A stretch of 64,000 nt of DNA from Paracoccaceae bacterium (lineage in GTDB: Bacteria > Pseudomonadota > Alphaproteobacteria > Rhodobacterales > Rhodobacteraceae), in the NCBI GenBank assembly GCA_022843025.1, contig JALHOL010000006.1, positions 1-64,000 on the forward strand, written 5' to 3'. The position numbers were made by a program, and so were the translations under genes. Positions 1 to 64,000 of the stretch are shown here, one piece after another. Below the pieces are notes generated by a model. It worked only from the letters and a program-made list of their open reading frames with translations. It was not told where the DNA came from and searched no databases. The number at the start of each line of letters is the position of its first letter. The stretch's first letter is position 1.

Positions 1-72
1 CAGCTCTTGCGCCGAAGCAGCACCCGACAGAAGCGCAAGCGCAGCGGCGCTTGCCATAAACTTTGCTTTCAT
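1..72 (-). CDS. N-terminus of an exported protein, probably a sugar ABC transporter substrate-binding protein (runs off left edge)
   Basis: Only the first 24 codons are present. They read M-K-A-K-F-M-A-S and continue into an Ala/Leu-rich stretch ending A-A-S-A-Q-E-L, a typical cleavable signal peptide with an A-x-A site. The start is fixed by GGGAGG six bases upstream; the ATG five bases earlier hits a stop after two codons. The gene is divergent from a LacI-type regulator followed by a beta-glucosidase and glucokinase. In Rhodobacteraceae the gene in this position is usually the periplasmic binding protein of an alpha/beta-glucoside ABC transporter (aglE-like). That identity is inferred from context only, because the mature protein is outside the window. 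Confidence 0.6.
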   Translation of the reverse strand, partial: MKAKFMASAAALALLSGAASAQEL

Positions 73-133
73 TTCATCCTCCCGATTCCCCGCCCTCTGG
101 CGGGGCTTTAACCAACTGCGATCAGAATCACTC

Positions 134-147
134 CCAAACCGCTTTGG
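134..147. promoter_or_regulatory. Weak LacI-type operator candidate
   Basis: CCAAACCGCTTTGG has 5-bp inverted arms (CCAAA/TTTGG) around a central CG. It matches 8 of 12 positions of the perfect palindrome at 238-249. It lies between the divergent transporter and regulator genes, 62 bases from the transporter start. Confidence 0.35.
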
Positions 148-237
148 ATGGCGCACAGTTGCCGATCCCAATTCTCAAGTCAATTCAAAGCGCGTTGGTT
201 ACGGTCACATCGCTTGCTTTTCGCACTGATCCTCGGC

Positions 238-249
238 GAAAACGTTTTC
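238..249. promoter_or_regulatory. LacI-family operator candidate (perfect CG-centred palindrome)
   Basis: GAAAACGTTTTC is a perfect 12-bp palindrome with the central CG step typical of LacI-family operators. It lies in the divergent intergenic region, 87 bases upstream of the ATG of the LacI-type regulator and 166 bases from the exported protein start. A TTGACA hexamer follows at 275-280. It is the best candidate for autoregulation and control of the sugar genes. Confidence 0.6.
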
Positions 250-308
250 TCAAAGGCTCTGTTAATCTTTGACCTTGACAGACGGCTTGTCTAACCTGTC
301 CCCGAATT

Positions 309-320
309 GAAACCGTTTTG
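309..320. promoter_or_regulatory. LacI-type operator candidate next to the regulator start
   Basis: GAAACCGTTTTG matches 10 of 12 bases of the palindrome at 238-249 and shares its central CG. It ends 15 bases before the regulator ATG, a place where bound repressor would block transcription or early elongation. This fits negative autoregulation. Confidence 0.45.
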
Positions 321-335
321 GATGCGCGCGCTGCC

Positions 336-1379
336 ATGAATCTCAAGGAACTGGCCACGAAACTGGGCCTCTCGCCCACGACCGTCAGCCGCGCACTCAA
401 CGGCTACCCCGAGGTGAACGAATCCACCCGCGAACGCGTCATGGCCGCGGCGAAGCGCCACAACTATCGCCCCAACACCCGCGCCATCCGGCTGGCCACT
501 GGCCGCGCACTGGCCGTGGGCCATGTGATCCCGCTTGCCACGCGGCATGAAATCGTCAACCCGATCTTTGCAGATTTCATCGCAGGCGCGGGCGAAACCT
601 ATTCCCGCAACGGCTATGACATGATCATGTCCGTCGTCCCGGACGAGGCTGAAGAACAGGCCTACCGTGATCTCAAATCCCGCGGCACGGCGGACGGCGT
701 CATCCTGCATGCCCCCCGCATGAACGATCCGCGCATCCCCCTGCTGCACGAAATCGGCATCCCCTTTCTTGTGCATGGCCGCGCCACAGGAACCGAACTT
801 CCCTATTCCTGGGTCGACGTGAACAACCGCCGCGCCTTTCAGCGCGCCACCGAATTCCTGCTTGATCTGGGTCATATCCGCATCGGCCTTGTGAACGGCC
901 TCGAATTCATGGATTTCGCCATCCGCCGTCGCACCGGTTACACCGATGCCCTCGCCGCGCGTAATCTTCCCCTCGACGCAACCCTCATGTCTTCGGATGA
1001 GATGACCGAAGTCTCGGGCTACCGCGCCGCCTCTGCCATGCTGGACCTGCCCGCGCCGCCCACCGCCTTTCTCGTCGCCTCCATGATCTCGGGCATGGGC
1101 GTGCGCCGCGCGATCGAAGAACGCGGCCTGAAGATGGGCCGCGACATATCCGTGATCATTCATGACGACGATCTGTCGTACATGAAGAACGGCGGCGACG
1201 TGCCGATCTTCACCGCCACCCGGTCCTCGGTCCGCGATGCCGGCCGGATCGCCGCCGAAATGCTGCTGGGCATCATCGCCAATCCCGGCGGCGGCCCCGA
1301 ACATCGCCTGCTCGAGGCGGAATTGATCATCGGTCAGTCCACAGGACCGGCCCCCCGCCCTGCTTCCTACAAGGTCTGA
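336..1379 (+). CDS. LacI-family transcriptional regulator of sugar utilisation (AglR-like)
   Basis: 347 aa. The protein starts M-N-L-K-E-L-A with a LacI helix-turn-helix (LGLSPTTVSRALNGYPEV, residues about 11-28) and the hinge helix region. A periplasmic-binding-protein-like sugar-sensing domain fills residues about 60-340. A TTG 18 bases upstream extends the frame, but family members start at MNLKELA, so the ATG is preferred although its ribosome site is weak. It is followed after three bases by a GH1 beta-glucosidase and then glucokinase, and is divergent from an exported protein. It probably represses these genes in the absence of a glucoside through the CG-centred palindromes in the upstream region. 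The effector sugar cannot be read from the sequence. Confidence 0.85.
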   Translation: MNLKELATKLGLSPTTVSRALNGYPEVNESTRERVMAAAKRHNYRPNTRAIRLATGRALAVGHVIPLATRHEIVNPIFADFIAGAGETYSRNGYDMIMSVVPDEAEEQAYRDLKSRGTADGVILHAPRMNDPRIPLLHEIGIPFLVHGRATGTELPYSWVDVNNRRAFQRATEFLLDLGHIRIGLVNGLEFMDFAIRRRTGYTDALAARNLPLDATLMSSDEMTEVSGYRAASAMLDLPAPPTAFLVASMISGMGVRRAIEERGLKMGRDISVIIHDDDLSYMKNGGDVPIFTATRSSVRDAGRIAAEMLLGIIANPGGGPEHRLLEAELIIGQSTGPAPRPASYKV

Positions 1380-1382
1380 CCC

Positions 1383-2702
1383 ATGTCGCTCTCCCGTTTC
1401 GATTTTCCGGAAGGTTTCCTGTTCGGAGCCGCCACCGCCGCCTATCAGATAGAAGGATCGGGCTTTGGCGGCTGCGGCCCCTGCCATTGGGATACCTTCG
1501 CCGCCACTCCGGGCAATGTGAAACGCGCCGAAGACGGCGGCACCGCCTGCGACCACTTCCACAACTGGCCGGCTGATCTCGATCTGCTGCGCGCGGCCAA
1601 TATGGATGCCTACCGCTTCTCCACATCCTGGGCGCGGGTCATGCCAGATGGCGTGACCGTCAATCCCGAAGGCATCGCCTTTTATGATCGGCTGGTCGAT
1701 GGAATGCTCGAACGCGGCCTGAAACCCTTTCAGACGCTCTATCATTGGGAACTGCCCTCGGCTCTGGCTGACAAGGGCGGTTGGACCAACCGCGACACCC
1801 CCCACCGCTTTGCCGATTTCGCGGAAACTATCACCCGCACGCTGGGCGACCGTGTCGCCTCCATCGCCACGATCAACGAGCCCTGGTGCGTGGCGTGGCT
1901 GTCGCATTTCATCGGCGCACATGCCCCGGGCCTGCGCGACATCCGCGCCGCCGCCCGCGCCATGCACCATATCTGCCTCGCCCATGGCCTCGCCGTGGAC
2001 CGCCTGCGCAGCATGGGCCAGCCGAACCTTGGCATCGTGCTGAACTTCGATTTCTGCCAACCTGCCTCTGACAGCGCCGAAGACATTCGTGCCTCTGCCC
2101 GCGCCGATGGCATCTTCAACCGCTGGTACATCGAAGGCATCACCCGCCAGGCCTACCCCGAAATCGTGCTCGAAGGCCTCGCCCCCCATATGCCCGCCAA
2201 TTGGCAGGATGACATGGCGCTGATCGGCCAGCCGCTCGATTGGCTGGGGATCAACTACTACACCCGCCACATTCAGGCCGCCGCTCCCGGCACGCCCTGG
2301 CCGTCAATCCGTGAAATCCCCGGCCCCCTGCCCAAAACCCAGATGGGATGGGAGATTTATCCCGACGGCCTGCACCATTTCCTCACCCGCATGGCGCGCG
2401 AATACGTGGGCGACCTGCCGCTTTATGTCACCGAAAACGGCATGGCCAATCCCGACCTGCCCGATCTGCCCGATCAGGTCCGCGAAGATTTCCTCTTCGC
2501 CCATCTTGCCGCCACCAAACGCGCCATTGCCGATGGGGCCAACGTCAAGGGCTTCTTCTACTGGTCGCTTCTGGACAATTACGAATGGGCCGAAGGCTAT
2601 GAAAAACGCTTCGGTCTCGTGCATGTCGACTTCGCCACCTTGAAGCGCACCCCGAAAACCTCCTATCACGCCCTCGCCCGCGCATTGGCGCGGAACGACT
2701 GA
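1383..2702 (+). CDS. GH1 family beta-glucosidase
   Basis: 439 aa, full length for glycoside hydrolase family 1, cytoplasmic (no signal peptide). It hydrolyses beta-glucosides or related beta-glycosides to glucose. The retaining-enzyme signatures are present: acid/base Glu166 in TINEP and nucleophile Glu351 in YVTENG. The N-terminal FPEGFLFGAATAAYQIEG block and the C-terminal NYEWAEGY motif are also typical. It starts three bases after the regulator stop and is followed 14 bases later by glucokinase, giving a coherent route from imported glucoside to glucose to glucose-6-phosphate. Exact substrate preference is not determinable; GH1 enzymes also include beta-galactosidases. Confidence 0.93.
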   Translation: MSLSRFDFPEGFLFGAATAAYQIEGSGFGGCGPCHWDTFAATPGNVKRAEDGGTACDHFHNWPADLDLLRAANMDAYRFSTSWARVMPDGVTVNPEGIAFYDRLVDGMLERGLKPFQTLYHWELPSALADKGGWTNRDTPHRFADFAETITRTLGDRVASIATINEPWCVAWLSHFIGAHAPGLRDIRAAARAMHHICLAHGLAVDRLRSMGQPNLGIVLNFDFCQPASDSAEDIRASARADGIFNRWYIEGITRQAYPEIVLEGLAPHMPANWQDDMALIGQPLDWLGINYYTRHIQAAAPGTPWPSIREIPGPLPKTQMGWEIYPDGLHHFLTRMAREYVGDLPLYVTENGMANPDLPDLPDQVREDFLFAHLAATKRAIADGANVKGFFYWSLLDNYEWAEGYEKRFGLVHVDFATLKRTPKTSYHALARALARND

Positions 2703-2716
2703 TCGGAGCGCCCACC

Positions 2717-3694
2717 ATGTCCCTCGTCCTCCTCGCCGATATCGGCGGCACGAATACCCGGGTCGCACTGGCCGATGGCACCATGGTGCGCCCCGCCAGC
2801 ATCGCGCGCTTCTCCAACGCCGAATACAAGGCCCGCGGTCAGGACATCGCCCATATCCTGTGCGACTACCTCGCCACCACCGGGGCAAGCCCTGATGGCG
2901 TCTGCGTCGCCGCCGCAGGCCCCGTGCAGGACGGCACCGCCACCATGACCAATCTCGATTGGGTGATGGATGGCGCCAAACTTACCGCCGCCACCGGCGC
3001 GCGTCGCGTGGCCATCCTGAACGACCTTCAAGCACAGGGCCACGCCTTGGGCCACATCGCCCCGGCCAACTTGCGCCCCGTCATCCCCGGCCCTGCCCAT
3101 CCCGGCGCTCCCATGCTGGTGGTTGGCCTCGGCACCGGCGTCAACGCCGCCCCCGTCCACGGTCAGGGCGCCTCGCGCGTTGTGCCGCCTTCGGAATGCG
3201 GCCATGTCAACATGCCCGTCCGCAACGCAGAAGACCTGCGCCTGCTGCAATTCATCGAATCCCGCCTCACCGCGCAGGGCGAGGTTCCCCATTGCGGCGT
3301 GGAAGAGGTGCTTGCCGGTCGCGGCCTTGCCAACCTGCACGCCTTCGCGGCGGTCGAGGCTGGCCAGCCGTCCGAGAAATCCTCAGCCGAGGTTCTCACC
3401 GCCCTCGCCGCAGGCGAACCCACCGCCACCCATGCCGCCCGGCTCTATACCCATATCCTCGCACAGGTGCTGGCCGATCTGGCACTGATCCACCTGCCCT
3501 ATGGCGGCATCTTCCTCATTGGCGGCATGTCCCGCGCCATGACCCCACATTTCCCCCGCTTTGGCCTTGCGGAAACCTTCCGCGAAGCCCGCCGCGTGGA
3601 CCTGCTGCAAAAGGATTTCTCGGTCACCGTCGTCGAAGACGATTTTGCCGCCCTCACTGGCTGCGCGGCCTTCCTGCAAGCCACCACCGCCTAA
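2717..3694 (+). CDS. glk: Glucokinase
   Basis: 325 aa. It phosphorylates glucose with ATP to glucose-6-phosphate. The ATP-binding ADIGGTNTRVAL motif is at residues about 7-18, the sugar-binding LNDLQAQGHAL block near 100 and the second phosphate motif VVGLGTGVNA near 135; FLIGGMS occurs near the C-terminus. This is the proteobacterial glucokinase family (PF02685) rather than a ROK kinase, as no ROK zinc motif is visible. It is last in the regulator - beta-glucosidase - glucokinase operon. The next gene is convergent and starts its coding 12 bases beyond the stop. Confidence 0.93.
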   Translation: MSLVLLADIGGTNTRVALADGTMVRPASIARFSNAEYKARGQDIAHILCDYLATTGASPDGVCVAAAGPVQDGTATMTNLDWVMDGAKLTAATGARRVAILNDLQAQGHALGHIAPANLRPVIPGPAHPGAPMLVVGLGTGVNAAPVHGQGASRVVPPSECGHVNMPVRNAEDLRLLQFIESRLTAQGEVPHCGVEEVLAGRGLANLHAFAAVEAGQPSEKSSAEVLTALAAGEPTATHAARLYTHILAQVLADLALIHLPYGGIFLIGGMSRAMTPHFPRFGLAETFREARRVDLLQKDFSVTVVEDDFAALTGCAAFLQATTA

Positions 3695-3706
3695 GGCAGA
3701 TCGCCC

Positions 3707-4369
3707 CTACCCCGGCAGCCGCTCTTTCAGGAACTGCAAGGTCACGCCCAGCCCATCGGGCGCGATCCCATGCCCCGTGCCTTCCATGACATGGCCAAAA
3801 GTGTCGAACCCCGCCGCGACCAGCGCATCCCCCGCCAGCCCCATATCGGCAAAGGGCACCACCGGATCCTGATCGCCATGCACCAGCAGGACAGGCGGCT
3901 TCACCACGGCTTCCGCCGCCAACCGCTCCGGCACCAGCAACCGTCCGGAAATCGCCACCACCCCGGCAATCGCCTTATCGCGCCGCGGGGCCACATGCAG
4001 GCTCATCATCGCCCCTTGCGAAAACCCTACCAGGGCCAGCGCCTCGGGCGTCAGCCCCTCTTCGGCCAGCCGCGCATCAAGGAATGCGTTGAACAGCGTC
4101 ACCGATGCTGCCATCCCCTCGCGTGCCGCCTCTTCGGATGATCCGTCCAGCCACGGGATAGGAAACCACTGGAACCCAAAGGGATTGCCGACACAGGGCT
4201 GCGGTGCGTCGGGGGCCAGAAACACCGCCCCCGGCAGATGCGGCGCCAGCACATCTCCGATGCTCAGCAGATCGCCGCCATCCGCCCCATAGCCATGAAC
4301 GAACACCACCATGGATGTGGCCCGCCCGCCCGCTGCCGCCTTCCGCTTGAATTTCAGCCCATCACTCAC
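3707..4369 (-). CDS. Phospholipase/carboxylesterase-type alpha/beta hydrolase
   Basis: 220 aa. The alpha/beta-hydrolase fold is marked by HGYGADGGDL near the N-terminus (oxyanion region), nucleophile elbow GFSQG, an Asp in HGDQDPVVPF and His in GTGHGI, together the Ser-Asp-His triad. It resembles the cytosolic carboxylesterase / acyl-protein-thioesterase-like family (PF02230). Substrate is unknown. The start is the GTG at 4369, which overlaps the stop of the upstream glycosylase by four bases (GTGA); a longer frame upstream lies inside that gene and has no family character. The pair is translationally coupled. Confidence 0.85.
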   Translation of the reverse strand: MSDGLKFKRKAAAGGRATSMVVFVHGYGADGGDLLSIGDVLAPHLPGAVFLAPDAPQPCVGNPFGFQWFPIPWLDGSSEEAAREGMAASVTLFNAFLDARLAEEGLTPEALALVGFSQGAMMSLHVAPRRDKAIAGVVAISGRLLVPERLAAEAVVKPPVLLVHGDQDPVVPFADMGLAGDALVAAGFDTFGHVMEGTGHGIAPDGLGVTLQFLKERLPG

Positions 4370-4998
4370 CGGATGCCCTCCCGTTCCTTTGCCACCCGGT
4401 AGTAGGCCCAGAGCAGCCGCGCCGCAACCGCCCGCCACGGCGACCAGTCTTCTGCCATCGCCCGCATCGCCCGCTCCGATGGCCGTGCCTCCAGCCCGAA
4501 CAGCACCTTTGCCGCTTCCTGCAAGGCCAGATCGCCGGGGGCGAACACATCCGCCCGCCCCAGCGCGAACATCGCATAGATCTCCGCCGTCCAGCGCCCG
4601 ATCCCCGGCACAGCCGTCAGCACCGCCACCACCTCGTCATCGGGCACATCGTGCAGCGCCGCAAAGTCGATCCCCGCCGCGGCCAGCGCCTGCCCATACC
4701 GCGCCTTCTGCCGTGACAGCCCAACCGCACGCAACTCATCCGCCGTGGCCACCGCCATCCTTGCCGGATCGCACAGCCCCGCCGCCTCCATCCGCGCCCA
4801 GATCGCATTGGCCGAGGCGACAGATACCTGCTGGCTCACGATGGCCGACAAAAGCGCCCGAAACCCTGCCTCGCTCCGCCGCAGCGGCAAAGGCCCGGTC
4901 AAGGCCAGCGCCCCGGCAAACCGTTCCTCCCGCGCGGCCAGCCAGCTCGCACCCTCTGCCACACAGGCCTCGGTCAGAATGATCCGCCCCACCCCCAT
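4366..4998 (-). CDS. DNA-3-methyladenine glycosylase II (AlkA-type HhH-GPD enzyme)
   Basis: 210 aa. It excises alkylated purines to start base-excision repair. The helix-hairpin-helix/GPD core is clear: LTAVPGIGRWTAEIYA at about 128-142 followed by catalytic Asp156 in FAPGDLAL. The AlkA-type motif SAIVSQQVS is at about 51-59. It lacks the extra N-terminal domain of E. coli AlkA, as many alphaproteobacterial versions do. The start is the ATG five bases after GGAGGG; one codon upstream is another ATG with poor spacing. It overlaps the esterase start by four bases. Confidence 0.88.
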   Translation of the reverse strand: MGVGRIILTEACVAEGASWLAAREERFAGALALTGPLPLRRSEAGFRALLSAIVSQQVSVASANAIWARMEAAGLCDPARMAVATADELRAVGLSRQKARYGQALAAAGIDFAALHDVPDDEVVAVLTAVPGIGRWTAEIYAMFALGRADVFAPGDLALQEAAKVLFGLEARPSERAMRAMAEDWSPWRAVAARLLWAYYRVAKEREGIR

Positions 4999-5023
4999 CA
5001 TATCCCTCCAGACCTTGCCCATT

Positions 5024-5042
5024 CACCTTGGCCCAAATACCC
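5024..5042 (-). repeat. Short copy of an intergenic repeat (GGGTATTTGGGCCAAG core)
   Basis: Read on the minus strand, the 16-base core GGGTATTTGGGCCAAG is identical to the core within 9580-9599. Both copies sit 5' of minus-strand genes (the glycosylase here, cimA there). From memory, this core is common between genes in Rhodobacteraceae. This copy lacks the three hairpins of the fuller one. Confidence 0.6.
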
Positions 5043-5184
5043 AATCCTGCGCCACCCCCAAGACCGCCCGCCGAAGATAGGCGCAAAGGGCCGACGCGGG
5101 ATCCCGGTCCCGCGCCACGCCACATATTCCCCCGCGTGTATTTGTCCCTTGCCCCCGCCGTGCCAAAGTTTAACCCTTCGCCCC

Positions 5185-6405
5185 ATGACCGACCTCGCCG
5201 CCCCCACCGACACCCGCGCCCGCCGCAATGTCCTCGTGCTCGTCGCCGCCCAGGCGATCCTTGGCGCGCAGATGCCGATGATCTTCACGATCGCGGGTCT
5301 CGCCGGGCAAAGCCTCGCGCCCAATATCTGCTGGGCCACCCTGCCCATCACCGCCGCCGTCATCGGCTCCATGCTCACCGCCACGCCCATCTCGGCCTTC
5401 ATGCAGCGCTACGGCCGCAGCGCGGGCTTTGCCATCGGCGCGCTTGGGGGCGGCATCGGCGGGCTTCTCGGCGCCTACGCGCTCTCCACCTCGAACTTCG
5501 TGCTCTTCGTCATCGCGGCCCTGTTCACCGGCGTCTACATGTCGGCCCAAGGCTTCTACCGCTTTGCCGCCGCTGACACCGCCTCAGAAAGCTATCGCCC
5601 CAAGGCCATCTCGCTCGTCATGGCAGGCGGGCTCCTGTCCGCCGTCATCGGCCCGCAACTGGTAAAGCTGACCGCCGAATCCATGGCTGTCCCCTTCCTC
5701 GGCACCTATGTCGCCGTGCTGGTCCTGAACGTGATCGGCGTCTTTCTCTTCACCCTGCTGGATATCCCCAAACCGAAACCCGCCGTCGCGGGCGCATCGC
5801 AGGGGCGCAGCCGCGCGCAGCTGATCCGCACGCCCGCCATTGCGGTGGCGATGATCTGCGCCACTGTCTCTTATGCGCTGATGAACCTCGTGATGACCTC
5901 ATCCCCGCTGGCCGTCGTCGGCTGCGGCTTCACGGCGGGCAATGCCGCCGATGTCGTCACCGCCCATGTCCTTGCCATGTATGCGCCCAGCTTTTTCACC
6001 GGCCATCTGATCGCCCGCTTCGGCGCGGAAAAGATCGTCGCCATTGGCCTTGTGATCCTCGCCGCCGCCGGGGCCGTGGCCATCGCCGGGGTGGACCTCG
6101 CCAATTTCTTCGTGGCGCTAGCCCTTCTTGGGGTCGGCTGGAATTTCGGCTTCATCGGGGCCACGACCATGCTCACCGCCCACCCCTCGCCCGAAGAAAA
6201 GGGTCGCCTTCAGGGGCTGAATGATCTTGTGGTCTTCGGCGGCGTGACCGTCGCCTCTTTCTCGTCCGGCGGGTTGATGAACTGCTCCGGCGGCTCGGTT
6301 CAGGCGGGTTGGCAGGCGGTCAATTTCGCCATGCTGCCCTTCCTTGTGCTGGCCGGTGGCGCGCTGATCTGGCTCGCCCTGCGCCCCAGCGACAGTCGCG
6401 CCTGA
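5185..6405 (+). CDS. MFS transporter
   Basis: 406 aa, about 12 hydrophobic helices across the whole length, as expected for a major facilitator. The start at MTDLAAPTDTRARR is preferred over a longer frame from 5149, whose extra residues are not hydrophobic or conserved in look. The loop GRSAGFAIGALGGG after helix 2-3 and the second-half RFGAEKIVAIGLVI segment mark the two MFS halves. The substrate is unknown; no neighbour suggests one. It is transcribed alone, divergent from the glycosylase/esterase pair. Confidence 0.85.
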   Translation: MTDLAAPTDTRARRNVLVLVAAQAILGAQMPMIFTIAGLAGQSLAPNICWATLPITAAVIGSMLTATPISAFMQRYGRSAGFAIGALGGGIGGLLGAYALSTSNFVLFVIAALFTGVYMSAQGFYRFAAADTASESYRPKAISLVMAGGLLSAVIGPQLVKLTAESMAVPFLGTYVAVLVLNVIGVFLFTLLDIPKPKPAVAGASQGRSRAQLIRTPAIAVAMICATVSYALMNLVMTSSPLAVVGCGFTAGNAADVVTAHVLAMYAPSFFTGHLIARFGAEKIVAIGLVILAAAGAVAIAGVDLANFFVALALLGVGWNFGFIGATTMLTAHPSPEEKGRLQGLNDLVVFGGVTVASFSSGGLMNCSGGSVQAGWQAVNFAMLPFLVLAGGALIWLALRPSDSRA

Positions 6406-6424
6406 TCGCCACCACCTAGAAAGC

Positions 6425-6961
6425 TCAGGCCGCCAGCGACAGAAGCCGCGCCTCAGCCACGCTCAGCGCCGGGCGGCTGTCGCGCGACGCATTGCCCACG
6501 GCAACCTGCAACCCTTCGGCCACCAAGGCACAGGCTGCGGCCGTCTGAATCTCAAACCACATGTCGGCAGGCGGCGCATCTATCAGACGCAGGTCGGTGC
6601 CGTTGACCAGCGCACCCAGCGGGGCCAGCGCCTCTTCGACCCCGAAATAGGCCGCCAGCCGGTCACCCGCCACGACGATCATCTGATCCTCTGGCAACAA
6701 AAGCGGAGTCGCTTGCCGCCCCCAGCCCCGCGCCTCACCCGACACGCAAACGACCTTGGCCCCAACCCGCGCCACCATCCGCCGGTCTATGGCCGTCACA
6801 GCCACCGGCATTTCCCGGCAACAGCTCACGATATCTCCGGGTTTCAACTCTTCCACCGCGCGCCAACCGGTGGGTGTCATAAGGCGCGTTCCACGCAAAA
6901 AGCCCTTCGGCGACGCGACCACGTCTACATCGGCAGGAAGGATTGTCGAAACAATACTCAT
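6425..6961 (-). CDS. Hint-domain protein (Hint_2 type) lacking the nucleophilic Cys
   Basis: 178 aa. The block FLRGTRLMTPTGWRAVEELK followed by PGD (residues 21-43) is the start of a hedgehog/intein (Hint) fold. The later segment around EDQMIVVAGDRL and the C-terminal strands fit Hint_2 proteins abundant in Rhodobacteraceae. The residue that would be the splicing/cleaving Cys is Gly20, and no terminal His-Asn is seen, so self-processing is unlikely. No signal peptide or other domain is present. Function is unknown; such proteins are sometimes linked to secreted repeat proteins, but no partner lies nearby. Confidence 0.75.
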   Translation of the reverse strand: MSIVSTILPADVDVVASPKGFLRGTRLMTPTGWRAVEELKPGDIVSCCREMPVAVTAIDRRMVARVGAKVVCVSGEARGWGRQATPLLLPEDQMIVVAGDRLAAYFGVEEALAPLGALVNGTDLRLIDAPPADMWFEIQTAAACALVAEGLQVAVGNASRDSRPALSVAEARLLSLAA

Positions 6962-7161
6962 TATGTTTCCAAATCACCGCAAGCGGCCTATGGGCGGGGC
7001 AGGATTGACCCGTCTCCCGACAACATTGCCGGGCATCCATGTTCTGAAACGGACACAAATCAGGATTTTGTAGGGCAATTACCCAAAAAACGCGAAAACA
7101 TGCCGTGCTCCGATGCCCCGAACGGCCGCACGCCCTCTCTTGCTGGCCAGTCCCGCCGCCC

Positions 7162-7941
7162 TCAGGCGGCCCTGCCCCGCAGGCCAGCGCGCAAAAGCCC
7201 GAATCGCCGTGCGAATTCCGACAGTTGCACCTGCCCCTCTGCCACCCGCTGCGGCTCGGCCACCACCATCTTCAACAGGGGCGCGGCTTGCCACCCGGCC
7301 AGTGTCGCAGGCCGCACCGCCCGGGAAAGGCGACGCAGGCCCGCCCGCGCCGCTGCGATCCGGGCCAACCCTTCCTGCGCCAGCGCCGCCACAGCCTCAG
7401 GCCTGCCATCCAGCAACGGGATCCGTCCCCGCGCCTCTAGTTCCGGCACTGCGCGCAAGTACCCCGCAAGTCCCGCCGCCCAGCCAAAGGCCCGCAGCGC
7501 AGCCTCATCCCCGGCCCCTGCCCCCAGCGCGCGCCCGGCCAACCACATCAGCCCCGCCCCGGTGTCCTCCAGATAGGTCTCCAGCGCCGCCGCATCGGCA
7601 AAGGCATCGCGGTACACATCCCAGCGCCGCGCCACGATCAGTTGGTCCATCACCTCCACCGGCAAACCGGCATCGCCGATCAACCCGGCCAAAGGCGCCG
7701 CCACCTCATGCGCCCGCGCCGGACGTCCTGCCTCGGCCTCTGCCACCACATCACGCCACCATTGCAGCCGCATCTCGGCAATCATCGGCTCCGCCGTCAC
7801 CCAGGGCGCCCGCGCTACCTCCAGGTTGAACGCATAAAGCACCAAGAGCCGCCCCCGCGCGGCGACCGGTGCCGCCATCACGGCAGCAAAACGATCTGGA
7901 TCCCCCCGCGCCACAAGCGCCGCACAGGCATCCACACTCAT
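7162..7941 (-). CDS. Squalene/phytoene synthase-like protein (NDUFAF6-type)
   Basis: 259 aa. It has the fold markers of the squalene/phytoene synthase family, for example LYAFNLEVARAP and RLQWWRDVV near the N-terminus and LEDTGAGLMWLAGRAL in the middle. The two Asp-rich prenyl-diphosphate motifs (DxxxD) are not conserved. This matches the catalytically inactive group that includes mitochondrial complex I assembly factor NDUFAF6, so a carotenoid role is unlikely. The ATG overlaps the cimA stop by four bases (ATGA), so the two genes are co-translated. Confidence 0.8.
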   Translation of the reverse strand: MSVDACAALVARGDPDRFAAVMAAPVAARGRLLVLYAFNLEVARAPWVTAEPMIAEMRLQWWRDVVAEAEAGRPARAHEVAAPLAGLIGDAGLPVEVMDQLIVARRWDVYRDAFADAAALETYLEDTGAGLMWLAGRALGAGAGDEAALRAFGWAAGLAGYLRAVPELEARGRIPLLDGRPEAVAALAQEGLARIAAARAGLRRLSRAVRPATLAGWQAAPLLKMVVAEPQRVAEGQVQLSEFARRFGLLRAGLRGRAA

Positions 7942-9566
7942 GCCACGGCCACCGGCTGCCCCATATCCCGGATCAACTTCCAGTTGATCGCGTCCAGCAG
8001 CGCTTCAAAACTGGCATCCACAAGGTTCGCACTCACCCCCACGGTGGACCAGCGCCGCCCCTCACTGTCTTCGCTGTCGATGATGACCCGCGTCACGGCC
8101 TCGGTCCCGCCCTGGGTTATCCGCACCTTGAAATCGACCAGCTTCATGTCGTCGATGCAGGCCTGATAGGGGCCCAGGTCCTTGCCCAAAGCCTTGGCCA
8201 GCGCGTTCACCGGTCCCCGATCCGTGCCCGTCTCATCCATCGATTCCGAAACTGACAGCATCTTCGTCTCGCCGATCTTCACCACGACCACCGCTTCGGA
8301 CAGGCTGACGATCTGGTTGTACTTGTTCTTCCGACGCTCCACCGTCACACGGTAGCGCTTCACCTCAAAGAACTCCGGCAGCAAACCCAGTTCCGCCCGC
8401 GCCACCAGCTCGAAACTCGCCTGCGCGCCGTCATAGGCATAGCCCTGATCCTCGCGCTCTTTCACCACCTCCAGAATCCGACCCAGCCGCGCATCCTTCG
8501 GGTCCACCTCGATCCCCGCCGCCGCCAGCCGCGCCCGCAGGTTCGACTGCCCGGCCTGATTGCTCATCGGGATCACGCGCTCATTGCCCACCACGGCAGG
8601 GTCGACATGCTCATAGGTAGACGGGTCCTTCAGGATCGCGCTCGCATGCAGCCCCGCCTTATGGGCAAAGGCGCTTGCCCCCACATAGGGCGCGCTCCGC
8701 AGGGGCACCCGGTTCAGCACATCATCCAGCTGCCGGCTCACCCGCACCAACCCCGCCAGCGCCTCGCGCGTTACCCCCGTCTCGAAACGGCTGGCATAAG
8801 GCTCCTTCAACAACAACGACGGGATGATCGTCGTCAGGTTTGCATTCCCGCAGCGCTCGCCCAACCCGTTCAACGTGCCCTGAATCTGCCGACACCCCGC
8901 ATCGACAGCGGCCAGCGAATTGGCCACCGCATTGCCGGTATCGTCATGGCAGTGAATCCCCAGCCGGTCCCCCGGAACGCCTGCCGCAATCACCTCTGCC
9001 ACCACGCGCCCCACCTCGGCGGGCAAAGTGCCGCCATTGGTATCGCAAAGCACCACCCAGCGTGCCCCCGCCTCAAGCGCCGCGCGCAGGCAGGCCAGCG
9101 CATAGCCCGGATCGGCGCGGTAGCCGTCAAAGAAATGCTCGGCATCCAGCACCGCCTCGCGCCCCTTGACCACGCAATGCGCGACCGAGGCACGGATCGC
9201 CTCCAGATTTTCCTCCAGCGTGCATCCCAGCGCGGTTCTCACATGAAACTCATGCGCCTTGCCCACCAGACAGACCGCCGGCGTCCCTGCATCCAGCACA
9301 GCCGCCAGCACATCATCATTCGCCGCCGACCGCCCAACCCGCTTGGTCATCCCGAACGCTGTCATCACCGCCCGCGTCTTGGGCCGATCCGCAAAGAACT
9401 CGCTATCCGTCGGGTTCGCCCCCGGCCAACCGCCTTCGATGTAATCCACCCCCAGCGCATCCAGCGCCAAGGCGATCACCCGCTTCTCAGGGGTTGAGAA
9501 CTGCACCCCCTGCGTCTGCTGGCCATCGCGCAGGGTGGTGTCGAACAGATACAGCCGCTCTTTCAC
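7938..9566 (-). CDS. cimA: (R)-citramalate synthase
   Basis: 542 aa. It condenses pyruvate and acetyl-CoA to citramalate, giving a threonine-independent route to 2-oxobutanoate and isoleucine. The N-terminal catalytic TIM barrel carries LFDTTLRDGQQTQGVQFS and the metal-binding His motif GIHCHDDTGNAVAN; the GTLNGLGERCGNANL block is typical of the 2-isopropylmalate synthase superfamily. The C-terminal third is the LeuA-type regulatory domain. Two GTG codons are possible; the second (9566) is chosen because AAGGGG lies seven bases upstream, whereas the first is only one base away. Length and the QTQGVQFS sequence separate it from LeuA and homocitrate synthase. Confidence 0.92.
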   Translation of the reverse strand: MKERLYLFDTTLRDGQQTQGVQFSTPEKRVIALALDALGVDYIEGGWPGANPTDSEFFADRPKTRAVMTAFGMTKRVGRSAANDDVLAAVLDAGTPAVCLVGKAHEFHVRTALGCTLEENLEAIRASVAHCVVKGREAVLDAEHFFDGYRADPGYALACLRAALEAGARWVVLCDTNGGTLPAEVGRVVAEVIAAGVPGDRLGIHCHDDTGNAVANSLAAVDAGCRQIQGTLNGLGERCGNANLTTIIPSLLLKEPYASRFETGVTREALAGLVRVSRQLDDVLNRVPLRSAPYVGASAFAHKAGLHASAILKDPSTYEHVDPAVVGNERVIPMSNQAGQSNLRARLAAAGIEVDPKDARLGRILEVVKEREDQGYAYDGAQASFELVARAELGLLPEFFEVKRYRVTVERRKNKYNQIVSLSEAVVVVKIGETKMLSVSESMDETGTDRGPVNALAKALGKDLGPYQACIDDMKLVDFKVRITQGGTEAVTRVIIDSEDSEGRRWSTVGVSANLVDASFEALLDAINWKLIRDMGQPVAVA

Positions 9567-9579
9567 GAACACGCCCCTT

Positions 9580-9660
9580 CATCTTGGCCCAAATACCCCG
9601 GGGGTAGCCACCGCAGGTGGCTGGGGGCAGCGCCCCCCCGATTTTTCGCAGAAAAATCGT
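9580..9660 (-). repeat. REP-like intergenic element: three tandem hairpins plus GGGTATTTGGGCCAAG tail
   Basis: Between the cysS stop and cimA lie three perfect adjacent inverted repeats: CGATTTTTC-gca-GAAAAATCG (9640-9660), GGGGG-cagcg-CCCCC (9624-9638) and AGCCACC-gca-GGTGGCT (9606-9622). They are followed on the minus strand by the 16-base core also found at 5024-5042. The first hairpin could end cysS transcription. The composite structure looks like a repetitive extragenic palindrome of Rhodobacteraceae rather than a simple terminator. Confidence 0.7.
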
Positions 9661-11076
9661 TCACACCAGCCCCTCCAGCTTTGCCGCATCAAATCCGGGG
9701 CCGGGCAACACCTCCACCCCCGCCTTCGACATCCGCACTTCCGCCCCCGCCGCAAGCAGCGCCGCCTTCATCGCATCTACAGGCGCAAAGTCTTTGGATG
9801 CCATCGCCACCTCCCGCAACGCGGTCAGTTTGGCCGCATAGGGCGCAAGATCAATTCCCGCCTCGGCCCAGCCGCCCATCCCGTCCTCCAGCAGACCCAG
9901 CAGCGCCGCTGATCCCTTCAGACCAGCCGCATCCCCTGCCCCCGCCAGCGCATGCAATTCCGCAATCGCCCCGGCCGTGTTCAGGTCATCCGCCAGCGCT
10001 GCCAGCATCGCCGCATTCGGTGCCGCAGGCGCCACCCCTGCCACCATCCCGCGCCATTTGCGCAACGTGGCCTCCGCCTGCGCAGCCTTCTCTGCCGTCC
10101 AGTCCATCGGACGCCCGTAATGCGTGCCAAGATAGACCATGCGGATCACTTCCCCAGGATAGCCCTGATCCAGCAGATCGCGCACGGTAAAGAAGTTGCC
10201 CAGTGATTTGGACATCTTCTTCCCTTCCACCTGCAACATCTCATTGTGCATCCAGACGCGCGCAAACTCCGCCTCCGGATGGGCGCAGCAGCTTTGCGCC
10301 ACCTCATTCTCGTGATGCGGAAACTGCAGGTCAATCCCGCCGCCGTGAATGTCGAACGATGCCCCCAAAAGCGCAAAGGACATGGCCGAACATTCGATAT
10401 GCCACCCGGGTCTGCCCCTGCCCCAAGGGCTCTCCCACCCCGGCAGGCTGTCATCCGACGGCTTCCAAAGTACGAAATCCATCGGGTCTTCCTTGAACGG
10501 GGCCACCTCGACCCGCGCCCCCGCGATCATGTCATCCACCGCCCGACCCGACAGCCGCCCGTATTCCGCATAGGACCGCACGCGAAACAGAACGTGGCCG
10601 TCCTTGGCATAGGCATGGCCCTTTTCGATCAGCGTGCCGATCATCGCGATCATCTGGCCCACATAGGCCGTCGCGCGCGGCTCCGCCTGCTCTGACACCA
10701 CGCCCCGAATGGCAGGCCGCAGCGCCCCCAGCGCATCCATATCCTCGTGATACCAGCGGATCGTCTCCTCCGTCCGCTCGGCGATCAACGCCTCGAGCGT
10801 GCCGGACGCCCCCGCTTCCTTCCGCGCCAAGGCGGTCGCGTTGATCTTGTCATCCACATCGGTGAAGTTGCGGACATAGGTCACATGCCCCGTGCCATAG
10901 ACATGGCGCAGCAACCGAAACAGCGTGTCGAACACGACCACAGGCCGCGCATTGCCGATATGCGCGCGGTCATAGACCGTGGGTCCGCACACATAAAGCC
11001 GCACATTGTCCGCGTCGATCGGGGTGAAAACCTCCTTCGCCCGCGTCTTCGTATTGTGCAGCCGGATCGTCACCAT
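9661..11076 (-). CDS. cysS: Cysteinyl-tRNA synthetase
   Basis: 471 aa, normal length for class I CysRS. It charges tRNA-Cys with cysteine. The zinc-ligand Cys in [10 protein letters not shown] is followed by the HIGH-equivalent HIGNARP; the KMSKS loop is [10 protein letters not shown]. The start [12 protein letters not shown] is chosen from family alignment; a longer frame begins at 11112. Upstream on the same strand lies a 14-codon Cys-rich reading frame (11184-11228) and a strong GNRA-loop hairpin (11105-11129), which suggest regulation by charged tRNA-Cys. The next gene downstream is cimA, separated by a REP-like element. Confidence 0.95.
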
Positions 11077-11104
11077 ATCCCAAATCCCGAAATTCGGCCA
11101 AAGG

Positions 11105-11129
11105 CCCGCCATGCCGTTCCCGGCGCGGG
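11105..11129 (-). promoter_or_regulatory. Leader hairpin of cysS with GGAA tetraloop; alternative pairing with 11168-11174
   Basis: On the minus-strand RNA, CCCGC (11129-11125) plus GCCG (11124-11121) fold back on CGGC (11116-11113) and GCGGG (11109-11105) around a GGAA tetraloop, with a three-base bulge. The first seven bases of this hairpin, CCCGCGC (11129-11123), are also perfectly complementary to GCGCGGG (11174-11168), just after the stop of the upstream leader frame. The two helices exclude each other, as in attenuators. No U-tract follows, so the switch would act on translation or Rho rather than as an intrinsic terminator. Confidence 0.45.
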
Positions 11130-11183
11130 TCTATCAACTTCGTCTGTTCATGGGAACGAGAAGAGGGCCCGCGCGACCAATGG

Positions 11184-11228
11184 TCAGCGGGTAATGCAGC
11201 AGCAGCCGATGATGCCCTTCATGCTCAT
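11184..11228 (-). CDS. Putative Cys-rich leader peptide of cysS (14 aa)
   Basis: The frame encodes MSMKGIIGCCCITR and stops 107 bases before the cysS ATG on the same strand. Three consecutive TGC codons followed by a stop four codons later are the hallmark of amino-acid-responsive leader peptides: ribosome stalling at the Cys codons would sense low Cys-tRNA(Cys). A GGTGGGG stretch just upstream could serve as ribosome site. The peptide is followed by two mutually exclusive RNA helices. It is too short for coding statistics, so the call rests on codon content, position and RNA structure. Confidence 0.5.
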   Translation of the reverse strand: MSMKGIIGCCCITR

Positions 11229-11335
11229 GCCCCACCGCTACAACCAAACCGATGGCCTGCCAAGCGCAACTTTCGGCCGCGCGAACCGCGATTCGCGCAT
11301 GATGGTTAATCTTAAGAATCGTCCCAAAGCCCGTG

Positions 11336-11389
11336 CGCTGCGTGCATACGCCTGTCTGCACAGCCATCTGCACCGGCCGCTGCATCGCC
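11336..11389 (+). repeat. Copy 1 of duplicated 54-nt Cys-rich leader block
   Basis: 49 of 54 positions match the minus-strand block at 31452-31505 upstream of argC. The block contains four TGCA steps with spacings of 14, 12 and 12 bases. It encodes the start of the peptide at 11342. A 13-base match to part of the block (CCCGTCTGCACAG) recurs at 11464-11476. Confidence 0.75.
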
Positions 11390-11401
11390 AAATCCTCCTA
11401 A
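11342..11401 (+). CDS. Putative Cys-rich leader peptide of the PLP decarboxylase (19 aa)
   Basis: A GTG-initiated frame encodes [19 protein letters not shown] and ends with TAA 85 bases before the decarboxylase ATG. The first 14 codons are nearly the same as those of a frame upstream of argC (31499, minus strand). No good ribosome site precedes the GTG, so the frame may be leaderless, or the repeat may act as DNA or RNA rather than as a peptide. If translated, Cys (three codons) and Thr (three) dominate. It lies 113 bases from, and is divergent to, the cysS leader frame. Confidence 0.45.
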   Translation: MHTPVCTAICTGRCIAKSS

Positions 11402-11443
11402 GGTGATGATTTAACACATGGAACGCCGCCCCTTGCGGCCCTT

Positions 11444-11481
11444 CCCCCCGCCTGTTCAATTCACCCGTCTGCACAGGGGGG
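11444..11481 (+). promoter_or_regulatory. Hairpin that would mask the ribosome site of the PLP decarboxylase
   Basis: CCCCCC (11444-11449) can pair with GGGGGG (11476-11481), the ribosome-binding G-run six bases before the ATG at 11487. Alternatively CCTGT (11451-11455) pairs with ACAGG (11473-11477). The downstream arm includes the short repeat CCCGTCTGCACAG. A similar but weaker arrangement precedes argC (31424-31385). Confidence 0.4.
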
Positions 11482-11486
11482 AAATC

Positions 11487-12866
11487 ATGGATCACGATGA
11501 TCTGCGTCAATGGTCAAAACGCGCCGCCGATTGGGCCCATGACTATCACGCCACGCTGCGCGACCGCCCGGTCCGCGCCCCCCTCACCCCCGGCGCGACT
11601 GCGGCACAGATACCCCCTGCCCCGCCGGAAGATGCGGAAAACATGGAGGAAATCTTTGCCGACTTCGCCCGCATCATTCCCGGCGGACTAACGCATTGGC
11701 AGCATCCCCGCTTCTTCGCCTATTTTCCGGCGAACGCCTCCCCCGCCTCCATGCTGGCCGAACAACTGGCCAACGCCATCGCGGCGCAGGGGATGCTGTG
11801 GCAAACCTCGCCCGCCGTGACTGAACTGGAACAGGTTATGATCCGCTGGCTGGCCCAATCCCTCGGCCTGCCCGACACCTTCACCGGCACCATCCACGAC
11901 AGCGCCACCACCGCCACCCTCTCGGCGGTGCTGACCATGCGCGAACGGGCGTTGGGATGGGCAGGCCTGCAACAGGGCCTGTCCGCCCAGCCCCGCCTGC
12001 GGCTTTACGCAAGCGCCGAGACACATTCCTCGGTCGACAAGGCCGCCCGCATCGCCGGGATCGGGCAGGAAAACCTTGTAAAAATCCCAACGGATGCAAC
12101 GCTTTCCATGAAACCGGGGGCGCTTGCCGGTGCCATCGCCGCCGACCGCGCGGCGGGATTTCTTCCCGCAGGCGTGATCCTCTGCGCGGGCGGCACCTCT
12201 GTCGGGGCCTTCGACCGCATCGCCGATTGCATCAGCGTGGCCCGCGCCGCAGGCCTGCCCGTCCATGTCGATGCCGCCTGGGCCGGATCGGCAATGATCT
12301 GCCCGGAATTCCGTGACTTGTGGCTGGGCATCGACGGGGCCGACAGCATCGTGTTCAACCCGCATAAATGGCTCGGCGCACAGTTCGATTGCGCGGTCCA
12401 GTTCCTCGCCGATCCCGGCCCCCAGGTACGCACCCTCGGCCTGCGCCCCACCTATCTGGAAACGGCGGGACGCGAAGAAATCACCAATTTCAACGAATGG
12501 ACCGTCCCGCTGGGCCGCCGCTTCCGGGCTCTTAAACTTTGGTTCACCCTTCGCGCCTATGGTCTGTCGGGCTTGCGCAGCCGGATCCGCAACCATGTGC
12601 TCTGGGCGCGTCAGGCCCGCGATGCGCTGGCGCGGTTGCCCGGCGTGACGATCACCACCGAACCCTCGCTGTCGCTCTTCACGTTTGCCCTCGGAACCGA
12701 TGCCGAAACCGAATCCCTTCTGTCCCGGATTAATGATGATGGCCGCATCTACCTCACCCAGACCCGCCACGCCGGGCGCTATGTCATCCGCGTGCAGGTG
12801 GGTCAGTTCGATTGCACCGAGGCTGACGTGATGACCATCCCGCAGGTCGTGGCAGAGCTGATCTAA
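11487..12866 (+). CDS. PLP-dependent group II amino-acid decarboxylase
   Basis: 459 aa. It belongs to the aromatic-L-amino-acid / glutamate decarboxylase fold (PF00282). The pyridoxal-phosphate Lys is K294 in NPHKWLG and the ring-pairing Asp is D262 in VHVDAAWAG. The N-terminal HPRFFAYFPAN block is typical of the tryptophan/tyrosine/DOPA decarboxylase branch, so an aromatic amine product is likely, but the substrate is not fixed by motifs. The start follows GGGGGG by six bases; a longer frame from 11418 is not supported. The gene stands alone behind a Cys-rich leader frame and an RNA hairpin, which suggests post-transcriptional control. Confidence 0.88.
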   Translation: MDHDDLRQWSKRAADWAHDYHATLRDRPVRAPLTPGATAAQIPPAPPEDAENMEEIFADFARIIPGGLTHWQHPRFFAYFPANASPASMLAEQLANAIAAQGMLWQTSPAVTELEQVMIRWLAQSLGLPDTFTGTIHDSATTATLSAVLTMRERALGWAGLQQGLSAQPRLRLYASAETHSSVDKAARIAGIGQENLVKIPTDATLSMKPGALAGAIAADRAAGFLPAGVILCAGGTSVGAFDRIADCISVARAAGLPVHVDAAWAGSAMICPEFRDLWLGIDGADSIVFNPHKWLGAQFDCAVQFLADPGPQVRTLGLRPTYLETAGREEITNFNEWTVPLGRRFRALKLWFTLRAYGLSGLRSRIRNHVLWARQARDALARLPGVTITTEPSLSLFTFALGTDAETESLLSRINDDGRIYLTQTRHAGRYVIRVQVGQFDCTEADVMTIPQVVAELI

Positions 12867-12872
12867 ACAAAA

Positions 12873-12896
12873 CGGGCGGCCCCGAAGGACCGCCCG
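12873..12896. terminator. Hairpin terminator between convergent genes
   Basis: CGGGCGG (12873-12879) and CCGCCCG (12890-12896) form a perfect 7-bp GC stem between the decarboxylase stop and the stop of the minus-strand outer-membrane gene. Only a short T-run follows on either side, so it may stop both transcripts only partly. Confidence 0.6.
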
Positions 12897-12946
12897 CCTG
12901 TTTCAGATCCGATTTCGTTAAGAAACCGTAACCTTATGATTTCCGA

Positions 12947-13543
12947 TCAGAAACGGAAGCCGACACGCGTGTTGAACGTGGTCGCGTCCAGATCGACGCC
13001 CGACCCGTTGAAGTTGTCAAAGCGGTGCTCCAACAGTTCCGCACCCACCGTCATGCGCTCGGTCAGGGCATAGTCCATGCCCACACCCAACGCATAGCCG
13101 TTGTCGCTGCCGATTGAGGTTTCGGCCCGCACGGCTGCAACCGTACCGTACAGCAGCGCCGGGCCCATGTCGTAGCCACCGATCAGCTTCAGGCGGGCGA
13201 CATTGTCCAGCGTCGCAGCACCGCCGCCCAGATCGATGTCGGTCCAGTCATAGTTACCTTCAATACCGGCCACGAACTGGCCCATATCGGCGCGGTAACC
13301 GGCGATCAGGCCCGTCGTGAAGCCGCTGCCATCCAGCGTCGCGGACGAAGAGCCCACATCGCCATAGCCAAGCTGACCACCAACATAGAGCCCGCTCCAA
13401 TCCGCGCTGGGCGCGGCAACAACCATCGGTGCCGGGACGACCGCCGGTTCGTTGTAAACTTCGGTCGGGCCGCCAGCCAGCGCGGGCATCGCGCCGAATG
13501 CCGCCATTGCGGCCAGCGCCGCCGTTGCTGAAATGAATTTCAT
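12947..13543 (-). CDS. Outer-membrane beta-barrel protein
   Basis: 198 aa. A signal peptide (residues 1-23, MKFISATAALAAMAAFGAMP then ALA cleavage) is followed by a short Pro-rich linker and an eight-stranded-type barrel with the motif WSGLYVGGQLGYG and the C-terminal aromatic NTRVGFRF, as needed for outer-membrane insertion. It resembles small OmpA-like or Omp25-type porin-family barrels of alphaproteobacteria. The role is probably structural. It is monocistronic and has a hairpin terminator downstream. Confidence 0.85.
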   Translation of the reverse strand: MKFISATAALAAMAAFGAMPALAGGPTEVYNEPAVVPAPMVVAAPSADWSGLYVGGQLGYGDVGSSSATLDGSGFTTGLIAGYRADMGQFVAGIEGNYDWTDIDLGGGAATLDNVARLKLIGGYDMGPALLYGTVAAVRAETSIGSDNGYALGVGMDYALTERMTVGAELLEHRFDNFNGSGVDLDATTFNTRVGFRF

Positions 13544-13793
13544 TGTCTGTCTCCTGTGCCTTTGAACTGCGACCGTCCAGTACTCCGGCGGTCGTCTCGT
13601 GAGCTACACCTGCGCCCGATGGCAGGTCAGAGCAAGGCAGGATGACGGGGAGGTGAACAAAGGTGAATGCAAGCGGCGGGATTTGGCGCGCGCCACTGGG
13701 CGCTTCGGCCAGTTATCGCCTATCCCCTCAAAATCACGTGATAATTCGTCAAATGCAGGGAACCGGATCCTGCGCCCTGCGTTACCCTATCCC

Positions 13794-15596
13794 TCAGGCG
13801 CGCTCTTCCAAGGCCAGCCATTCCTCTTCCGCCGCCGCCAGCGCACCCTGCCGTTCCACCAGCGCATCGGTGGCCTTACGGAACTTCACCGGCTCGCGCG
13901 TGAACAGGTCCGCGTCGGCAAGCAACTCTCCCAATTTGGCAATTTCTGCCTCCAGCCGCGCAATAATCCCCGGCAAAACTTCCAGCCGTTTCCGCTCCGG
14001 AAAACTCAGCCCTTCAGCCTTGGCAGCGGGCTTCACAACCACCTTCGCCGCCTCGGCCTTCATGGCGCGCGAACCCTCCTCCGGGCGGACGGGTCGCTGA
14101 GCGGCATAGTCCGACCAGCCGCCAGGATAGACCACCGCTGTCCCCGTGCCATCCATCGCCACTGTCGCCGTCGCCACGCGGTCGATGAAATCGCGGTCAT
14201 GGCTTACCAGCAGAACCGTTCCGTCATAATCGCCCAGAACCTCTTGCAGCAGGTCCAACGTCTCGATGTCCAGATCGTTGGTCGGTTCGTCCAGGATCAG
14301 AAGGTTCGACGGCTTTGCCATCAGCTTGGCCAGCAGCAACCGCGCCTTTTCTCCCCCAGACAGGCTTTTCACCGGCGCACGCGCCTGCCGTTCATCGAAC
14401 AGGAAGTCCTTCAGATAGGCCACCACATGCCGTGGCACCCCGCGCACCATCACCTGATCCGCCGCACCCGACACCCGCATCAGGGGATCACCGGTCAGAT
14501 TGTCCCAAAGGGTGGCGTTCGGGTCCAGCTGCGCACGGGTCTGGTCAAAGACCGCGATCTCCAGATTGGTGCCCAGCGTCACCGTCCCTGCATCCGGGGC
14601 CACTTCGCCCACCAGCATCTTCAGAACCGTGGTCTTGCCCACGCCATTGGGGCCGACAAAGGCCACCCGGTCGCCGCGCAGCACCCGCAGATCGAACCCG
14701 GTCACGATCTGCTTATCGCCAAAGGCTTTCTCCAGCCCCTTCGCCTCAATCACGCGCTTGCCGCTGACGGGGCCGCTTTCCAGTTCCATCGCCGCAGTGC
14801 CCTGCCGACGGATCATCGAAGACCGTTCCTCCCGCAGCGCCGCCAGGGCGCGCACCCGCCCCTGATTACGCTTGCGCCGGGCGCTGATGCCTTCAACCGC
14901 CCATTTCCCTTCGGCCTTGATCTTGCGTTCCAGCTTGTGGCGCGCCTCATCCTCTTCGGCCCAGACGGTTTCGCGCCACTCTTCAAACCCGTCAAAGCCC
15001 GACTCGCGCCGCCGCACCTCGCCCCGGTCGATCCACAGTGTCGCCCGTGTCAGCGCCTTCAAAAACGCCCTATCATGGCTGATCAGGACAAAGGCCGCGC
15101 GGGTGGTCGACAACTCTGCTTCAAGCCATTCGATGGCCTGGATGTCCAGATGGTTGGTCGGCTCGTCCAGCAGCATCAATTCCGGCGCTTCGGCCAGCAA
15201 CTTGGCCAGCGCCGCGCGCCGCCGTTCCCCGCCCGAAGCCGTGGCCACCGGTGTTTCAGGGCGGAACTTCAACCCTTCGGCCACCATCTCGACCCGATAA
15301 GTCTCGGAATCGGCCAACCCGCTTGCCGCGTAATCGCCCAGTGTGGCAAAGCCCGAAAGATCGGGGTCCTGCTCCATGTAGCCGACAGTCACCCCCGGCG
15401 GAATCACACGGTTACCCTGATCCGGCTCCACCAGTCCGGCCATGACTTTCATCAGGGTGGATTTCCCCGAACCGTTCCGCCCGACTAGGGCCACCCGGTC
15501 CCCCGGTTGAACGACCATATCAAGCCCGTCAAAAACAGGGTTGCCCCCGAAAGTCAGGGAAATCGACGAAAGCTGGAGAAGGGGTGCGCGTGCCAT
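13794..15596 (-). CDS. ABC-F family ATPase (Uup-like)
   Basis: 600 aa with two ABC domains in one chain and no membrane segments. Walker A motifs are GRNGSGKST (about 39-47) and GPNGVGKTT (mid-protein). Signature motifs are SGGERRRAAL and SGGEKARLLL, and both Walker B regions read LLDEPTNHLD or ILDEPTNDLD. A charged C-terminal coiled coil (about 530-600, KAEGLSFPERKRLE onwards) is typical of Uup. ABC-F proteins act on ribosomes or, for Uup, on branched DNA intermediates. Transport can be excluded. It is the upstream neighbour of olsB on the same strand, with olsB separated by 42 bases. Confidence 0.9.
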   Translation of the reverse strand: MARAPLLQLSSISLTFGGNPVFDGLDMVVQPGDRVALVGRNGSGKSTLMKVMAGLVEPDQGNRVIPPGVTVGYMEQDPDLSGFATLGDYAASGLADSETYRVEMVAEGLKFRPETPVATASGGERRRAALAKLLAEAPELMLLDEPTNHLDIQAIEWLEAELSTTRAAFVLISHDRAFLKALTRATLWIDRGEVRRRESGFDGFEEWRETVWAEEDEARHKLERKIKAEGKWAVEGISARRKRNQGRVRALAALREERSSMIRRQGTAAMELESGPVSGKRVIEAKGLEKAFGDKQIVTGFDLRVLRGDRVAFVGPNGVGKTTVLKMLVGEVAPDAGTVTLGTNLEIAVFDQTRAQLDPNATLWDNLTGDPLMRVSGAADQVMVRGVPRHVVAYLKDFLFDERQARAPVKSLSGGEKARLLLAKLMAKPSNLLILDEPTNDLDIETLDLLQEVLGDYDGTVLLVSHDRDFIDRVATATVAMDGTGTAVVYPGGWSDYAAQRPVRPEEGSRAMKAEAAKVVVKPAAKAEGLSFPERKRLEVLPGIIARLEAEIAKLGELLADADLFTREPVKFRKATDALVERQGALAAAEEEWLALEERA

Positions 15597-15638
15597 GGCG
15601 GGTCAGGTATGCGGGCCGATGCGCGGCGTCAACGCCTC

Positions 15639-16409
15639 TCAGCGCGCATCAAGCCGCAAAAGCCGCGCCCGAACCGGGGGAATCGCCGCGATTTCAACAG
15701 CGGTGAACACATGCAGCGTATCCAAATCGCGGTCCAGAACCGCATGATCGCTGACCCACCCCCCCATCGCCAGATAGCTGCGCAGCAGGGGCGGCATCTT
15801 CCCCAACGCCTGCTTCGGATCATGCGGCGCAGGCGCCAATGCCACCGTATCCACAGCCTTGCGTCCGGGCCGCTGGTCAGCCGGGCCGATATGCCCCGTC
15901 GCCAGCAGGGCCAAGGCATCCCGATGCGGTTCTGCCCCGACACCGTCAAAGGATGAACAGCCGAACATCACCGTTACCGCCTCGGCATCCACAATCCGCG
16001 TCAGCGCGGCCCAGGCCACGCGCAGCGCATCCGCGTCGCCCGCAGCAGGTGAAAGGCAGAATCGCCCGATCTCCAGCATGGGGGTCCGGCATCGGGCCAA
16101 GGGCGCCAGATCGTAGAACTGCGCGGAATAGCAATGCTCAAGCATCCAGGCCTGCCGGATCAGCATCAGGCGGCAGGTTCCCACAACCGCGCCCCCTGTT
16201 ATTGTTTCGATCAGAAGATGCTGGCACCGTTCGTCAAAGGCATCGCTGTCCAGCCCCTCGCACGCCTCCGATACGCGTCCTGCGCGGAATGCCATGTAAC
16301 GCAACCGCTGCGCGGCGCGTATATCTTCCGGGGACTCGGCCAAGCGGGCGCGAAAACGGCCTTTGCAGAACGGCAACACGGGTGCAGGCTCCTTGCCGCT
16401 TGGCGTCAC
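15639..16409 (-). CDS. olsB: L-ornithine N(alpha)-acyltransferase (ornithine lipid synthesis, first step)
   Basis: 256 aa GNAT-fold acyltransferase. It transfers a 3-hydroxyacyl group from acyl-ACP to ornithine, giving lyso-ornithine lipid for the phosphate-free membrane lipids of alphaproteobacteria. Family blocks visible are RLRYMAFRAG near residue 35, VGTCRLMLI near 75, EIGRFCLSPA near 110 and MPPLLRSYLAMGGWVSDHAV near 215. Initiation is at GTG behind CAGGT. No olsA lies next to it. It precedes the ABC-F gene in the same direction, so the two may share a transcript. Confidence 0.88.
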   Translation of the reverse strand: MTPSGKEPAPVLPFCKGRFRARLAESPEDIRAAQRLRYMAFRAGRVSEACEGLDSDAFDERCQHLLIETITGGAVVGTCRLMLIRQAWMLEHCYSAQFYDLAPLARCRTPMLEIGRFCLSPAAGDADALRVAWAALTRIVDAEAVTVMFGCSSFDGVGAEPHRDALALLATGHIGPADQRPGRKAVDTVALAPAPHDPKQALGKMPPLLRSYLAMGGWVSDHAVLDRDLDTLHVFTAVEIAAIPPVRARLLRLDAR

Positions 16410-16503
16410 ACCTGCGGCGAACTAGATATGAGGCCAGCCGAAAGCGGGACGCAAGCCCCCCACGCTTGCCGCGACGCCCCGCAAAACAGAAGGAAGACCA
16501 AAG

Positions 16504-16896
16504 ATGGACAAGGTTGTGAAATCGGATACCGAATGGCGGTCGCAACTGTCGGATCTCGCCTATCGGGTGACACGCAAGCATGCAACGGAACGCGCCTTCA
16601 CCCATGACGATTTTCCAAAGGCGGCGGGAACCTTCCGCTGCGTGTGCTGTGACGCGCCCCTTTTTGACGCGCGTACCAAGTTCGACAGCGGCACAGGCTG
16701 GCCCTCATTCTGGCAGCCGATCGATTCCGAAATGGTTGGCGAGCAGGAAGACCGCACCCTGTGGATGCGGCGGACCGAGGTGCATTGCAACCGATGCGAG
16801 GCGCATCTCGGCCACGTCTTCCCGGATGGCCCTGCGCCAACGGGGCTGCGCTATTGCATCAATGGCGTTGCGCTGACCTTCGAGGCGGAATCGTAA
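16504..16896 (+). CDS. msrB: Peptide-methionine (R)-S-oxide reductase
   Basis: 130 aa, single-domain MsrB. It reduces methionine-R-sulfoxide in oxidised proteins. The catalytic Cys118 is in RYCIN; the structural zinc is held by C46/C49 (CVCC) and C95/C98 (CNRC). The sequence [13 protein letters not shown] (about 60-72) is characteristic. There is no signal peptide, so it acts in the cytoplasm. It is divergent from olsB and is followed by a strong hairpin shared with the convergent bamE-like gene. Confidence 0.95.
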
Positions 16897-16930
16897 AGAA
16901 ACGATTAATCGTAAAGTTCTCGTTAAACGG

Positions 16931-16957
16931 AAAAGGGGCGCAGCTGTGCTGCGCCCC
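16931..16957 (-). terminator. Intrinsic terminator of the bamE-like gene
   Basis: GGGGCGCAGC (16935-16944) and GCTGCGCCCC (16948-16957) form a perfect 10-bp stem with a TGT loop. On the minus strand it is followed by TTTT, as needed for intrinsic termination. It also lies behind msrB on the plus strand. Confidence 0.85.
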
Positions 16958-16992
16958 TGAAATCACTCCGCCGAACAGCATTTAGCGGCCGA

Positions 16993-17475
16993 TCAATCCC
17001 CGGTAACGATGCCCGGCCCGATGCGTCCGAAACTGCCAAGCAGTTGCTGGATCACGCTCAGACCCTTCACGCTGGTTTCCGTCACACGCCGCGAAAGTGG
17101 CACGACCTTGCCCCGCTCCAACCCGAAGCGTTCGATGTTCTGAACCCGTCCCGCCTCGGTAAAGGTGATCGACACGACCTGGCGTTCGATCTCTTTCGGC
17201 TCGAAAGCACCGCGATAGGCCCAGCGGCTTTGGACATAGAACCAGCCCAGATCGTTCAGCAGACCCGAAGCCGTGGGTCGCCCGATCTTTTCGCTAACGG
17301 TTTCGCGCGTGTCCACGCCCACCTCGACCAGCGCCAACTCGTCGTCGGTCGGCACATAGCCATGGTTGCGATAGACCGTGGAACAGGCCGCAATGAGCAG
17401 GACCGCGCCAATCAGACCCAACCGGATTCCTCTGCCCACACCCGCCGAGGCCGCCATTTTGCCGAAGAAACTCAT
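16993..17475 (-). CDS. bamE: Outer-membrane assembly lipoprotein BamE/SmpA family
   Basis: 160 aa. A lipoprotein signal with lipobox LIAAC (Cys near residue 31) is followed by a SmpA/OmlA domain: VDTRETVSEKIGRPTASG is the conserved helix-turn, and WFYVQSRW the following strand. BamE is an accessory subunit of the beta-barrel assembly machinery at the inner face of the outer membrane. The C-terminal tail RRVTETSVKGLSVIQQLLGS is typical of the alphaproteobacterial version. It is divergent from yceD-rpmF. Confidence 0.88.
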   Translation of the reverse strand: MSFFGKMAASAGVGRGIRLGLIGAVLLIAACSTVYRNHGYVPTDDELALVEVGVDTRETVSEKIGRPTASGLLNDLGWFYVQSRWAYRGAFEPKEIERQVVSITFTEAGRVQNIERFGLERGKVVPLSRRVTETSVKGLSVIQQLLGSFGRIGPGIVTGD

Positions 17476-17701
17476 TCCGTTCCCTACCTGCCTCTGCCGC
17501 GCGAACCGCTCATCGAACTTGGTTGCCTTGTCATGCTACAGCACAACACGTATTGCAAAAAGTAACGGTCGCATGCGGCGCTTTTGTTCCGGCTTACAGA
17601 AGGACGGGCCACTGTTCAAGAATGGAACAGCCCCGACCAGGCCGGACCGGGCAGGAACATGCGGCAAAGACACCCCCAAACGCCGACCGGAGCCGTGCCA
17701 G

Positions 17702-18292
17702 ATGACCGAAACACCACCCCATGATCCGGCAGCACCCGCCCTGCACCACCCGCTGCGCACAGGAGCCCTGTCCCCACGCAAGCCCACGCGGTTCGACCTG
17801 CGCCCCGATGCACCCACCCGCGCGGCTATGGCGGCAGCCCTTGATCTGCTTGATCTGCCTGCCTTCCGCTTTCGCGGCGAACTCCGCCCTTCGGGTCGCA
17901 ACGATTATGTGCTGGAGGCTGAATTGACCGCCTCTGTCGTGCAGCCTTGCTCTGTAACACTCGCCCCGGTTCCAGCCACGATCACCGACACCGTCCGCCG
18001 CAGCTATCTGTCCAGCTGGCAAGAACCCGAAGGCGATGAGGTGGAAATGCCCGAGGATGACACGCAAGAACCGCTGCCCGAAGTGATCGACCTTGGCGCT
18101 GTGGCAATCGAAGCGCTGGCGCTTGCCCTACCGCTCTATCCGCGCGCGCCAGATGTGGCTTTGGGAGAGGCGGTTTTCGCCCCGCCCGGAAGCGAACCGC
18201 TGCGCGAAGCCGACCTCAAACCCTTCGCCGGTCTGGCCGCCCTTCGCGACCGCCTTGCCGCATCCGATGAAGGGCCGGAAAGCACGGAATAG
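17702..18292 (+). CDS. yceD: YceD/DUF177 family protein
   Basis: 196 aa. The DUF177 family is found almost always just before rpmF and is linked to 23S rRNA and L32 metabolism. Visible features are LVLEAELTASVVQPCSVTL-like strands (here residues about 75-95 with the conserved Cys) and the acidic loop DEVEMPEDD. The usual CxxC zinc pair is not obvious. The start at 17702 is chosen because a longer frame from 17378 runs through the bamE promoter. It is followed by rpmF after 160 bases. Confidence 0.88.
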   Translation: MTETPPHDPAAPALHHPLRTGALSPRKPTRFDLRPDAPTRAAMAAALDLLDLPAFRFRGELRPSGRNDYVLEAELTASVVQPCSVTLAPVPATITDTVRRSYLSSWQEPEGDEVEMPEDDTQEPLPEVIDLGAVAIEALALALPLYPRAPDVALGEAVFAPPGSEPLREADLKPFAGLAALRDRLAASDEGPESTE

Positions 18293-18452
18293 GCCCCAGC
18301 ACCGAAGCGCAAGAAAGGGGCTTGCGCCCGCACCAAATCCGGGTATTTTCCGCGCCTCATTCGATGGCTGGTACGGGCTCGCACGATAGGCGGGCAAACC
18401 GCTGATCGCAAAGCGAAATCAGGGGCATGTCCCCACTACCCGAGGTCGAGAC

Positions 18453-18659
18453 ATGGCTGTCCCGCAGAACCGAGTCACCCGTTCAAAGCGCAACATGCGC
18501 CGCGCACATGACGCCCTTGTTGCCGGCAATCCGCAGGAATGCTCCAACTGTGGCGAGCTGAAGCGCCCGCACCATGTGTGCAGCGCCTGCGGCCATTACG
18601 ACGCCCGCGAAGTCGTGGCATCCGTCAAGGAAGTCGATCTGGACGAGGACGCGGCGTAA
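18453..18659 (+). CDS. rpmF: 50S ribosomal protein L32
   Basis: 68 aa. It begins [20 protein letters not shown], the typical bL32 N-terminus, followed by a zinc ribbon with two CxxC pairs (CSNC and CSAC). It is a structural protein of the large subunit. Order yceD-rpmF-plsX-fabH is the conserved link between ribosome and fatty-acid synthesis genes in proteobacteria. Confidence 0.97.
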
Positions 18660-18683
18660 GCCGCCTCCAAGACGCCCAGCCCG

Positions 18684-19817
18684 ATGGCCAACGGACTTCA
18701 CACTCCGGCAACCGACGGCCCGCGCCGCATCGTGATTTCTGTTGACGCCATGGGTGGCGACAGAGGACCGGCAGCCGTCGTTGCCGGTCTTTCCCTATCT
18801 GCGGCTGCGCATCCGGATGTCGATTTCATCCTGCATGGCAATGACACCGAACTGACGCGGCTTGTTGAACGTGAAGCCCCCCTGAAGGGGCGCGTTACCG
18901 TGCGCCATGCAGACCGTGTGGTGTCCATGCAGGACAAGCCAAGCCATGTCATGCGGCATGGGGACGGCACCTCGATGTGGTCCTGCATCGACAGCATCAA
19001 GCAAGGCGAGGCGTCAGTGGCCGTGTCCTGCGGGAACACTGGCGCGCTTATGGCGATTGCCATGCTGCGCCTGCGCCGCCTGCCCGGCATCAACCGCCCT
19101 GCCATCGCAAGCCTTTGGCCGTCGCGCAATCCCGGCGGCTTCAACGTGATGCTCGACATGGGCGCTGACGTGAAGGCCGAGGCGGGCGATCTGCTACAAT
19201 TCGCTATGATGGGCGCGTCCTATGCCCGCAACGGGCTTGGCCTGACCCGTCCACGCGTGGGCCTGCTGAATGTGGGCACCGAAGAACACAAGGGACGCGC
19301 GGAGCTAAAGGAAGCGCATGAACTGCTTGGGCCTCAGGCCGAGGCGGGCGGCTTTGATTTCATCGGCTTTGTCGAAGGCAGCGATATTCCGTCAGACCGT
19401 GTCGATGTGATTGTGACAGACGGTTTCACCGGGAATGTCGCGCTGAAGACAGGCGAAGGTACAGCCAAACTGATTTCGGATTTCCTGCGCGAAGAATTCA
19501 ACGCTTCGGTCTTTTCGAGGCTCGCGGCGCTCTTTGCGCTCAGCACGTTGAAACGGTTACAAAAGCGGATGGATCCGCGCCGGGCGAACGGCGGCGTGTT
19601 CCTTGGTCTGAATGGAACTGTCGTGAAATCTCATGGTTCGGCGGATGCCACTGGCGTTGCCGCCGCCATTGGCCTTGCCCGGCAACTGGCCGCCGCCGGG
19701 TTCCAGGATCGCCTTGCCGCACGGGTTGCGTCCGCCGTGCGGGCGGGGCAGGATGCCGCGGCAGAAGCAACCCCGTCCGTTTCGGAACAGGGGACGGGAG
19801 GCGGGACCAAAGAATGA
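18684..19817 (+). CDS. plsX: Phosphate acyltransferase
   Basis: 377 aa. It converts acyl-ACP to acyl-phosphate, the donor for glycerol-3-phosphate acylation by PlsY. The N-terminal VISVDAMGGDRGP (about 16-28) and the central SCGNTGALMAIAMLRLRRLP block are the family signatures. The start follows rpmF by 24 bases. The stop overlaps the fabH start by four bases (ATGA), so the two are translationally coupled. Confidence 0.96.
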   Translation: MANGLHTPATDGPRRIVISVDAMGGDRGPAAVVAGLSLSAAAHPDVDFILHGNDTELTRLVEREAPLKGRVTVRHADRVVSMQDKPSHVMRHGDGTSMWSCIDSIKQGEASVAVSCGNTGALMAIAMLRLRRLPGINRPAIASLWPSRNPGGFNVMLDMGADVKAEAGDLLQFAMMGASYARNGLGLTRPRVGLLNVGTEEHKGRAELKEAHELLGPQAEAGGFDFIGFVEGSDIPSDRVDVIVTDGFTGNVALKTGEGTAKLISDFLREEFNASVFSRLAALFALSTLKRLQKRMDPRRANGGVFLGLNGTVVKSHGSADATGVAAAIGLARQLAAAGFQDRLAARVASAVRAGQDAAAEATPSVSEQGTGGGTKE

Positions 19818-20785
19818 CGATACGCGCCGTCGTAAAGGGCGTCGGGCATTATCTGCCCGAAAGGCTTGTCCCGAATTCGGAACTCGAAACTCTGGTGGAA
19901 ACCAGCGACGAATGGATCCGCACACGATCTGGCATTGAACGCCGTCATTTCGCGGCCGAAGGGCAGACGACATCCGACCTCGCCATTCGCGCCGCACAGG
20001 CCGCACTGGCGGATGCCGGGATGGCGGCTGATGATGTGGACGCAATCGTTCTTGCTACGTCGACCGCCGATCTGACCTTCCCTTCGGCTGCCACGATGGT
20101 TCAGGCCGGGCTGGGCATGACGCGCGGCTTTGCCTTTGACGTTCAGGCGGTTTGCGCAGGCTTCGTCTATGCCATGGCCAATGCCAATGCTCTGATCCTG
20201 TCTGGTCAGGCGAAGCGGATTCTCGTCATCGGGGCCGAGACGTTTTCAAAGCTGATGGATTGGTCGGATCGTTCCACCTGTGTGCTGTTCGGGGACGGGG
20301 CCGGGGCCGTGCTGCTTGAAGCCGTCGAAAGCGATGGCACCTCGGCAGACCGGGGCATCCTCGCCACCGACCTGCATTCCGACGGGCGGTTTCGCGATCT
20401 TCTTTACGTCGATGGCGGCGTTTCAACCGGCACAACTGGCTATCTGCGCATGCAGGGCAAGGAAGTATTCCGTCATGCCGTGGAAAAGCTGGCCGAAACG
20501 GCCCATACCGCACTGGAAAAGGTTGGCCTGACCAGCGGCGACGTCGATTGGATCGTTCCGCATCAGGCCAATATCCGGATCATTGAGGCCACCGCCAAGC
20601 GGATGCAGGTGCCGATGGACCGTGTGGTGGTCACGGTGCAGGATCACGGCAATACTTCCGCTGCCTCCATACCACTTGCCCTATCCGTCGGCAAAGCGCG
20701 CGGACAGATCAAACCCGGCGATCTGGTGGTGACCGAAGCGATCGGCGGGGGGTTGGCCTGGGGATCGGTCGTCCTGCGCTGGTAA
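19814..20785 (+). CDS. fabH: 3-oxoacyl-ACP synthase III
   Basis: 323 aa. It starts fatty-acid synthesis by condensing acetyl-CoA with malonyl-ACP. The catalytic triad is visible: Cys114 in QAVCAGF, His in VPHQANIRI and Asn in DHGNTSAASIP. The length is normal. It overlaps plsX by four bases and precedes ihfA by 97 bases, which suggests the integration-host-factor gene may have its own promoter. Confidence 0.97.
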   Translation: MTIRAVVKGVGHYLPERLVPNSELETLVETSDEWIRTRSGIERRHFAAEGQTTSDLAIRAAQAALADAGMAADDVDAIVLATSTADLTFPSAATMVQAGLGMTRGFAFDVQAVCAGFVYAMANANALILSGQAKRILVIGAETFSKLMDWSDRSTCVLFGDGAGAVLLEAVESDGTSADRGILATDLHSDGRFRDLLYVDGGVSTGTTGYLRMQGKEVFRHAVEKLAETAHTALEKVGLTSGDVDWIVPHQANIRIIEATAKRMQVPMDRVVVTVQDHGNTSAASIPLALSVGKARGQIKPGDLVVTEAIGGGLAWGSVVLRW

Positions 20786-20882
20786 GCCCCGTCCCTCGTC
20801 TGAAAGCAGCGGGACAAGTTGTTGATATTGACTCGGAATCCCAAACCGCTCACTCTGTCGTGAAACGCCCGGGGGGGATAGA

Positions 20883-21185
20883 ATGAGTGAGAAGACATTA
20901 ACCCGCATGGACCTGTCGGAAGCCGTGTTCCGTGAGGTCGGATTGTCGCGCAATGAAAGCGCGCTGCTTGTGGAAAGTGTGCTGCAACACATGTCGGACG
21001 CCTTGGCGTCGGGCGACACGGTCAAGATATCGTCCTTTGGCACCTTCTCGGTGCGTGACAAGTCGGCCCGTGTCGGCCGCAACCCCAAGACAGGGGATGA
21101 AGTGCCGATCAGCCCGCGCCGGGTTCTGACCTTTCGGCCATCTCACCTGATGAAAGACCGGGTCGCGGCAGGATCCAAGAAGTAA
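20883..21185 (+). CDS. ihfA: Integration host factor subunit alpha
   Basis: 100 aa HU/IHF-family DNA-bending protein. The beta-arm sequence [20 protein letters not shown] with the intercalating Pro and the following [12 protein letters not shown] are typical of IHF-alpha. The N-terminus [19 protein letters not shown] distinguishes it from HU. It forms a heterodimer with IHF-beta, whose gene is not in the window. It is followed 15 bases later by the merR gene in a conserved Rhodobacterales pair. Confidence 0.95.
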
Positions 21186-21200
21186 GGAGTTCGTCCGCCG

Positions 21201-22160
21201 ATGGACAAGTCGCCAGAGGCGTTTCGCACGATCAGCGAAGTGGCCGATTTCCTGGACACGCCCGCGCATGTTCTGCGCTTTTGGGAAAGCCGCTTTCCAC
21301 AGATCCGCCCGGTCAAGCGCGCCGGGGGGCGTCGGTATTATCGGCCGGGCGATGTGGCATTGCTGGCAGGGATCAAGAAACTGCTACATGACGAAGGCAT
21401 GACCATTCGGGGCGTACAGAAAATCCTGCGCGAACAAGGAATTAGGCATGTGGCGGGCCTTGCATCCGAAGATGCCGGCCCCCTGCTGGACGACGCCGAC
21501 ATTGAAGCGGTTCTCAGCGCCGAATACGGACCACGGGATCGGCTTGGTGAAGACGACAAGCCGTCCTCCGAGGCATTGCAAAGTGCTCAGATCATCTCAC
21601 TTGAGACGGCATTGAACCGGCAAGACACGGCGCGCGACACCAGCCCAATTCAACCCGAGCTTTGGCCCCCTGCCCCGCCGGAAAGCCCCGCGACGGATGC
21701 GCAGGCCTGGCCCGGCGACCCGGGCGATGCGCTACCGGCCCCGGAAGTGACAGACCCCGCAGCGCAGGTCGGCGCTGACAGTGCTGAACCCGCATCTGCA
21801 ACGGCTGAAGCGCCGTTGGATGCGGATCAAGATAGCGAACCGCCCCCTGCCGAGACGCCATTGGACAGCGCCGATTTGCCGGATGCTGATCCATCGGAAG
21901 CCAATGCGGGCGTATCAGAGCCTGTCAGCGAAGAAGCATCGAACAGCCGTCAGGACGCTGCATCCGATTCGTCATCCACTTCCGCGTCGGACGAAGCAGA
22001 TGGTGGGGAAACCGTCGAAACAGCCACCATTGCCGCGATGCTGCGGCGGACCTCAGCCGCAGACGTATCGGCAGTCCAGCCTCAGTTGATCCAACTGCGC
22101 GACCGTCTGATCGAACTGCGGGGACGGGTGGCCGAAGCAGCGCGGCGCAAGGCCAAGTGA
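21201..22160 (+). CDS. MerR-family transcriptional regulator with long acidic tail
   Basis: 319 aa. The N-terminal winged helix (residues about 8-75, [20 protein letters not shown] then [11 protein letters not shown]) is a MerR DNA-binding domain. Residues about 130-275 are a low-complexity Pro/Ala/Asp/Glu/Ser stretch without predicted fold, and a short basic, Leu-rich C-terminal segment ([20 protein letters not shown]) could be a coiled coil. No metal or drug ligand Cys motif is seen. The gene follows ihfA in the same operon; its target is unknown. Confidence 0.88.
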
Positions 22161-22223
22161 TCGCCGGATCCATGTGCTTTCCTGCTTGCCCCTGCCCGGA
22201 ATATCAGTATGTATCCCGCCTGT

Positions 22224-22301
22224 CGGGCCGTGGCGCAGCCTGGTTAGCGCGTCCGTCTGGGGGGCGGAAGGTCGTGAGTTCGAATCTCACCGGCCCGACC
22301 A
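22224..22301 (+). tRNA. tRNA-Pro (anticodon GGG), CCA encoded
   Basis: The acceptor arms CGGGCCG (22224-22230) and CGGCCCG (22291-22297) pair perfectly and are followed by A and the genomic CCA. The D-arm GGCGCAGCCTGGTTAGCGC, the anticodon loop CT-GGG-GG closed by TCCGT/GCGGA (one G-T wobble), and the T-loop GTTCGAATC are all present. It stands between merR and dcd and is followed by a hairpin terminator. Confidence 0.96.
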
Positions 22302-22308
22302 ATACCGA

Positions 22309-22343
22309 AACCGCCCGCCTGCCTAACGGCAGTGCGGGCGGTT
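22309..22343 (+). terminator. Hairpin terminator after tRNA-Pro
   Basis: AACCGCCCGC (22309-22318) pairs with GCGGGCGGTT (22334-22343); an inner TGCC/GGCA pair extends the stem. Only a short T-run follows. It separates the tRNA from dcd. Confidence 0.65.
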
Positions 22344-22374
22344 CCGTTTCAGCACTGTGCCGGGGGATCGCGAC

Positions 22375-23451
22375 ATGATGGCGAAGGGTGTTCTTCCCTC
22401 ACAGGCGCTGCGCGCGTTGATTGCCGACAGCGCGATCTCTGCCAGCCTGCCTATCACCGATGCACAGATACAACCGGCCAGCCTTGATCTGCGGCTGGGC
22501 ACCATTGCCTATCGCGTGCGGGCATCCTTTCTGGCTGGTCAGGGCCGGAAAGTGGCCGACCGCCTGGCGGAATTCGAAATGCATCGGGTCGACCTCACCG
22601 CCGGTGCGGTGCTGGAAAAGGGCTGCGTCTATGTCATTCCTCTGATGGAGGGCCTTGCCCTGCCTGCCGGGGTGACGGCGGTGGCAAATGCAAAAAGCTC
22701 CACCGGGCGGTTGGATCTGCTAACGCGGACGATCACCGACGGTGGAACCGAATTCGACCGTATCCCCGAAGGATATAGCGGCCCGCTCTATGCCGAGGTC
22801 TGCCCGAAAAGCTTTTCAGTCTTGGTACGGCCGGGGATGCGGTTGAACCAGATCCGCTTTCGTTCGGGGCAGGCTGTGCTGGATGACGCCGAACTGACGC
22901 AGCTTCACGCGCTACAGCCCCTTGTGTCAGGTCAGGCGGTGATTTCCGAAGGGCTTGGCTTTTCTGTCGACCTGCGCCCGGCGGCGGGTGATCTGGTGGG
23001 TTTCAGGGCCAAGCCCCATACCGGAGTGGTCGATCTTGATCGCATCGGCCATTATCCAGCAGCCGATTTCTGGGAAGAAATTCATACGACCGAGGGGCGG
23101 ATCATTCTGGATCCCGGTGCCTTCTATATTCTGGTCAGCCGCGAGGCGGTCACCATACCCCCTGATTATGCCGCCGAGATGGCGCCCTATCTGGCGATGG
23201 TGGGTGAGTTCCGGGTGCATTATGCAGGCTTCTTCGACCCCGGTTTCGGCCATGCCGATGCGGGCGGGGCCGGATCGCGCGGTGTGCTTGAGGTGCGCTG
23301 CCATGAGGCGCCTTTCGTGCTGGAGCACGGGCAGGTGGTGGGGCGGCTGGTTTACGAACGGATGTCGGAACGTCCGGACACCCTTTACGGGCAGGCCATC
23401 AAATCCAACTATCAGGGTCAGGGCCTGAAACTGGCAAAGCAGTTCAAGTAG
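22375..23451 (+). CDS. dcd: 2'-deoxycytidine 5'-triphosphate deaminase (two-domain alphaproteobacterial form)
   Basis: 358 aa, about twice the usual Dcd length. Both halves carry dUTPase/Dcd-fold sequence: the first has QPASLDLRLG near 30 and NAKSSTGRLD with the PEGYSGPLYAEVCP strand near 120-145; the second has VGEFRVHYAGFFDPGFG near 280. This tandem fused version is usual in alphaproteobacteria and supplies dUMP precursors by dCTP deamination. The start is the ATG at 22375 behind CGGGGG; a GTG at 22357 is also in frame. Confidence 0.85.
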   Translation: MMAKGVLPSQALRALIADSAISASLPITDAQIQPASLDLRLGTIAYRVRASFLAGQGRKVADRLAEFEMHRVDLTAGAVLEKGCVYVIPLMEGLALPAGVTAVANAKSSTGRLDLLTRTITDGGTEFDRIPEGYSGPLYAEVCPKSFSVLVRPGMRLNQIRFRSGQAVLDDAELTQLHALQPLVSGQAVISEGLGFSVDLRPAAGDLVGFRAKPHTGVVDLDRIGHYPAADFWEEIHTTEGRIILDPGAFYILVSREAVTIPPDYAAEMAPYLAMVGEFRVHYAGFFDPGFGHADAGGAGSRGVLEVRCHEAPFVLEHGQVVGRLVYERMSERPDTLYGQAIKSNYQGQGLKLAKQFK

Positions 23452-23457
23452 ACGGTC

Positions 23458-23670
23458 CTATTTCCAGAACCTACGCCCGATCTTCATCATATCATTCATC
23501 CGCTTCTGGGTAGCTTTGGTCTGATCGGCCCGGCGGCGGGAATCTTGCTTTGTCATGCCCGCATCACTCGGGGACTTGCCCATGCGGTTGATGCCCTTCT
23601 TCACGGCAGTTCCCAGTAGCTGACGCAGCAACCTGCCGCCCATGCCTTGCAACAATCTGTTCAGGTCCAT
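23458..23670 (-). CDS. Small basic conserved hypothetical protein
   Basis: 70 aa, rich in Lys, Arg, Gly and Met, with no signal peptide or membrane helix. The sequence MGGRLLRQLLGTAVKKGINR suggests an amphipathic helix, and the C-terminal half is highly charged. It lies 16 bases downstream of scpB on the same strand and probably belongs to that operon. I do not recognise a named domain. Its separate reading frame between two well-defined genes and the correct spacing support it as real. Confidence 0.65.
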   Translation of the reverse strand: MDLNRLLQGMGGRLLRQLLGTAVKKGINRMGKSPSDAGMTKQDSRRRADQTKATQKRMNDMMKIGRRFWK

Positions 23671-23686
23671 CGCACGCTTCCTTTAC

Positions 23687-24334
23687 TCAATCTTCAAACA
23701 GTTCACTTTGCCCGGCGAGGGTTTCTTCTTCCTCATCTGGGGATTGAATTCCGCCCGGCAAGGGCCTGTTGTCCAAAAGCCCTGCCGCGCGCAGTTCCTT
23801 CAGCCCCGGAAGATCGCGGGCGGATTCCAAGCCGAAGTGATCAAGGAACTGTTCCGTCACCACAAACGTCACAGGCCGCCCTGGCGTCATGCGGCGGCGG
23901 CCAAGCCGGATCCACTCCAGTTCCAGAAGCTGGTCCACCGTGCCGCGCGACACGGCGACGCCGCGGATTTCCTCGATCTCGGCCCGGGTGACGGGCTGGT
24001 GATAGGCGACAATGGCCAGTGTTTCGATGGCGGCGCGGGACAGCTTGCGCTGTTCCACGGTTTCCTTTTGCATCAGATGGCCAAGATCGGCCGCCGTGCG
24101 AAAGGCATAGGCATCCCCCACGCGTACCAGATGCACGCCGCGCCCTTCATAGCGTTTGCGCAGATAGACCAATGCCTCGGCCGGATCGCAGCCGTGCGGC
24201 ATGCGCGCCACCAGTTCGGCAAGCGTCACAGGTTCGGCAGAGGCGAAAAGGATCGCTTCTACCATACGCTCCTGCTCGGCCATCGGGGGGGCCTCGAACA
24301 GGCTGCGTTCGATGGGTTCTTGCGTACCGGTCAT
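23687..24334 (-). CDS. scpB: Segregation and condensation protein B
   Basis: 215 aa. ScpB is the winged-helix partner of ScpA and SMC in chromosome condensation. The family block LSRAAIETLAIVAYHQPVTR followed by AEIEEIRGVAVSRGTVDQLL is clear in the middle. The start MTGTQEPIERSLFE overlaps the scpA stop by four bases (ATGA); a longer frame upstream is inside scpA. The acidic C-terminal tail SPDEEEETLAGQSELFED is species-variable. Confidence 0.94.
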   Translation of the reverse strand: MTGTQEPIERSLFEAPPMAEQERMVEAILFASAEPVTLAELVARMPHGCDPAEALVYLRKRYEGRGVHLVRVGDAYAFRTAADLGHLMQKETVEQRKLSRAAIETLAIVAYHQPVTRAEIEEIRGVAVSRGTVDQLLELEWIRLGRRRMTPGRPVTFVVTEQFLDHFGLESARDLPGLKELRAAGLLDNRPLPGGIQSPDEEEETLAGQSELFED

Positions 24335-25119
24335 GACTCTTTTCGCCGCAACTGGATGGGGGCAAAGACTTCGCCTTGCCGCAATTCGATCTGCCCCCGT
24401 TTGGCCAATTCCAGAATGGCGGCAAAATGCGCAGCGGTCGAAGAACGACGACGCATCGGATGGCTGTCCCATCCATCGGGAAGGAACGATGTCAGATCCG
24501 CCCAGGCCCCGGCAAAGCCGATCATGCCGCGCAGCCGATCCAGAGCCTGTTCCATGGTGAAGACATGGTCACGGTCCATGACATAGGGGCGGAATTCATC
24601 CTTGGTGCGGATGCGGGCATAGGCGCGCATCAGATCGATCAAGGTCGCCGAATAGGTGACATGGCGGTGGCGGGTGACATCTTCGGGCAGGCCGCGGGCA
24701 AAAAAATCGCGTCCCAGCTGATCGCGCGCCATCAGACGAGCGGCGGATTCCCGCATGGCCTGAAGGCGTTCCAGCTGAAACGCCAGATGCGCGGCGAGTT
24801 CTTCGGCAGAGGGACCATCTTCACCCGGTTCCGGCGGCAGCAGGAGCCGCGATTTCAGAAAGGCAAGCCAGGCCGCCATCACCAGATAGTCTGCGGCCAG
24901 TTCGATCCGCAGCGCGCGGGCGCGTTCGACAAAGCCCAGATATTGATCCGCCAGTTGCAGGATGGAGATACGGCGCAAATCGACCTTCTGGGTGCGCGAC
25001 AGCATGAGAAGCAGGTCAAGCGGCCCCTCAAACCCATCGACATCGACGATAAGGGACTCTGCCGACAACCGCTCTGCCGGGGTCAGCCTTTCTTCGCCGG
25101 ACCAGTCGTCATCAGCCAT
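24331..25119 (-). CDS. scpA: Segregation and condensation protein A
   Basis: 262 aa kleisin subunit bridging SMC heads. The family signature FEGPLDLLLMLSRTQKVDLR is at about 30-49 and the C-terminal winged-helix segment FAAILELAKRGQIELRQGEV is present. The start MADDDWSGEERL overlaps the last codons of nagZ by eight bases. It is coupled to scpB downstream. The nagZ-scpA-scpB order is standard in Rhodobacterales. Confidence 0.94.
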   Translation of the reverse strand: MADDDWSGEERLTPAERLSAESLIVDVDGFEGPLDLLLMLSRTQKVDLRRISILQLADQYLGFVERARALRIELAADYLVMAAWLAFLKSRLLLPPEPGEDGPSAEELAAHLAFQLERLQAMRESAARLMARDQLGRDFFARGLPEDVTRHRHVTYSATLIDLMRAYARIRTKDEFRPYVMDRDHVFTMEQALDRLRGMIGFAGAWADLTSFLPDGWDSHPMRRRSSTAAHFAAILELAKRGQIELRQGEVFAPIQLRRKES

Positions 25120-26128
25120 GCGCAGGTTCCTGAAGGATCGCCGCAAGGTCGGCTTCCAGCGCTGCAATGTCAACCGGATCGGGCGCGCGACGGGCCGCGA
25201 GTGCGGCTTGGGCGCGCATCAGCGTATCGGCACGCATGGTGCCGGCGGCCGCGGCGACGGCCTGCATTTCGGCCAAATCGCCCTTGCAATGCAGCGCGAT
25301 ATCGCAGCCCGCCGCGAGCGACCGGGCGGCCCGTTCGGCCAGCGTTCCGGCAAGTGCTTGCATATTCAAATCATCGGTCAAGAGCAGGCCATTGAAACCG
25401 ATGCTGTCACGGATCACGCGGATCATGGCGGGCGATTGGGTGGCGGGATTATCCGGGTCATGGGCCGCAAAGACGATATGCGCGGTCATCGCAATGGGCA
25501 GATCGTTCAGCGCGCGGAAAGGGGCGAAATCGGTCGCCTCCAACGTCGCGGCATCTTCGGTCACGGTGGGCAGGTCGTGGTGGGTGTCGGCGGTTGATCT
25601 GCCATGACCGGGCATATGCTTGACGACAGGCAGCACGCCGCCGGCCAGGTGGGCGTCCGCCACGGCGCGGGCGATAACGGCGACTTGTGCCGGGTCACTC
25701 CCATAGCAGCGGTTCCGCAGGAAGGGATGTGTGGCCGCGCTGGCCAGATCGGCGCAGGGGGCGCAGTTGCCATCAATGCCCACGTCGCGCAGTTCATGGG
25801 CGATGATGCGCGACCGCAGCGCCATGCCGCGCGCCGCTTGCGCGCCCGACCGTGCAACCTGATCCAGCGGGGCCAGCCATTCGCGCCAGTGGGGCGCTCG
25901 CAGGCGCTGCACGCGACCACCTTCCTGATCCACCAGAACCGGGGCGTCGCGGCCAACCGCATCACGCAGGGAATGCGTCAACCGCCGCACCTGTGCCGGA
26001 TCTTCAACGTTCCGCGCAAACAGGATGAAACCCAGCGGATCGGCCTCGCGAAAGAAAGCGCGTTCATCATCGCCCAGTACCGGGCCCGCGCAGCCGAAAA
26101 TCGCGGCACCCGAACCTGTCGACGTCAT
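25112..26128 (-). CDS. nagZ: Beta-N-acetylhexosaminidase (GH3, peptidoglycan recycling)
   Basis: 338 aa, cytoplasmic single-domain GH3. NagZ removes GlcNAc from muropeptides during cell-wall recycling. The family loop KHMPGHGRSTADTHHDLP carries the His acid/base and Asp; the nucleophile Asp is in LLLTDDLNMQAL. The start MTSTGSGAAIFG overlaps the stop of the SPOR gene by four bases. A much longer upstream frame lies within that gene and is rejected. Confidence 0.93.
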   Translation of the reverse strand: MTSTGSGAAIFGCAGPVLGDDERAFFREADPLGFILFARNVEDPAQVRRLTHSLRDAVGRDAPVLVDQEGGRVQRLRAPHWREWLAPLDQVARSGAQAARGMALRSRIIAHELRDVGIDGNCAPCADLASAATHPFLRNRCYGSDPAQVAVIARAVADAHLAGGVLPVVKHMPGHGRSTADTHHDLPTVTEDAATLEATDFAPFRALNDLPIAMTAHIVFAAHDPDNPATQSPAMIRVIRDSIGFNGLLLTDDLNMQALAGTLAERAARSLAAGCDIALHCKGDLAEMQAVAAAAGTMRADTLMRAQAALAARRAPDPVDIAALEADLAAILQEPAHG

Positions 26129-27066
26129 CTCTGTTCGACCGGGATGCAGGAGGCGCTTTGTTCCAACAGCGTCGTGCAGAAGCTGCGGGCAGATGCTTCG
26201 TCCGCAAAGCCATGGGCGCGCAGGCGATAGAAGGTGCGTCCGCCACTTTCTGCCGCCTGCACGACAAGGGCTTTGCCTGCCATCGTTGGGCCGAACTGGT
26301 TGGACAACTTTACCCATTCCGACCGCGCCTGCTCCGGCGTGTCGAAGGCACCAAGCTGTACCAGACGGGTACCGCTGGGGATGGAGACGGGGTCAACCTC
26401 TGCCATGGGTGTTGCGGCCACAGTGGTGGTGTCGGTCAGGGTGACCGAAAGCTCGTTGGGTGCGCCTGGCGTTGCGGGGCGTGCGCGGGGCCGCATTGTG
26501 GCACCGGCAACCTGGGGGGCCTCATCCTCGGTGGCATCGGGCAGAGGTTCAGCCAGCGCCTCTGCCAAAGCTTGCGCCACGGCATCGGGATCTGGGCCCA
26601 GGTTTTCAGCTGGGGCTGGTTCTACTGGTGCCGGCAGTGCGGGAGTGGCGAGTGTCGGGGCGACAGGCTCTGCTACGGCGTTTGGATCCACGGGCGACAG
26701 ACCTGCGCTGTCTTCGGGGGTAAGCTCAAGCGGGCGCGGGGCAAGGACCAGACGGTCCGGCGGCGGCGCGGCGGTGCCAAGCGCGGCCACCGTGTTCACG
26801 GCAAGGCCCTGATGATCGGCCACTTCGCCACCCGGATTTTCCGGCGCAATCCGCATCGGGCCAGACATGGCGCGCACCACGGGAACACCGTTCACATCGC
26901 GCACGGCAAGTTTGTAGCCCCACATGCCAAGGCCAAGCACCAAAGCCACGGAACAAACCGCCCCAGCCAGATGGCTGATTTGCGTCAGCCGCCCGGAAGC
27001 CATGTGTTGACCGGACCACCCTGAGGGATGACCCGCATCGAAATCATCGTAATCCACGTCCGCCAT
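26125..27066 (-). CDS. SPOR-domain inner-membrane protein
   Basis: 313 aa. One membrane helix (about 34-53, GAVCSVALVLGLGMWGYKLA) anchors an N-in, periplasm-out protein with a long Pro/Ala-rich linker (about 90-220). The C-terminal SPOR domain (about 233-310) contains RLVQLGAFDTPEQARSEW and TFYRLRAHGFADEASARSFC. SPOR domains bind denuded peptidoglycan at the septum. The order argS-SPOR-nagZ is conserved. The gene is 75 bases downstream of argS and overlaps nagZ by four bases. Confidence 0.9.
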   Translation of the reverse strand: MADVDYDDFDAGHPSGWSGQHMASGRLTQISHLAGAVCSVALVLGLGMWGYKLAVRDVNGVPVVRAMSGPMRIAPENPGGEVADHQGLAVNTVAALGTAAPPPDRLVLAPRPLELTPEDSAGLSPVDPNAVAEPVAPTLATPALPAPVEPAPAENLGPDPDAVAQALAEALAEPLPDATEDEAPQVAGATMRPRARPATPGAPNELSVTLTDTTTVAATPMAEVDPVSIPSGTRLVQLGAFDTPEQARSEWVKLSNQFGPTMAGKALVVQAAESGGRTFYRLRAHGFADEASARSFCTTLLEQSASCIPVEQR

Positions 27067-27141
27067 GCCATGCCTCTTGCGCGATGCGATACGTGCCGCA
27101 TCCGCTTTGTTCGCCTGCTCGACCGGACGGGACGCTGTTGA

Positions 27142-28887
27142 TCAGCGCATTTCCTCGACCGGAGTAACACCCAAGATACCAAGACCAGAGCAAATGACAA
27201 CGGAAACGCTGCGCGCGAGGGCAATTTTCGCCTGAGACGTGGCCGGATCGCCGTCTTGGATGAAGCGAAGGCTGCTGTCATCATTGCCGCGGTTCCACAG
27301 GCCGTGGAAATCGGAGGCAAGTTCATAAAGGTAAAAGGCCACGCGATGCGGTTCATTGTTCCGCGAGGCGATTTCCACCAGACGTGGCCATTCGGCGATC
27401 TTGCGCGCCATCGCCAATTCGGCCTCATGCGTCAGGATCGACAGATCGGCAGACAAAAGGGCGGCATCTGAAACATCCAACCCGGCATCGCGCGCCTTGC
27501 GCAGAACCGAATTGATCCGCGCATTGGCGTATTGCACGTAAAAGACCGGGTTGTCCTTGGACTGTTCCAGCACCTTGTCGAAATCGAAATCCAGCGCGGC
27601 ATCGTTCTTGCGCGTGAGCATGACAAAACGGGTGACATCGGCCCCCGCCTGTTCCACCACATCGCGCAGTGTGACGAAGGTGCCTGCCCGTTTTGACATC
27701 TTGAACGGTTCGCCGTTCTTGTAGAGCTTCACCAGTTGGATCAGCTTGATATCCAGCGGCACCCGGCCGTTCGACAGGGCCGACACCGCCGCCTTCATGC
27801 GTTTGACATAGCCGCCGTGATCGGCGCCGAAAATGTCGATCAGCGCATCAAACCCGCGCCGCACCTTGTTGTAGTGATAAGCGATGTCGGGGGCGAAATA
27901 GGTCCAGCTGCCATCGGATTTTTTCACCGGGCGGTCAACATCATCGCCATGGGCAGTGGAGCGGAACAGAGTCTGGACGCGGGGTTCCCAATCATCGGGC
28001 TCCTTGCCCTTTGGGGGTTCCAGCGTGCCCTCGTAAATCAGGCCCATGCTGCGCAGGGTATCAATCGCGGCCTCGATCTCGCCCGTGCCGTAGAGCGCCT
28101 TTTCCGATGAATACACGTCCATCTCAACGCCCAAGACTTTGAGATCGTTACGTATCTCTGCCATCATCAGGTCAGCTGCGAAATCCCGGACGTCGTTGAG
28201 CCAGACGGCTTCCGGCTGATCCAGCAGGGTGGTGCCGTATTTCGCCTTTAGCGCCTCGCCCACCGGAATGAGGTAATCGCCAGGATAGAGCCCTTCGCGG
28301 ATTTCGGGTTCAAGCCCGTTTGCCTCGCGGTAGCGTTCATAGGCCGACCGCGCCAGAACATCGACCTGCGCGCCGCCGTCGTTAATGTAATATTCACGCG
28401 TCACGTCCCAGCCGGTAAAGGCCAGCAGCCGCGCCAGCGCATCGCCAAAGACCGCGCCGCGCACATGGCCCACATGCATGGGGCCGGTCGGGTTGGCCGA
28501 GACGAACTCGACATTCACCCGCAGCCCCTGCCCCAGTTTGGAGCGGCCATAATCGACGCCTTGCGTCAGCGCCGCGCGCAACAGGGTATGCCAGACCGCC
28601 GGATCAAGGCGAAAGTTCAGAAATCCCGGACCGGCCACGTCCGCCCCGGCAATGCGCGGGTCCTGCATCAGGCGCGACGCCAGTGCCTCGGCAATCACTC
28701 GCGGTTGCAGGCCAGATGGTTTGGCCAGCACCATGGCGGCATTGGTGGCCATGTCGCCATGGGCGGCGTCGCGCGGCGGTTCCACCGCAACAGCGGCAAA
28801 ATCGAGACCGGCGGGAAGCGTGCCCTGCGCGGCCAGATCGGTGAGCGCCGCGATGACAAGCTCCCGGATATCCGAGAAGAGGTTCAT
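27142..28887 (-). CDS. argS: Arginyl-tRNA synthetase
   Basis: 581 aa, class I synthetase. The HIGH equivalent is [13 protein letters not shown] (near 130) and the KMSKS equivalent is [11 protein letters not shown] (near 390). The N-terminal Add1 domain (about 1-110) and the C-terminal anticodon-binding DALR domain are both present. The start [11 protein letters not shown] is the family start; eleven further codons upstream are in frame. It probably heads the argS-SPOR-nagZ-scpA-scpB run. Confidence 0.95.
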
Positions 28888-28969
28888 TTGATCACATTCC
28901 TGTCTGCTTGCCTGTGGCAATGCCAGAGGCTTTCTGACAGGTCAAGGATCGCCCTTCAGGGATACGCTT

Positions 28970-29350
28970 TCAGGCAGGCGGTTCCTGCGGTGGGTTGTCG
29001 GGCAGAGGCGCCCCTGCGCCGGTCGTACGGTGGCGGAGGTGGTGCGCCTCGCGCGCGCCGAAATGGGTTGCGATGACCGCCCCCAATAGCCACCACAGTT
29101 CCGCCGGAGCAGCCTTGAGCGCGGCCATGCGCTGCGCGAACCCTGCCGGATCAATCATCGCAAAGACGAACATCGCGATAGCCCCAAAGGCCAGCGCCGG
29201 TCGCGGAAGGCGGTTGGCGGCATCTATAAGCCGGTCATAGCGCCCGCCGGCCGCAAGGGTGGTTCCTGGTGATTGCAGGATTCCCGAAAGAACAGATCGG
29301 AGTTCGGGGGAGGAGATGGCGCTGTCCAGCGCCTTGCCAATCAGACCCAT
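28970..29350 (-). CDS. Holin of the three-helix family (GTA-type lysis holin)
   Basis: 126 aa with two or three hydrophobic helices (about 50-70 and 83-100). The N-terminus MGLIGKALDSAIS and the repeated GGRYDRLIDAANRLPRPALAF region match the 3TM holin family (PF11351), whose Rhodobacter capsulatus member forms the holin of gene-transfer-agent release. It overlaps the endolysin gene by ten bases and reads in the same direction. The tail is Pro-rich. The holin looks intact, unlike its partner. Confidence 0.75.
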   Translation of the reverse strand: MGLIGKALDSAISSPELRSVLSGILQSPGTTLAAGGRYDRLIDAANRLPRPALAFGAIAMFVFAMIDPAGFAQRMAALKAAPAELWWLLGAVIATHFGAREAHHLRHRTTGAGAPLPDNPPQEPPA

Positions 29351-29805
29351 AGCGAAAGCCTTTTGCGATGATCTTCAAGGGAAAGGTGTTTTTCGGCGGG
29401 AAGGAAGGCCTCTGCTTCCATGATGCGAATGCCCTTTGTGCCGTTGGGGCCTGCCACGAAACAGCGTCTTTCCTTGGCGATGTAAGCAAAGTCATAGGCC
29501 CTGTCGCGGCGATCGCGGGCGCAGGCATAAAGCAGAAGCACCCCCAGACGTTCCACGGCGCGGCGGGCCGCCCGCAGGGTAGCCGGGCAGATGGCACCGG
29601 ATCGCGGACACTCTTCGCCCTTTTCGTTCAGCACACGTTGCAGGGCAATGATCGCGTGGCGACCGGCCAGAAGGTAGTGATCAAAGACGAAGGGTTGCAG
29701 CAATTCCGGCAAGGCCTGAATGCCCGGAGCCCGAAACTGGCGGTCGAGCAGGGCTTCGGCCCCTTCACCCGCGGTGTCGCGGGCAATTTCTTCGACGGTC
29801 TTCAT
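29341..29805 (-). CDS. GH108-type endolysin lacking its catalytic segment
   Basis: 154 aa, versus about 200 in related proteins. The N-terminus MKTVEEIARD matches GTA-type endolysins, but the next stretch, normally containing the catalytic Glu in an EGG motif and about 55 further residues, is missing: the frame goes from EIARDTAGEG straight to ALLDRQFRAPGIQALPELLQ. The peptidoglycan-binding region (LQPFVFDHYLLAGRHAIIAL) and the C-terminal block ending LSLEDHRKRLSLWV remain. AGGAGG four bases before the ATG fixes the start. The frame is open, so it may be a non-lytic binding protein or an eroding gene. Confidence 0.7.
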   Translation of the reverse strand: MKTVEEIARDTAGEGAEALLDRQFRAPGIQALPELLQPFVFDHYLLAGRHAIIALQRVLNEKGEECPRSGAICPATLRAARRAVERLGVLLLYACARDRRDRAYDFAYIAKERRCFVAGPNGTKGIRIMEAEAFLPAEKHLSLEDHRKRLSLWV

Positions 29806-29879
29806 GCGGCCTCCTTGCGCTGTCATACAGGCAGGAGGCTGGGCGTCAGCGGTTAACGCGGTGCTGAACCGCCGTGCGG

Positions 29880-30341
29880 TCAGCTGTCCGAGCCATCGGG
29901 ATCGACGTAGACCCCTTGTTCCTTCAGCGCGTCGACCACTTCGGACGGCATGTAGGTTTCATCATGCTTGGCAAGGATTTCCGTGGCTTGGAACGTGCCA
30001 TCCACCATGCGACCCGTGCCTACCATCCCCTGCCCTTCGGCAAACAGGTCTGGCAAGATGCCCGTATATGCGACGGGAACGGATTGATTCATGTCCGTCA
30101 CGCGGAAGGTGACGGTTTCACCTTGCCCCCGGGTGATCGACCCTTCCTCGACCAGACCGCCGATGCGGAACACCTCATCATTCTCTGGCGGCGCCTCGAC
30201 CACTTGGGTGGGGGACCGGAAGAAGTTGATGCCGTCGCGCATGGCATAGCCGACCAGCGCCGTCGACAGGGCCAAGGCCACCACCGCAAGGGCGATGATC
30301 TGGATACGGCGTTGTTTTTTCAGCCCTTTCAGACCAGCCAT
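29880..30341 (-). CDS. ccmE: Cytochrome c maturation haem chaperone CcmE
   Basis: 153 aa. One N-terminal membrane anchor (about 14-31) is followed by a periplasmic OB-fold. The covalent haem ligand is His126 in AKHDETYMP, with Tyr130 as axial ligand. CcmE passes haem from CcmC to the CcmFH ligase. Here the gene is not next to ccmABCD; its neighbours are argC upstream (nine bases away, same strand) and the endolysin/holin pair downstream. Confidence 0.94.
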   Translation of the reverse strand: MAGLKGLKKQRRIQIIALAVVALALSTALVGYAMRDGINFFRSPTQVVEAPPENDEVFRIGGLVEEGSITRGQGETVTFRVTDMNQSVPVAYTGILPDLFAEGQGMVGTGRMVDGTFQATEILAKHDETYMPSEVVDALKEQGVYVDPDGSDS

Positions 30342-30350
30342 GATCCCTCC

Positions 30351-31379
30351 TTACGGGAAGACAGGGGCGAGCAGCAGCCCTTGGGTTTCGGGCAGGCCCA
30401 GCATCAGGTTCGCATTCTGGATGGCCTGGCCGGAAGAGCCCTTGGTCAGGTTGTCCAACACGGCGATCACGATGGTGTTGCCGGGAACCCGGTCACCGAT
30501 CACGCCGATATGGCAGTAGTTGGACCCTGCGATATCGCGTGTCGAGGGGAGCGCGCCAAAAGGTAGCACCTTGAGGAAAGGCTCGGTTTCGTAGGCGGTT
30601 GCGAGGGTTTCGTGAACCTGTTTCGCATCGCCCTTCACGTAGACCGTGGCGAGGATGCCGCGATTCATGGGCAACAGGTGAGGCGTGAAGCGGATATGCA
30701 CGGGGCGGCCAGCGATCAGGCTGAATTCCTGATCGAACTCGCCAAGGTGCCGGTGTTTGCCGCCTGCGGAATAGCTGTAGGTTCCGCCGGACAATTCGGC
30801 GTGAAGGAGGTTTTCCTTCAAGCTGCGCCCTGCCCCGCTGACCCCTGCTTTCAGGTCGATCAGGATATCGTCAAGATCAATGCAACCCTTTGAAATCAGG
30901 GGGCGAAGGGCATACTGCCCGGTGGCCGCATTGCAGCCCGTTCCGGCGACCAAACGAGCCTTTGTGATGGCGTCGCGGTAGAATTCTGTCAGGCCATAGA
31001 CGGCCTCTTTCTGCAGGTCGATAGCGGTGTGGGGTTGGCCGTACCATTTTTCGTATTCCGCCGGATCGCGCAGGCGGAAATCGGCGGAAAGGTCCACGAT
31101 CTTGAGTGTTTTTGGCAGGGCCGACACCACCTGTTGTGTGGTGGCATGGGGCAACGCGCAGAAACACAGGTCGATCTGGGAAAAGTCGATCTCGTCGATC
31201 TTGACCAGCCTTGGCAGGTCCAGATGGCGCAGGAAGGGGAACACGTCGGCCATGGCCATGCCAGCCTTGCGATCAGCCGAAAGCGCCGCGATTTCAAGCC
31301 CTTGATGGGTGGCAAGTAGGCGGACAAGCTCGGCCCCCGTATAGCCCGACGCACCCAGAATGGCGACTTTCTTGGCCAT
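30351..31379 (-). CDS. argC: N-acetyl-gamma-glutamyl-phosphate reductase
   Basis: 342 aa. It reduces N-acetylglutamyl phosphate in arginine biosynthesis. The NADP-binding [16 protein letters not shown] (7-22) and the catalytic Cys149 in [11 protein letters not shown] are present; the latter differs from the common PGCYPT form but keeps the Cys and is, from memory, the usual version in Rhodobacteraceae. [13 protein letters not shown] holds the conserved His. The start [12 protein letters not shown] is behind CAGGGGG. A frame opening at a GTG 120 bases upstream is in phase and carries the duplicated Cys-rich leader. Confidence 0.94.
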
Positions 31380-31384
31380 GATGA

Positions 31385-31424
31385 CCCCCTGTTTCCGATG
31401 CCGGAGTGATGCGGCAGGCCGGGG
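31385..31424 (-). promoter_or_regulatory. Possible hairpin over the argC ribosome site
   Basis: On the minus strand CCCCGGCCTG (31424-31415) can pair partly with ACAGGGGG (31392-31385), the ribosome-binding run before the argC ATG. The pairing is CCTG/CAGG plus CCC/GGG with a two-base bulge. The arrangement parallels that before the PLP decarboxylase at 11444-11481, though weaker. Confidence 0.3.
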
Positions 31425-31451
31425 CGAAGGGCAAGGGTTTTTTGCCTGATC

Positions 31452-31505
31452 GGCCGTGCAGCGCGCGGTGCAGATGGCTGTGCAGACGGGCGTATGCACG
31501 CAGCG
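31452..31505 (-). repeat. Copy 2 of duplicated 54-nt Cys-rich leader block (argC leader)
   Basis: This matches the plus-strand block at 11336-11389 in 49 of 54 positions. It starts CGCTGC, then GTG at 31499 opens the frame [18 protein letters not shown], which stays in phase with argC and reaches the argC ATG after 40 codons without a stop. TGCA steps are spaced 14, 12 and 12 bases as in copy 1. Whether it is translated as a separate leader, as an N-terminal extension, or acts as a nucleic-acid element is open. Confidence 0.7.
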
Positions 31506-31567
31506 AACGCGGGTGGAGAAGGTTGTTAACGGTTTATTGTGGTTTCGGCGCTGGCGGAGCGCCCATG

Positions 31568-31822
31568 CTAAAGGCCAAGCACCCTCCCCAGCGTGTCATT
31601 GATGCGCCCCTGCCACCCCGGCCCGGTGGCGCGGAAGGCGGCGATGATGTCGGGGTCGAGACGGAGGGTGGTGGAGACCTTTGTCACATCGGCCTTTGGG
31701 CGGCCACGAGTGACCTTTGCCCGGTCAAATCGGGCGGCCTATTCGGGGGTGGAGAGGTCGGGTATATCGTCATCCGGAATGGTGTCGGAGGGCTGGGCCG
31801 TAGCGGGCGATTTCGCGGACAT
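31568..31822 (-). pseudogene. brnA: brnA antitoxin relic with premature stop
   Basis: The 85-codon frame reads MSAKSPATAQPSDTIPDDDI, then PDLSTPE, then TAG at codon 28 (31741-31739), then AARFDRAKVTRGRPKADVTK and TTLRLDPDIIAAFRATGPGW up to the stop at 31570. This is a BrnA antitoxin (PF14384) whose expected Tyr codon (TAC/TAT) has become TAG. The C-terminal ribbon-helix-helix part is otherwise perfect in sequence and phase. The brnT toxin gene, normally just upstream, is absent; in its place is the low-GC pentapeptide gene on the other strand. Confidence 0.8.
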
Positions 31823-31877
31823 TGGCTTTTCTGATGCTGATGATGACAATACTAGGATAGAGGTGGTTACACAGAAA

Positions 31878-33230
31878 ATGTCAGCCTTGCACCATTGCGG
31901 TTACCACATACAACTTTATGATCAAGATGGTGGTGTTTGCTTGGCAATGGGTGACAAATTGAAGCCAGACTTTTTTGATTGGATAGGAGCGCATCGGATC
32001 CGGGATTTCAACTTTGATCGGGCTCGTCCACTTGGTAGCTTCCTGGGTTTCGTACTACTATTATTTTCCATTATCACCATTCTCTCTGCAATCGTCCAGT
32101 TAATAGCTTTGCTAAATCCATTTGTGACTCACACTTCTTTTACTGGCACTTCGCCGAGCTTTTCATCTGCGGCCCTAATTGCAGCGATACTCAGTGCACC
32201 ACTGATAATATGGCGAACCATTCTTTTTCAACGTCAAGTAAAGTATCAAAAAGAAGGTATGATGACAGATCGACTTGCTAAAGCAGTAGATCAGCTTGCA
32301 AGTGAGAAGACGGTAAAGAAACGCATTCTGGACTCAAAGGGTAAGGAACTTATTGACATTCTTCCGTCTGGAAAACGGCGTCCACTAAGTGAAGAAGTAA
32401 CCGAGCCAAACCTTGAGGTTCGACTCGGTGGAATTTTGTCACTTGAAAGAATATTGATTGACACGATGAATTACGATGATGGTCGCGACTATTTTACCGT
32501 TGTTAGTATCCTCACGGCCTATCTGAAGCAAAATGCACCTGCTCGAAATCTTATTGCAAGCAAAGATCTTTCAGAGAGAAAGCTAAGGCGTTCAGACCTT
32601 CAGATGATTATTGATGTATTGAAGAGACGAAGTAACGATCAGATCCGATTTGAATTTGAAAGAAAGTTCTCGATCGACTTAAGCTATTGTGATCTCTCGT
32701 TTCTCGATCTTTCTGGAATATCTTTGGTTGGCGCGCGGCTTCATCGTTCAAGACTGGAGGCCGCACTAGTTGATGATGCAGATTTACGGGGCGCGCAAGT
32801 GGTCGGCTCGTTGCTTAACTTTTGTTCGTTCCGAAACAGCAATCTCACTGGTGTGAGATTTGATGGCTGTGAGATATCACTACCTGTGTCAAGAGCGGGT
32901 GGCTTTTCACTTCAGTTTGCCGGAGCAAATCTAGATGGTGCGTCGTTTGCAGGTGCGAAAATTCCAGCAGTGCAGTACCTCAGTGATTCCAGAACGAACC
33001 GAACATTTGGCACATCTGATACTGAACTATCATTCGAACTTGATTATAACCGCAGTGAAGCGATGAGGCTTAAGCGTGAAAGAGATTTCGACGAAGAAAC
33101 AAGTATCTTTTCTCGGTCACAATTAGACGTTTTCCGGTATTGGCAGGACTATAGCGCCACCGATCTAGCCACCGGTTGGAATTACAAGAAGCTCAAGGAC
33201 GATCTTGGCTTGACTCAGTGGCCATACTAA
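31878..33230 (+). CDS. Membrane-anchored pentapeptide-repeat protein in an AT-rich insert
   Basis: 450 aa. Two hydrophobic helices (about 55-77 and 95-112) are followed by a conserved cytoplasmic block (TDRLAKAVDQLASEK, then NLEVRLGGILSLERIL and YFTVVSILTAYLKQNAP). Pentapeptide repeats of the A-x-L/F-x-x type then follow (about 275-375, e.g. LSFLDLSGISLVGARLHRS). The DNA is visibly AT-rich with codons such as ATA, AGA and TTA that are rare in neighbours, so it was acquired laterally. Start is uncertain: ATG 31878 or GTG 31863 (AGGA five bases upstream). Function is unknown; proteins of this build are widespread in accessory regions. Confidence 0.8.
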   Translation: MSALHHCGYHIQLYDQDGGVCLAMGDKLKPDFFDWIGAHRIRDFNFDRARPLGSFLGFVLLLFSIITILSAIVQLIALLNPFVTHTSFTGTSPSFSSAALIAAILSAPLIIWRTILFQRQVKYQKEGMMTDRLAKAVDQLASEKTVKKRILDSKGKELIDILPSGKRRPLSEEVTEPNLEVRLGGILSLERILIDTMNYDDGRDYFTVVSILTAYLKQNAPARNLIASKDLSERKLRRSDLQMIIDVLKRRSNDQIRFEFERKFSIDLSYCDLSFLDLSGISLVGARLHRSRLEAALVDDADLRGAQVVGSLLNFCSFRNSNLTGVRFDGCEISLPVSRAGGFSLQFAGANLDGASFAGAKIPAVQYLSDSRTNRTFGTSDTELSFELDYNRSEAMRLKRERDFDEETSIFSRSQLDVFRYWQDYSATDLATGWNYKKLKDDLGLTQWPY

Positions 33231-33236
33231 AAGAAA

Positions 33237-34049
33237 TCACGCGGCGTGAAACGTAATCTTTCGCCGCAAGAACTGTGTCGCCTTGTTCGACACGGTTTGC
33301 GGGTCACCGGTCGTAAGGAATTTGGACTCAGTCCCCGCTCCCAGCAACGCGGGCCGCCGGGTGAGGTAGTCGGCCAGCGACTCGGCCACGAGGTTGGCTT
33401 GGGAATAGACCTTGACCCCCTGCCCCAGCGCATCCTGGAAGGTTTTTTCCATCAGCGGGTAATGGGTGCAGCCGAGGATGGCGGCTTCGGGGGCGGGCAT
33501 GCGGCGCTTGAGCGCCTCGACATGAGAGCGGACCAGCGCCTCGGCCAGCATTTCGTCGCCCTGTTCGATGGCATCGACCACACCGCCGCAGGGTTGGGCT
33601 TCGACATCCACGCCGATGGCGCGGTAGGCCAGTTCGCGCTGAAACGCGCGGGAGGCGACGGTGGCGGGGGTGGCGAAGAGGGCCACGTGTTTGACAGCCA
33701 CCTCGCGCGGGGGGGAGTTGTCGCCCCATTGGCGTTCGGTCAGCGCCTCGATCAGCGGAACGAAGACGCCGAGGACGCGCTTGTTCGCGGGAACCCAGGT
33801 TTCCTGCATCCGTTTCAGTGCGGCGGCCGAGGCGGTGTTGCAGGCAAGGATGACAAGATCGCACCCTTCCTGCCACAGCCGTTCGGTGGCGGCGCAGGTC
33901 AGGCGGAAGATATCGTCATGGTCGCGCACGCCATAGGGGGCATGGGCATTGTCACCCAGATAGACAAAGGGCACGTCCGGCAGGCGGCGCGTGACCGCAT
34001 CCAGAACCGTCAGCCCGCCAAGCCCCGAGTCGAAGATGCCCACTGCCAT
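33237..34049 (-). CDS. murI: Glutamate racemase
   Basis: 270 aa. It makes D-glutamate for peptidoglycan. The two catalytic Cys residues are in ILACNTASA and ILGCTHYPL, and the N-terminal [19 protein letters not shown] block with the PYG motif (HAPYGVR) is standard. The start at MAVGIFDSG is chosen over a 40-codon longer frame. The stop lies six bases from the end of the AT-rich insert, so the insert entered just downstream of murI. Confidence 0.95.
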
Positions 34050-34245
34050 GCCCTGCCCCTTTCGCGGTTTGCGCGCCTTTTGCACCGGGTTCGCCCGGTT
34101 GGTGCAAGCATAGGCGGGATGGTGGCGGCGGGAAAGGGCAAGCGCGGGGTGTGGCAAAATCGGAGCCATGCGTTCTTTACATGGCAGCTATACTTCTTAT
34201 GTGGGGGCTTCCGTGGTAGGATGCCGCGATTTTTAAAGGTGAGTG

Positions 34246-35145
34246 ATGCAGATGGATTGGGACAAGCTGCGGATTTTTCATGCGGTGGCAGACAAGGGCA
34301 GCCTGACCCATGCGGGCGATGTGCTGCACCTGAGCCAATCCGCCGTCAGCCGCCAGATCAGGGCGCTGGAAGAAAGTTTGAACGTGACGCTGTTCCACCG
34401 CCATGCGCGGGGGTTGATCCTGACGGAACAGGGCGAGTTGCTGTTCGATGCGACGACACAGATGGTCAAGCGGTTGGACGCCACCGCCGCCCGTATTCGT
34501 GACAGCGAGGACGAGGTTTTCGGCGAGTTGCGGGTGACGACGACAGTTGGCTTTGGGACCCTGTGGCTGGCCCCGCGTTTGACGGCGCTGTACCAGAAGT
34601 ATCCCGAACTGAAGATCGACCTGATGCTGGAAGAGCGGGTGTTGGACCTGCCCATGCGTGAGGCCGATGTGGCCATCCGGATGAAGGAACCAAGCCAGGC
34701 CGATCTGATCCGCAAGCGGCTGATGCAGATCCGGATGCGGCTCTATGCGACGCCGGAATATTTGGCGCAGCATGGCACCCCGCAGACGATGGCGGATTTC
34801 CATTCGCATCGGTTGATCTGCCAGCATGCCGGAACAGCGCAGGTCGCGGCGGGGGCGTCGCTTGTGCAGCAGTTGATGAGCAATGACATTCCGTCGACGC
34901 TGACGGTGAACAACTATTTCGGGGTGTTGCAGGGGGTGCTGAACCATATCGGCATCGGCGTGCTGCCCGACTATATCACCGAGGATTCGCCGGATCTGGT
35001 GCGGGTGTTGCCGGATGTGGAAAGCGGAGAGGTGCCGGTGTTTCTGGCCTATCCCGAAGAGCTGCGTCATTCCAAGCGGGTGGCGGCATTCCGAGAGTTC
35101 GTGAGCGAGGAAATCTTCAAGTATCGCAAGCGCGAACAGGGCTGA
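34246..35145 (+). CDS. LysR-family transcriptional regulator
   Basis: 299 aa. The N-terminal winged helix (LRIFHAVADKGSLTHAGDVL then LSQSAVSRQIRALEESL, about 7-47) is a LysR HTH; the rest is a periplasmic-binding-like effector domain. AAAGG six bases before the ATG fixes the start. No divergent target gene is adjacent except murI. It is followed by a candidate sRNA and a strong terminator. Effector and regulon are unknown. Confidence 0.88.
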   Translation: MQMDWDKLRIFHAVADKGSLTHAGDVLHLSQSAVSRQIRALEESLNVTLFHRHARGLILTEQGELLFDATTQMVKRLDATAARIRDSEDEVFGELRVTTTVGFGTLWLAPRLTALYQKYPELKIDLMLEERVLDLPMREADVAIRMKEPSQADLIRKRLMQIRMRLYATPEYLAQHGTPQTMADFHSHRLICQHAGTAQVAAGASLVQQLMSNDIPSTLTVNNYFGVLQGVLNHIGIGVLPDYITEDSPDLVRVLPDVESGEVPVFLAYPEELRHSKRVAAFREFVSEEIFKYRKREQG

Positions 35146-35299
35146 CGCGGGGTTTTTCGGCGCCCAATTCGTCAATTTGGGGAAACGTTTCCACAGCCTG
35201 CCGATAAGCCATGCATCTTCTGCATAGCGGCCATGCTGCATCTGCGGCATTCCTGCCCTTGCACGATGCGAAGCGCCCGCCTATTTGCATTGGCGAGGC

Positions 35300-35375
35300 A
35301 GCGATTGAGATATTCTCTTGCTGTCTCATACCTCCCTGTTGGACTTGGGCCGAGCTTCTGCTCGGCCTTTTTTTT
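35300..35375 (+). ncRNA. Candidate small RNA with CCUCCC loop and strong terminator
   Basis: Between the LysR gene and the convergent sigma-factor gene lies a 260-base gap that ends in GGCCGAGC-ttct-GCTCGGCC (35348-35367) plus eight T. Just before it is an unpaired CCTCCC (35331-35336), an anti-Shine-Dalgarno type sequence, and a small hairpin TGAGA/TCTCA (35306-35328). TTGCAC with TATTTG 17 bases away (35259-35287), or TTGCAT/GATATT further down, could be the promoter. This is the usual build of alphaproteobacterial trans-acting sRNAs. The 5' end is uncertain, and the hairpin could simply end the lysR mRNA. Confidence 0.4.
35348..35375 (+). terminator. Strong intrinsic terminator
   Basis: GGCCGAGC (35348-35355), loop TTCT, GCTCGGCC (35360-35367), then eight T. 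It ends either the LysR transcript (203 bases after its stop) or the candidate sRNA. Confidence 0.9.
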
Positions 35376-35405
35376 GGTTTTCGAGGGATTTTCTGGAACT
35401 GCCCA

Positions 35406-36641
35406 TCAGATGGGCTGCTGATCGCGCCTTTTGGCGAGGAAAGCGGCATCGGCGGCAGAGGGCGCAAGTGCGATGGCGCGGTCATAGGCGGTGCGGGCGG
35501 CGGCCCCCTGCCCCGCGCGTGCCAGAAGATCAGCCTGCGCGGCATGGAAGGGTTGATAGTCGTCGAGGACCGGGGCGAGGTCTGCCAACTCTGCCAAAGC
35601 GGTGGAGAGATCGCCCGCCTCGGCCAATGCGACTGCACGGTTCAGACGGATGACGGGGGTGGGTTCGAAATCCAGCAGCCGGGTGAAAAGAGCCACGATC
35701 TGCGGCCAGTCGGGGGCGGGTTCGGCCATGTGGCAGGCGGCGATAGCGGCCTTGATCTGGTAGGGGCCGGGGTTGCGGCGGGCCATGGCGCGGTTGATGT
35801 GGGCGAGGCCTTCGTCGATTGACGGGCGGTCCCAGAGGCTGCGGTCCTGTTCGGTGAGGGGAATGGTGATGCCATCCTTCCCAAGACGGGCCGCGGCGCG
35901 GGACTGACTGAGCAGCAGGAGAGCGAGGCAGCCTTCGATTTCCGGATCGTCCGGGCGCAACTGTGCCAGAAGGCGCGTCAGGAAGATTGCCTCGACACAA
36001 AGATCGCGTTGGGAGTGCGCCTCGGCCTGCGGGCCTATGGAATAGCCTGCGTTGTAGATGAGATAGACCACTGCCAGCACGGATTGAAGACGGTCGGGCC
36101 AATCCTCGGGGGACGGTACGGCATAGGGGATGCCGGCGGCGGCGATCTTGGCCTTGGCGCGCGAAAGGCGCTGGCCCATCGTGGGTTCGGCATCAAGGAA
36201 GGCGCGGGCGATTTCGGGGGTGGTCAGACCGGCGATGCTGCGCAGGGTCAGGGCCACGCGGGATTTTGGATCCAGGGCCGGGTGGCAGCAGGTGAAGATC
36301 AGGCGCAGGCGATCATCGGGGATGTCGTCGGCGGTGTCCTCGGCGGCTTCTTCCATGGCCAGATGGGTGAGGTCTGCGGTTTTGCGGGCGTCGCGCTGGG
36401 CAGAGCGGAGGCGGTCAATCGCCTTGCGCAGGGCCACGCGCAGCAGCCAGCCCTGGGGTGAGGCGGGGATGCCCGCCCGGCTCCAATGGGTGAGGGCAGA
36501 GAGCGCGGCTTCTTGCAGGGCATCTTCGGCAAGCTGAAAATCGCGCAGACGGGCAATGAGGGCAGCGAGAAGCCGCCCCCGATCCTGCCGCAAGAGCGCC
36601 TCGACAGCGCGGGTGACGGCGATGGCATCGGAGGCGGTCAT
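35406..36641 (-). CDS. ECF42-type RNA polymerase sigma factor with C-terminal TPR-like extension
   Basis: 411 aa, more than twice a normal ECF sigma. Sigma region 2 (about 15-80, including AEDALQEAALSALTHW) and region 4 (about 115-170, TPEIARAFLDAEPTMGQRLS) are followed by a 220-residue helical extension (residues 190-411) with TPR-like repeats (LNRAVALAEAGDLSTALAEL). This is the ECF42 architecture, in which the extension controls activity and no classical anti-sigma is used. The upstream DGPF gene, four bases away, is the hallmark partner. Targets are commonly the DGPF genes themselves. Confidence 0.9.
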   Translation of the reverse strand: MTASDAIAVTRAVEALLRQDRGRLLAALIARLRDFQLAEDALQEAALSALTHWSRAGIPASPQGWLLRVALRKAIDRLRSAQRDARKTADLTHLAMEEAAEDTADDIPDDRLRLIFTCCHPALDPKSRVALTLRSIAGLTTPEIARAFLDAEPTMGQRLSRAKAKIAAAGIPYAVPSPEDWPDRLQSVLAVVYLIYNAGYSIGPQAEAHSQRDLCVEAIFLTRLLAQLRPDDPEIEGCLALLLLSQSRAAARLGKDGITIPLTEQDRSLWDRPSIDEGLAHINRAMARRNPGPYQIKAAIAACHMAEPAPDWPQIVALFTRLLDFEPTPVIRLNRAVALAEAGDLSTALAELADLAPVLDDYQPFHAAQADLLARAGQGAAARTAYDRAIALAPSAADAAFLAKRRDQQPI

Positions 36642-36645
36642 TCGG

Positions 36646-37008
36646 TCATTCCCCGGCGGGGTTATAGTCCATCAGGGGGCGCACCTCGACCGTGCCGAAG
36701 CTGGCCGACGGGACCATGGCCGCGTATTTCAGCGCGGCGTCAAGATCCGGGACATCGACGATGTAATAGCCGCCGAGATGTTCCTTCGTTGTGGCAAAGG
36801 GGCCATCCATGGTTTCCACCTTGCCGCCGCGCAGGCGGAGCGAAGTGGCGCTTTCCACGCTCTTGAGGGCTTCGCCGCCGCGCATGGTGCCGTCGGCTTT
36901 CATCACCTCGTTCAGCTTGAAAAAGCCCGCCATCATTTCGGTGAATTCAGGGGTGCCATAGGCGGGTTCGAGGGCGGGGTCGCTGTAGATCAGAAGCATG
37001 TATTGCAT
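36646..37008 (-). CDS. YCII-related DGPF-motif protein
   Basis: 120 aa. It begins MQYMLLIYSDPA and contains the name-giving DGPF motif in ETMDGPFATTKEHLGGYYIV (about 66-85) of the YCII-related/DGPF family. It is a small alpha/beta protein partner of ECF42 sigma factors. The biochemical role is unknown. It lies between a MAPEG protein and the sigma gene on one transcript. Confidence 0.92.
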   Translation of the reverse strand: MQYMLLIYSDPALEPAYGTPEFTEMMAGFFKLNEVMKADGTMRGGEALKSVESATSLRLRGGKVETMDGPFATTKEHLGGYYIVDVPDLDAALKYAAMVPSASFGTVEVRPLMDYNPAGE

Positions 37009-37035
37009 GATGTTTGTCCTTGGGTTTGCAGAATG

Positions 37036-37428
37036 TCAGAAGCCGAGGCGGGCCATGGCGATGAGCACGCCGAGGATCACGAAGGAGAGCAGGTTCAGAG
37101 AGTTGCCCGCGATCCGCAGCGGATGGGCGGGATTACCGGCCTTCAGGCCCAGCGGATGCAGGATGCGCCCCAGCACGAGAAGGCCACCCGCGCAGTGCAG
37201 TGCGATGGAGTTTGCAGCGGAGGCTTCGGCCAAGGCCAGAAGCACCAGGCCAAAGGGCACCCATTCGACGAAGTTGCCATGCTGGCGGATGCGTTCATGC
37301 AGAACGGTATCACCCGCATCGCCGATGGAGGCCTTGAGGTCGGTCCGCCGCGCCGAGACGCGGAAGAACAGGACGAGGAAAATCAAGATCAGGGGAAGTG
37401 CGTAAAGGGAAGTTGTCGGAAAGGTCAT
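37036..37428 (-). CDS. MAPEG-family membrane protein
   Basis: 130 aa with four hydrophobic helices. The motif RIRQHGNFVEWVPFGLVLLA (about 45-65) and RILHPLGL are typical of the bacterial MAPEG (glutathione-transferase-like, YecN type) family. It is first in the MAPEG-DGPF-ECF42 operon. Substrate is unknown; a detoxification role is a family-based guess. Confidence 0.88.
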   Translation of the reverse strand: MTFPTTSLYALPLILIFLVLFFRVSARRTDLKASIGDAGDTVLHERIRQHGNFVEWVPFGLVLLALAEASAANSIALHCAGGLLVLGRILHPLGLKAGNPAHPLRIAGNSLNLLSFVILGVLIAMARLGF

Positions 37429-37614
37429 TCTGGGTTCCTTAAGCGTTTTGGGTTTTCGTGACCCAAGGACGCCTGCAGTTTGCCGATTTCGACAAAGCCG
37501 GGAAAAAAATTTGCAGTTGGCCTGAAAAAAGATTCTGCCCGTGGCAACGGGTCTTTCGGAACGGCCTGCCTTGGCCTATGACGCGAGCCAAGCCGCGCCC
37601 ATGGGAGAATGCCC

Positions 37615-39768
37615 TTGTCCGAACCCGCCATCACCCCCGATCTTGTTGCAGCCCATGGATTAAAGCCGGATGAATATGACCGGCTGCTCGGGATCATCGG
37701 GCGCGAACCGACCTATACGGAACTGGGCATCTTCAGCGCGATGTGGAACGAGCATTGTTCCTATAAATCGTCGAAGAAATGGCTGCGCACCCTGCCGACC
37801 ACCGGGCCGCAGGTGATTTGCGGACCCGGCGAGAATGCGGGCGTGGTCGATATCGGCGACGGTCAGGCTGTGATCTTCAAGATGGAGAGCCACAACCACC
37901 CGTCCTATATCGAACCGCATCAGGGTGCGGCCACCGGCGTGGGCGGCATTCTGCGCGACGTGTTCACCATGGGTGCGCGGCCCATCGCGGCGATGAATGC
38001 GCTGTCGTTTGGCCTGCCGTCGCATCCCAAGACCAGCCACTTGGTAAAGGGCGTGGTTGAAGGGATCGGGGCCTATGGCAATGCCTTTGGCGTGCCGACT
38101 GTTGGCGGCGAGGTGCGGTTTCACGCATCCTACAACGGCAACTGCCTGGTGAACGCCTTTGCCGCCGGTTTGGCCGATGCGGACAAGATTTTCTATTCCG
38201 TCGCCAGCGGCGTGGGGATGCCCGTCGTGTATCTGGGCGCCAAGACCGGGCGCGATGGGGTGGGCGGGGCCACGATGGCCAGTGCCGAGTTTGACGACAC
38301 GATCGAGGAAAAGCGCCCCACCGTGCAGGTGGGTGACCCGTTCACCGAAAAGCGACTGCTGGAGGCCTGTCTGGAGTTGATGGCATCGGGTGCCGTGATT
38401 TCCATTCAGGATATGGGCGCGGCGGGCCTGACCTGTTCGGCGGTTGAGATGGGCGACAAGGGCGGCTTGGGCATCAAGCTGCAACTGGATGACGTGCCGC
38501 AGCGCGAGACGGGTATGACGGCCTATGAGATGATGCTGTCGGAATCCCAAGAGCGGATGCTGATGGTGCTGAAGCCCGAGATGGAGGCCGAGGCGCGGGC
38601 GATTTTCGTGAAATGGGATCTGGATTTCGCCATTGTGGGCGAGACGATCCCCGAGGATCGCTTCCTGATCCTGCACGGCAATGAAGTGAAGGCTGATCTG
38701 CCGCTGTCGAAGCTGTCTTCCAGTGCGCCGGAATATGACCGGCCTTGGATTGAGACGCCGAAGGCGGCTCCGCTGGGCGACGTGCCCGCGATTGCGCCGC
38801 TGGCGGGCCTGAGGGCGCTGATCGGATCACCGTCCTATGCCCATAAGGCCTGGGTCTGGGAGCAGTATGACAGTCAGGTTGGCGCAGATACGGTGGTGAC
38901 ACCGGGCCTGCCGGCGGGCGTGGTTCGGGTGCATGGCACGGGCAAGGCGCTGGCCTTCACCAGCGATGTGACCCCGCGCTATGTGAAGGCCAACCCGTTC
39001 GAGGGGGGCAAGCAGGCGGTGGCCGAGGCCTATCGCAACCTGTGTGCTGTGGGAGCGAAGCCGCTGGCCACGACCGACAACCTGAACTTCGGCAACCCGG
39101 AAAAGCCCGAAATCATGGGGCAGTTCGTGGGCGCCATCAAAGGGATCGGCGCAGCGGTGGCCGCGCTGGATATGCCCATCGTTTCGGGCAACGTGTCGCT
39201 TTACAATGAAACCGACGGCAAGGGCATTCTACCCACCCCCACAATCGGTGCGGTTGGGATTCTGGCATCATTGGATGAGGTGATTGCGGGGCGGCCTGTT
39301 GCGGGGGATGCGGCGGTGCTGATCGGGGCAGCGGGCGCACATCTGGGCCAATCGTCTGTGCTAGCCGAAATGTTCGGGATCGAGGCGGGCGATGCGCCGA
39401 CGGTCGATCTGGCCGCGGAAAGGCGGCATGGCGAGTTTGTCCGGGCCAATCGCGCGGCGATCCGGGCCTGTTCGGACCTTGGCGATGGCGGGCTGGCGCT
39501 GGCAGCGTTCGAGATGGCCGAAGGCGCGGGTGTGGGCGTGGTGCTGGACAGCGGCGATGCGGGCGTTTTGTTCGGTGAGGATCAGGCGCGCTATCTGGTG
39601 GCGACGGACAAGGCCAATGCCCTGATCGCGGCGGGCGAGGCGGCGGGGGTTCCCGTGGCTGTGGTTGGCCGGTTCGGCGGTGATGCGGTGGCGTTTGGTG
39701 GTGAGGCGGCGTCCATCGCAGAGTTGTCAGCGCTGTATCGTTCGGCTTTTGCCAAGGCGGTTGCCTGA
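37615..39768 (+). CDS. purL: Phosphoribosylformylglycinamidine synthase II
   Basis: 717 aa, small-form PurL, which works with PurS and PurQ (not in the window). It converts FGAR to FGAM in purine synthesis. The N-terminal [20 protein letters not shown] then [18 protein letters not shown] and [11 protein letters not shown]-like ([20 protein letters not shown]) motifs hold the ATP and metal sites. Start: TTG 37615 has GGGAG seven bases upstream and gives the usual SEPAITP N-terminus; ATG 37609 is in frame but too close to that site. The stop shares a base with the next gene (TGATG). Confidence 0.95.
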
Positions 39769-40232
39769 TGTTGCGGCCGGCGACCGAGGGGGAAATCCCG
39801 GCGGTCGCCGCGCTGATTGCGGCCTATCCCATGCAGTTGCTGGCGCAATCCGAAGGCTGGCTGCGCGAGATTGCCGCCGAGGATAGCGGGGCTGTGCTCG
39901 TGTGGGATCGGGGTGGGATCGACGGGGTGGCGGTGCTGGAATGGGCCTATCCGGGGGTCGTGTACCTGATGAACCTGGGGCTGGCCCGGCCCGGGCGGGG
40001 CGAAGGTCAGGCGTTTCTTTCTGCCGTGCAGGCGCATGTCTTTGGGACCATGGGCGCGCATCGGATGTATTGTGACATCGCCTTTGACAATGCCACTGCC
40101 CTGACCGCCTTTGCCAAGGCGGGCTTTGTGATGGAGGGCACCATGCGGGAATGTTGGGACCGGGGGGCGGGGATATGGGTGGATTGCCACGCCTTCGGGA
40201 TGCTGGCGCGGGAATGGCGGGCGCGCGCATGA
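39768..40232 (+). CDS. GNAT-family N-acetyltransferase
   Basis: 154 aa, single GNAT domain. The acetyl-CoA loop region ARPGRGEGQAFLSAVQAHVF (about 73-92) and the C-terminal NATALTAFAKAGFVMEGTMR are typical. Similar to the RimJ/RimL-like group that modifies amino groups. The substrate is unknown. It is coupled to purL by a one-base overlap and to the next GNAT gene by four bases. Confidence 0.82.
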   Translation: MLRPATEGEIPAVAALIAAYPMQLLAQSEGWLREIAAEDSGAVLVWDRGGIDGVAVLEWAYPGVVYLMNLGLARPGRGEGQAFLSAVQAHVFGTMGAHRMYCDIAFDNATALTAFAKAGFVMEGTMRECWDRGAGIWVDCHAFGMLAREWRARA

Positions 40233-40735
40233 GCCTGCGCCCTGCCCTGCCCGACGATTTCGCCTTTATCCGCGCGCTGGCGCAGAGGCCGGATTACGCA
40301 ATCTACATCACCGATGAGGATGAGGGGCGGCTGGCCTTCTATGCGTCGGATGCACGGCATCGATTGCTGATCTGGGAACAAGACGGCGCGCGGGCGGGCT
40401 ATGCGCTGTTTGCCGAGGTGGGCGAGCCTTCGGGCGCGGTGGAGTTGCGGCGGCTGGCGTTGGATGTGGCGGGCGGCGGTCGCGGGTTGGGGTTCGTGCG
40501 GGCGCTGACGGAGTATGGGTTTGCCGAGCTGGGCGCGCAGCGGGTCTGGCTGGATGCCAGCGGTGAGAATCTGCGGGCGCAGACGGTCTATGCGCGCGCC
40601 GGGTATCAGTTGGAGGGGCGGTTGCGGCAGCACTGGTATCGCCCGATGCTGGGGCGAACGGTTGACCTAATGCTTTATGGTATTCTGCGCGATGAATGGA
40701 TTGCCGCGCGGGGCCTTGCAGCCCCTGCCCTCTAG
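40229..40735 (+). CDS. Second GNAT-family N-acetyltransferase
   Basis: 168 aa. It begins MSLRPALPDDFAFIRALAQR; the acyl-CoA motif is VAGGGRGLGFVRALTEYGFA (about 84-103) and NLRAQTVYARAGYQLEGRLR is the C-terminal strand-helix. The start overlaps the preceding GNAT stop (ATGA). The two are related in fold but not close copies, so an old rather than recent duplication. Substrate unknown. Confidence 0.85.
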   Translation: MSLRPALPDDFAFIRALAQRPDYAIYITDEDEGRLAFYASDARHRLLIWEQDGARAGYALFAEVGEPSGAVELRRLALDVAGGGRGLGFVRALTEYGFAELGAQRVWLDASGENLRAQTVYARAGYQLEGRLRQHWYRPMLGRTVDLMLYGILRDEWIAARGLAAPAL

Positions 40736-40771
40736 GCATACATCTTTTCGTGACAGACCGAGGACCGACCT

Positions 40772-41008
40772 ATGCCGATTTCCGCACGCGATATCGAAAA
40801 CCTGATCCGGGAAAGCTTTCCGGCGGCCAAGATCACGGTTGAGGGGGATGACGGGCAGCATTTTTCGGCCGAGGTGATTGATGCCAGTTTCAAAGGCATG
40901 AACCGGGTACAGCAGCAGCGGGCAGTCTATGCCGCGCTGAAAGGCAAGATGGATGGTGCGCATGGAGAGCTTCATGCGCTGGCGCTGACGACCAAGGCGC
41001 CGGATTGA
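40772..41008 (+). CDS. bolA: BolA-family protein
   Basis: 78 aa. The BolA motif SFKGMNRVQQQRAVYAALKG (about 40-59) with the conserved His in GAHGELHALAL is present. With monothiol glutaredoxin it forms a [2Fe-2S]-bridged complex used in iron-sulfur delivery or iron sensing. It is followed by grxD after seven bases, the classical pair. Confidence 0.94.
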   Translation: MPISARDIENLIRESFPAAKITVEGDDGQHFSAEVIDASFKGMNRVQQQRAVYAALKGKMDGAHGELHALALTTKAPD

Positions 41009-41015
41009 AAGGAAG

Positions 41016-41381
41016 ATGAGCATGAGCGCGCAGGACCAGATCCGCGAGACGGTTGAGAAGAACGACGTGGTGCTGTTCATGAAAGGCACCAAGATGATGC
41101 CGCAATGCGGGTTTTCGTCCCGCGTGGCGGGGGTGCTGAATTACATGGGCGTGGAATTTGCCGATGTGAACGTGCTGGCCGATGCAGAAATCCGGCAGGG
41201 CATCAAGGATTTCAGCGATTGGCCGACGATCCCGCAGCTTTATGTGAAGGGTGAGTTCGTGGGCGGTTGCGATATCGTGACCGAGATGACGCTGTCGGGC
41301 GAATTGGACGCGCTGTTCGAGGCGAAGGGCGTGACCTTTGACAAGGACGCCGCCAACAAAATCCGCGAAGCGAATGGCTGA
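41016..41381 (+). CDS. grxD: Monothiol glutaredoxin (Grx4 type)
   Basis: 121 aa. The CGFS active site is in MMPQCGFSSRVAGVLNYMGV; WPTIPQLYVKGEFVGGCDIV is the glutathione-binding region. It binds a [2Fe-2S] cluster with BolA and takes part in cluster transfer. An in-frame ATG two codons downstream (41022) has better spacing to AAGGA. A terminator follows at 41405. Confidence 0.95.
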   Translation: MSMSAQDQIRETVEKNDVVLFMKGTKMMPQCGFSSRVAGVLNYMGVEFADVNVLADAEIRQGIKDFSDWPTIPQLYVKGEFVGGCDIVTEMTLSGELDALFEAKGVTFDKDAANKIREANG

Positions 41382-41404
41382 TTGAAGCCCCATCGCGACG
41401 GATG

Positions 41405-41426
41405 GCCCGCCCTTGGCGGGCTTTTT
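41405..41426 (+). terminator. Intrinsic terminator of bolA-grxD
   Basis: GCCCGCC (41405-41411), loop CTT, GGCGGGC (41415-41421), then five T. Confidence 0.88.
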
Positions 41427-41615
41427 CGTTTTCAGGCCCCAGTGAGGATTAAATCAAACGCACGAATGATGCGGTCGCGTTCATGCGAGAGGTTGGCGAC
41501 GAAAGTCCCGAGTTCTGACAGCGTCAAGGTTGCAAGGATATGGGGGGCGATGCGCAACCGGACGTCTCCGGTAGAGAGAAGCGGGGAAAGCGCGGCCAAT
41601 GCGGTAGGTTGCGCC
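41427..41615. other. Non-coding gap between grxD terminator and mliC
   Basis: No convincing gene. A minus-strand frame runs through it and ends with a helical-looking segment (TLSELGTFVANLSHERDRII), but it has no start of its own and continues antisense in frame over mliC. It may hold the remains of a gene. I see no terminator for mliC. Confidence 0.4.
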
Positions 41616-41948
41616 CTATGCCGGTGTGCAGCCGGTAAGAATGGCGGTTTCGGTCCCTGCCTCGCCGTCTTTCCAGTAGAGTGTCGCTTCGTCCCCCTTG
41701 GTCCACCAGACGTAGTTGGACCCGTCTGAAGGCCAGCCATAGCGCGCGCCGGAGGCGGCGGGTTCGTTGTACAGAAGGAACTGACCGCCTTCGACGTAGA
41801 TGACCGCAAGCGATGTATCGGGCGTTGTGACATAGACCACGGGCACCGCGACACCGCGTTCACAGACATAGGTCATGTTCTGCACCTGGGTTTCAGCGAA
41901 AGCAGGCGCAGTGGTCACGTAAAGGATGGCGATGGCGCGCAGCGTCAA
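41616..41948 (-). CDS. mliC: MliC-family C-type lysozyme inhibitor
   Basis: 110 aa. A short signal peptide (about 1-18, ending APAFA) precedes a single MliC domain with YVCERGVAVPVVY near 27 and the C-terminal Cys in AILTGC, which form the conserved disulfide. The protein would act in the periplasm against host or predator lysozyme. The only start available is TTG at 41948, overlapping the zapA stop by four bases (TTGA). Confidence 0.82.
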   Translation of the reverse strand: MTLRAIAILYVTTAPAFAETQVQNMTYVCERGVAVPVVYVTTPDTSLAVIYVEGGQFLLYNEPAASGARYGWPSDGSNYVWWTKGDEATLYWKDGEAGTETAILTGCTPA

Positions 41949-42313
41949 GACGGCCTGCGCGCATCATCCAGCCGATCGGCCAAAGCCTCGGCCCGCGCAG
42001 CGATTTCAGCCAGCGTTTCCGTGACTTGCGGCGGGATGACCGGCACTTCGACACGGGTTTCGGGGCGCGCTTCAAGATCGGCAAGACGGGCTTTCAGACC
42101 CCGGATCTCATCCTCGACGGCGGCGGTTTTGTCGGCCAGCATCAGACCAGCCATCAGGAGCATCTTGGCCTCGGGCAGGCGGCCCATCTGGGAAATGAGG
42201 GGCTGCGCCTCGGCATCGAGCATGGCGGCGGCGGCGCGCAGGAAATGCTCTTCACCCTCCTGACATGCGACGGGGAAGGCGCGGCCGCCGATGGTGATTG
42301 TCAGTTCAGGCAT
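41945..42313 (-). CDS. zapA: Cell-division protein ZapA
   Basis: 122 aa. The N-terminal strand-turn LTITIGGRAFPVACQEGEEH and the following long helix are the ZapA fold, which tetramerises and cross-links FtsZ filaments. The helix KMLLMAGLMLADKTAAVEDE continues as a coiled coil. It overlaps the upstream coiled-coil gene by eight bases, suggesting a joint role. Confidence 0.9.
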   Translation of the reverse strand: MPELTITIGGRAFPVACQEGEEHFLRAAAAMLDAEAQPLISQMGRLPEAKMLLMAGLMLADKTAAVEDEIRGLKARLADLEARPETRVEVPVIPPQVTETLAEIAARAEALADRLDDARRPS

Positions 42314-42851
42314 CGAGGCGCTCTTCCTTGATCAAGGGGGTAAGTTCGGTAAGGATTTCGTCCATCTCGGCCACTTCGGACAGGCGGGTAACGCGGATCG
42401 CTTCAAGTTCGGCCATCATGGCGCGGTTGATCTGTTCGGGATCGGCAAGGTTTGCCGTCTGCGCCCGGCGCAGGCCGCGCAGGTTTTCACGCAACTGCAC
42501 CACCGTTTTGCGCATCCGATGAATTTCAAGGCCCTGCACATCAAGCTGCGCAGTCATTTTTTCGATCCGGGCTTCCAGTTCGGCACGGTCTGCGTCGGGT
42601 GCAGGCGCGGGTTCTGTGTCGAGTGCCGGTTCGGCCTGCGCCTCCAGCTGTTCGCGCAAGGCGGCGACGGTGTGGCGTTCGGCGGAAAGGGCCTGTTCAA
42701 GCTGCTGTATACGATCGGCATCGGCAGCATGATCTTCCACGGGGGGGGCGGAAGCGGGCGCGCTGGCCGCAGAGGTAAGCGTTTCAATCCCCTCGCCGAT
42801 GCGGTGCAGTGCGGCGGCGATGCGGCGTTCCAGCTCGGCCATATCCTGCAT
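42306..42851 (-). CDS. Coiled-coil protein encoded with zapA
   Basis: 181 aa, largely helical and charged. Coiled-coil stretches lie at about 45-75 (IQQLEQALSAERHTVAALRE) and 90-165, interrupted by an Ala/Pro-rich linker. There is no signal peptide or membrane segment. The eight-base overlap with zapA suggests a divisome function, perhaps analogous to ZapB, but sequence alone does not prove that. Confidence 0.75.
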   Translation of the reverse strand: MQDMAELERRIAAALHRIGEGIETLTSAASAPASAPPVEDHAADADRIQQLEQALSAERHTVAALREQLEAQAEPALDTEPAPAPDADRAELEARIEKMTAQLDVQGLEIHRMRKTVVQLRENLRGLRRAQTANLADPEQINRAMMAELEAIRVTRLSEVAEMDEILTELTPLIKEERLDA

Positions 42852-43072
42852 TGAAATGCCTTTCTGTCCTGGCGTTCGTTTCTTGTCGTTACGGTGCCCG
42901 ATCCTGCGCCAAATCCCGCAACCGAATCAACACACCGTGGCCTGACATGCAGTGTAGCGCAAGAATGTGGCGCTTCTCACCCCTTTGCACCCAAGGGGTT
43001 GCGCGGATTGCTTGATCTTGCCCATAGGACTGCTTAGAGCGAGGCCGCACCCCTTTTTGTTCAGACAGGACC

Positions 43073-45094
43073 ATGGCCTTGGATATTCAGACGCTCCGCG
43101 CCCGCCACCCGGATCACTGGAAGCGCGCCTGCGCGATCCGCACCCTGACGCTTGATGCCGTTGCGGCCGCGAATTCGGGCCATTCAGGGATGCCCATGGG
43201 GATGGCCGATGTGGCAACGGTGCTGTTCGAGAAGCATCTGAATTTCGATCCCGCCGCGCCGCGCTGGCCGAACCGCGACCGGTTCATCCTGTCTGCAGGG
43301 CATGGGTCGATGCTGATCTATTCGCTGCTTTATCTGACCGGCTATGCCGACATGACGTTGGAGCAGATCAAGAATTTCCGCCAATGGGGCGCGATCACCG
43401 CGGGCCACCCGGAGTATGGCCATGTGGCAGGTGTGGAAACGACGACCGGCCCGCTGGGGCAAGGTATCGCGAATGCCGTGGGCTTTGCGATGGCAGAGGA
43501 AAACCTGCGTGCGCGCTGGGGATCCAAGATCATGGATCACCATACCTATGTGATCGCGGGCGATGGCTGCCTTATGGAAGGGGTGAGCCAGGAGGCGATT
43601 GCCCTGGCAGGCAAGCAGGCGCTGTCGCGGCTGATCGTGCTGTGGGATGACAACGGCATCACCATCGACGGAAAGGTGTCCATCGCTGATGTGACGGACC
43701 AGAAGATGCGGTTTGCGGCATCGGGATGGAACGTGCTGTCCTGTGACGGGCATGACCCCGGGGATATCGACCGCGCACTGGTGGCGGCAAAGGCATCGGA
43801 CAAGCCCACGATGATTGCCTGCAAGACGCATATCGCGCTGGGCCATGCGGCGCAGGACACGTCGAAGGGACATGGGGCGCTGACTGATGCGGCACAGATG
43901 AAGGCCGCGAAAGAGGCCTATGGTTGGGACTATGCCCCGTTCGAGATTCCGGCGGATGTGAAATCGGCCTGGGAAGCAAAGGGCAAGCGCGGCGCTGCTG
44001 CCCATAAGGAATGGGCTGCGCGGCTGGCGGCACTGTCGGCGGCAAAGCAGGCGGAATTTGCGCGCATTTTCGCGGGCGAGGCCCCGGCGAAGCTGGGCGC
44101 GGTGATCCGTGCGCTGAAGAAGCAGGCGGTGGAAGATGCGCCGAAATTGGCCACCCGCGCGGCATCGGAGAAGGTGCTCGGCGTGGTCAATCCGGTGATG
44201 ACGGAAACCATGGGGGGATCGGCCGATCTGACCGGGTCGAACAACACCAAGACCGCCGATATGGGCGTGTTCACGCCCGAAGATCGCAAAGGGCGTTATG
44301 TCTATTACGGTATCCGCGAGCACGGGATGGCGGCGGCGATGAACGGGATGGCCTTGCATGGGGGCGTGCGGCCCTATGGCGGCACCTTCATGTGTTTCAC
44401 CGACTATGCCCGCCCGTCGATGCGTCTGTCGGCGCTGATGGGGGTGCCGGTGGTTTACGTCATGACGCATGACAGCATCGGTCTGGGCGAGGATGGCCCG
44501 ACGCACCAGCCGGTGGAGCATCTGGCGATCAGCCGGGCGACGCCCAACACGCTGGTGATCCGGCCTGCCGATCTGGTGGAAACGGCCGAGGCCTGGGAAG
44601 TGGCACTGATGCAAACGGCTACGCCCACGGTGCTGGCCCTGTCGCGGCAGAACCTGCCGGCGGTGCGCAAGACGCATACGACGCAGAACCTCGTGTCCAA
44701 GGGGGCATATGTGCTGGCCGAGGCGACAGGCAAGCGTCAGGTGATCCTGATGGCGACCGGGTCCGAAGTGGAGATCGCGCTGAAAGCGCGGGATGCGCTG
44801 GAGGCGGAGGGGATCGGCACGCGGGTCGTGTCGATGCCGTCGATGGAGCTGTTCGCCCAACAGGACGAGGCCTATCGCAAGCGTATCCTGCCGGGTGGTC
44901 CCGTGCGGGTGGCCGTTGAGGCAGGCGTGAGGATGGGCTGGGACCGGTGGTTGCTGGGCGAGCGCGGCAAAGAGACGAAAGCCGGGTTTGTGGGCATGTC
45001 GTCCTTTGGCGCCTCGGCCCCGATTGACCGGCTTTACAAGGAGTTCGGGATCACGGCGGAGAACACCGTCGCCGTGGTGAAATCTCTGCTCTAA
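43073..45094 (+). CDS. tkt: Transketolase
   Basis: 673 aa, full-length. It moves two-carbon units in the pentose-phosphate and Calvin cycles. The thiamine-diphosphate motif is [20 protein letters not shown] followed by the N-N/D element ([10 protein letters not shown]). The pyrimidine domain has [19 protein letters not shown] (about 415-433) and the substrate site [15 protein letters not shown] (about 463-477). It is monocistronic, with an upstream hairpin ACCCCTT/AAGGGGT (42979-42999). No Calvin-cycle genes lie nearby. Confidence 0.96.
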
Positions 45095-45098
45095 CGCG

Positions 45099-45473
45099 CT
45101 AGCGGCGCAGGGTGTAACGCCCTGCGCCATGTGCGGCGAGGATCAGGCAACCGCCTGCAATCGCCCAATTCTTGACGAAGATCGACATCTGCCACGGATC
45201 GGTGGGGATGAAGTGGAACAGACTGGTCACCGCGCAATAGGCGGCCAATAGCGTTGCTACGGGGCGAATTCGCCAACCTGCGATCAAGGCAAGTGCAGCC
45301 AGCAGATTGAAGACCAGCGCGGGCCAGACAAGCCATTCCGGCCAGCCTCGCGCGGAAAGCAGGCTTTCCACCGCCAGCGGGTTGGCCGCCTTTTGCACGG
45401 TTCCGGCAAGAAACAGCGCGGCGATCAGGATGCGCCCGGCCAGCGTGGCCACATCACCAAAGCGATCGGTCAT
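45099..45473 (-). CDS. DoxX-family membrane protein
   Basis: 124 aa with four hydrophobic helices. The N-terminus LAGRILIAALFLAGTVQKAA and the following SARGWPEWLVWPALVFNLLA are typical of DoxX/DUF4870-like quinone-associated proteins. It overlaps the DUF808 gene stop by four bases and is co-transcribed with it. Biochemical role is unknown. Confidence 0.85.
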   Translation of the reverse strand: MTDRFGDVATLAGRILIAALFLAGTVQKAANPLAVESLLSARGWPEWLVWPALVFNLLAALALIAGWRIRPVATLLAAYCAVTSLFHFIPTDPWQMSIFVKNWAIAGGCLILAAHGAGRYTLRR

Positions 45474-46441
45474 GCCTTGGCCTTGCCGGGGCGAAGCGCG
45501 GCGATCAGGGGGCCGATGATGCGGGTGGCAACCGGAATCAGCAGCACGCCCAGAATCAGGCCAAAGATCCCATCAAAAAAGGCGGTGACCGCCCAGGAAA
45601 CCAGGCCTTGCGCTGTGCCAATGGCCGCCGATGCTGCATCGGCGATGTGATGGATGGTTTCATAGGGCCAGACCCAAAGATGCGTCACCTCTAACCCATG
45701 CACGACGATGTTGCCGCCGACCCAGAGCATGGCGGCGGTGCCGACGACGGAAAGGAAAGCCATCAGTTTCGGCATGGCCAGAACCAACCCGCGCCCAAGG
45801 GCGCGCCCTGCCCCGGTGCGGCCTGTGGCGGCCATGTGCAGACCGACATCATCCATTTTCACGATCAGCGCGACGGCCCCGTAAACGGCCACCGTAATCA
45901 GGATGCCCACCACCGCCAGCGTGATGGCCTGCATCCAGAAGCTGGGGCTTTCAATGGTGGCGAGCGCGATGGTCATGATTTCTGCTGACAGGATGAAGTC
46001 GGTCTTGATGGCGCCTGCGATCTTTTCTTCCTCAAGCCGGGTCGGATCTTTCGGATCGAAATCTTCCGCGACAGCGTGATCGGCATGGGGGGCGAAGGCG
46101 TGGACGACCTTCTCCGCGCCCTCAAAGCAGAGGTAGGCCCCGCCCAGCATCAGAAGCGGGGTAATGGCCTGCGGCAGGAAATGATCCAGCGCCAACAGGG
46201 CGGGCAAAAGAATGACCAGCTTGTTGCGGACCGACCCCAGCGCGATGCGCCAGATGATGGGAAGTTCGCGGTCCGCCTCAAACCCGTGAACGTATTTTGG
46301 CGTGACAGCAGCATCGTCGATCACCACACCCGCCGCTTTGACCCCGGCCTTGGTGGCGGCTGCGGCAATGTCATCAACAGAGGCGGCTGCGACCTTGGCA
46401 ATGGCGGCCACATCATCCAGCAGGGCGAGCAAACCACTCAT
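45470..46441 (-). CDS. DUF808 (YedI-type) inner-membrane protein
   Basis: 323 aa. The N-terminus MSGLLALLDDVAAIAKVAA then SVDDIAAAATKAGVKAAGVV and DDAAVTPKYVHGF matches the DUF808 family closely. At least five membrane helices follow. The frame upstream of this ATG extends far but is antisense to the gap gene and is rejected. Function is unknown. It is divergent from gap. Confidence 0.92.
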   Translation of the reverse strand: MSGLLALLDDVAAIAKVAAASVDDIAAAATKAGVKAAGVVIDDAAVTPKYVHGFEADRELPIIWRIALGSVRNKLVILLPALLALDHFLPQAITPLLMLGGAYLCFEGAEKVVHAFAPHADHAVAEDFDPKDPTRLEEEKIAGAIKTDFILSAEIMTIALATIESPSFWMQAITLAVVGILITVAVYGAVALIVKMDDVGLHMAATGRTGAGRALGRGLVLAMPKLMAFLSVVGTAAMLWVGGNIVVHGLEVTHLWVWPYETIHHIADAASAAIGTAQGLVSWAVTAFFDGIFGLILGVLLIPVATRIIGPLIAALRPGKAKA

Positions 46442-46509
46442 GCAAATCTTCCTATTCCTATGTGCCATCGTCATAGCCCGGTTGGTCGATTTTGGCAAAG
46501 GCTGCGGGA

Positions 46510-46523
46510 TGTTAGCGCAAACC
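46510..46523. promoter_or_regulatory. CceR-like palindromic operator (site 1, gap-1)
   Basis: TGTTAGCGCAAACC matches 12 of 14 positions of TGTTAGCGCTAACA, which I recall as the site of the LacI-family central-carbon regulator CceR of Rhodobacter. It lies 114 bases before the first gap gene. Confidence 0.5.
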
Positions 46524-46528
46524 CGAGA

Positions 46529-46542
46529 TGTTTGCGGTAACA
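46529..46542. promoter_or_regulatory. CceR-like palindromic operator (site 2, gap-1)
   Basis: Read on the minus strand it is TGTTACCGCAAACA, 12 of 14 to the same consensus. With site 1 it makes an 11/12 inverted repeat (TGTTA-x-CGCAAA arms) across 33 bases. Confidence 0.5.
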
Positions 46543-46636
46543 CATTGTTTTCACGCGTATTTTGTTCTTTTCGCGTGTTTCCCATCGCGGTATGCCCGCT
46601 GCATCCCACGGTATGCAACAGGTTGGAGCGGCACAA

Positions 46637-47641
46637 ATGACCATCACTATCGGCATCAACGGCTTTGGTCGCATCGGGCGCTGCACGTTGGCGCATATCG
46701 CGGAGAGCAACCGAAACGACGTGCAGGTGGTGGCAATCAATGCAACCGGGCCGATTGAGACGAACGCCCACCTGTTGAAATACGATTCGGTTCATGGACG
46801 CTTTCCCGGCACGGTGAAGGTGAGCGGCGGGATGCTGGATCTGGGGCGCGGGCCGATCCGGGTGATGTCGACCTACAATCCGGACGAACTGGATTGGGAC
46901 GGTGTGGATGTGGTGCTGGAATGCACCGGGAACTTCAACGAACGCGACAAGGCGGCCGTACATCTGGGGCGCGGGGCGCGGCGGGTCCTGGTGTCCGCCC
47001 CGGCCAAGCGGGCGGACAAGACGGTTGTGTACGGGGTGAACCACCGCAGCCTGACGACAGATCATCTGGTGGTGTCGAACGGGTCTTGTACGACCAACTG
47101 CTTGGCACCATTGGCGAAGGTGCTGAACGACGCCATCGGAATTGAATCGGGGATCATGACGACGATCCATTCCTATACGGGTGATCAGCCGACGCTGGAC
47201 CGCCGACATGCAGACCTTTATCGCGCGCGGTCGGCGGCGATGGCGATGATCCCCACCAGCACCGGCGCAGCCAAGGCGCTGGGCGAGGTGTTGCCGGAAC
47301 TGGCCGGTCGGCTGGACGGGACGGCGATCCGGGTGCCGACACCCAATGTAAGCGCGGTGGACCTGACCTTTGTGGCGGGCAAGTCGGTAAGCGTGGCCGA
47401 TGTGAACGAGATCGTGCGCGAGGCGGCAGCGGGCTATATGGGAATGGTGCTGGCCTATGATCCGGAACCAAAGGTATCCATCGACTTCAATCACACGCCG
47501 CATTCGTCTATCTTTGCGCCGGACCAGACGAAGGTTGTCGGTGGGCGCACGGTGCGCGTACTGGCATGGTATGACAACGAGTGGGGCTTCTCTTGCCGGA
47601 TGGCCGATGTGGCCGGGGTGATGGGGCGGCTCCTCCACTGA
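46637..47641 (+). CDS. gap: Glyceraldehyde-3-phosphate dehydrogenase, Ala36 type (possible NADP preference)
   Basis: 334 aa. The Rossmann motif INGFGRIGR (7-15), catalytic Cys151 in SNGSCTTN and HSYTGDQ are present. After the second strand it reads VVAINATGPIETNAH; the Ala36 position is Asp in NAD-specific glycolytic enzymes and Ala in NADP-using GapB types, so it may prefer NADP and serve gluconeogenesis or carbon fixation. Cofactor use is inferred from one residue. SNGSCTT replaces the usual SNASCTT. It is followed after 12 bases by a 47-residue ORF and then a second gap. Confidence 0.94.
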   Translation: MTITIGINGFGRIGRCTLAHIAESNRNDVQVVAINATGPIETNAHLLKYDSVHGRFPGTVKVSGGMLDLGRGPIRVMSTYNPDELDWDGVDVVLECTGNFNERDKAAVHLGRGARRVLVSAPAKRADKTVVYGVNHRSLTTDHLVVSNGSCTTNCLAPLAKVLNDAIGIESGIMTTIHSYTGDQPTLDRRHADLYRARSAAMAMIPTSTGAAKALGEVLPELAGRLDGTAIRVPTPNVSAVDLTFVAGKSVSVADVNEIVREAAAGYMGMVLAYDPEPKVSIDFNHTPHSSIFAPDQTKVVGGRTVRVLAWYDNEWGFSCRMADVAGVMGRLLH

Positions 47642-47653
47642 TCAGGAGGGGTC

Positions 47654-47797
47654 GTGACAGACCGTATCGCGCTTGTGCTTGGACTTTGCCTGATCGGGCT
47701 GATCGGGCTGGATATTGTCGCCAATGATGGCGAAGCGCTGCTGTTTCTGATGAGAAAATTCTTCGTCTTTATCGAATTCTTGGCATTCTGGCGCTGA
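47654..47797 (+). CDS. Small membrane-associated protein between the two gap genes (47 aa)
   Basis: GTG start with a strong AGGAGGG site three bases upstream. The peptide begins MTDRIALVLGLCLIGLIGLD, one hydrophobic helix, and ends with an aromatic amphipathic segment (RKFFVFIEFLAFWR). A short ORF with this layout recurs, from memory, in gap clusters of Rhodobacteraceae. It is too short for most gene finders but has a better ribosome site than either gap gene. It may be an anchor or regulator; nothing shows which. Confidence 0.75.
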   Translation: MTDRIALVLGLCLIGLIGLDIVANDGEALLFLMRKFFVFIEFLAFWR

Positions 47798-47836
47798 TCG
47801 GCGAGAGTCGGGTTGAATTGTTACCGTTTCTGCGGA

Positions 47837-47850
47837 TATTAGCGCTATCA
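47837..47850. promoter_or_regulatory. CceR-like palindromic operator (gap-2)
   Basis: TATTAGCGCTATCA matches 12 of 14 positions of TGTTAGCGCTAACA and is centred on the perfect AGCGCT core. TTGAAT lies 18 bases upstream of its first hexamer, so the site would overlap the -10 element of the gap-2 promoter. Confidence 0.5.
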
Positions 47851-47894
47851 AATGCAGCGGATTCGCTGCTTTACCCATCGTCGGAGGACATTCC

Positions 47895-48896
47895 ATGACC
47901 GTCAAAGTCGCCATCAACGGATTCGGTCGGATCGGGCGAAACGTGTTGCGGGGGATCATCGAATCCGGCCGCACGGATATCGAGGTCGTGGCAATCAACG
48001 ATCTGGGCCCGGTCGAGACGAACGCGCATCTGATGCGGTTCGATTCGGTGCATGGGCGGTTTCCCGGTGTGGTGACCACCGGCGATGACTGGATCGACGT
48101 GGGCCGTGGGCCGATGATGGTTACGGCGATCAAGAACCCGGCAGACCTGCCCTGGGGGCATGTCGACATCGTGATGGAATGCACGGGCATCTTCACCAGC
48201 AAGGAGAAGTGCCTGCCGCATCTGGAAAACGGCGCAAAACGCGTGCTGATCAGCGCGCTGGGGGACGGGGCCGACAAGACCATCGTCTACGGCGTGAACC
48301 ATCACACGTTGACCAAGGATGATGTGGTCGTGTCGAACGCGTCTTGCACCACCAACTGCCTGTCTCCGGTGGCGAAGGTGTTGAACGACGTGATCGGGAT
48401 TGAGAAAGGGATGATGACCACCATCCATTCCTATACCGGTGATCAGCCGACGCTGGATACGATGCACAAGGATCTGTATCGCGGTCGCGCGGCGGCCTTG
48501 TCGATGATCCCCACCAGCACCGGCGCGGCCAAGGCGGTGGGTCTGGTGCTGCCCGAGTTGAAGGGCAAGATGGACGGCTTTGCCATCCGCGTGCCGACGC
48601 CGAACGTTTCGGTGGTGGACCTGAAGTTCCTCGCCAAGCGCGCGACCAGCGTGGAAGAGATCAACGCCGCGATCAAGGCGGCCGCGGATGGGCCGATGAA
48701 GGGTATTCTGGGCTATACGCTGTTCAAGAATGTGTCGGCGGATTTCAACCACGACCCGCATTCGAGCATCTTCCACATGGATCAGACCAAGGTGATGGAC
48801 GGGACCTTCTGTTCGATCCTGACCTGGTATGACAATGAATGGGGATTTTCGAACCGCATGGCAGATACCGCCGTTGCGATGGGCAAATTGATCTGA
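47895..48896 (+). CDS. gap: Glyceraldehyde-3-phosphate dehydrogenase, Asp36 type (NAD-dependent, glycolytic)
   Basis: 333 aa. It has the same fold and catalytic Cys151 (SNASCTTN) as the upstream copy but [15 protein letters not shown], with the NAD-selecting Asp36. This is therefore the likely catabolic enzyme. The two copies are about equally long and clearly paralogous, with divergence throughout, so the duplication is old. A perfect-stem terminator follows. Confidence 0.95.
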
Positions 48897-48921
48897 ACCT
48901 TCCACAGTTTGGGCATGTTTC

Positions 48922-48957
48922 AGACCGGTCACGCATTGTGACCGGTCTTTGCTTTTG
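48922..48957 (+). terminator. Intrinsic terminator of gap-2
   Basis: AGACCGGTCAC (48922-48932), loop GCATT, GTGACCGGTCT (48938-48948), then TTGCTTTT. Confidence 0.85.
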
Positions 48958-48986
48958 CAGACGGTGAATTCGTTTATCTGTGCAGG

Positions 48987-51551
48987 ATGGATCTTGTTGT
49001 CATCATTGCCATTCTGACAGGGCTGTTTCTGGCCATCGCGCTGGCCGAGCCTTTGGCGGCGCGGTTGCGGCTGCCGACGGCGGTGCTGCTGGCGGCGCTG
49101 GGCATTGCGATTGGTGGCGGGGCGGCGTGGTTCTGGCGGACCGATGTGACGGATGCGCTGAACCCGGTGGCGCTGGCGATCCTGAACCTGCCAATTTCAT
49201 CGGATGTGTTCATCTATGTGCTGCTGCCCATCCTGCTGTTTCAGGTGTCGCTTACGCTGAACCTGCGGCGGCTGATGGATGATTGGGTGCCGGTTCTGAC
49301 GCTGGCGGTGGTGGCGGTGATCGTGGCCACCGTGGTGATCGCGCTGGCCTTGCAACCGTTCAGCGGGTTGCCGTTGCTGGCCTGCCTGCTGCTGGGGGCC
49401 ATCGTATCAACCACCGATCCATCGGCTGTGGTCAGCATCTTTCGCGCGACACCTGCGCCGCAACGATTGGCGCGGATTGTCGAAGGGGAAAGCCTGCTGA
49501 ACGATGCGGCGGCGATTGCGCTGTTTTCGGTGTTTCTGGCTGCGATCCAGAGCGGTGACAGCGCGCCCGATCCGCTGACGGTGCTGCTGCAACTGCCGTG
49601 GATGATCTTTTCCGGCGCGGTGGTGGGGGGCGTGTTGGGCCGGTTGGCCGTGGCGGTGATGGGGGGAATGAACGCCTTTCCGTTGGCGCAGCTGTCAGTG
49701 AGTTTCGCCCTGCCCTTTGCCACCTTTCTGGTCACGGATCAGCTTCTGGCCGGGTCCGGCGTGGTGTCGGCAGTGGCGGCGGGGATGACAGTCAACCTGT
49801 TGGCGCCGGGGCGGGTGGCGCCCCCTGCCCTGACGCTGTTGCGCGATGCGTGGAACCTGTTGGCCTATTGGGCGGGCGGGTTGATCTTTGTGCTGGCGGC
49901 ACTGCTGGTGCCAAGCGCGCTGGCCCAAGCGCGGGCGCATGATTTATTGCTGGTCGCGGTGGTGGTGGCGGCTGCCTTTGTGGCGCGGGCCATCGTTTTG
50001 TGGGGAATATTGCCGCTTTTGACCTTTGCCCGGCTGTCGCCGCGCGTGGAGCGGGCCTATCGCGTGGCGATCCTGTGGGGTGGCTTGCGCGGGGCGGTGA
50101 CACTGGCGCTGGCGCTGGCAGTGACGGAGAACGCTGCGATCCCGTTCGAGGTGAAGCGCCAGGTGGGCATCGTGGCAACTGGTTTCGTGCTGTTCACGCT
50201 GCTGGTGCAGGGCACCACCTTGCGGTTGCTGATTGCCAAGCTGCGGCTGGACCGGCTGTCACCGCTGGACCGTGCGCTTTCTGAACAGGTGGTCGCCGTG
50301 GCGTTGCAAGATGTGCGCGAGACGGTGGCCGATACGGTGCGGCAACTGGACCTGACACCCGCAATCATCCGCGAAGAGGCCGTTCGCTTTGGCGAGCGGC
50401 TGAATCAGGCGGTGGAAAGCGCGGATGAGGCGACGGACATCCTGGACAAGGACCGGGTGACGCTGGGCATGGTGGCGATGGCCGGGCATGAGCGCGATCT
50501 GGTGCTGGATGCGTTTCGCGACGGGCTGATCTCGGCCCGGGTGGCGGAACGGATGCTGGCCGATGCTGACCGGCTGATCGAAGCGGCGCGTGTATCAGGG
50601 CGCAGCGCCTATCGCGCGCAGGCGCGGCGGGCGCTGGGGCGGGGGCGGCGGCTGGATGTTGCGGAATGGGCTTATACGCGGTTCCGGCTGAAAGCGGGGC
50701 TGCAGAACCTGATCGCTGACCGGTTCGAGTTGTTGGTCGGGCATCAACAGGCACTGCGGGCGCTGAGGCGGTTTGTAGAGCGGCGCATCCTGCGCATCCA
50801 TGGGCGGCGGGTGGCATCGCTGCTGCAGGACCTGCTCCGTTCGCGCATCGAAGAGACAGGGCGCGAGTTGGAGGGGTTGCGCATCCAGTTTCCCGGCTAT
50901 GCCGAAGAGGTGGAGCGGAGGTTGATCCGGCGGTTGGCCCTGCGGCAGGAGGAGCTGGAATATGACCAGTATACGCAGGACGGGCTGATCGGGCCGGAAT
51001 TGCAGATGGCGCTGCAGCAGCGGATTAACGACCAACGGGCAAAGCTGGCCGCGCGCCCACGGCTTGATCTGCGGATGCAGCGGGTTGATATCGTACGCGG
51101 TTTCACACTGTTTGCCGGGCTGGATGAACCGACGTTGCAGCAACTCGTGCGGCGGCTGCGGACAGTTTATGCCAAGCCAGGCGATGTGCTGATCCGGCGG
51201 GAAGACCTGCCGGATCGGGTGTGGTTCGTGGCCTCGGGCGCGGTGGAGGCGGAGCTTGCCGATGGGCGGCACCTGTTGGGGCATGGTGAGATGTTCGGAC
51301 ATCTGTCCGTGCTGCAAAGGCGGCCGCGACGGGCGACGGTGCGGGCGATCAGCTATACGACACTGGTGACCTTGTCAGAGGCAGCGTTCCGCGAGTTGAT
51401 GCAGCAGGCCCCGCAACTGGCCGCTGCGGTGAAGGCCAGCGCGGAAAAGCGCGGCGTTTCGGTGGATAGCAAGGCACCCGGATCGGCAGAGGCGGCCCCT
51501 GCCCCACCATGGGTGACGCAGCTGAAGGAAGCCCTGCGTTTTCGCTCATAG
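48987..51551 (+). CDS. CPA1-type Na+/H+ antiporter with C-terminal cyclic-nucleotide-binding-like domain
   Basis: 854 aa. Residues 1-410 form about twelve helices with CPA1 motifs: TTDPSAVVSIFRATP near 140 and GESLLNDAAAIALFSVFLAA near 168, holding the ion-binding Asp residues. Residues 420-680 are helical and charged. Residues about 690-830 (VDIVRGFTLFAGLDEPTLQQ; then GHGEMFGHLSVLQRRPRRAT) are a cNMP-binding fold, though the phosphate-binding Arg motif is not certain. It likely exchanges Na+ or K+ for protons under control of the cytoplasmic sensor. It is monocistronic. Confidence 0.9.
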   Translation: MDLVVIIAILTGLFLAIALAEPLAARLRLPTAVLLAALGIAIGGGAAWFWRTDVTDALNPVALAILNLPISSDVFIYVLLPILLFQVSLTLNLRRLMDDWVPVLTLAVVAVIVATVVIALALQPFSGLPLLACLLLGAIVSTTDPSAVVSIFRATPAPQRLARIVEGESLLNDAAAIALFSVFLAAIQSGDSAPDPLTVLLQLPWMIFSGAVVGGVLGRLAVAVMGGMNAFPLAQLSVSFALPFATFLVTDQLLAGSGVVSAVAAGMTVNLLAPGRVAPPALTLLRDAWNLLAYWAGGLIFVLAALLVPSALAQARAHDLLLVAVVVAAAFVARAIVLWGILPLLTFARLSPRVERAYRVAILWGGLRGAVTLALALAVTENAAIPFEVKRQVGIVATGFVLFTLLVQGTTLRLLIAKLRLDRLSPLDRALSEQVVAVALQDVRETVADTVRQLDLTPAIIREEAVRFGERLNQAVESADEATDILDKDRVTLGMVAMAGHERDLVLDAFRDGLISARVAERMLADADRLIEAARVSGRSAYRAQARRALGRGRRLDVAEWAYTRFRLKAGLQNLIADRFELLVGHQQALRALRRFVERRILRIHGRRVASLLQDLLRSRIEETGRELEGLRIQFPGYAEEVERRLIRRLALRQEELEYDQYTQDGLIGPELQMALQQRINDQRAKLAARPRLDLRMQRVDIVRGFTLFAGLDEPTLQQLVRRLRTVYAKPGDVLIRREDLPDRVWFVASGAVEAELADGRHLLGHGEMFGHLSVLQRRPRRATVRAISYTTLVTLSEAAFRELMQQAPQLAAAVKASAEKRGVSVDSKAPGSAEAAPAPPWVTQLKEALRFRS

Positions 51552-51621
51552 CTATGCACCAAATGCATGGCGGCTTCCCCGGCATGGTGGTTGCTGCGGG
51601 TGCGAAACGGGCCCATCTATG

Positions 51622-51660
51622 TGGCACGCCGAAGGGACAACCGAAAAGCCCTTGGTGCCA
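51622..51660 (+). promoter_or_regulatory. Hairpin in the 5' leader of the DUF1127-like gene
   Basis: TGGCAC (51622-51627) pairs with GTGCCA (51655-51660) and AAGGG (51632-51636) with CCCTT (51649-51653), an 11-bp stem with an interior loop, ending 15 bases before the ATG. It sits within the ribosome-loading region and may regulate translation or stabilise the mRNA. Confidence 0.4.
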
Positions 51661-51675
51661 TAAAGGAAAGAACAA

Positions 51676-51837
51676 ATGAAACTGATCGAAACTCTGAAAG
51701 CTGCCGCCGCCAATCGGGCCGTTTACCGCAACACGCGTGACGAGATTGCCCGCATGCCGCGCGACGTGGCGCTGGATCTGGGGATCTTCCCGGAAGACGC
51801 CCATCATATCGCCTGGGCGGCCGTTTACGGCAAATAA
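51676..51837 (+). CDS. DUF1127-like small protein (53 aa)
   Basis: MKLIETLKAAAANRAVYRNT is followed by RDEIARMPRDVALDLGIFPE and a His-rich tail. The Arg-rich helix with the Ile/Leu-Gly-Ile/Leu pattern resembles the DUF1127 (YjiS) family, whose Rhodobacter member CcaF1 is an RNA-binding regulator of sRNA abundance. AAAGGAAAG lies before the ATG. A stem-loop precedes and a terminator follows, so it is an independent unit. Confidence 0.8.
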   Translation: MKLIETLKAAAANRAVYRNTRDEIARMPRDVALDLGIFPEDAHHIAWAAVYGK

Positions 51838-51864
51838 GGAATTCCATCCGTGTCGAGCGGGGAA

Positions 51865-51889
51865 AAGGGGGCCGGATGGCCCCCTTTTT
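51865..51889. terminator. Bidirectional intrinsic terminator
   Basis: AAGGGGGCC (51865-51873), loop GGAT, GGCCCCCTT (51878-51886), then TTT; on the minus strand the stem is followed by TT and purines. It ends the DUF1127-like gene and probably coaD, whose stop is at 51894. Confidence 0.85.
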
Positions 51890-51893
51890 CGTT

Positions 51894-52385
51894 TCACCCG
51901 AAACGACGCGCCAAGGCCGCCTGCACCGGGGGAGTTACGAATTTCGACACATCCCCCCCAAGACGCGCGATTTCCTTGACCAGCTTCGACGCGATCGCCT
52001 GCCGGCGGGCATCGGCCATCATGAAGACCGTTTCGATGGAGGCATCCAGCGCGCGGTTCATGCCGACCATCTGAAATTCGTATTCAAAATCCGCCACGGC
52101 GCGCAGACCGCGCACAATGACCGAAGCCCCCACATCGCGGGCGCAATCGATCAGCAGGTTTTCGAACGGATGGACGACAATCTCACCCCCGGTCTTGGCC
52201 GTGATGGCGGAACATTCCGCCTCGACCATGGCCACACGCTCTTCGAGCGAGAACAGGGGGCTTTTGTCCCGGTTGATCGCAACGCCGATCACCAGCCGGT
52301 CCACCAACGCCATCGCCCGCTGGATGATGTCGACATGGCCGAGCGTGATCGGGTCGAAAGTGCCCGGATAGAGGCCGATACGCAT
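51894..52385 (-). CDS. coaD: Phosphopantetheine adenylyltransferase
   Basis: 163 aa. It makes dephospho-CoA from phosphopantetheine and ATP. The nucleotidyltransferase motif GLYPGTFDPITLGHVDII (4-21, with the TxGH pair) and VIVRGLRAVADFEYEFQM (about 86-103) are diagnostic. The start MRIGLYPG is the family start. Confidence 0.96.
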   Translation of the reverse strand: MRIGLYPGTFDPITLGHVDIIQRAMALVDRLVIGVAINRDKSPLFSLEERVAMVEAECSAITAKTGGEIVVHPFENLLIDCARDVGASVIVRGLRAVADFEYEFQMVGMNRALDASIETVFMMADARRQAIASKLVKEIARLGGDVSKFVTPPVQAALARRFG

Positions 52386-52473
52386 GGGTTCACTCCCCCG
52401 TTTATGCGGTGGCTGCACGCAACATTATTGCGCGGAATAGCGCAAGGTCCAAAGTGAACCGGCGGCGCTGTGA

Positions 52474-52908
52474 TCAGAAGCCTTTGATCATGCCTTCGAG
52501 CGCGTCCTTTTCCATGGCCAGTTCCGTCAGGCGGGCCTTGACCACATCTCCGATGGAGATGAAGCCGACCATCTGGTTGCCATCCATCACGGGCATGTGG
52601 CGGAACCGGCCGTCGGTCATCTTTTGCAGCACTTCATTGGCCTGTTCCTCACGCCGGCAGCCGACGATGTTGGCGGTCATGATGCTGTCGACGGTATCCG
52701 CCATGCAGGTGATCCCACGCCGGCCGATTTCGCGCACGATGTCGCGTTCCGACACGATGCCTGCGACGCGCTTGCCATCGGGCGAGACGATGACCGCACC
52801 GATGCGGCGCGATGACAGGATTTCCGCTGTCTGGGCAACCGTTGTGCCCGGCACAACCGTGACCACACTGTCATCCGATTTGGACTTCAGGATTTGGCTG
52901 ACAAGCAT
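52474..52908 (-). CDS. Two-CBS-domain protein
   Basis: 144 aa made of two CBS motifs: the first about 8-65 (VVPGTTVAQTAEILSSRRIG; AGIVSERDIVREI), the second about 75-135 (MTDGRFRHMPVMDGNQMVGF). Such stand-alone CBS pairs bind adenine nucleotides and regulate partner enzymes. There is no linked enzyme. The start MLVSQILKSKSDD follows GGAGG at the usual distance; an upstream in-frame extension is not conserved in style. Confidence 0.9.
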   Translation of the reverse strand: MLVSQILKSKSDDSVVTVVPGTTVAQTAEILSSRRIGAVIVSPDGKRVAGIVSERDIVREIGRRGITCMADTVDSIMTANIVGCRREEQANEVLQKMTDGRFRHMPVMDGNQMVGFISIGDVVKARLTELAMEKDALEGMIKGF

Positions 52909-53038
52909 GGATTCCTCCCTCTCCATTCTTCGGCCCTCGATGCTGCGCCGGGGCGGGATTTCTGTCAACGATTGCATGAGGCTTTACAGATCAGGGGTTT
53001 GAAAGACATCCTTTGGCTGTCGAGCGGTGGAGTGGATC

Positions 53039-53632
53039 ATGCGCCTGTCTGTGTTTGTAATGGCCGGTCTTCTGGCGACGGCACTGCCTGCCAACGCGCA
53101 GGAGGTGACGGCCACCGCGCGGGTCTATGACCGGATCGCGGCCTTTGCATTGCCCGAGGGTTTTGTCGGTGCCTATGAAAATGAGGAGGGCGGCAGTTAT
53201 CTGCTGGAATTCGTGCCCGAGGGCGAGAGCGTTGAAGGCTGGAGCGAGATGATCACCCTGTCGGGGGCGAAGGGGCTGGCGGTGCAGATGCCTGCCCCGC
53301 TTGACGTGGCAGCGGCAATCGGAGCCGGATTTCGCGAGAGTTGCCCCGAAAGCTATCGCGGGTCGGATGAGGGCGCGCAGCAGGTGGCAGGCGGCGACGC
53401 GGCGCATCTGGTGCTGTTTTCCTGCGGTGCTGCGGGTGCAGAGACGGAAAGCGCGCTGATCCTTGTGGTCATATCCGGGGAGGATGTCTTTAACCTGCAA
53501 TGGGCAGAGCGCGGGGCGACCGTGCCCCCCGATCCCGATATCTGGCTTCCCCGTTTTGACACGGTCCTGTCGTTGCGGCTTTGTCCGGTGGTTGAGGGCG
53601 AGGAGCCACCCTACCCTTCCTGCAATTCCTAG
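53039..53632 (+). CDS. Exported hypothetical protein
   Basis: 197 aa. A signal peptide (about 1-20, MRLSVFVMAGLLATALPANA then cleavage before QEV) is followed by a domain without a recognised family. It has a Cys near 108 and one near 130, and a C-terminal Cys in YPSCNS. The GGAG six bases before the ATG fixes the start. Its stop overlaps the convergent lysR stop by four bases. Function unknown. Confidence 0.75.
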   Translation: MRLSVFVMAGLLATALPANAQEVTATARVYDRIAAFALPEGFVGAYENEEGGSYLLEFVPEGESVEGWSEMITLSGAKGLAVQMPAPLDVAAAIGAGFRESCPESYRGSDEGAQQVAGGDAAHLVLFSCGAAGAETESALILVVISGEDVFNLQWAERGATVPPDPDIWLPRFDTVLSLRLCPVVEGEEPPYPSCNS

Positions 53633-54525
53633 GCGCGGGTTGCCAGTGCTTCCAACCGGGCCACTTCACGGCGCAGACCCTGCGCCAGCAGATCGGCAAA
53701 GCGGTTCAACCGCGCGACGCGGCCATCATCCGCGTGGCGGATCAGCCAGAAGCTGCGCGTCAGCGCGACCTGATCAGGAATAAGCCGGATAAGTTCCGGC
53801 GCGGCGGGAAGGGCGAAGTCATGCACCACCCCCACCCCTGCCCCGGCGCGCAGCCAGTTGAGCTGCACCGAGACGGAGTTTGAGGCCAGCGCCACGGTCC
53901 CTGCCCCAAGTTCCGACAAGTAATCGAGTTCCTTGTCGTGGATCATATCAGGGATGTAGCCGATGAGGCGGTGCCTGTTCAAATCGGCCTGCGTGACAAG
54001 CGGCGCTGCGTGGTCCAGGTAATCGGGGTGGGCGGCAAGGTGCAGGCGGTAATCGGTCAGCTTCTGCACGGTCAACCGGCCCGCCGTGGGGCGGCTGACG
54101 GCGATGGCGAGGTCTGCCTCGCGTTTCGACAGGTTGAAGACGCGCGGCAGGGCGACGATCTGCACTTCTAGCCCCGGATTGGCGTCGCAGATGGCGGCCA
54201 GAACCTGTGGCAATAGATAATTGGCGCAACCGTCCGGCGCACCGATGCGAATCTGGCCAGACAGCCCTTCTGGCCCCGACAGCGCCTCGCGCGCGCCATC
54301 CAGCGCGGTCTCAGCCCGCTCGGCATGTGGCAGCAGGCGGGTTCCCTCCTCGGTCAGCGCATAGCCTTGGGGGGATTTGGCAAAAAGGCGGGCGCCCATC
54401 GACTCTTCTAACCGGGCGATGCGGCGGCCAACGGTTGCGGCGTCGATCTTCAGCCGCTTGCCCGCGCCCGACAGGCTTTCGCTGCGGGCAACGGCCAGAA
54501 AGATGCGAAGGTCATCCCAATCCAT
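53629..54525 (-). CDS. LysR-family regulator divergent to mmsA
   Basis: 298 aa. The HTH (MDWDDLRIFLAVARSESLSG then LKIDAATVGRRIARLEESMG) is at about 1-45 and an effector-binding domain follows. The ATG lies right next to a 16-bp palindrome, and no clear ribosome site precedes it. Its position, divergent to methylmalonate-semialdehyde dehydrogenase, suggests it controls that gene and perhaps valine or inositol breakdown. Confidence 0.88.
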   Translation of the reverse strand: MDWDDLRIFLAVARSESLSGAGKRLKIDAATVGRRIARLEESMGARLFAKSPQGYALTEEGTRLLPHAERAETALDGAREALSGPEGLSGQIRIGAPDGCANYLLPQVLAAICDANPGLEVQIVALPRVFNLSKREADLAIAVSRPTAGRLTVQKLTDYRLHLAAHPDYLDHAAPLVTQADLNRHRLIGYIPDMIHDKELDYLSELGAGTVALASNSVSVQLNWLRAGAGVGVVHDFALPAAPELIRLIPDQVALTRSFWLIRHADDGRVARLNRFADLLAQGLRREVARLEALATRA

Positions 54526-54527
54526 GT

Positions 54528-54550
54528 TTTGCAATCCTGCAAAGCGCTTT
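54528..54550. promoter_or_regulatory. Overlapping palindromes between lysR and mmsA (operator candidates)
   Basis: TTTGCA-atcc-TGCAAA (54528-54543) begins two bases from the lysR start codon. It overlaps the perfect 10-mer AAAGCGCTTT (54541-54550). The T-N11-A type symmetry fits LysR binding, and the position fits autorepression with activation of mmsA. Confidence 0.5.
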
Positions 54551-54620
54551 TGAAATCTTGCCCCTTTATGGCGCATTTCCGCAAGGCTATTGTGGCGACA
54601 ACGAAATTTGGGAGGCGACG

Positions 54621-56120
54621 ATGAAAGAGATCGGTCACTGGATCAACGGCAAGCATGTGGCGGGCACATCGGGGCGGTTTGCCGATGTGTTCAACCCAGC
54701 CACGGGTGAGGTGCAGGCGCGCGTGGCTTTGGCCACAAAGGCCGAATTGGACGCTGCCACCGCAGATGCGGCCAAGGCGCAGGTCAAGTGGGGTGCCACC
54801 AACCCGCAGCGTCGCGCGCGGGTGATGATGGAATTCGTCCGCCTGCTGAACCGCGATATGGACAAGCTGGCCGAGGCGCTTTCATCCGAGCACGGGAAAA
54901 CCATCCCCGATGCCAAGGGCGACATTCAGCGCGGGCTTGAAGTGATGGAGTTCTGCATCGGCGCGCCGCATCTGCTCAAGGGTGAGTTCACTGACAGCGC
55001 CGGGCCGGGCATCGACATGTATTCGATGCGCCAACCCATCGGCGTCGCGGCCGGGATCACGCCGTTCAACTTTCCGGCCATGATCCCGATGTGGAAGATG
55101 GGCCCGGCGCTGGCCTGCGGGAATGCGTTCATCCTGAAGCCGTCAGAGCGGGATCCGTCAGTGCCGCTGATGCTGGCCGAACTGATGCAAGAGGCCGGGC
55201 TGCCTGATGGCGTGTTGCAAGTGATCAACGGCGACAAGGAATCGGTCGATGCGATCCTGGACAACCCGATCATCGCGGGGATCGGTTTCGTTGGGTCCAC
55301 CCCGATTGCAGAATACATCTATGGTCGGGGCTGTTCCAACGGCAAGCGCGTGCAGTGCTTTGGCGGGGCCAAGAACCACATGATCATCATGCCGGATGCC
55401 GACATGGATCAGGCCGCGGATGCGCTGGTGGGTGCGGGTTATGGCGCGGCGGGCGAACGCTGTATGGCAATCTCGGTCGCGGTGCCGGTTGGTGATGAGA
55501 CCGCTGATCGGCTGATTGAAAAGCTGATCCCGCGGATCGAGAAGTTGAAGGTCGGCCCCTATACTGCTGGAAACGATGTGGATTACGGCCCGGTCGTCAC
55601 GGCGGCGGCGAAGGCGAATATCCTGAAGCTGGTGGAATCGGGCGTGGCACAGGGTGCGAAGCTTGTCGTCGATGGGCGTGGGTTCAAGTTGCAGGGATAT
55701 GAGGACGGGTTCTTTGTCGGCCCGCATCTGTTTGACCATGTGACCCGCGACATGGACATCTATCGCAAGGAAATCTTTGGTCCTGTGCTTTCGACCGTCC
55801 GCGCCAAGACCTACGAAGAGGCGCTGGCCTATGCGATGGACCATGAATATGGCAACGGCACCGCGATCTATACCCGCGATGGCGATACTGCGCGGGATTT
55901 TGCGGCGCGGGTGAATGTCGGCATGATCGGGATCAACGTGCCGATCCCGGTGCCGCTGGCCTATCACACCTTTGGCGGTTGGAAGAAATCGGCCTTTGGC
56001 GATTTGAACCAGCACGGCCCCGATGCCTTTCGCTTTTACACACGGACCAAGACTATCACCTCGCGTTGGCCGTCGGGGATCAAGGAAGGCGCAAGCCTGA
56101 ACTTCAAGCCGATGGATTGA
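54621..56120 (+). CDS. mmsA: Methylmalonate-semialdehyde dehydrogenase (acylating)
   Basis: 499 aa. It converts methylmalonate semialdehyde or malonate semialdehyde to propionyl- or acetyl-CoA in valine, thymine and inositol degradation. The family signatures ITPFNFPAMIPMWKMGPALA (about 145-165) and the catalytic Cys in GAAGERCMAISVAVPVGDE (about 280) are clear; acylating enzymes lack the usual general-base Glu and read GGAKNHMI here. GGAGG six bases before the ATG sets the start; a longer frame runs into lysR. Confidence 0.95.
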   Translation: MKEIGHWINGKHVAGTSGRFADVFNPATGEVQARVALATKAELDAATADAAKAQVKWGATNPQRRARVMMEFVRLLNRDMDKLAEALSSEHGKTIPDAKGDIQRGLEVMEFCIGAPHLLKGEFTDSAGPGIDMYSMRQPIGVAAGITPFNFPAMIPMWKMGPALACGNAFILKPSERDPSVPLMLAELMQEAGLPDGVLQVINGDKESVDAILDNPIIAGIGFVGSTPIAEYIYGRGCSNGKRVQCFGGAKNHMIIMPDADMDQAADALVGAGYGAAGERCMAISVAVPVGDETADRLIEKLIPRIEKLKVGPYTAGNDVDYGPVVTAAAKANILKLVESGVAQGAKLVVDGRGFKLQGYEDGFFVGPHLFDHVTRDMDIYRKEIFGPVLSTVRAKTYEEALAYAMDHEYGNGTAIYTRDGDTARDFAARVNVGMIGINVPIPVPLAYHTFGGWKKSAFGDLNQHGPDAFRFYTRTKTITSRWPSGIKEGASLNFKPMD

Positions 56121-56148
56121 TCCGGGCCTGTGCCGAACGGATTTCTTG

Positions 56149-56176
56149 CAAAGGGTCGCCGATGGGCGGCCCTTTG
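56149..56176 (+). terminator. Hairpin terminator of mmsA
   Basis: A 12-bp stem (56149-56160 with 56165-56176, one G-T wobble) begins CAAAGGG and ends CCCTTTG. No T-run follows, so termination may need other factors. Confidence 0.6.
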
Positions 56177-56241
56177 TCATTGGCGGCTTGATTGCCGTTA
56201 CCTTGCAATGCTTTTCTGGCGGTCGTGGCTAGGAGAGTGGC

Positions 56242-56880
56242 ATGGATTGGTTGGGCGTTCTTGGTGACCTGAAGGCAGAGACGCGGGCCGAACTGGCAGG
56301 CTTGCAAATCCGGATTTTGCCGCGCGGGCTGGATCTGTTTTCCAAGGGGGATCGGGCGCAAGCCTTTCCCATGGTTCTGTCGGGGCGGATCGAGGTTTGC
56401 CTGACAGGGCCATCGGGCCGCGAGATTCTGCTTTATGCCGTGGAAGCGGGCCAAAGCTGCATTCAGACGACACTGGGCCTTCTGGGGGATGAACCCTATT
56501 CGGGCACCGCTGCGACGGTGACGGAGACCGAGGTGGTGCGCATCCCCAAGCCGATGTTCCTGCGGCTGATGGACAGTGACCCGGCCTTTCGCGCCTTTGT
56601 GCTGCGGTCCTTCGGGCAAAGGATGGCGGATCTGACCCGACTGCTGGAATCGGTGGCCTTTGGCCGGATTGATGAGCGGTTGGCGCAGGTGCTTTTGGCC
56701 TTGGCCGAGGATGAGGTGGTGCGCGCCACGCAGGCCGAGATTGCCGCCCGTATCGGATCCGCGCGCGAGGTCGTGTCGCGCAAGCTGGATGCCTTTTCCA
56801 AGGCGGGATGGGTGGTGCGGGACCGGGGTGAAGTGCATCTGCGCGATCTGACTGCTCTGCGTCGGGCGGCGGGGCAGTAA
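56242..56880 (+). CDS. Crp/Fnr-family regulator
   Basis: 212 aa. The N-terminal cyclic-nucleotide-like sensor (about 1-130, with VLSGRIEVCLTGPSGREIL) and C-terminal HTH (about 155-205, TQAEIAARIGSAREVVSRKL) are typical. It has no Fnr-type four-Cys cluster, but Cys in EVCLTG and QSCIQT lie in the sensor. The neighbour DUF2892 gene has a Crp-like palindrome in its promoter, so this regulator probably controls it. The effector is unknown; a thiol/sulfur signal is a guess. Confidence 0.88.
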   Translation: MDWLGVLGDLKAETRAELAGLQIRILPRGLDLFSKGDRAQAFPMVLSGRIEVCLTGPSGREILLYAVEAGQSCIQTTLGLLGDEPYSGTAATVTETEVVRIPKPMFLRLMDSDPAFRAFVLRSFGQRMADLTRLLESVAFGRIDERLAQVLLALAEDEVVRATQAEIAARIGSAREVVSRKLDAFSKAGWVVRDRGEVHLRDLTALRRAAGQ

Positions 56881-56905
56881 CCTGCCCTAGCGTGCCGGCA
56901 AAGGA

Positions 56906-56920
56906 TGTGACGAAGTCACA
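56906..56920. promoter_or_regulatory. Crp/Fnr-type palindrome upstream of the DUF2892 gene
   Basis: TGTGACGAAGTCACA is a perfect inverted repeat (TGTGAC/GTCACA, three bases between). It abuts a promoter-like pair CAGACA (56919-56924) and TATGTT (56942-56947), 17 bases apart. It is the likely target of the adjacent Crp/Fnr-family protein, overlapping the -35 region. Confidence 0.55.
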
Positions 56921-56995
56921 GACAACGCATTCGAAATTTGCTATGTTTTCGCATGACCCGGACCAACCGGGCCGACCACCGGAAAGGGAACGACC

Positions 56996-57202
56996 ATGTT
57001 CAAAACCAATGTTGGCGGAATTGACCGCATCCTTCGGATCGTCGTCGGGCTTGCGTTGCTTGCCGGATTTTTCCTGAATGCGGATGCAACCTATCGCTGG
57101 GCTTATCTGATCGGCATCGTGCCGCTGGCCACGGGATTGCTGTCTTCCTGCCCGCTTTATTCCATTCTGGGGCTTTCGACCTGCCCGATGAAGCGGTCGT
57201 GA
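56996..57202 (+). CDS. DUF2892 (YgaP-like) two-helix membrane protein
   Basis: 68 aa. MFKTNVGGIDRILRIVVGLA then a second helix LIGIVPLATGLLSSCPLYSI, ending STCPMKRS. It matches the membrane half of E. coli YgaP, which is fused there to a rhodanese. Two Cys residues are present (SCPLY and STCPM). GGAAAGG before the ATG supports the start. A separate rhodanese is encoded 3 kb away at 60309. Confidence 0.9.
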   Translation: MFKTNVGGIDRILRIVVGLALLAGFFLNADATYRWAYLIGIVPLATGLLSSCPLYSILGLSTCPMKRS

Positions 57203-57248
57203 TATCTGATTAAGAACGCGCCGCCGCCCAGTTTTGGGCGGCGGTTGA

Positions 57249-60113
57249 CTATTCGGCCGCGACGCGCTTGGGTTTGAGCATGTCACGCAAGTAGCGGCCG
57301 GTATGGCTGCGTTCATTTTTGGCCACGTCTTCGGGTGTGCCCTGAGCCACAACCTCACCCCCGCCATCGCCGCCTTCGGGACCGATGTCGATGATCCAGT
57401 CGGCAGTCTTGATGACATCAAGGTTATGTTCGATCACCACCACCGTGTTGCCCTGATCGACAAGTTCATGCAGCACTTCAAGAAGTTTGCGTACATCTTC
57501 GAAATGCAGGCCGGTTGTGGGCTCATCGAGGATGTAAAGCGTGCGGCCTGTTGCACGACGTGCGAGCTCCTTGGAGAGCTTTACGCGCTGCGCTTCGCCC
57601 CCGGAAAGCGTGGTCGCCTGCTGGCCAACCTTGATATAGCCAAGGCCCACTTGGCAGAGCGCATCCATCTTTTCGCGGATAGCAGGCACGGCAGCAAAGA
57701 AGGTTTGCGCATCTTCACACGTCATATCAAGAACGTCTGATATGCTTTTGTTCTTAAACTTAATTTCCAGCGTTTCGCGGTTGTAGCGCGCGCCTTTGCA
57801 GGTTTCACAGGTAACATAGACATCGGGCAGGAAGTGCATCTCGATCTTGATGACGCCATCACCTTGGCAAGCCTCACACCGGCCGCCCTTGACGTTGAAG
57901 CTGAACCGACCGGGTTGATAGCCGCGCGCCTTGGCCTCGGGAAGGCCGGCGAACCAATCGCGGATTGGCGTGAAAGCCCCGGTGTAAGTGGCCGGGTTTG
58001 AACGTGGAGTCCGCCCAATGGGGCGTTGATCAATGTCGATCACCTTGTCCAGATGTTCAAAGCCGCGAATGGTTTCGCAGGGCGCCGGCGTTTCCCGCGC
58101 ACCGTTCAGGCGGGTTGCGGCGGTCTTGAACAGCGTCTCGATCGTCAGTGTGGATTTGCCCCCACCCGACACGCCGGAAACGCAGACAAAGCGGCCCAGC
58201 GGGAAATCGACGGTGACGTTCTTGAGGTTGTTTCCGGTGGCGCCAACCACAGTAAGTTTCTTGCCATTTCCCGCACGGCGGGTTTTGGGCACCGAAATCT
58301 CACGCTGGCCGGAAAGATACTGGCCTGTCAGGCTTACGGGATCAGCGGCCACCTGTTCCGGCGTGCCGTGGCTGACCACGCGGCCGCCATGGACGCCCGC
58401 GCCGGGGCCGATGTCGAAAACATAATCCGCCTCGCGGATCGCGTCTTCGTCATGTTCCACCACAAGCACCGTATTGCCCTGATCACGCAGGTTCTTCAGC
58501 GTGGTAAGCAAACGGTCATTGTCGCGCTGGTGCAGACCGATGGAGGGTTCATCCAGCACATAAAGAACGCCCGTCAGGCCCGAACCGATCTGCGACGCCA
58601 GACGGATACGCTGGGATTCACCACCCGAAAGCGTGCCCGCATTGCGCGACAGTGTCAGGTAGTCCAGCCCGACATTGACAAGGAATCCAAGACGTTCGCG
58701 GATTTCCTTAAGAATGGCGCGGGCGATTTCGTTCTTCTGGTTGGTCAGGCTTTCTGGAACGCTGCCGATCCAGGCATAGGCCTCTTTGATCGACATGCGG
58801 ACAACCTGGCCGACATGCAGACCTGCGATCTTTACCGCCAGTGCCTCGGGCTTCAGGCGATAGCCGTGGCAGGTGCCGCAATCGCGGTTGTTCTGATAGC
58901 GCTCAAACTCCTCACGCACCCAGTTGCTGTCGGTTTCGCGGTAGCGGCGTTCCATGTTGGGAATGACGCCTTCGAACACGCGAGAGACCTCATAGATCCG
59001 ACCGCCTTCGTCATATCGGAAGCGGATCTCTTCATCACCCGAGCCGTGTAGGAAGACCTGATGCACATGGGCGGGAAGGTCTTTCCATTTCTTTTTGGCG
59101 TCGAATTCGTAATGTTTTGCAAGGGCCTGGATGGTTTGCGTGAAGTAGGGGCTTTTGGATTTGGCCCAAGGCGCCAGCGCGCCCTGCATCAGCGTCAGCC
59201 CCTGATCGGGGACGACGAGGCGTTCATCAAAGAACAATTCCACCCCAAGGCCATCGCATGCCGGGCAGGCCCCGAAGGGCGCGTTGAAAGAGAACAGGCG
59301 CGGTTCGATTTCGGAGATGGTGAAACCGGAAACCGGGCAGGCGAACTTTTCGGAATATGTGATGCGCTGGGGATCGCCTTCGCCTTCACCCGGTGCGGTT
59401 TCGATGATGGCGATGCCATCGGCAAGGTCCAATGCGGTGCGGAAGCTGTCGGCAAGGCGGGTTTCGAGCCCTTCGCGCACGATGATGCGGTCGACGACGA
59501 CGTCGATGTCATGGCGGAACTTCTTGTCCAGCGTTGGCGGTTCTTCGAGTTCGTAGAAGGTGCCGTCGACCTTCACACGCTGGAACCCCTGTTTGCGCAG
59601 TTCCAGGAACTCCTTTTTGTATTCCCCCTTCCGGTCGCGGATGATTGGGGCGAGGAGATAGGCACGGCTGCCTTCCGGCATGGCCATGACAGCATCGACC
59701 ATATCCTGCACCTGCATCGCAGTGATCGGCAGGCCAGTCGCGGGGCTGTAGGGGGTGCCCACACGCGCGAACAACAGGCGCATATAATCGTAGATTTCGG
59801 TGACCGTCCCAACGGTCGAGCGCGGGTTCTTGGACGTGGTCTTTTGTTCGATGCTGATCGCGGGGGATAGGCCGCTGATATGATCGACATCGGGTTTGCC
59901 CATCATGTCGAGGAACTGCCGTGCATAGGCCGACAGCGATTCCACATAGCGGCGCTGGCCTTCGGCATAGATCGTGTCAAAGGCGAGCGAGGACTTGCCC
60001 GATCCAGAAAGGCCGGTGATCACAACCAGCTGGTCGCGCGGGATGCTGACATCCACGCCCTTAAGATTGTGTTCGCGCGCACCGCGCACTTCGATGAACT
60101 TCTGTTCGGCCAT
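57249..60113 (-). CDS. uvrA: Excinuclease ABC subunit A
   Basis: 954 aa, full length. UvrA recognises bulky DNA lesions and loads UvrB. Two ABC modules are present with Walker [12 protein letters not shown] and [11 protein letters not shown], and signatures [12 protein letters not shown] and [12 protein letters not shown]. Zinc-binding Cys pairs are visible in CPVSGF-CPAC and CEAC-CETC. The start [18 protein letters not shown] is the family start. An alphaproteobacterial SOS box lies 67 bases upstream, so it is LexA-controlled. Confidence 0.97.
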
Positions 60114-60179
60114 GCCCATTCCCCCGGACGGATGCGATGTAGATAGGCCATGCGGCGCGAGTCTCCAATGTAAAAATGT

Positions 60180-60194
60180 GAACATTGAGTGAAC
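60180..60194. promoter_or_regulatory. LexA (SOS) box of uvrA
   Basis: GAAC-ATTGAGT-GAAC fits the alphaproteobacterial LexA direct-repeat site GAAC-N7-GAAC exactly. It is 67 bases before the uvrA start and 115 bases before the divergent rhodanese gene. Confidence 0.75.
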
Positions 60195-60308
60195 AAAGAC
60201 AGGAAGCGCCGAGAAATGCTCAGGCTTTATGCGCAACCGGATGGGGCCTTTACATATTCGTTTTTCCGCATATGTATCCGCAACAGTCCGTCACAATAGG
60301 TTGCCCCC

Positions 60309-60644
60309 ATGACCCCGATTACTTCTGTTCCCCAAGCCATCGATCTGGCCGCCAAAGGTGAGATCGTCCTTCTCGATGTGCGCGAAGCAGGCGAGCTTGC
60401 CTCTTCCGGCACGGCGCAGGGGGCGATCCATATTCCGCTGGGCCTGCTGCCCCTGCGCGCCGATCCGCGCGCGCCAGATTATGATGCGCGGCTTAACGGC
60501 AAACCAGTTGCGGTATTCTGTGCAGCGGGCGCGCGCGCAGGGCGGGCTGTCGAACTGCTGGAACGGTTCGGGCATGAGGCCGTGAACATCGGCGGGTTTG
60601 GCGATTGGTGCGGTTGCGGCGGGCCCGTGCAGCGTCACGCCTGA
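60309..60644 (+). CDS. Rhodanese-domain protein
   Basis: 111 aa, single rhodanese domain. The active-site Cys71 is in AVFCAAGARAGRA, a CxxGxR-type loop for sulfane sulfur. The N-terminal LLDVREAGELASSGTAQGAI is typical of PspE/YgaP-like rhodaneses. It ends in a Gly/Cys-rich tail (WCGCGGP). Its stop overlaps the convergent MFS stop by ten bases. It is divergent from uvrA. With the DUF2892 gene at 56996 it may represent a split YgaP. Confidence 0.9.
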   Translation: MTPITSVPQAIDLAAKGEIVLLDVREAGELASSGTAQGAIHIPLGLLPLRADPRAPDYDARLNGKPVAVFCAAGARAGRAVELLERFGHEAVNIGGFGDWCGCGGPVQRHA

Positions 60645-61798
60645 TGGGCGCGACGGCGGGCCTGCAGGGCGTGGACAGCGATGCCCGCCGCGCAGAGTGG
60701 CAGCGCAAAGGCGATTACGCCGCTTGGCCCCATACCAGCGATCAGCAGCGCGAGGATCGGCGTCCCCGATGTGGTGCCCAAATTGCCAAGTTGCGCCACA
60801 GCCCCAGAGGCACGGGCGCGATCTTCGGGTGTGGTGTTCAGTTGCGGGATCGAGGCGAAACTCGCCCCCTGCACGATGCCCATGGCCCCAGCCAAGGCAA
60901 AGGCAGCCAGAAGGGTAACGGTCCCCTCCCCCCAGCCCGCCCATAGAACGACTGTTGCCACCAACCCGGCGGCGTAGCCCGCTTGTACCATGCGCACAGC
61001 GGTCATGTAGTTCAGGCCCCAGACCCCAAGCGTCAGCGAGACACCGATTGACAGAAGCGGCATCCCTGCGGCGGCAAGGGCCCTTTGTCCCTCGGGCAGC
61101 AGCGGGGGTAGCAGCGTCAGCAGCGCCACATAAAGTGCGGTGTAGAAGACAAAGCCCATCGCCGGAGCCGCGATGGTTGGCGAGGCGTATATGGTGCCAT
61201 GCTGGCGGATCAGACCGCCGAGCGAAGGCAAGGGCGGGGCAAAAGGATCAGTCGGAAGAAGGATGTACAGAAGCAACGCCAATGCCGCCATCCATACTGC
61301 GTGGCCTAGGAACAACGTGGTGATGCTGCCGTCAGCCAACAGCGACGGCGCGATCAGGGCAAGCAAGGCGTAGGTCACCCCAAAGAAACTGCTCCAGAGT
61401 GTCATGGCCAGGCCCTGATGTCGCGCCGGGGAAAGGCCCGCGATCATCGTCGGGCCGACCACGACGATGGCTAGATGTGACACTCCTTCGAGCACGCGGG
61501 TCAGGATCAGGGCGGCATAAGGCAGCGGCAGGGTTTGCAGGGCAGACACCACCGCACCAAGCGCCAGCGCCGCCACGATGGCCCGGCGCGGGCCAATGCG
61601 GGCGACCAGCAGGCCTGCGGTGGTGCCGAAGATCAGCCCGACAATGCCGACGATGGACACGATCAGCCCGATGCCCGCCGCGCCCTGTTCTGGGTAGCGG
61701 TCGGCCATCAGATCGAAGGCAAAGGACAGCTTGCCGAATTGCGCGGCAGAGCCGAGGCCGGCCAGCCAGAGGGCGAGGATGGTGAAAAGGGTGCGCAT
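60635..61798 (-). CDS. MFS transporter
   Basis: 387 aa, about twelve hydrophobic helices. The MFS motif between helices 2 and 3 reads GLLVARIGPRRAIV (about 62-75). No soluble domain or signal is attached. Similar to drug/sugar MFS carriers; substrate unknown. It is unrelated in detail to the MFS at 5185. Confidence 0.85.
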   Translation of the reverse strand: MRTLFTILALWLAGLGSAAQFGKLSFAFDLMADRYPEQGAAGIGLIVSIVGIVGLIFGTTAGLLVARIGPRRAIVAALALGAVVSALQTLPLPYAALILTRVLEGVSHLAIVVVGPTMIAGLSPARHQGLAMTLWSSFFGVTYALLALIAPSLLADGSITTLFLGHAVWMAALALLLYILLPTDPFAPPLPSLGGLIRQHGTIYASPTIAAPAMGFVFYTALYVALLTLLPPLLPEGQRALAAAGMPLLSIGVSLTLGVWGLNYMTAVRMVQAGYAAGLVATVVLWAGWGEGTVTLLAAFALAGAMGIVQGASFASIPQLNTTPEDRARASGAVAQLGNLGTTSGTPILALLIAGMGPSGVIAFALPLCAAGIAVHALQARRRAHQA

Positions 61799-61916
61799 GT
61801 CGCTTTATCTGTTGCGCGCGCGACCCTAGGGCCAAGGGCTGCGGGCTTCAAGCGGGCGGGTACGACATCCGTATGAAGGTCTTGCAACGAACAGGCAACG
61901 GTTTAGCATCAGAAAG

Positions 61917-62378
61917 ATGACACGTGGCCTGATCCTGACGCTTGTTCTTCTTGCCCCCGCGCCCGCGATGGCAGGTGATATGTGTGCGCTCGCCATGGAC
62001 ATGGAGGCGCGGATTGCCGAAAGGCTGGGCTATGCGCCGGGGGCTGTTTGTCCGGAAATCACCTTCGCTCTGCCCGTGGCGGGGGCGATGCAGCGGTCGC
62101 AGGCTGGGGCCTATGATCCGATGACGGGGCGGATCAACCTTGCGCCCGATCTGGACCTGCGCACGGCCTATGGGCAGAGCTTTCTTTTGCACGAACTGGT
62201 GCACGCCGCGCAGTATCGAGCGGGGCGGGATCGCGCTGTACCATGCCCCGCCGCACTGGAGGCCGAAGCCTATAGAGAACAGGCCGACTTCCTTTTGGAA
62301 GCCGGCCTGTCGCGCGAGGCGGTGCTGACACGCGCCCTTGGCGCGCAACTGGGCGGCTGTGCGGCCCCCGAATACTAG
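61917..62378 (+). CDS. Exported HExxH protein (DUF6647-like)
   Basis: 153 aa. A signal peptide (about 1-19, ending AMA) precedes a small domain with HELVH (residues 92-96) followed by EAEAYREQADF, where a Glu about 25 residues downstream could be the third zinc ligand of a gluzincin. Cys23 and the C-terminal Cys may form a disulfide. It could be a small periplasmic peptidase, but no homologue of known activity is evident. The stop overlaps the lpdA stop (convergent, four bases). Confidence 0.7.
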   Translation: MTRGLILTLVLLAPAPAMAGDMCALAMDMEARIAERLGYAPGAVCPEITFALPVAGAMQRSQAGAYDPMTGRINLAPDLDLRTAYGQSFLLHELVHAAQYRAGRDRAVPCPAALEAEAYREQADFLLEAGLSREAVLTRALGAQLGGCAAPEY

Positions 62379-63769
62379 AAGTGCAGCGCGCGGCCGTAGG
62401 CATCCAGCACGGATTCGTGCATCATTTCCGACAGGGTGGGATGCGGGAAGACGGTGTTCATCAGATCTTCCTCTGTCGTTTCCAGCGTGCGACCGATGAC
62501 ATAGCCCTGGATCAGTTCCGTCACCTCGGCCCCGACCATATGCGCGCCCAAAAGCTCGCCCGTCTTGGCATCGAAGATCGTCTTGATCATCCCCTCGGAT
62601 TCCCCCAACGCGATGGCTTTGCCATTGCCAATAAAGGGGAAGCGGCCAACCTTGATGTCATGGCCTGCCTCTTTCGCCTTGGCCTCGGTCAGGCCGACGC
62701 TGGCGATCTGAGGATGGCAATAGGTGCAGCCTGCGATGGAATTGGGTTTGATCGGGTGCGGATGACCGCCCGCGAGCAATTCGGCAACCATCACGCCTTC
62801 ATGGCTGGCCTTGTGGGCAAGCCATGGTGCACCTGCAATGTCGCCGATGGCATAAAGCCCGTCGATGCCGGTGCGGCAGAATTCATCGGTCACCACATGG
62901 GTGCGGTCGATCTTGACCCCAAGCGCCTCGAGCCCGAGGTTTTCGATATTGCCCACGATGCCAACGGCAGAGATGACCGTGTCGAAGTCGTGCGTCTCAA
63001 CCTTGCCGCCCACCTCGATATGGGCGGTGACGCCCTGCCCCGGTTTGCGATCCAGCTTCTTGACCGCCGCCTTTTCCATGATCTTCATGCCCTGCTTCAC
63101 GAATTGCTTCTTCGCGAAGGCGGCAATCTCGGCATCCTCGACGGGAAGAATGCGGTCCATCACCTCGACCACGGTGGTATCGGCGCCCAGCGTGTTGAAG
63201 AAAGAGGCGAATTCGATGCCGATGGCGCCTGAGCCGATGACCAGCAGCTTCTTGGGCATCCGTTTCGGTTGCAGGGCGTGGCGATAGGTCCAGACCAGAT
63301 CACCGTCCGCCTCCAACCCCGGCAGTTCGCGGGCGCGGGCGCCGGTGGCCAGGATGATTGCAGGCGCGGTCAGGTCTTCGCTGCCCTTGTCGGTTTTCAC
63401 TGTCACCTTGCCCTTGGCGGTGATCGTGGCCTGCCCCATGACGACGGCGATCTTGTTCTTTTTCATCAGGTGGCCGATGCCGGAAGACAGCTGTTTCGCC
63501 ACCCCCCGTGACCGCGCCACGACGGCGGGAAGGTCAAAACTGACGCCGGTGGCGGCAAGGCCAAATTCCTTGGCCCGGTGCATCAGGTGGAACACCTCGG
63601 CTGACCGCAGCAGCGCCTTGGTCGGGATGCAGCCCCAGTTCAGGCAAATGCCACCCAGATTCTCGCGCTCGACAATCACGACTTTCTTGCCGAGTTGCGC
63701 GGCCCGAATGGCGGCAACATAGCCGCCGGGGCCAGCACCGATCACGATCACATCATAGGCAGTGGCCAT
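62375..63769 (-). CDS. lpdA: Dihydrolipoyl dehydrogenase
   Basis: 464 aa, FAD disulfide oxidoreductase. The FAD motif VIGAGPGGYVAAIRAAQLG (10-28), redox pair GGICLNWGCIPTKALL (Cys about 41 and 46) and the C-terminal His-Glu in HPTLSEMMHESV are all present. It is the E3 component of pyruvate or 2-oxoglutarate dehydrogenase complexes; no E1/E2 gene is adjacent in the window, so the complex is not determined. The start is preceded by GGAGG. Confidence 0.95.
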   Translation of the reverse strand: MATAYDVIVIGAGPGGYVAAIRAAQLGKKVVIVERENLGGICLNWGCIPTKALLRSAEVFHLMHRAKEFGLAATGVSFDLPAVVARSRGVAKQLSSGIGHLMKKNKIAVVMGQATITAKGKVTVKTDKGSEDLTAPAIILATGARARELPGLEADGDLVWTYRHALQPKRMPKKLLVIGSGAIGIEFASFFNTLGADTTVVEVMDRILPVEDAEIAAFAKKQFVKQGMKIMEKAAVKKLDRKPGQGVTAHIEVGGKVETHDFDTVISAVGIVGNIENLGLEALGVKIDRTHVVTDEFCRTGIDGLYAIGDIAGAPWLAHKASHEGVMVAELLAGGHPHPIKPNSIAGCTYCHPQIASVGLTEAKAKEAGHDIKVGRFPFIGNGKAIALGESEGMIKTIFDAKTGELLGAHMVGAEVTELIQGYVIGRTLETTEEDLMNTVFPHPTLSEMMHESVLDAYGRALHF

Positions 63770-63791
63770 GAGATTTCCTCCCTCAGAGCAA

Positions 63792-63824
63792 TTGGTTTGG
63801 CCTTAAACTATTTTTCCAAACCAA
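63792..63824 (-). terminator. Inverted repeat between the DUF924 gene and lpdA
   Basis: TTGGTTTGG (63792-63800) and CCAAACCAA (63816-63824) form a 9-bp stem with a 15-base AT-rich loop. It could terminate the DUF924 transcript or act as an operator for lpdA. The loop is too long for a classical terminator. Confidence 0.35.
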
Positions 63825-63847
63825 GCAACGCAGGCAGCGCCGGGGCC

Positions 63848-64000
63848 CTATGCGCCGGACGCATGGCTGGCAGCATCTTGCAGGCGGCGCACTTCGGCCC
63901 CGTATCCGCCTGCGGCCAACCAGTCGGATTCTTCGGCCGTGTCGGCGCGGCCAAGGGCGGCGTTGCGGCTGGGAAAGCGGCCAAATCGGGCGATGACGGC
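63848..64000 (-). CDS. DUF924 family protein, C-terminal end (runs off right edge)
   Basis: The last 50 codons read AVIARFGRFPSRNAALGRAD followed by TAEESDWLAAGGYGAEVRRL and end at TAG. The motif I-A-R-F-G-R-F-P-x-R-N is the end of DUF924 (YchN-unrelated, RNA/ribosome-linked helical) proteins. Function is unknown. Upstream of lpdA on the same strand. Confidence 0.8.
   Translation of the reverse strand, partial: AVIARFGRFPSRNAALGRADTAEESDWLAAGGYGAEVRRLQDAASHASGA

Follow-up and report, generated by a model that had tools for sequence, protein, structure and literature searches.

The window, by which we mean the whole 64,000-nucleotide stretch of DNA analysed here, contains two short blocks (11336–11389 and the reverse complement of 31452–31505) that match without gaps at 49/54 positions. 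The neighbour of copy 1 is a gene for a pyridoxal-dependent decarboxylase by Pfam (PF00282; 11487–12866, plus strand), and that of copy 2 is an argC-type semialdehyde dehydrogenase gene (PF01118 and PF22698; 30351–31379, minus strand). What might such a pair do? An earlier note had proposed a duplicated or mobile regulatory cassette, possibly encoding a leader peptide, that links two amino-acid pathways.

A dispersed family of intergenic arrays

The note was right to call the blocks duplicated, since they are two of about 84 intergenic copies in a 3.9-Mb Rhodobacterales genome. A BLAST search of the window's own genome (G000) with a 101-base query around copy 1 returned 41 matches, and a sequence-only profile (R1), built from 41 copies of the window's species, found 84 places in G000; the closed genome G061, from the same species, yielded 83. 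Such numbers, well beyond what chance would give, make this a large dispersed family. The R1 counts per genome may be lower bounds (to be taken as "at least"), above all in other unit dialects, because at most 150 candidates were scored per genome and the profile was built from this species. Analyses of context cover 81/84 copies, the three weakest being left out.

The core of the element spans about 59 nt and comprises three direct 12-nt units and a further unit, GTNNNNAC, followed by GCAGCG and often by a GTTAA motif (GTTAA/TTAAC in 57/81 copies). On what we call the GTGCAG strand, the core in this species reads GTGCAG-N6-GTGCAG-N6-GTGCAG-N6-GTATGCAC-GCAGCG or a near variant. The fourth unit occurs in two main states at one position, either GTATGCAC (sub-type A, 40/81 copies) or its exact reverse complement GTGCATAC (sub-types B and C, with 23 and 18 copies, which differ in the sequence after this unit). 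A unit that is found in either orientation at one place is as expected of a double-stranded site. Many copies have GTTAAGGTTAACG or a related sequence on the right of the core, and TTAA(GG|CC)TTAA lies within 56 nt of the core in 18/81 copies, compared with two occurrences in 400 kb sampled from G061 with elements unmasked.

Both window copies are profile matches of sub-type A. The core of copy 1 occupies 11332–11390 with its GTGCAG strand on the minus strand, which is also the G-rich strand of its flanks, and GTTAATCTTAAG at 11305–11316 (minus) may be a degenerate version of the TTAA-GG-TTAA motif seen right of the core in many copies. The core of copy 2 occupies 31452–31509 with its GTGCAG strand on the plus strand, and a GTTAAC motif follows on its right at 31525–31530 (plus). 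The recurrence of CCCGTCTGCACAG described earlier was confirmed, both at 11464 and, on the opposite strand, inside copy 2. The former (11464–11476, minus) stands alone and may be a stray unit; in alignments inspected by eye it is present in G061, almost present in G001 and missing from the other aligned relatives.

Some copies occur in closely spaced pairs. Same-direction doublets about 115–117 nt apart were seen at L288, L296 and L298 in G002, at L172 in G010 and at L031 in G000, which suggests that a full unit of about 116 nt was duplicated locally in tandem. The element pairs at L294 and L295 are about 150 nt apart.

Within the genomes searched the family is clade-specific. Across 394 genomes, as a rule one per genus, the 12-nt pattern occurred 114 times in G000, 24 times in G002 and 0–22 times in the other 392 (the highest being G173 with 22, G293 with 13 and G131 with 12). 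Over the same set a second model (R2), applied with stricter filters to the best 11 candidates per genome, matched strongly in just two genomes, G000 and G002. In eight more it gave one or two weaker matches each, the best in G131 (32.8 bits, E 2.3e-7), and most of these weak loci may be coding, as seven of eight lie in open stretches of 185–722 codons; the eighth, L307, lies in one of 112. Further copies in relatives, which the note had named as a check, are present in the genus (R1 matches 11/19 genomes, G000 included), with only weak matches elsewhere in the family Rhodobacteraceae. A scan of named genomes with the exact pattern yielded 56 stretches in all, with five each in Rhodobacter (now Paragemmobacter) kunshanensis HX-7-19 and Rhodobacter sp. 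BC.021, four in one uncultured Rhodobacteraceae MAG and one or two per other record. A blastn search with copy 2 gave no match that would indicate carriage on known plasmids or phages, although records nearest this genome may be left out of that search. Our literature search returned no title or available abstract describing this element. At L307, around position 1500 in G295 (another genus), an array of TGTGCAGCAGTT, TGTGCAGCAAAA and TGTGCAGCAAAT at 12-nt spacing lies in a stretch that lacks a long open frame; it is possibly a distant relative or an unrelated repressor site.

Positional stability and species dialects

The copies are old in position. Between G000 and G061, 81/84 could be paired by order and strand (78/84 by coordinates with a 12-kb tolerance), and two of the three unpaired copies have a counterpart with a different score at the expected place. 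The mobility suggested in the note thus leaves no recent sign, given this stability in a second genome of the species. Among the best-scoring element loci of relatives, which are not a random sample and exclude L170, L097, L087 and L098 as weak or duplicate, 49/61 lie at the spot of a G000 copy, 11 are without a homologous element locus in our set and one was unplaced; when eight loci fetched via argC or the decarboxylase are set aside, 41/53 lie at a shared spot. Two paired sites (G000:C4:363477 with G061:444837, and G000:C5:329863 with G061:779278) occupy the same place with clearly different model scores, which suggests recent array change.

At the argC spot, alignment by eye places the element in 11 genomes of the genus and finds it absent from seven. 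Identity of argC is 90–99% to family-bearing genomes with a full argC hit and 85–87% to genomes without the family, as would be seen if the family-bearing genomes formed one clade. The gap from the preceding stop to argC, measurable in 9/18 genomes, is 187–211 nt where the element is present (five genomes) and 60–63 nt where it is absent (four), so that about 125 nt appears to have been gained or lost here.

In our gene calls, made with a purpose-built codon-usage caller and not a standard one, 78/81 copies lie between genes, in 32 convergent, 36 tandem and 10 divergent gaps; every gap of at least 60 nt at these loci, with the element gaps counted, gives totals of 47, 113 and 61, respectively. 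Copies come after a gene end on the GTGCAG strand in 53/81 cases, and on the G061 chromosome they are evenly spread (KS p 0.89; median gap 43 kb). Copies L033, L039 and L145 are inside called genes, where L039 and L145 can be read as VQxx tetrapeptide repeats, and the copy at L018 adjoins a short ParA/MipZ-like ORF.

The units themselves are species-specific and uniform within a species, while the 12-nt spacing is constant. The unit is GTGCAG in G000; G002 and most of the G010 copies examined carry TGTGCCCTGTTT-TGTGCCGNNTTT-TGTGCAGCAAAC-TGTGGGCAC, G008 has GTGGCCAC as its fourth unit, and G006 has GTACATAC. The first unit of G002 is exactly TGTGCCCTGTTT in 21/27 copies, and the spacer bases have thus been homogenised too. 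Such dialects must arise either from a binding protein whose specificity drifts or from sequence conversion among copies.

Orientation with the replication strand and its explanations

In 79/81 copies (binomial p 3e-21) the GTGCAG strand coincides with the G-rich strand, as judged over some 4.5 kb of surrounding sequence. This polarity holds regardless of gene direction, with 37/38 copies conforming where the flanking genes are mainly opposed and 41/42 where they are co-directed; the exceptions, L018 and L142, have it on the C-rich strand. Nine other species show the same orientation in 43/44 distinct copies from among the best-scoring hits (45/46 profile hits, less a double-counted element, L097/L152, and the weak L076 hit). 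In G002, using its own unit dialect, 26/27 copies are on the G-rich strand, four of these loci overlapping the nine-species set. The G-rich strand is usually the leading strand, for which GC skew serves here as a proxy.

The window itself contains a change of skew sign, from minus to plus, computed to lie between copies 1 and 2 at 16000–24000; near 20 kb the value rises from roughly −0.2 to roughly +0.15, and the flanking copies accordingly face opposite ways. An origin of replication was rejected for this interval, as DnaA-box-like words are at chance level, and dnaA was not found among the ten genes scanned in it. The change is perhaps an inversion boundary rather than an origin. On G061 coordinates, a split into two arms with two breakpoints explains 67/83 strands, while the best of 300 shuffles reached 61. 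Within the arms, twenty sampled G061 stretches revealed skew of the inverted sign, and this may explain part of the copies that fall outside the two-arm split.

Because the elements are oriented with the replication strand, irrespective of the genes, their most probable role is a polar one in replication or segregation. We tentatively favour the reading that they are polar binding sites for a putative protein in one of these processes, as opposed to a two-gene amino-acid switch. The protein, its reading of direction and its role are what we infer here: the elements would be double-stranded sites of a sequence-specific protein that binds head to tail on the direct units, hence reading direction, and that may serve a polar step such as translocase guidance or one-way fork passage. 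Its specificity would have drifted between species with the sites following, and sites would be retained near gene ends because they do least harm there to promoters and coding sequence. In favour of this reading we count the polarity in all three sets of copies, the opposed copies across the window's skew change, the shared spots (49/61), the even spread on G061, the units that change in step at constant 12-nt spacing, and the fourth unit in both orientations. Against it we count the orientation expected from composition alone (about 66/81, below), the two C-rich copies, a two-arm split that fits just 67/83, and spacer homogenisation in G002, which copying explains equally well. A rise in density toward the terminus, like that of AIMS, was also not seen on G061, where origin and terminus were not located. 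A larger claim, that the roughly 84 tandem-unit sites form a new clade-specific polar chromosome code, with a protein acting directionally on forks or translocation and fast co-evolution giving rise to sister-species dialects, would at present be rather unlikely.

Rated nearly as high as polar protein sites is an old dispersed repeat without chromosome function, inserted on one strand. This quite conceivable course of events would involve ancestral spread via single-stranded DNA and later homogenisation, by conversion or by re-copying; direction would have been fixed because the spreading process acted on the single-stranded lagging-strand template. The length gained or lost at argC, the G002 doublets, the homogenised spacers (21/27) and the low share of divergent gaps among the 78 intergenic copies (10) all fit such a history. 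However, a Y1/RAYT-type transposase scored above cut-off in 0/19 genomes of the genus (one match below cut-off was in the element-bearing G008), folding of the aligned copies gave no conserved hairpin, and inspection by eye showed no terminal inverted repeats. The arrays have, moreover, outlived neutral decay, since their positions are nearly fixed within the species (81/84) and largely kept across species.

An ordinary transcription-factor regulon, in which polarity is a by-product of strong strand composition, is unlikely. Composition alone predicts about 66/81 copies on the G-rich strand if these arose independently, and some G-rich octamers reach 90–96% polarity here. The word GTGCAG itself has a G-rich-strand bias of just 383:211 in 660 kb of oriented sequence with own elements excluded (L009–L046, L107–L146 and the G061 stretches L259–L278, in the last of which elements are unmasked). 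The observed 79/81 nevertheless exceeds the composition expectation (p 1e-5), a null that is harsh because it treats members of a single family as if they had arisen independently; for G002 alone the excess is not significant (26 observed, 24.3 of 27 expected). In addition, just 37 of the genes flanking the 81 copies have their start 170 nt or less from an element, and 53/81 copies come after a gene end on their own strand. Pfam scans of 30 of these 37 genes, three of which had no match, revealed no common pathway; they include a sulfotransferase, ABC proteins, triosephosphate isomerase, cytochrome bd, NDK and SAICAR synthetase. Given this diversity an amino-acid pathway regulon was rejected, and the proposal that the blocks link two such pathways finds no support, the consistency of downstream genes having been one of the checks named in the note.

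Less probable again is an RNA element of 3′ untranslated regions, acting as a processing, stability or sponge site. It would suit the convergent gaps, in which 27/32 copies are nearer the stop of the GTGCAG-strand gene (median 37 versus 106 nt). Orientation nevertheless tracks the replication strand and not the genes, copies between tandem genes being co-directed in 21 cases and opposed in 17, and in some copies, for example L013, hairpin-plus-T stretches are visible by eye before the element. A structured RNA was rejected: RNAalifold returned four invariant pairs and no covariation, and Rfam gave no match for copy 1, nor one at gathering scores anywhere near copies 1 or 2.

The original proposal of a leader peptide or attenuator cassette controlling biosynthetic genes is now very improbable, with the start codon GTG at its place in 40/81 copies and missing from 41 (40 without the 8-mer and one with GCG). 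The frames that had prompted it are real: copy 1 opens with GTG at 11342 and stops after 19 codons, copy 2 opens at 31499 and runs in phase into argC for 382 codons, each toward a metabolic gene, and among the element-bearing genomes read correctly at argC, G000, G061, G005 and G010 keep the frame open and in phase. In G001, however, it has lost its phase and in G017 it meets a stop; across the 41 copies with the 8-mer, open-frame lengths are scattered from 13 to 382 codons, and of the 13 that have a co-oriented downstream gene three read into it in frame. Neither is there a conserved short ORF before co-regulated genes, the 30 promoter-side genes sharing no pathway. Of the forms proposed for the regulatory cassette, the protein-binding site may still apply.

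Comparison with known chromosomal sites

Several known systems share some of these features. The Tus/Ter and RTP/Ter fork traps usually comprise some ten sites centred on the terminus; like the reading favoured here they involve polar double-stranded protein sites with one direction relative to forks, whereas the element has about 84 sites spread chromosome-wide. Plasmid or RctB-type iterons and BldC-type operators are direct repeats at roughly one helical turn that are bound head to tail. The element has the same kind of spacing, but those repeats are at one or a few loci and the element is at about 84. REP/BIME sequences are short intergenic repeats, imperfect palindromes in many copies, often after gene ends, and are associated with RAYT transposases. 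The element is likewise short, intergenic, numerous and often found after gene ends, but the aligned copies have no conserved hairpin and the genus no Y1 transposase above cut-off. REP/RAYT was rejected on this basis, the same search being positive in 5/14 control genomes.

KOPS (FtsK-orienting polar sequences) are short G-rich words of the GGGNAGGG type on the leading strand, and their reader, FtsK-gamma, co-varies with the motif. This word is in 0/81 cores on either strand, and has itself a G-rich-strand bias of 185:75 in the 660 kb. The FtsK-gamma helix CSTSYIQRKLGIGYNKAARLVEQMEE is identical in 11/11 element-bearing genomes despite their differing units, and FtsK-gamma is thus unlikely to be the reader. 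Few long elements known to us are both distributed chromosome-wide and so strongly polar with respect to replication. AIMS (architecture imparting sequences) are dispersed, leading-strand-biased sites that are similar within a clade, and consist of 8-bp words with at least 96 copies each by the E. coli criterion, increasing toward the terminus (PMC5993296). The element family resembles them in being dispersed over many sites with a leading-strand bias (79/81, with GC skew as the proxy), but is an array of about 59 nt in about 84 copies that are evenly spread on G061. Long, clade-specific, replication-polar and position-conserved arrays with species dialects contrast with KOPS and AIMS as to length, number and reader; what sets them apart from REP is structure and transposase.

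The family bears on how dispersed short sequences can change in step between species yet stay in place. As a resource it offers 11 genomes, of which one is closed and another consists of three contigs; they use at least four unit dialects at shared positions, which should allow protein co-evolution and copying to be separated directly. One further word emerged from the same 660 kb: the octamer GGCGAGGG, found in 0/81 cores, has a G-rich-strand bias of 136:6 and is a candidate KOPS-like word of this genus.
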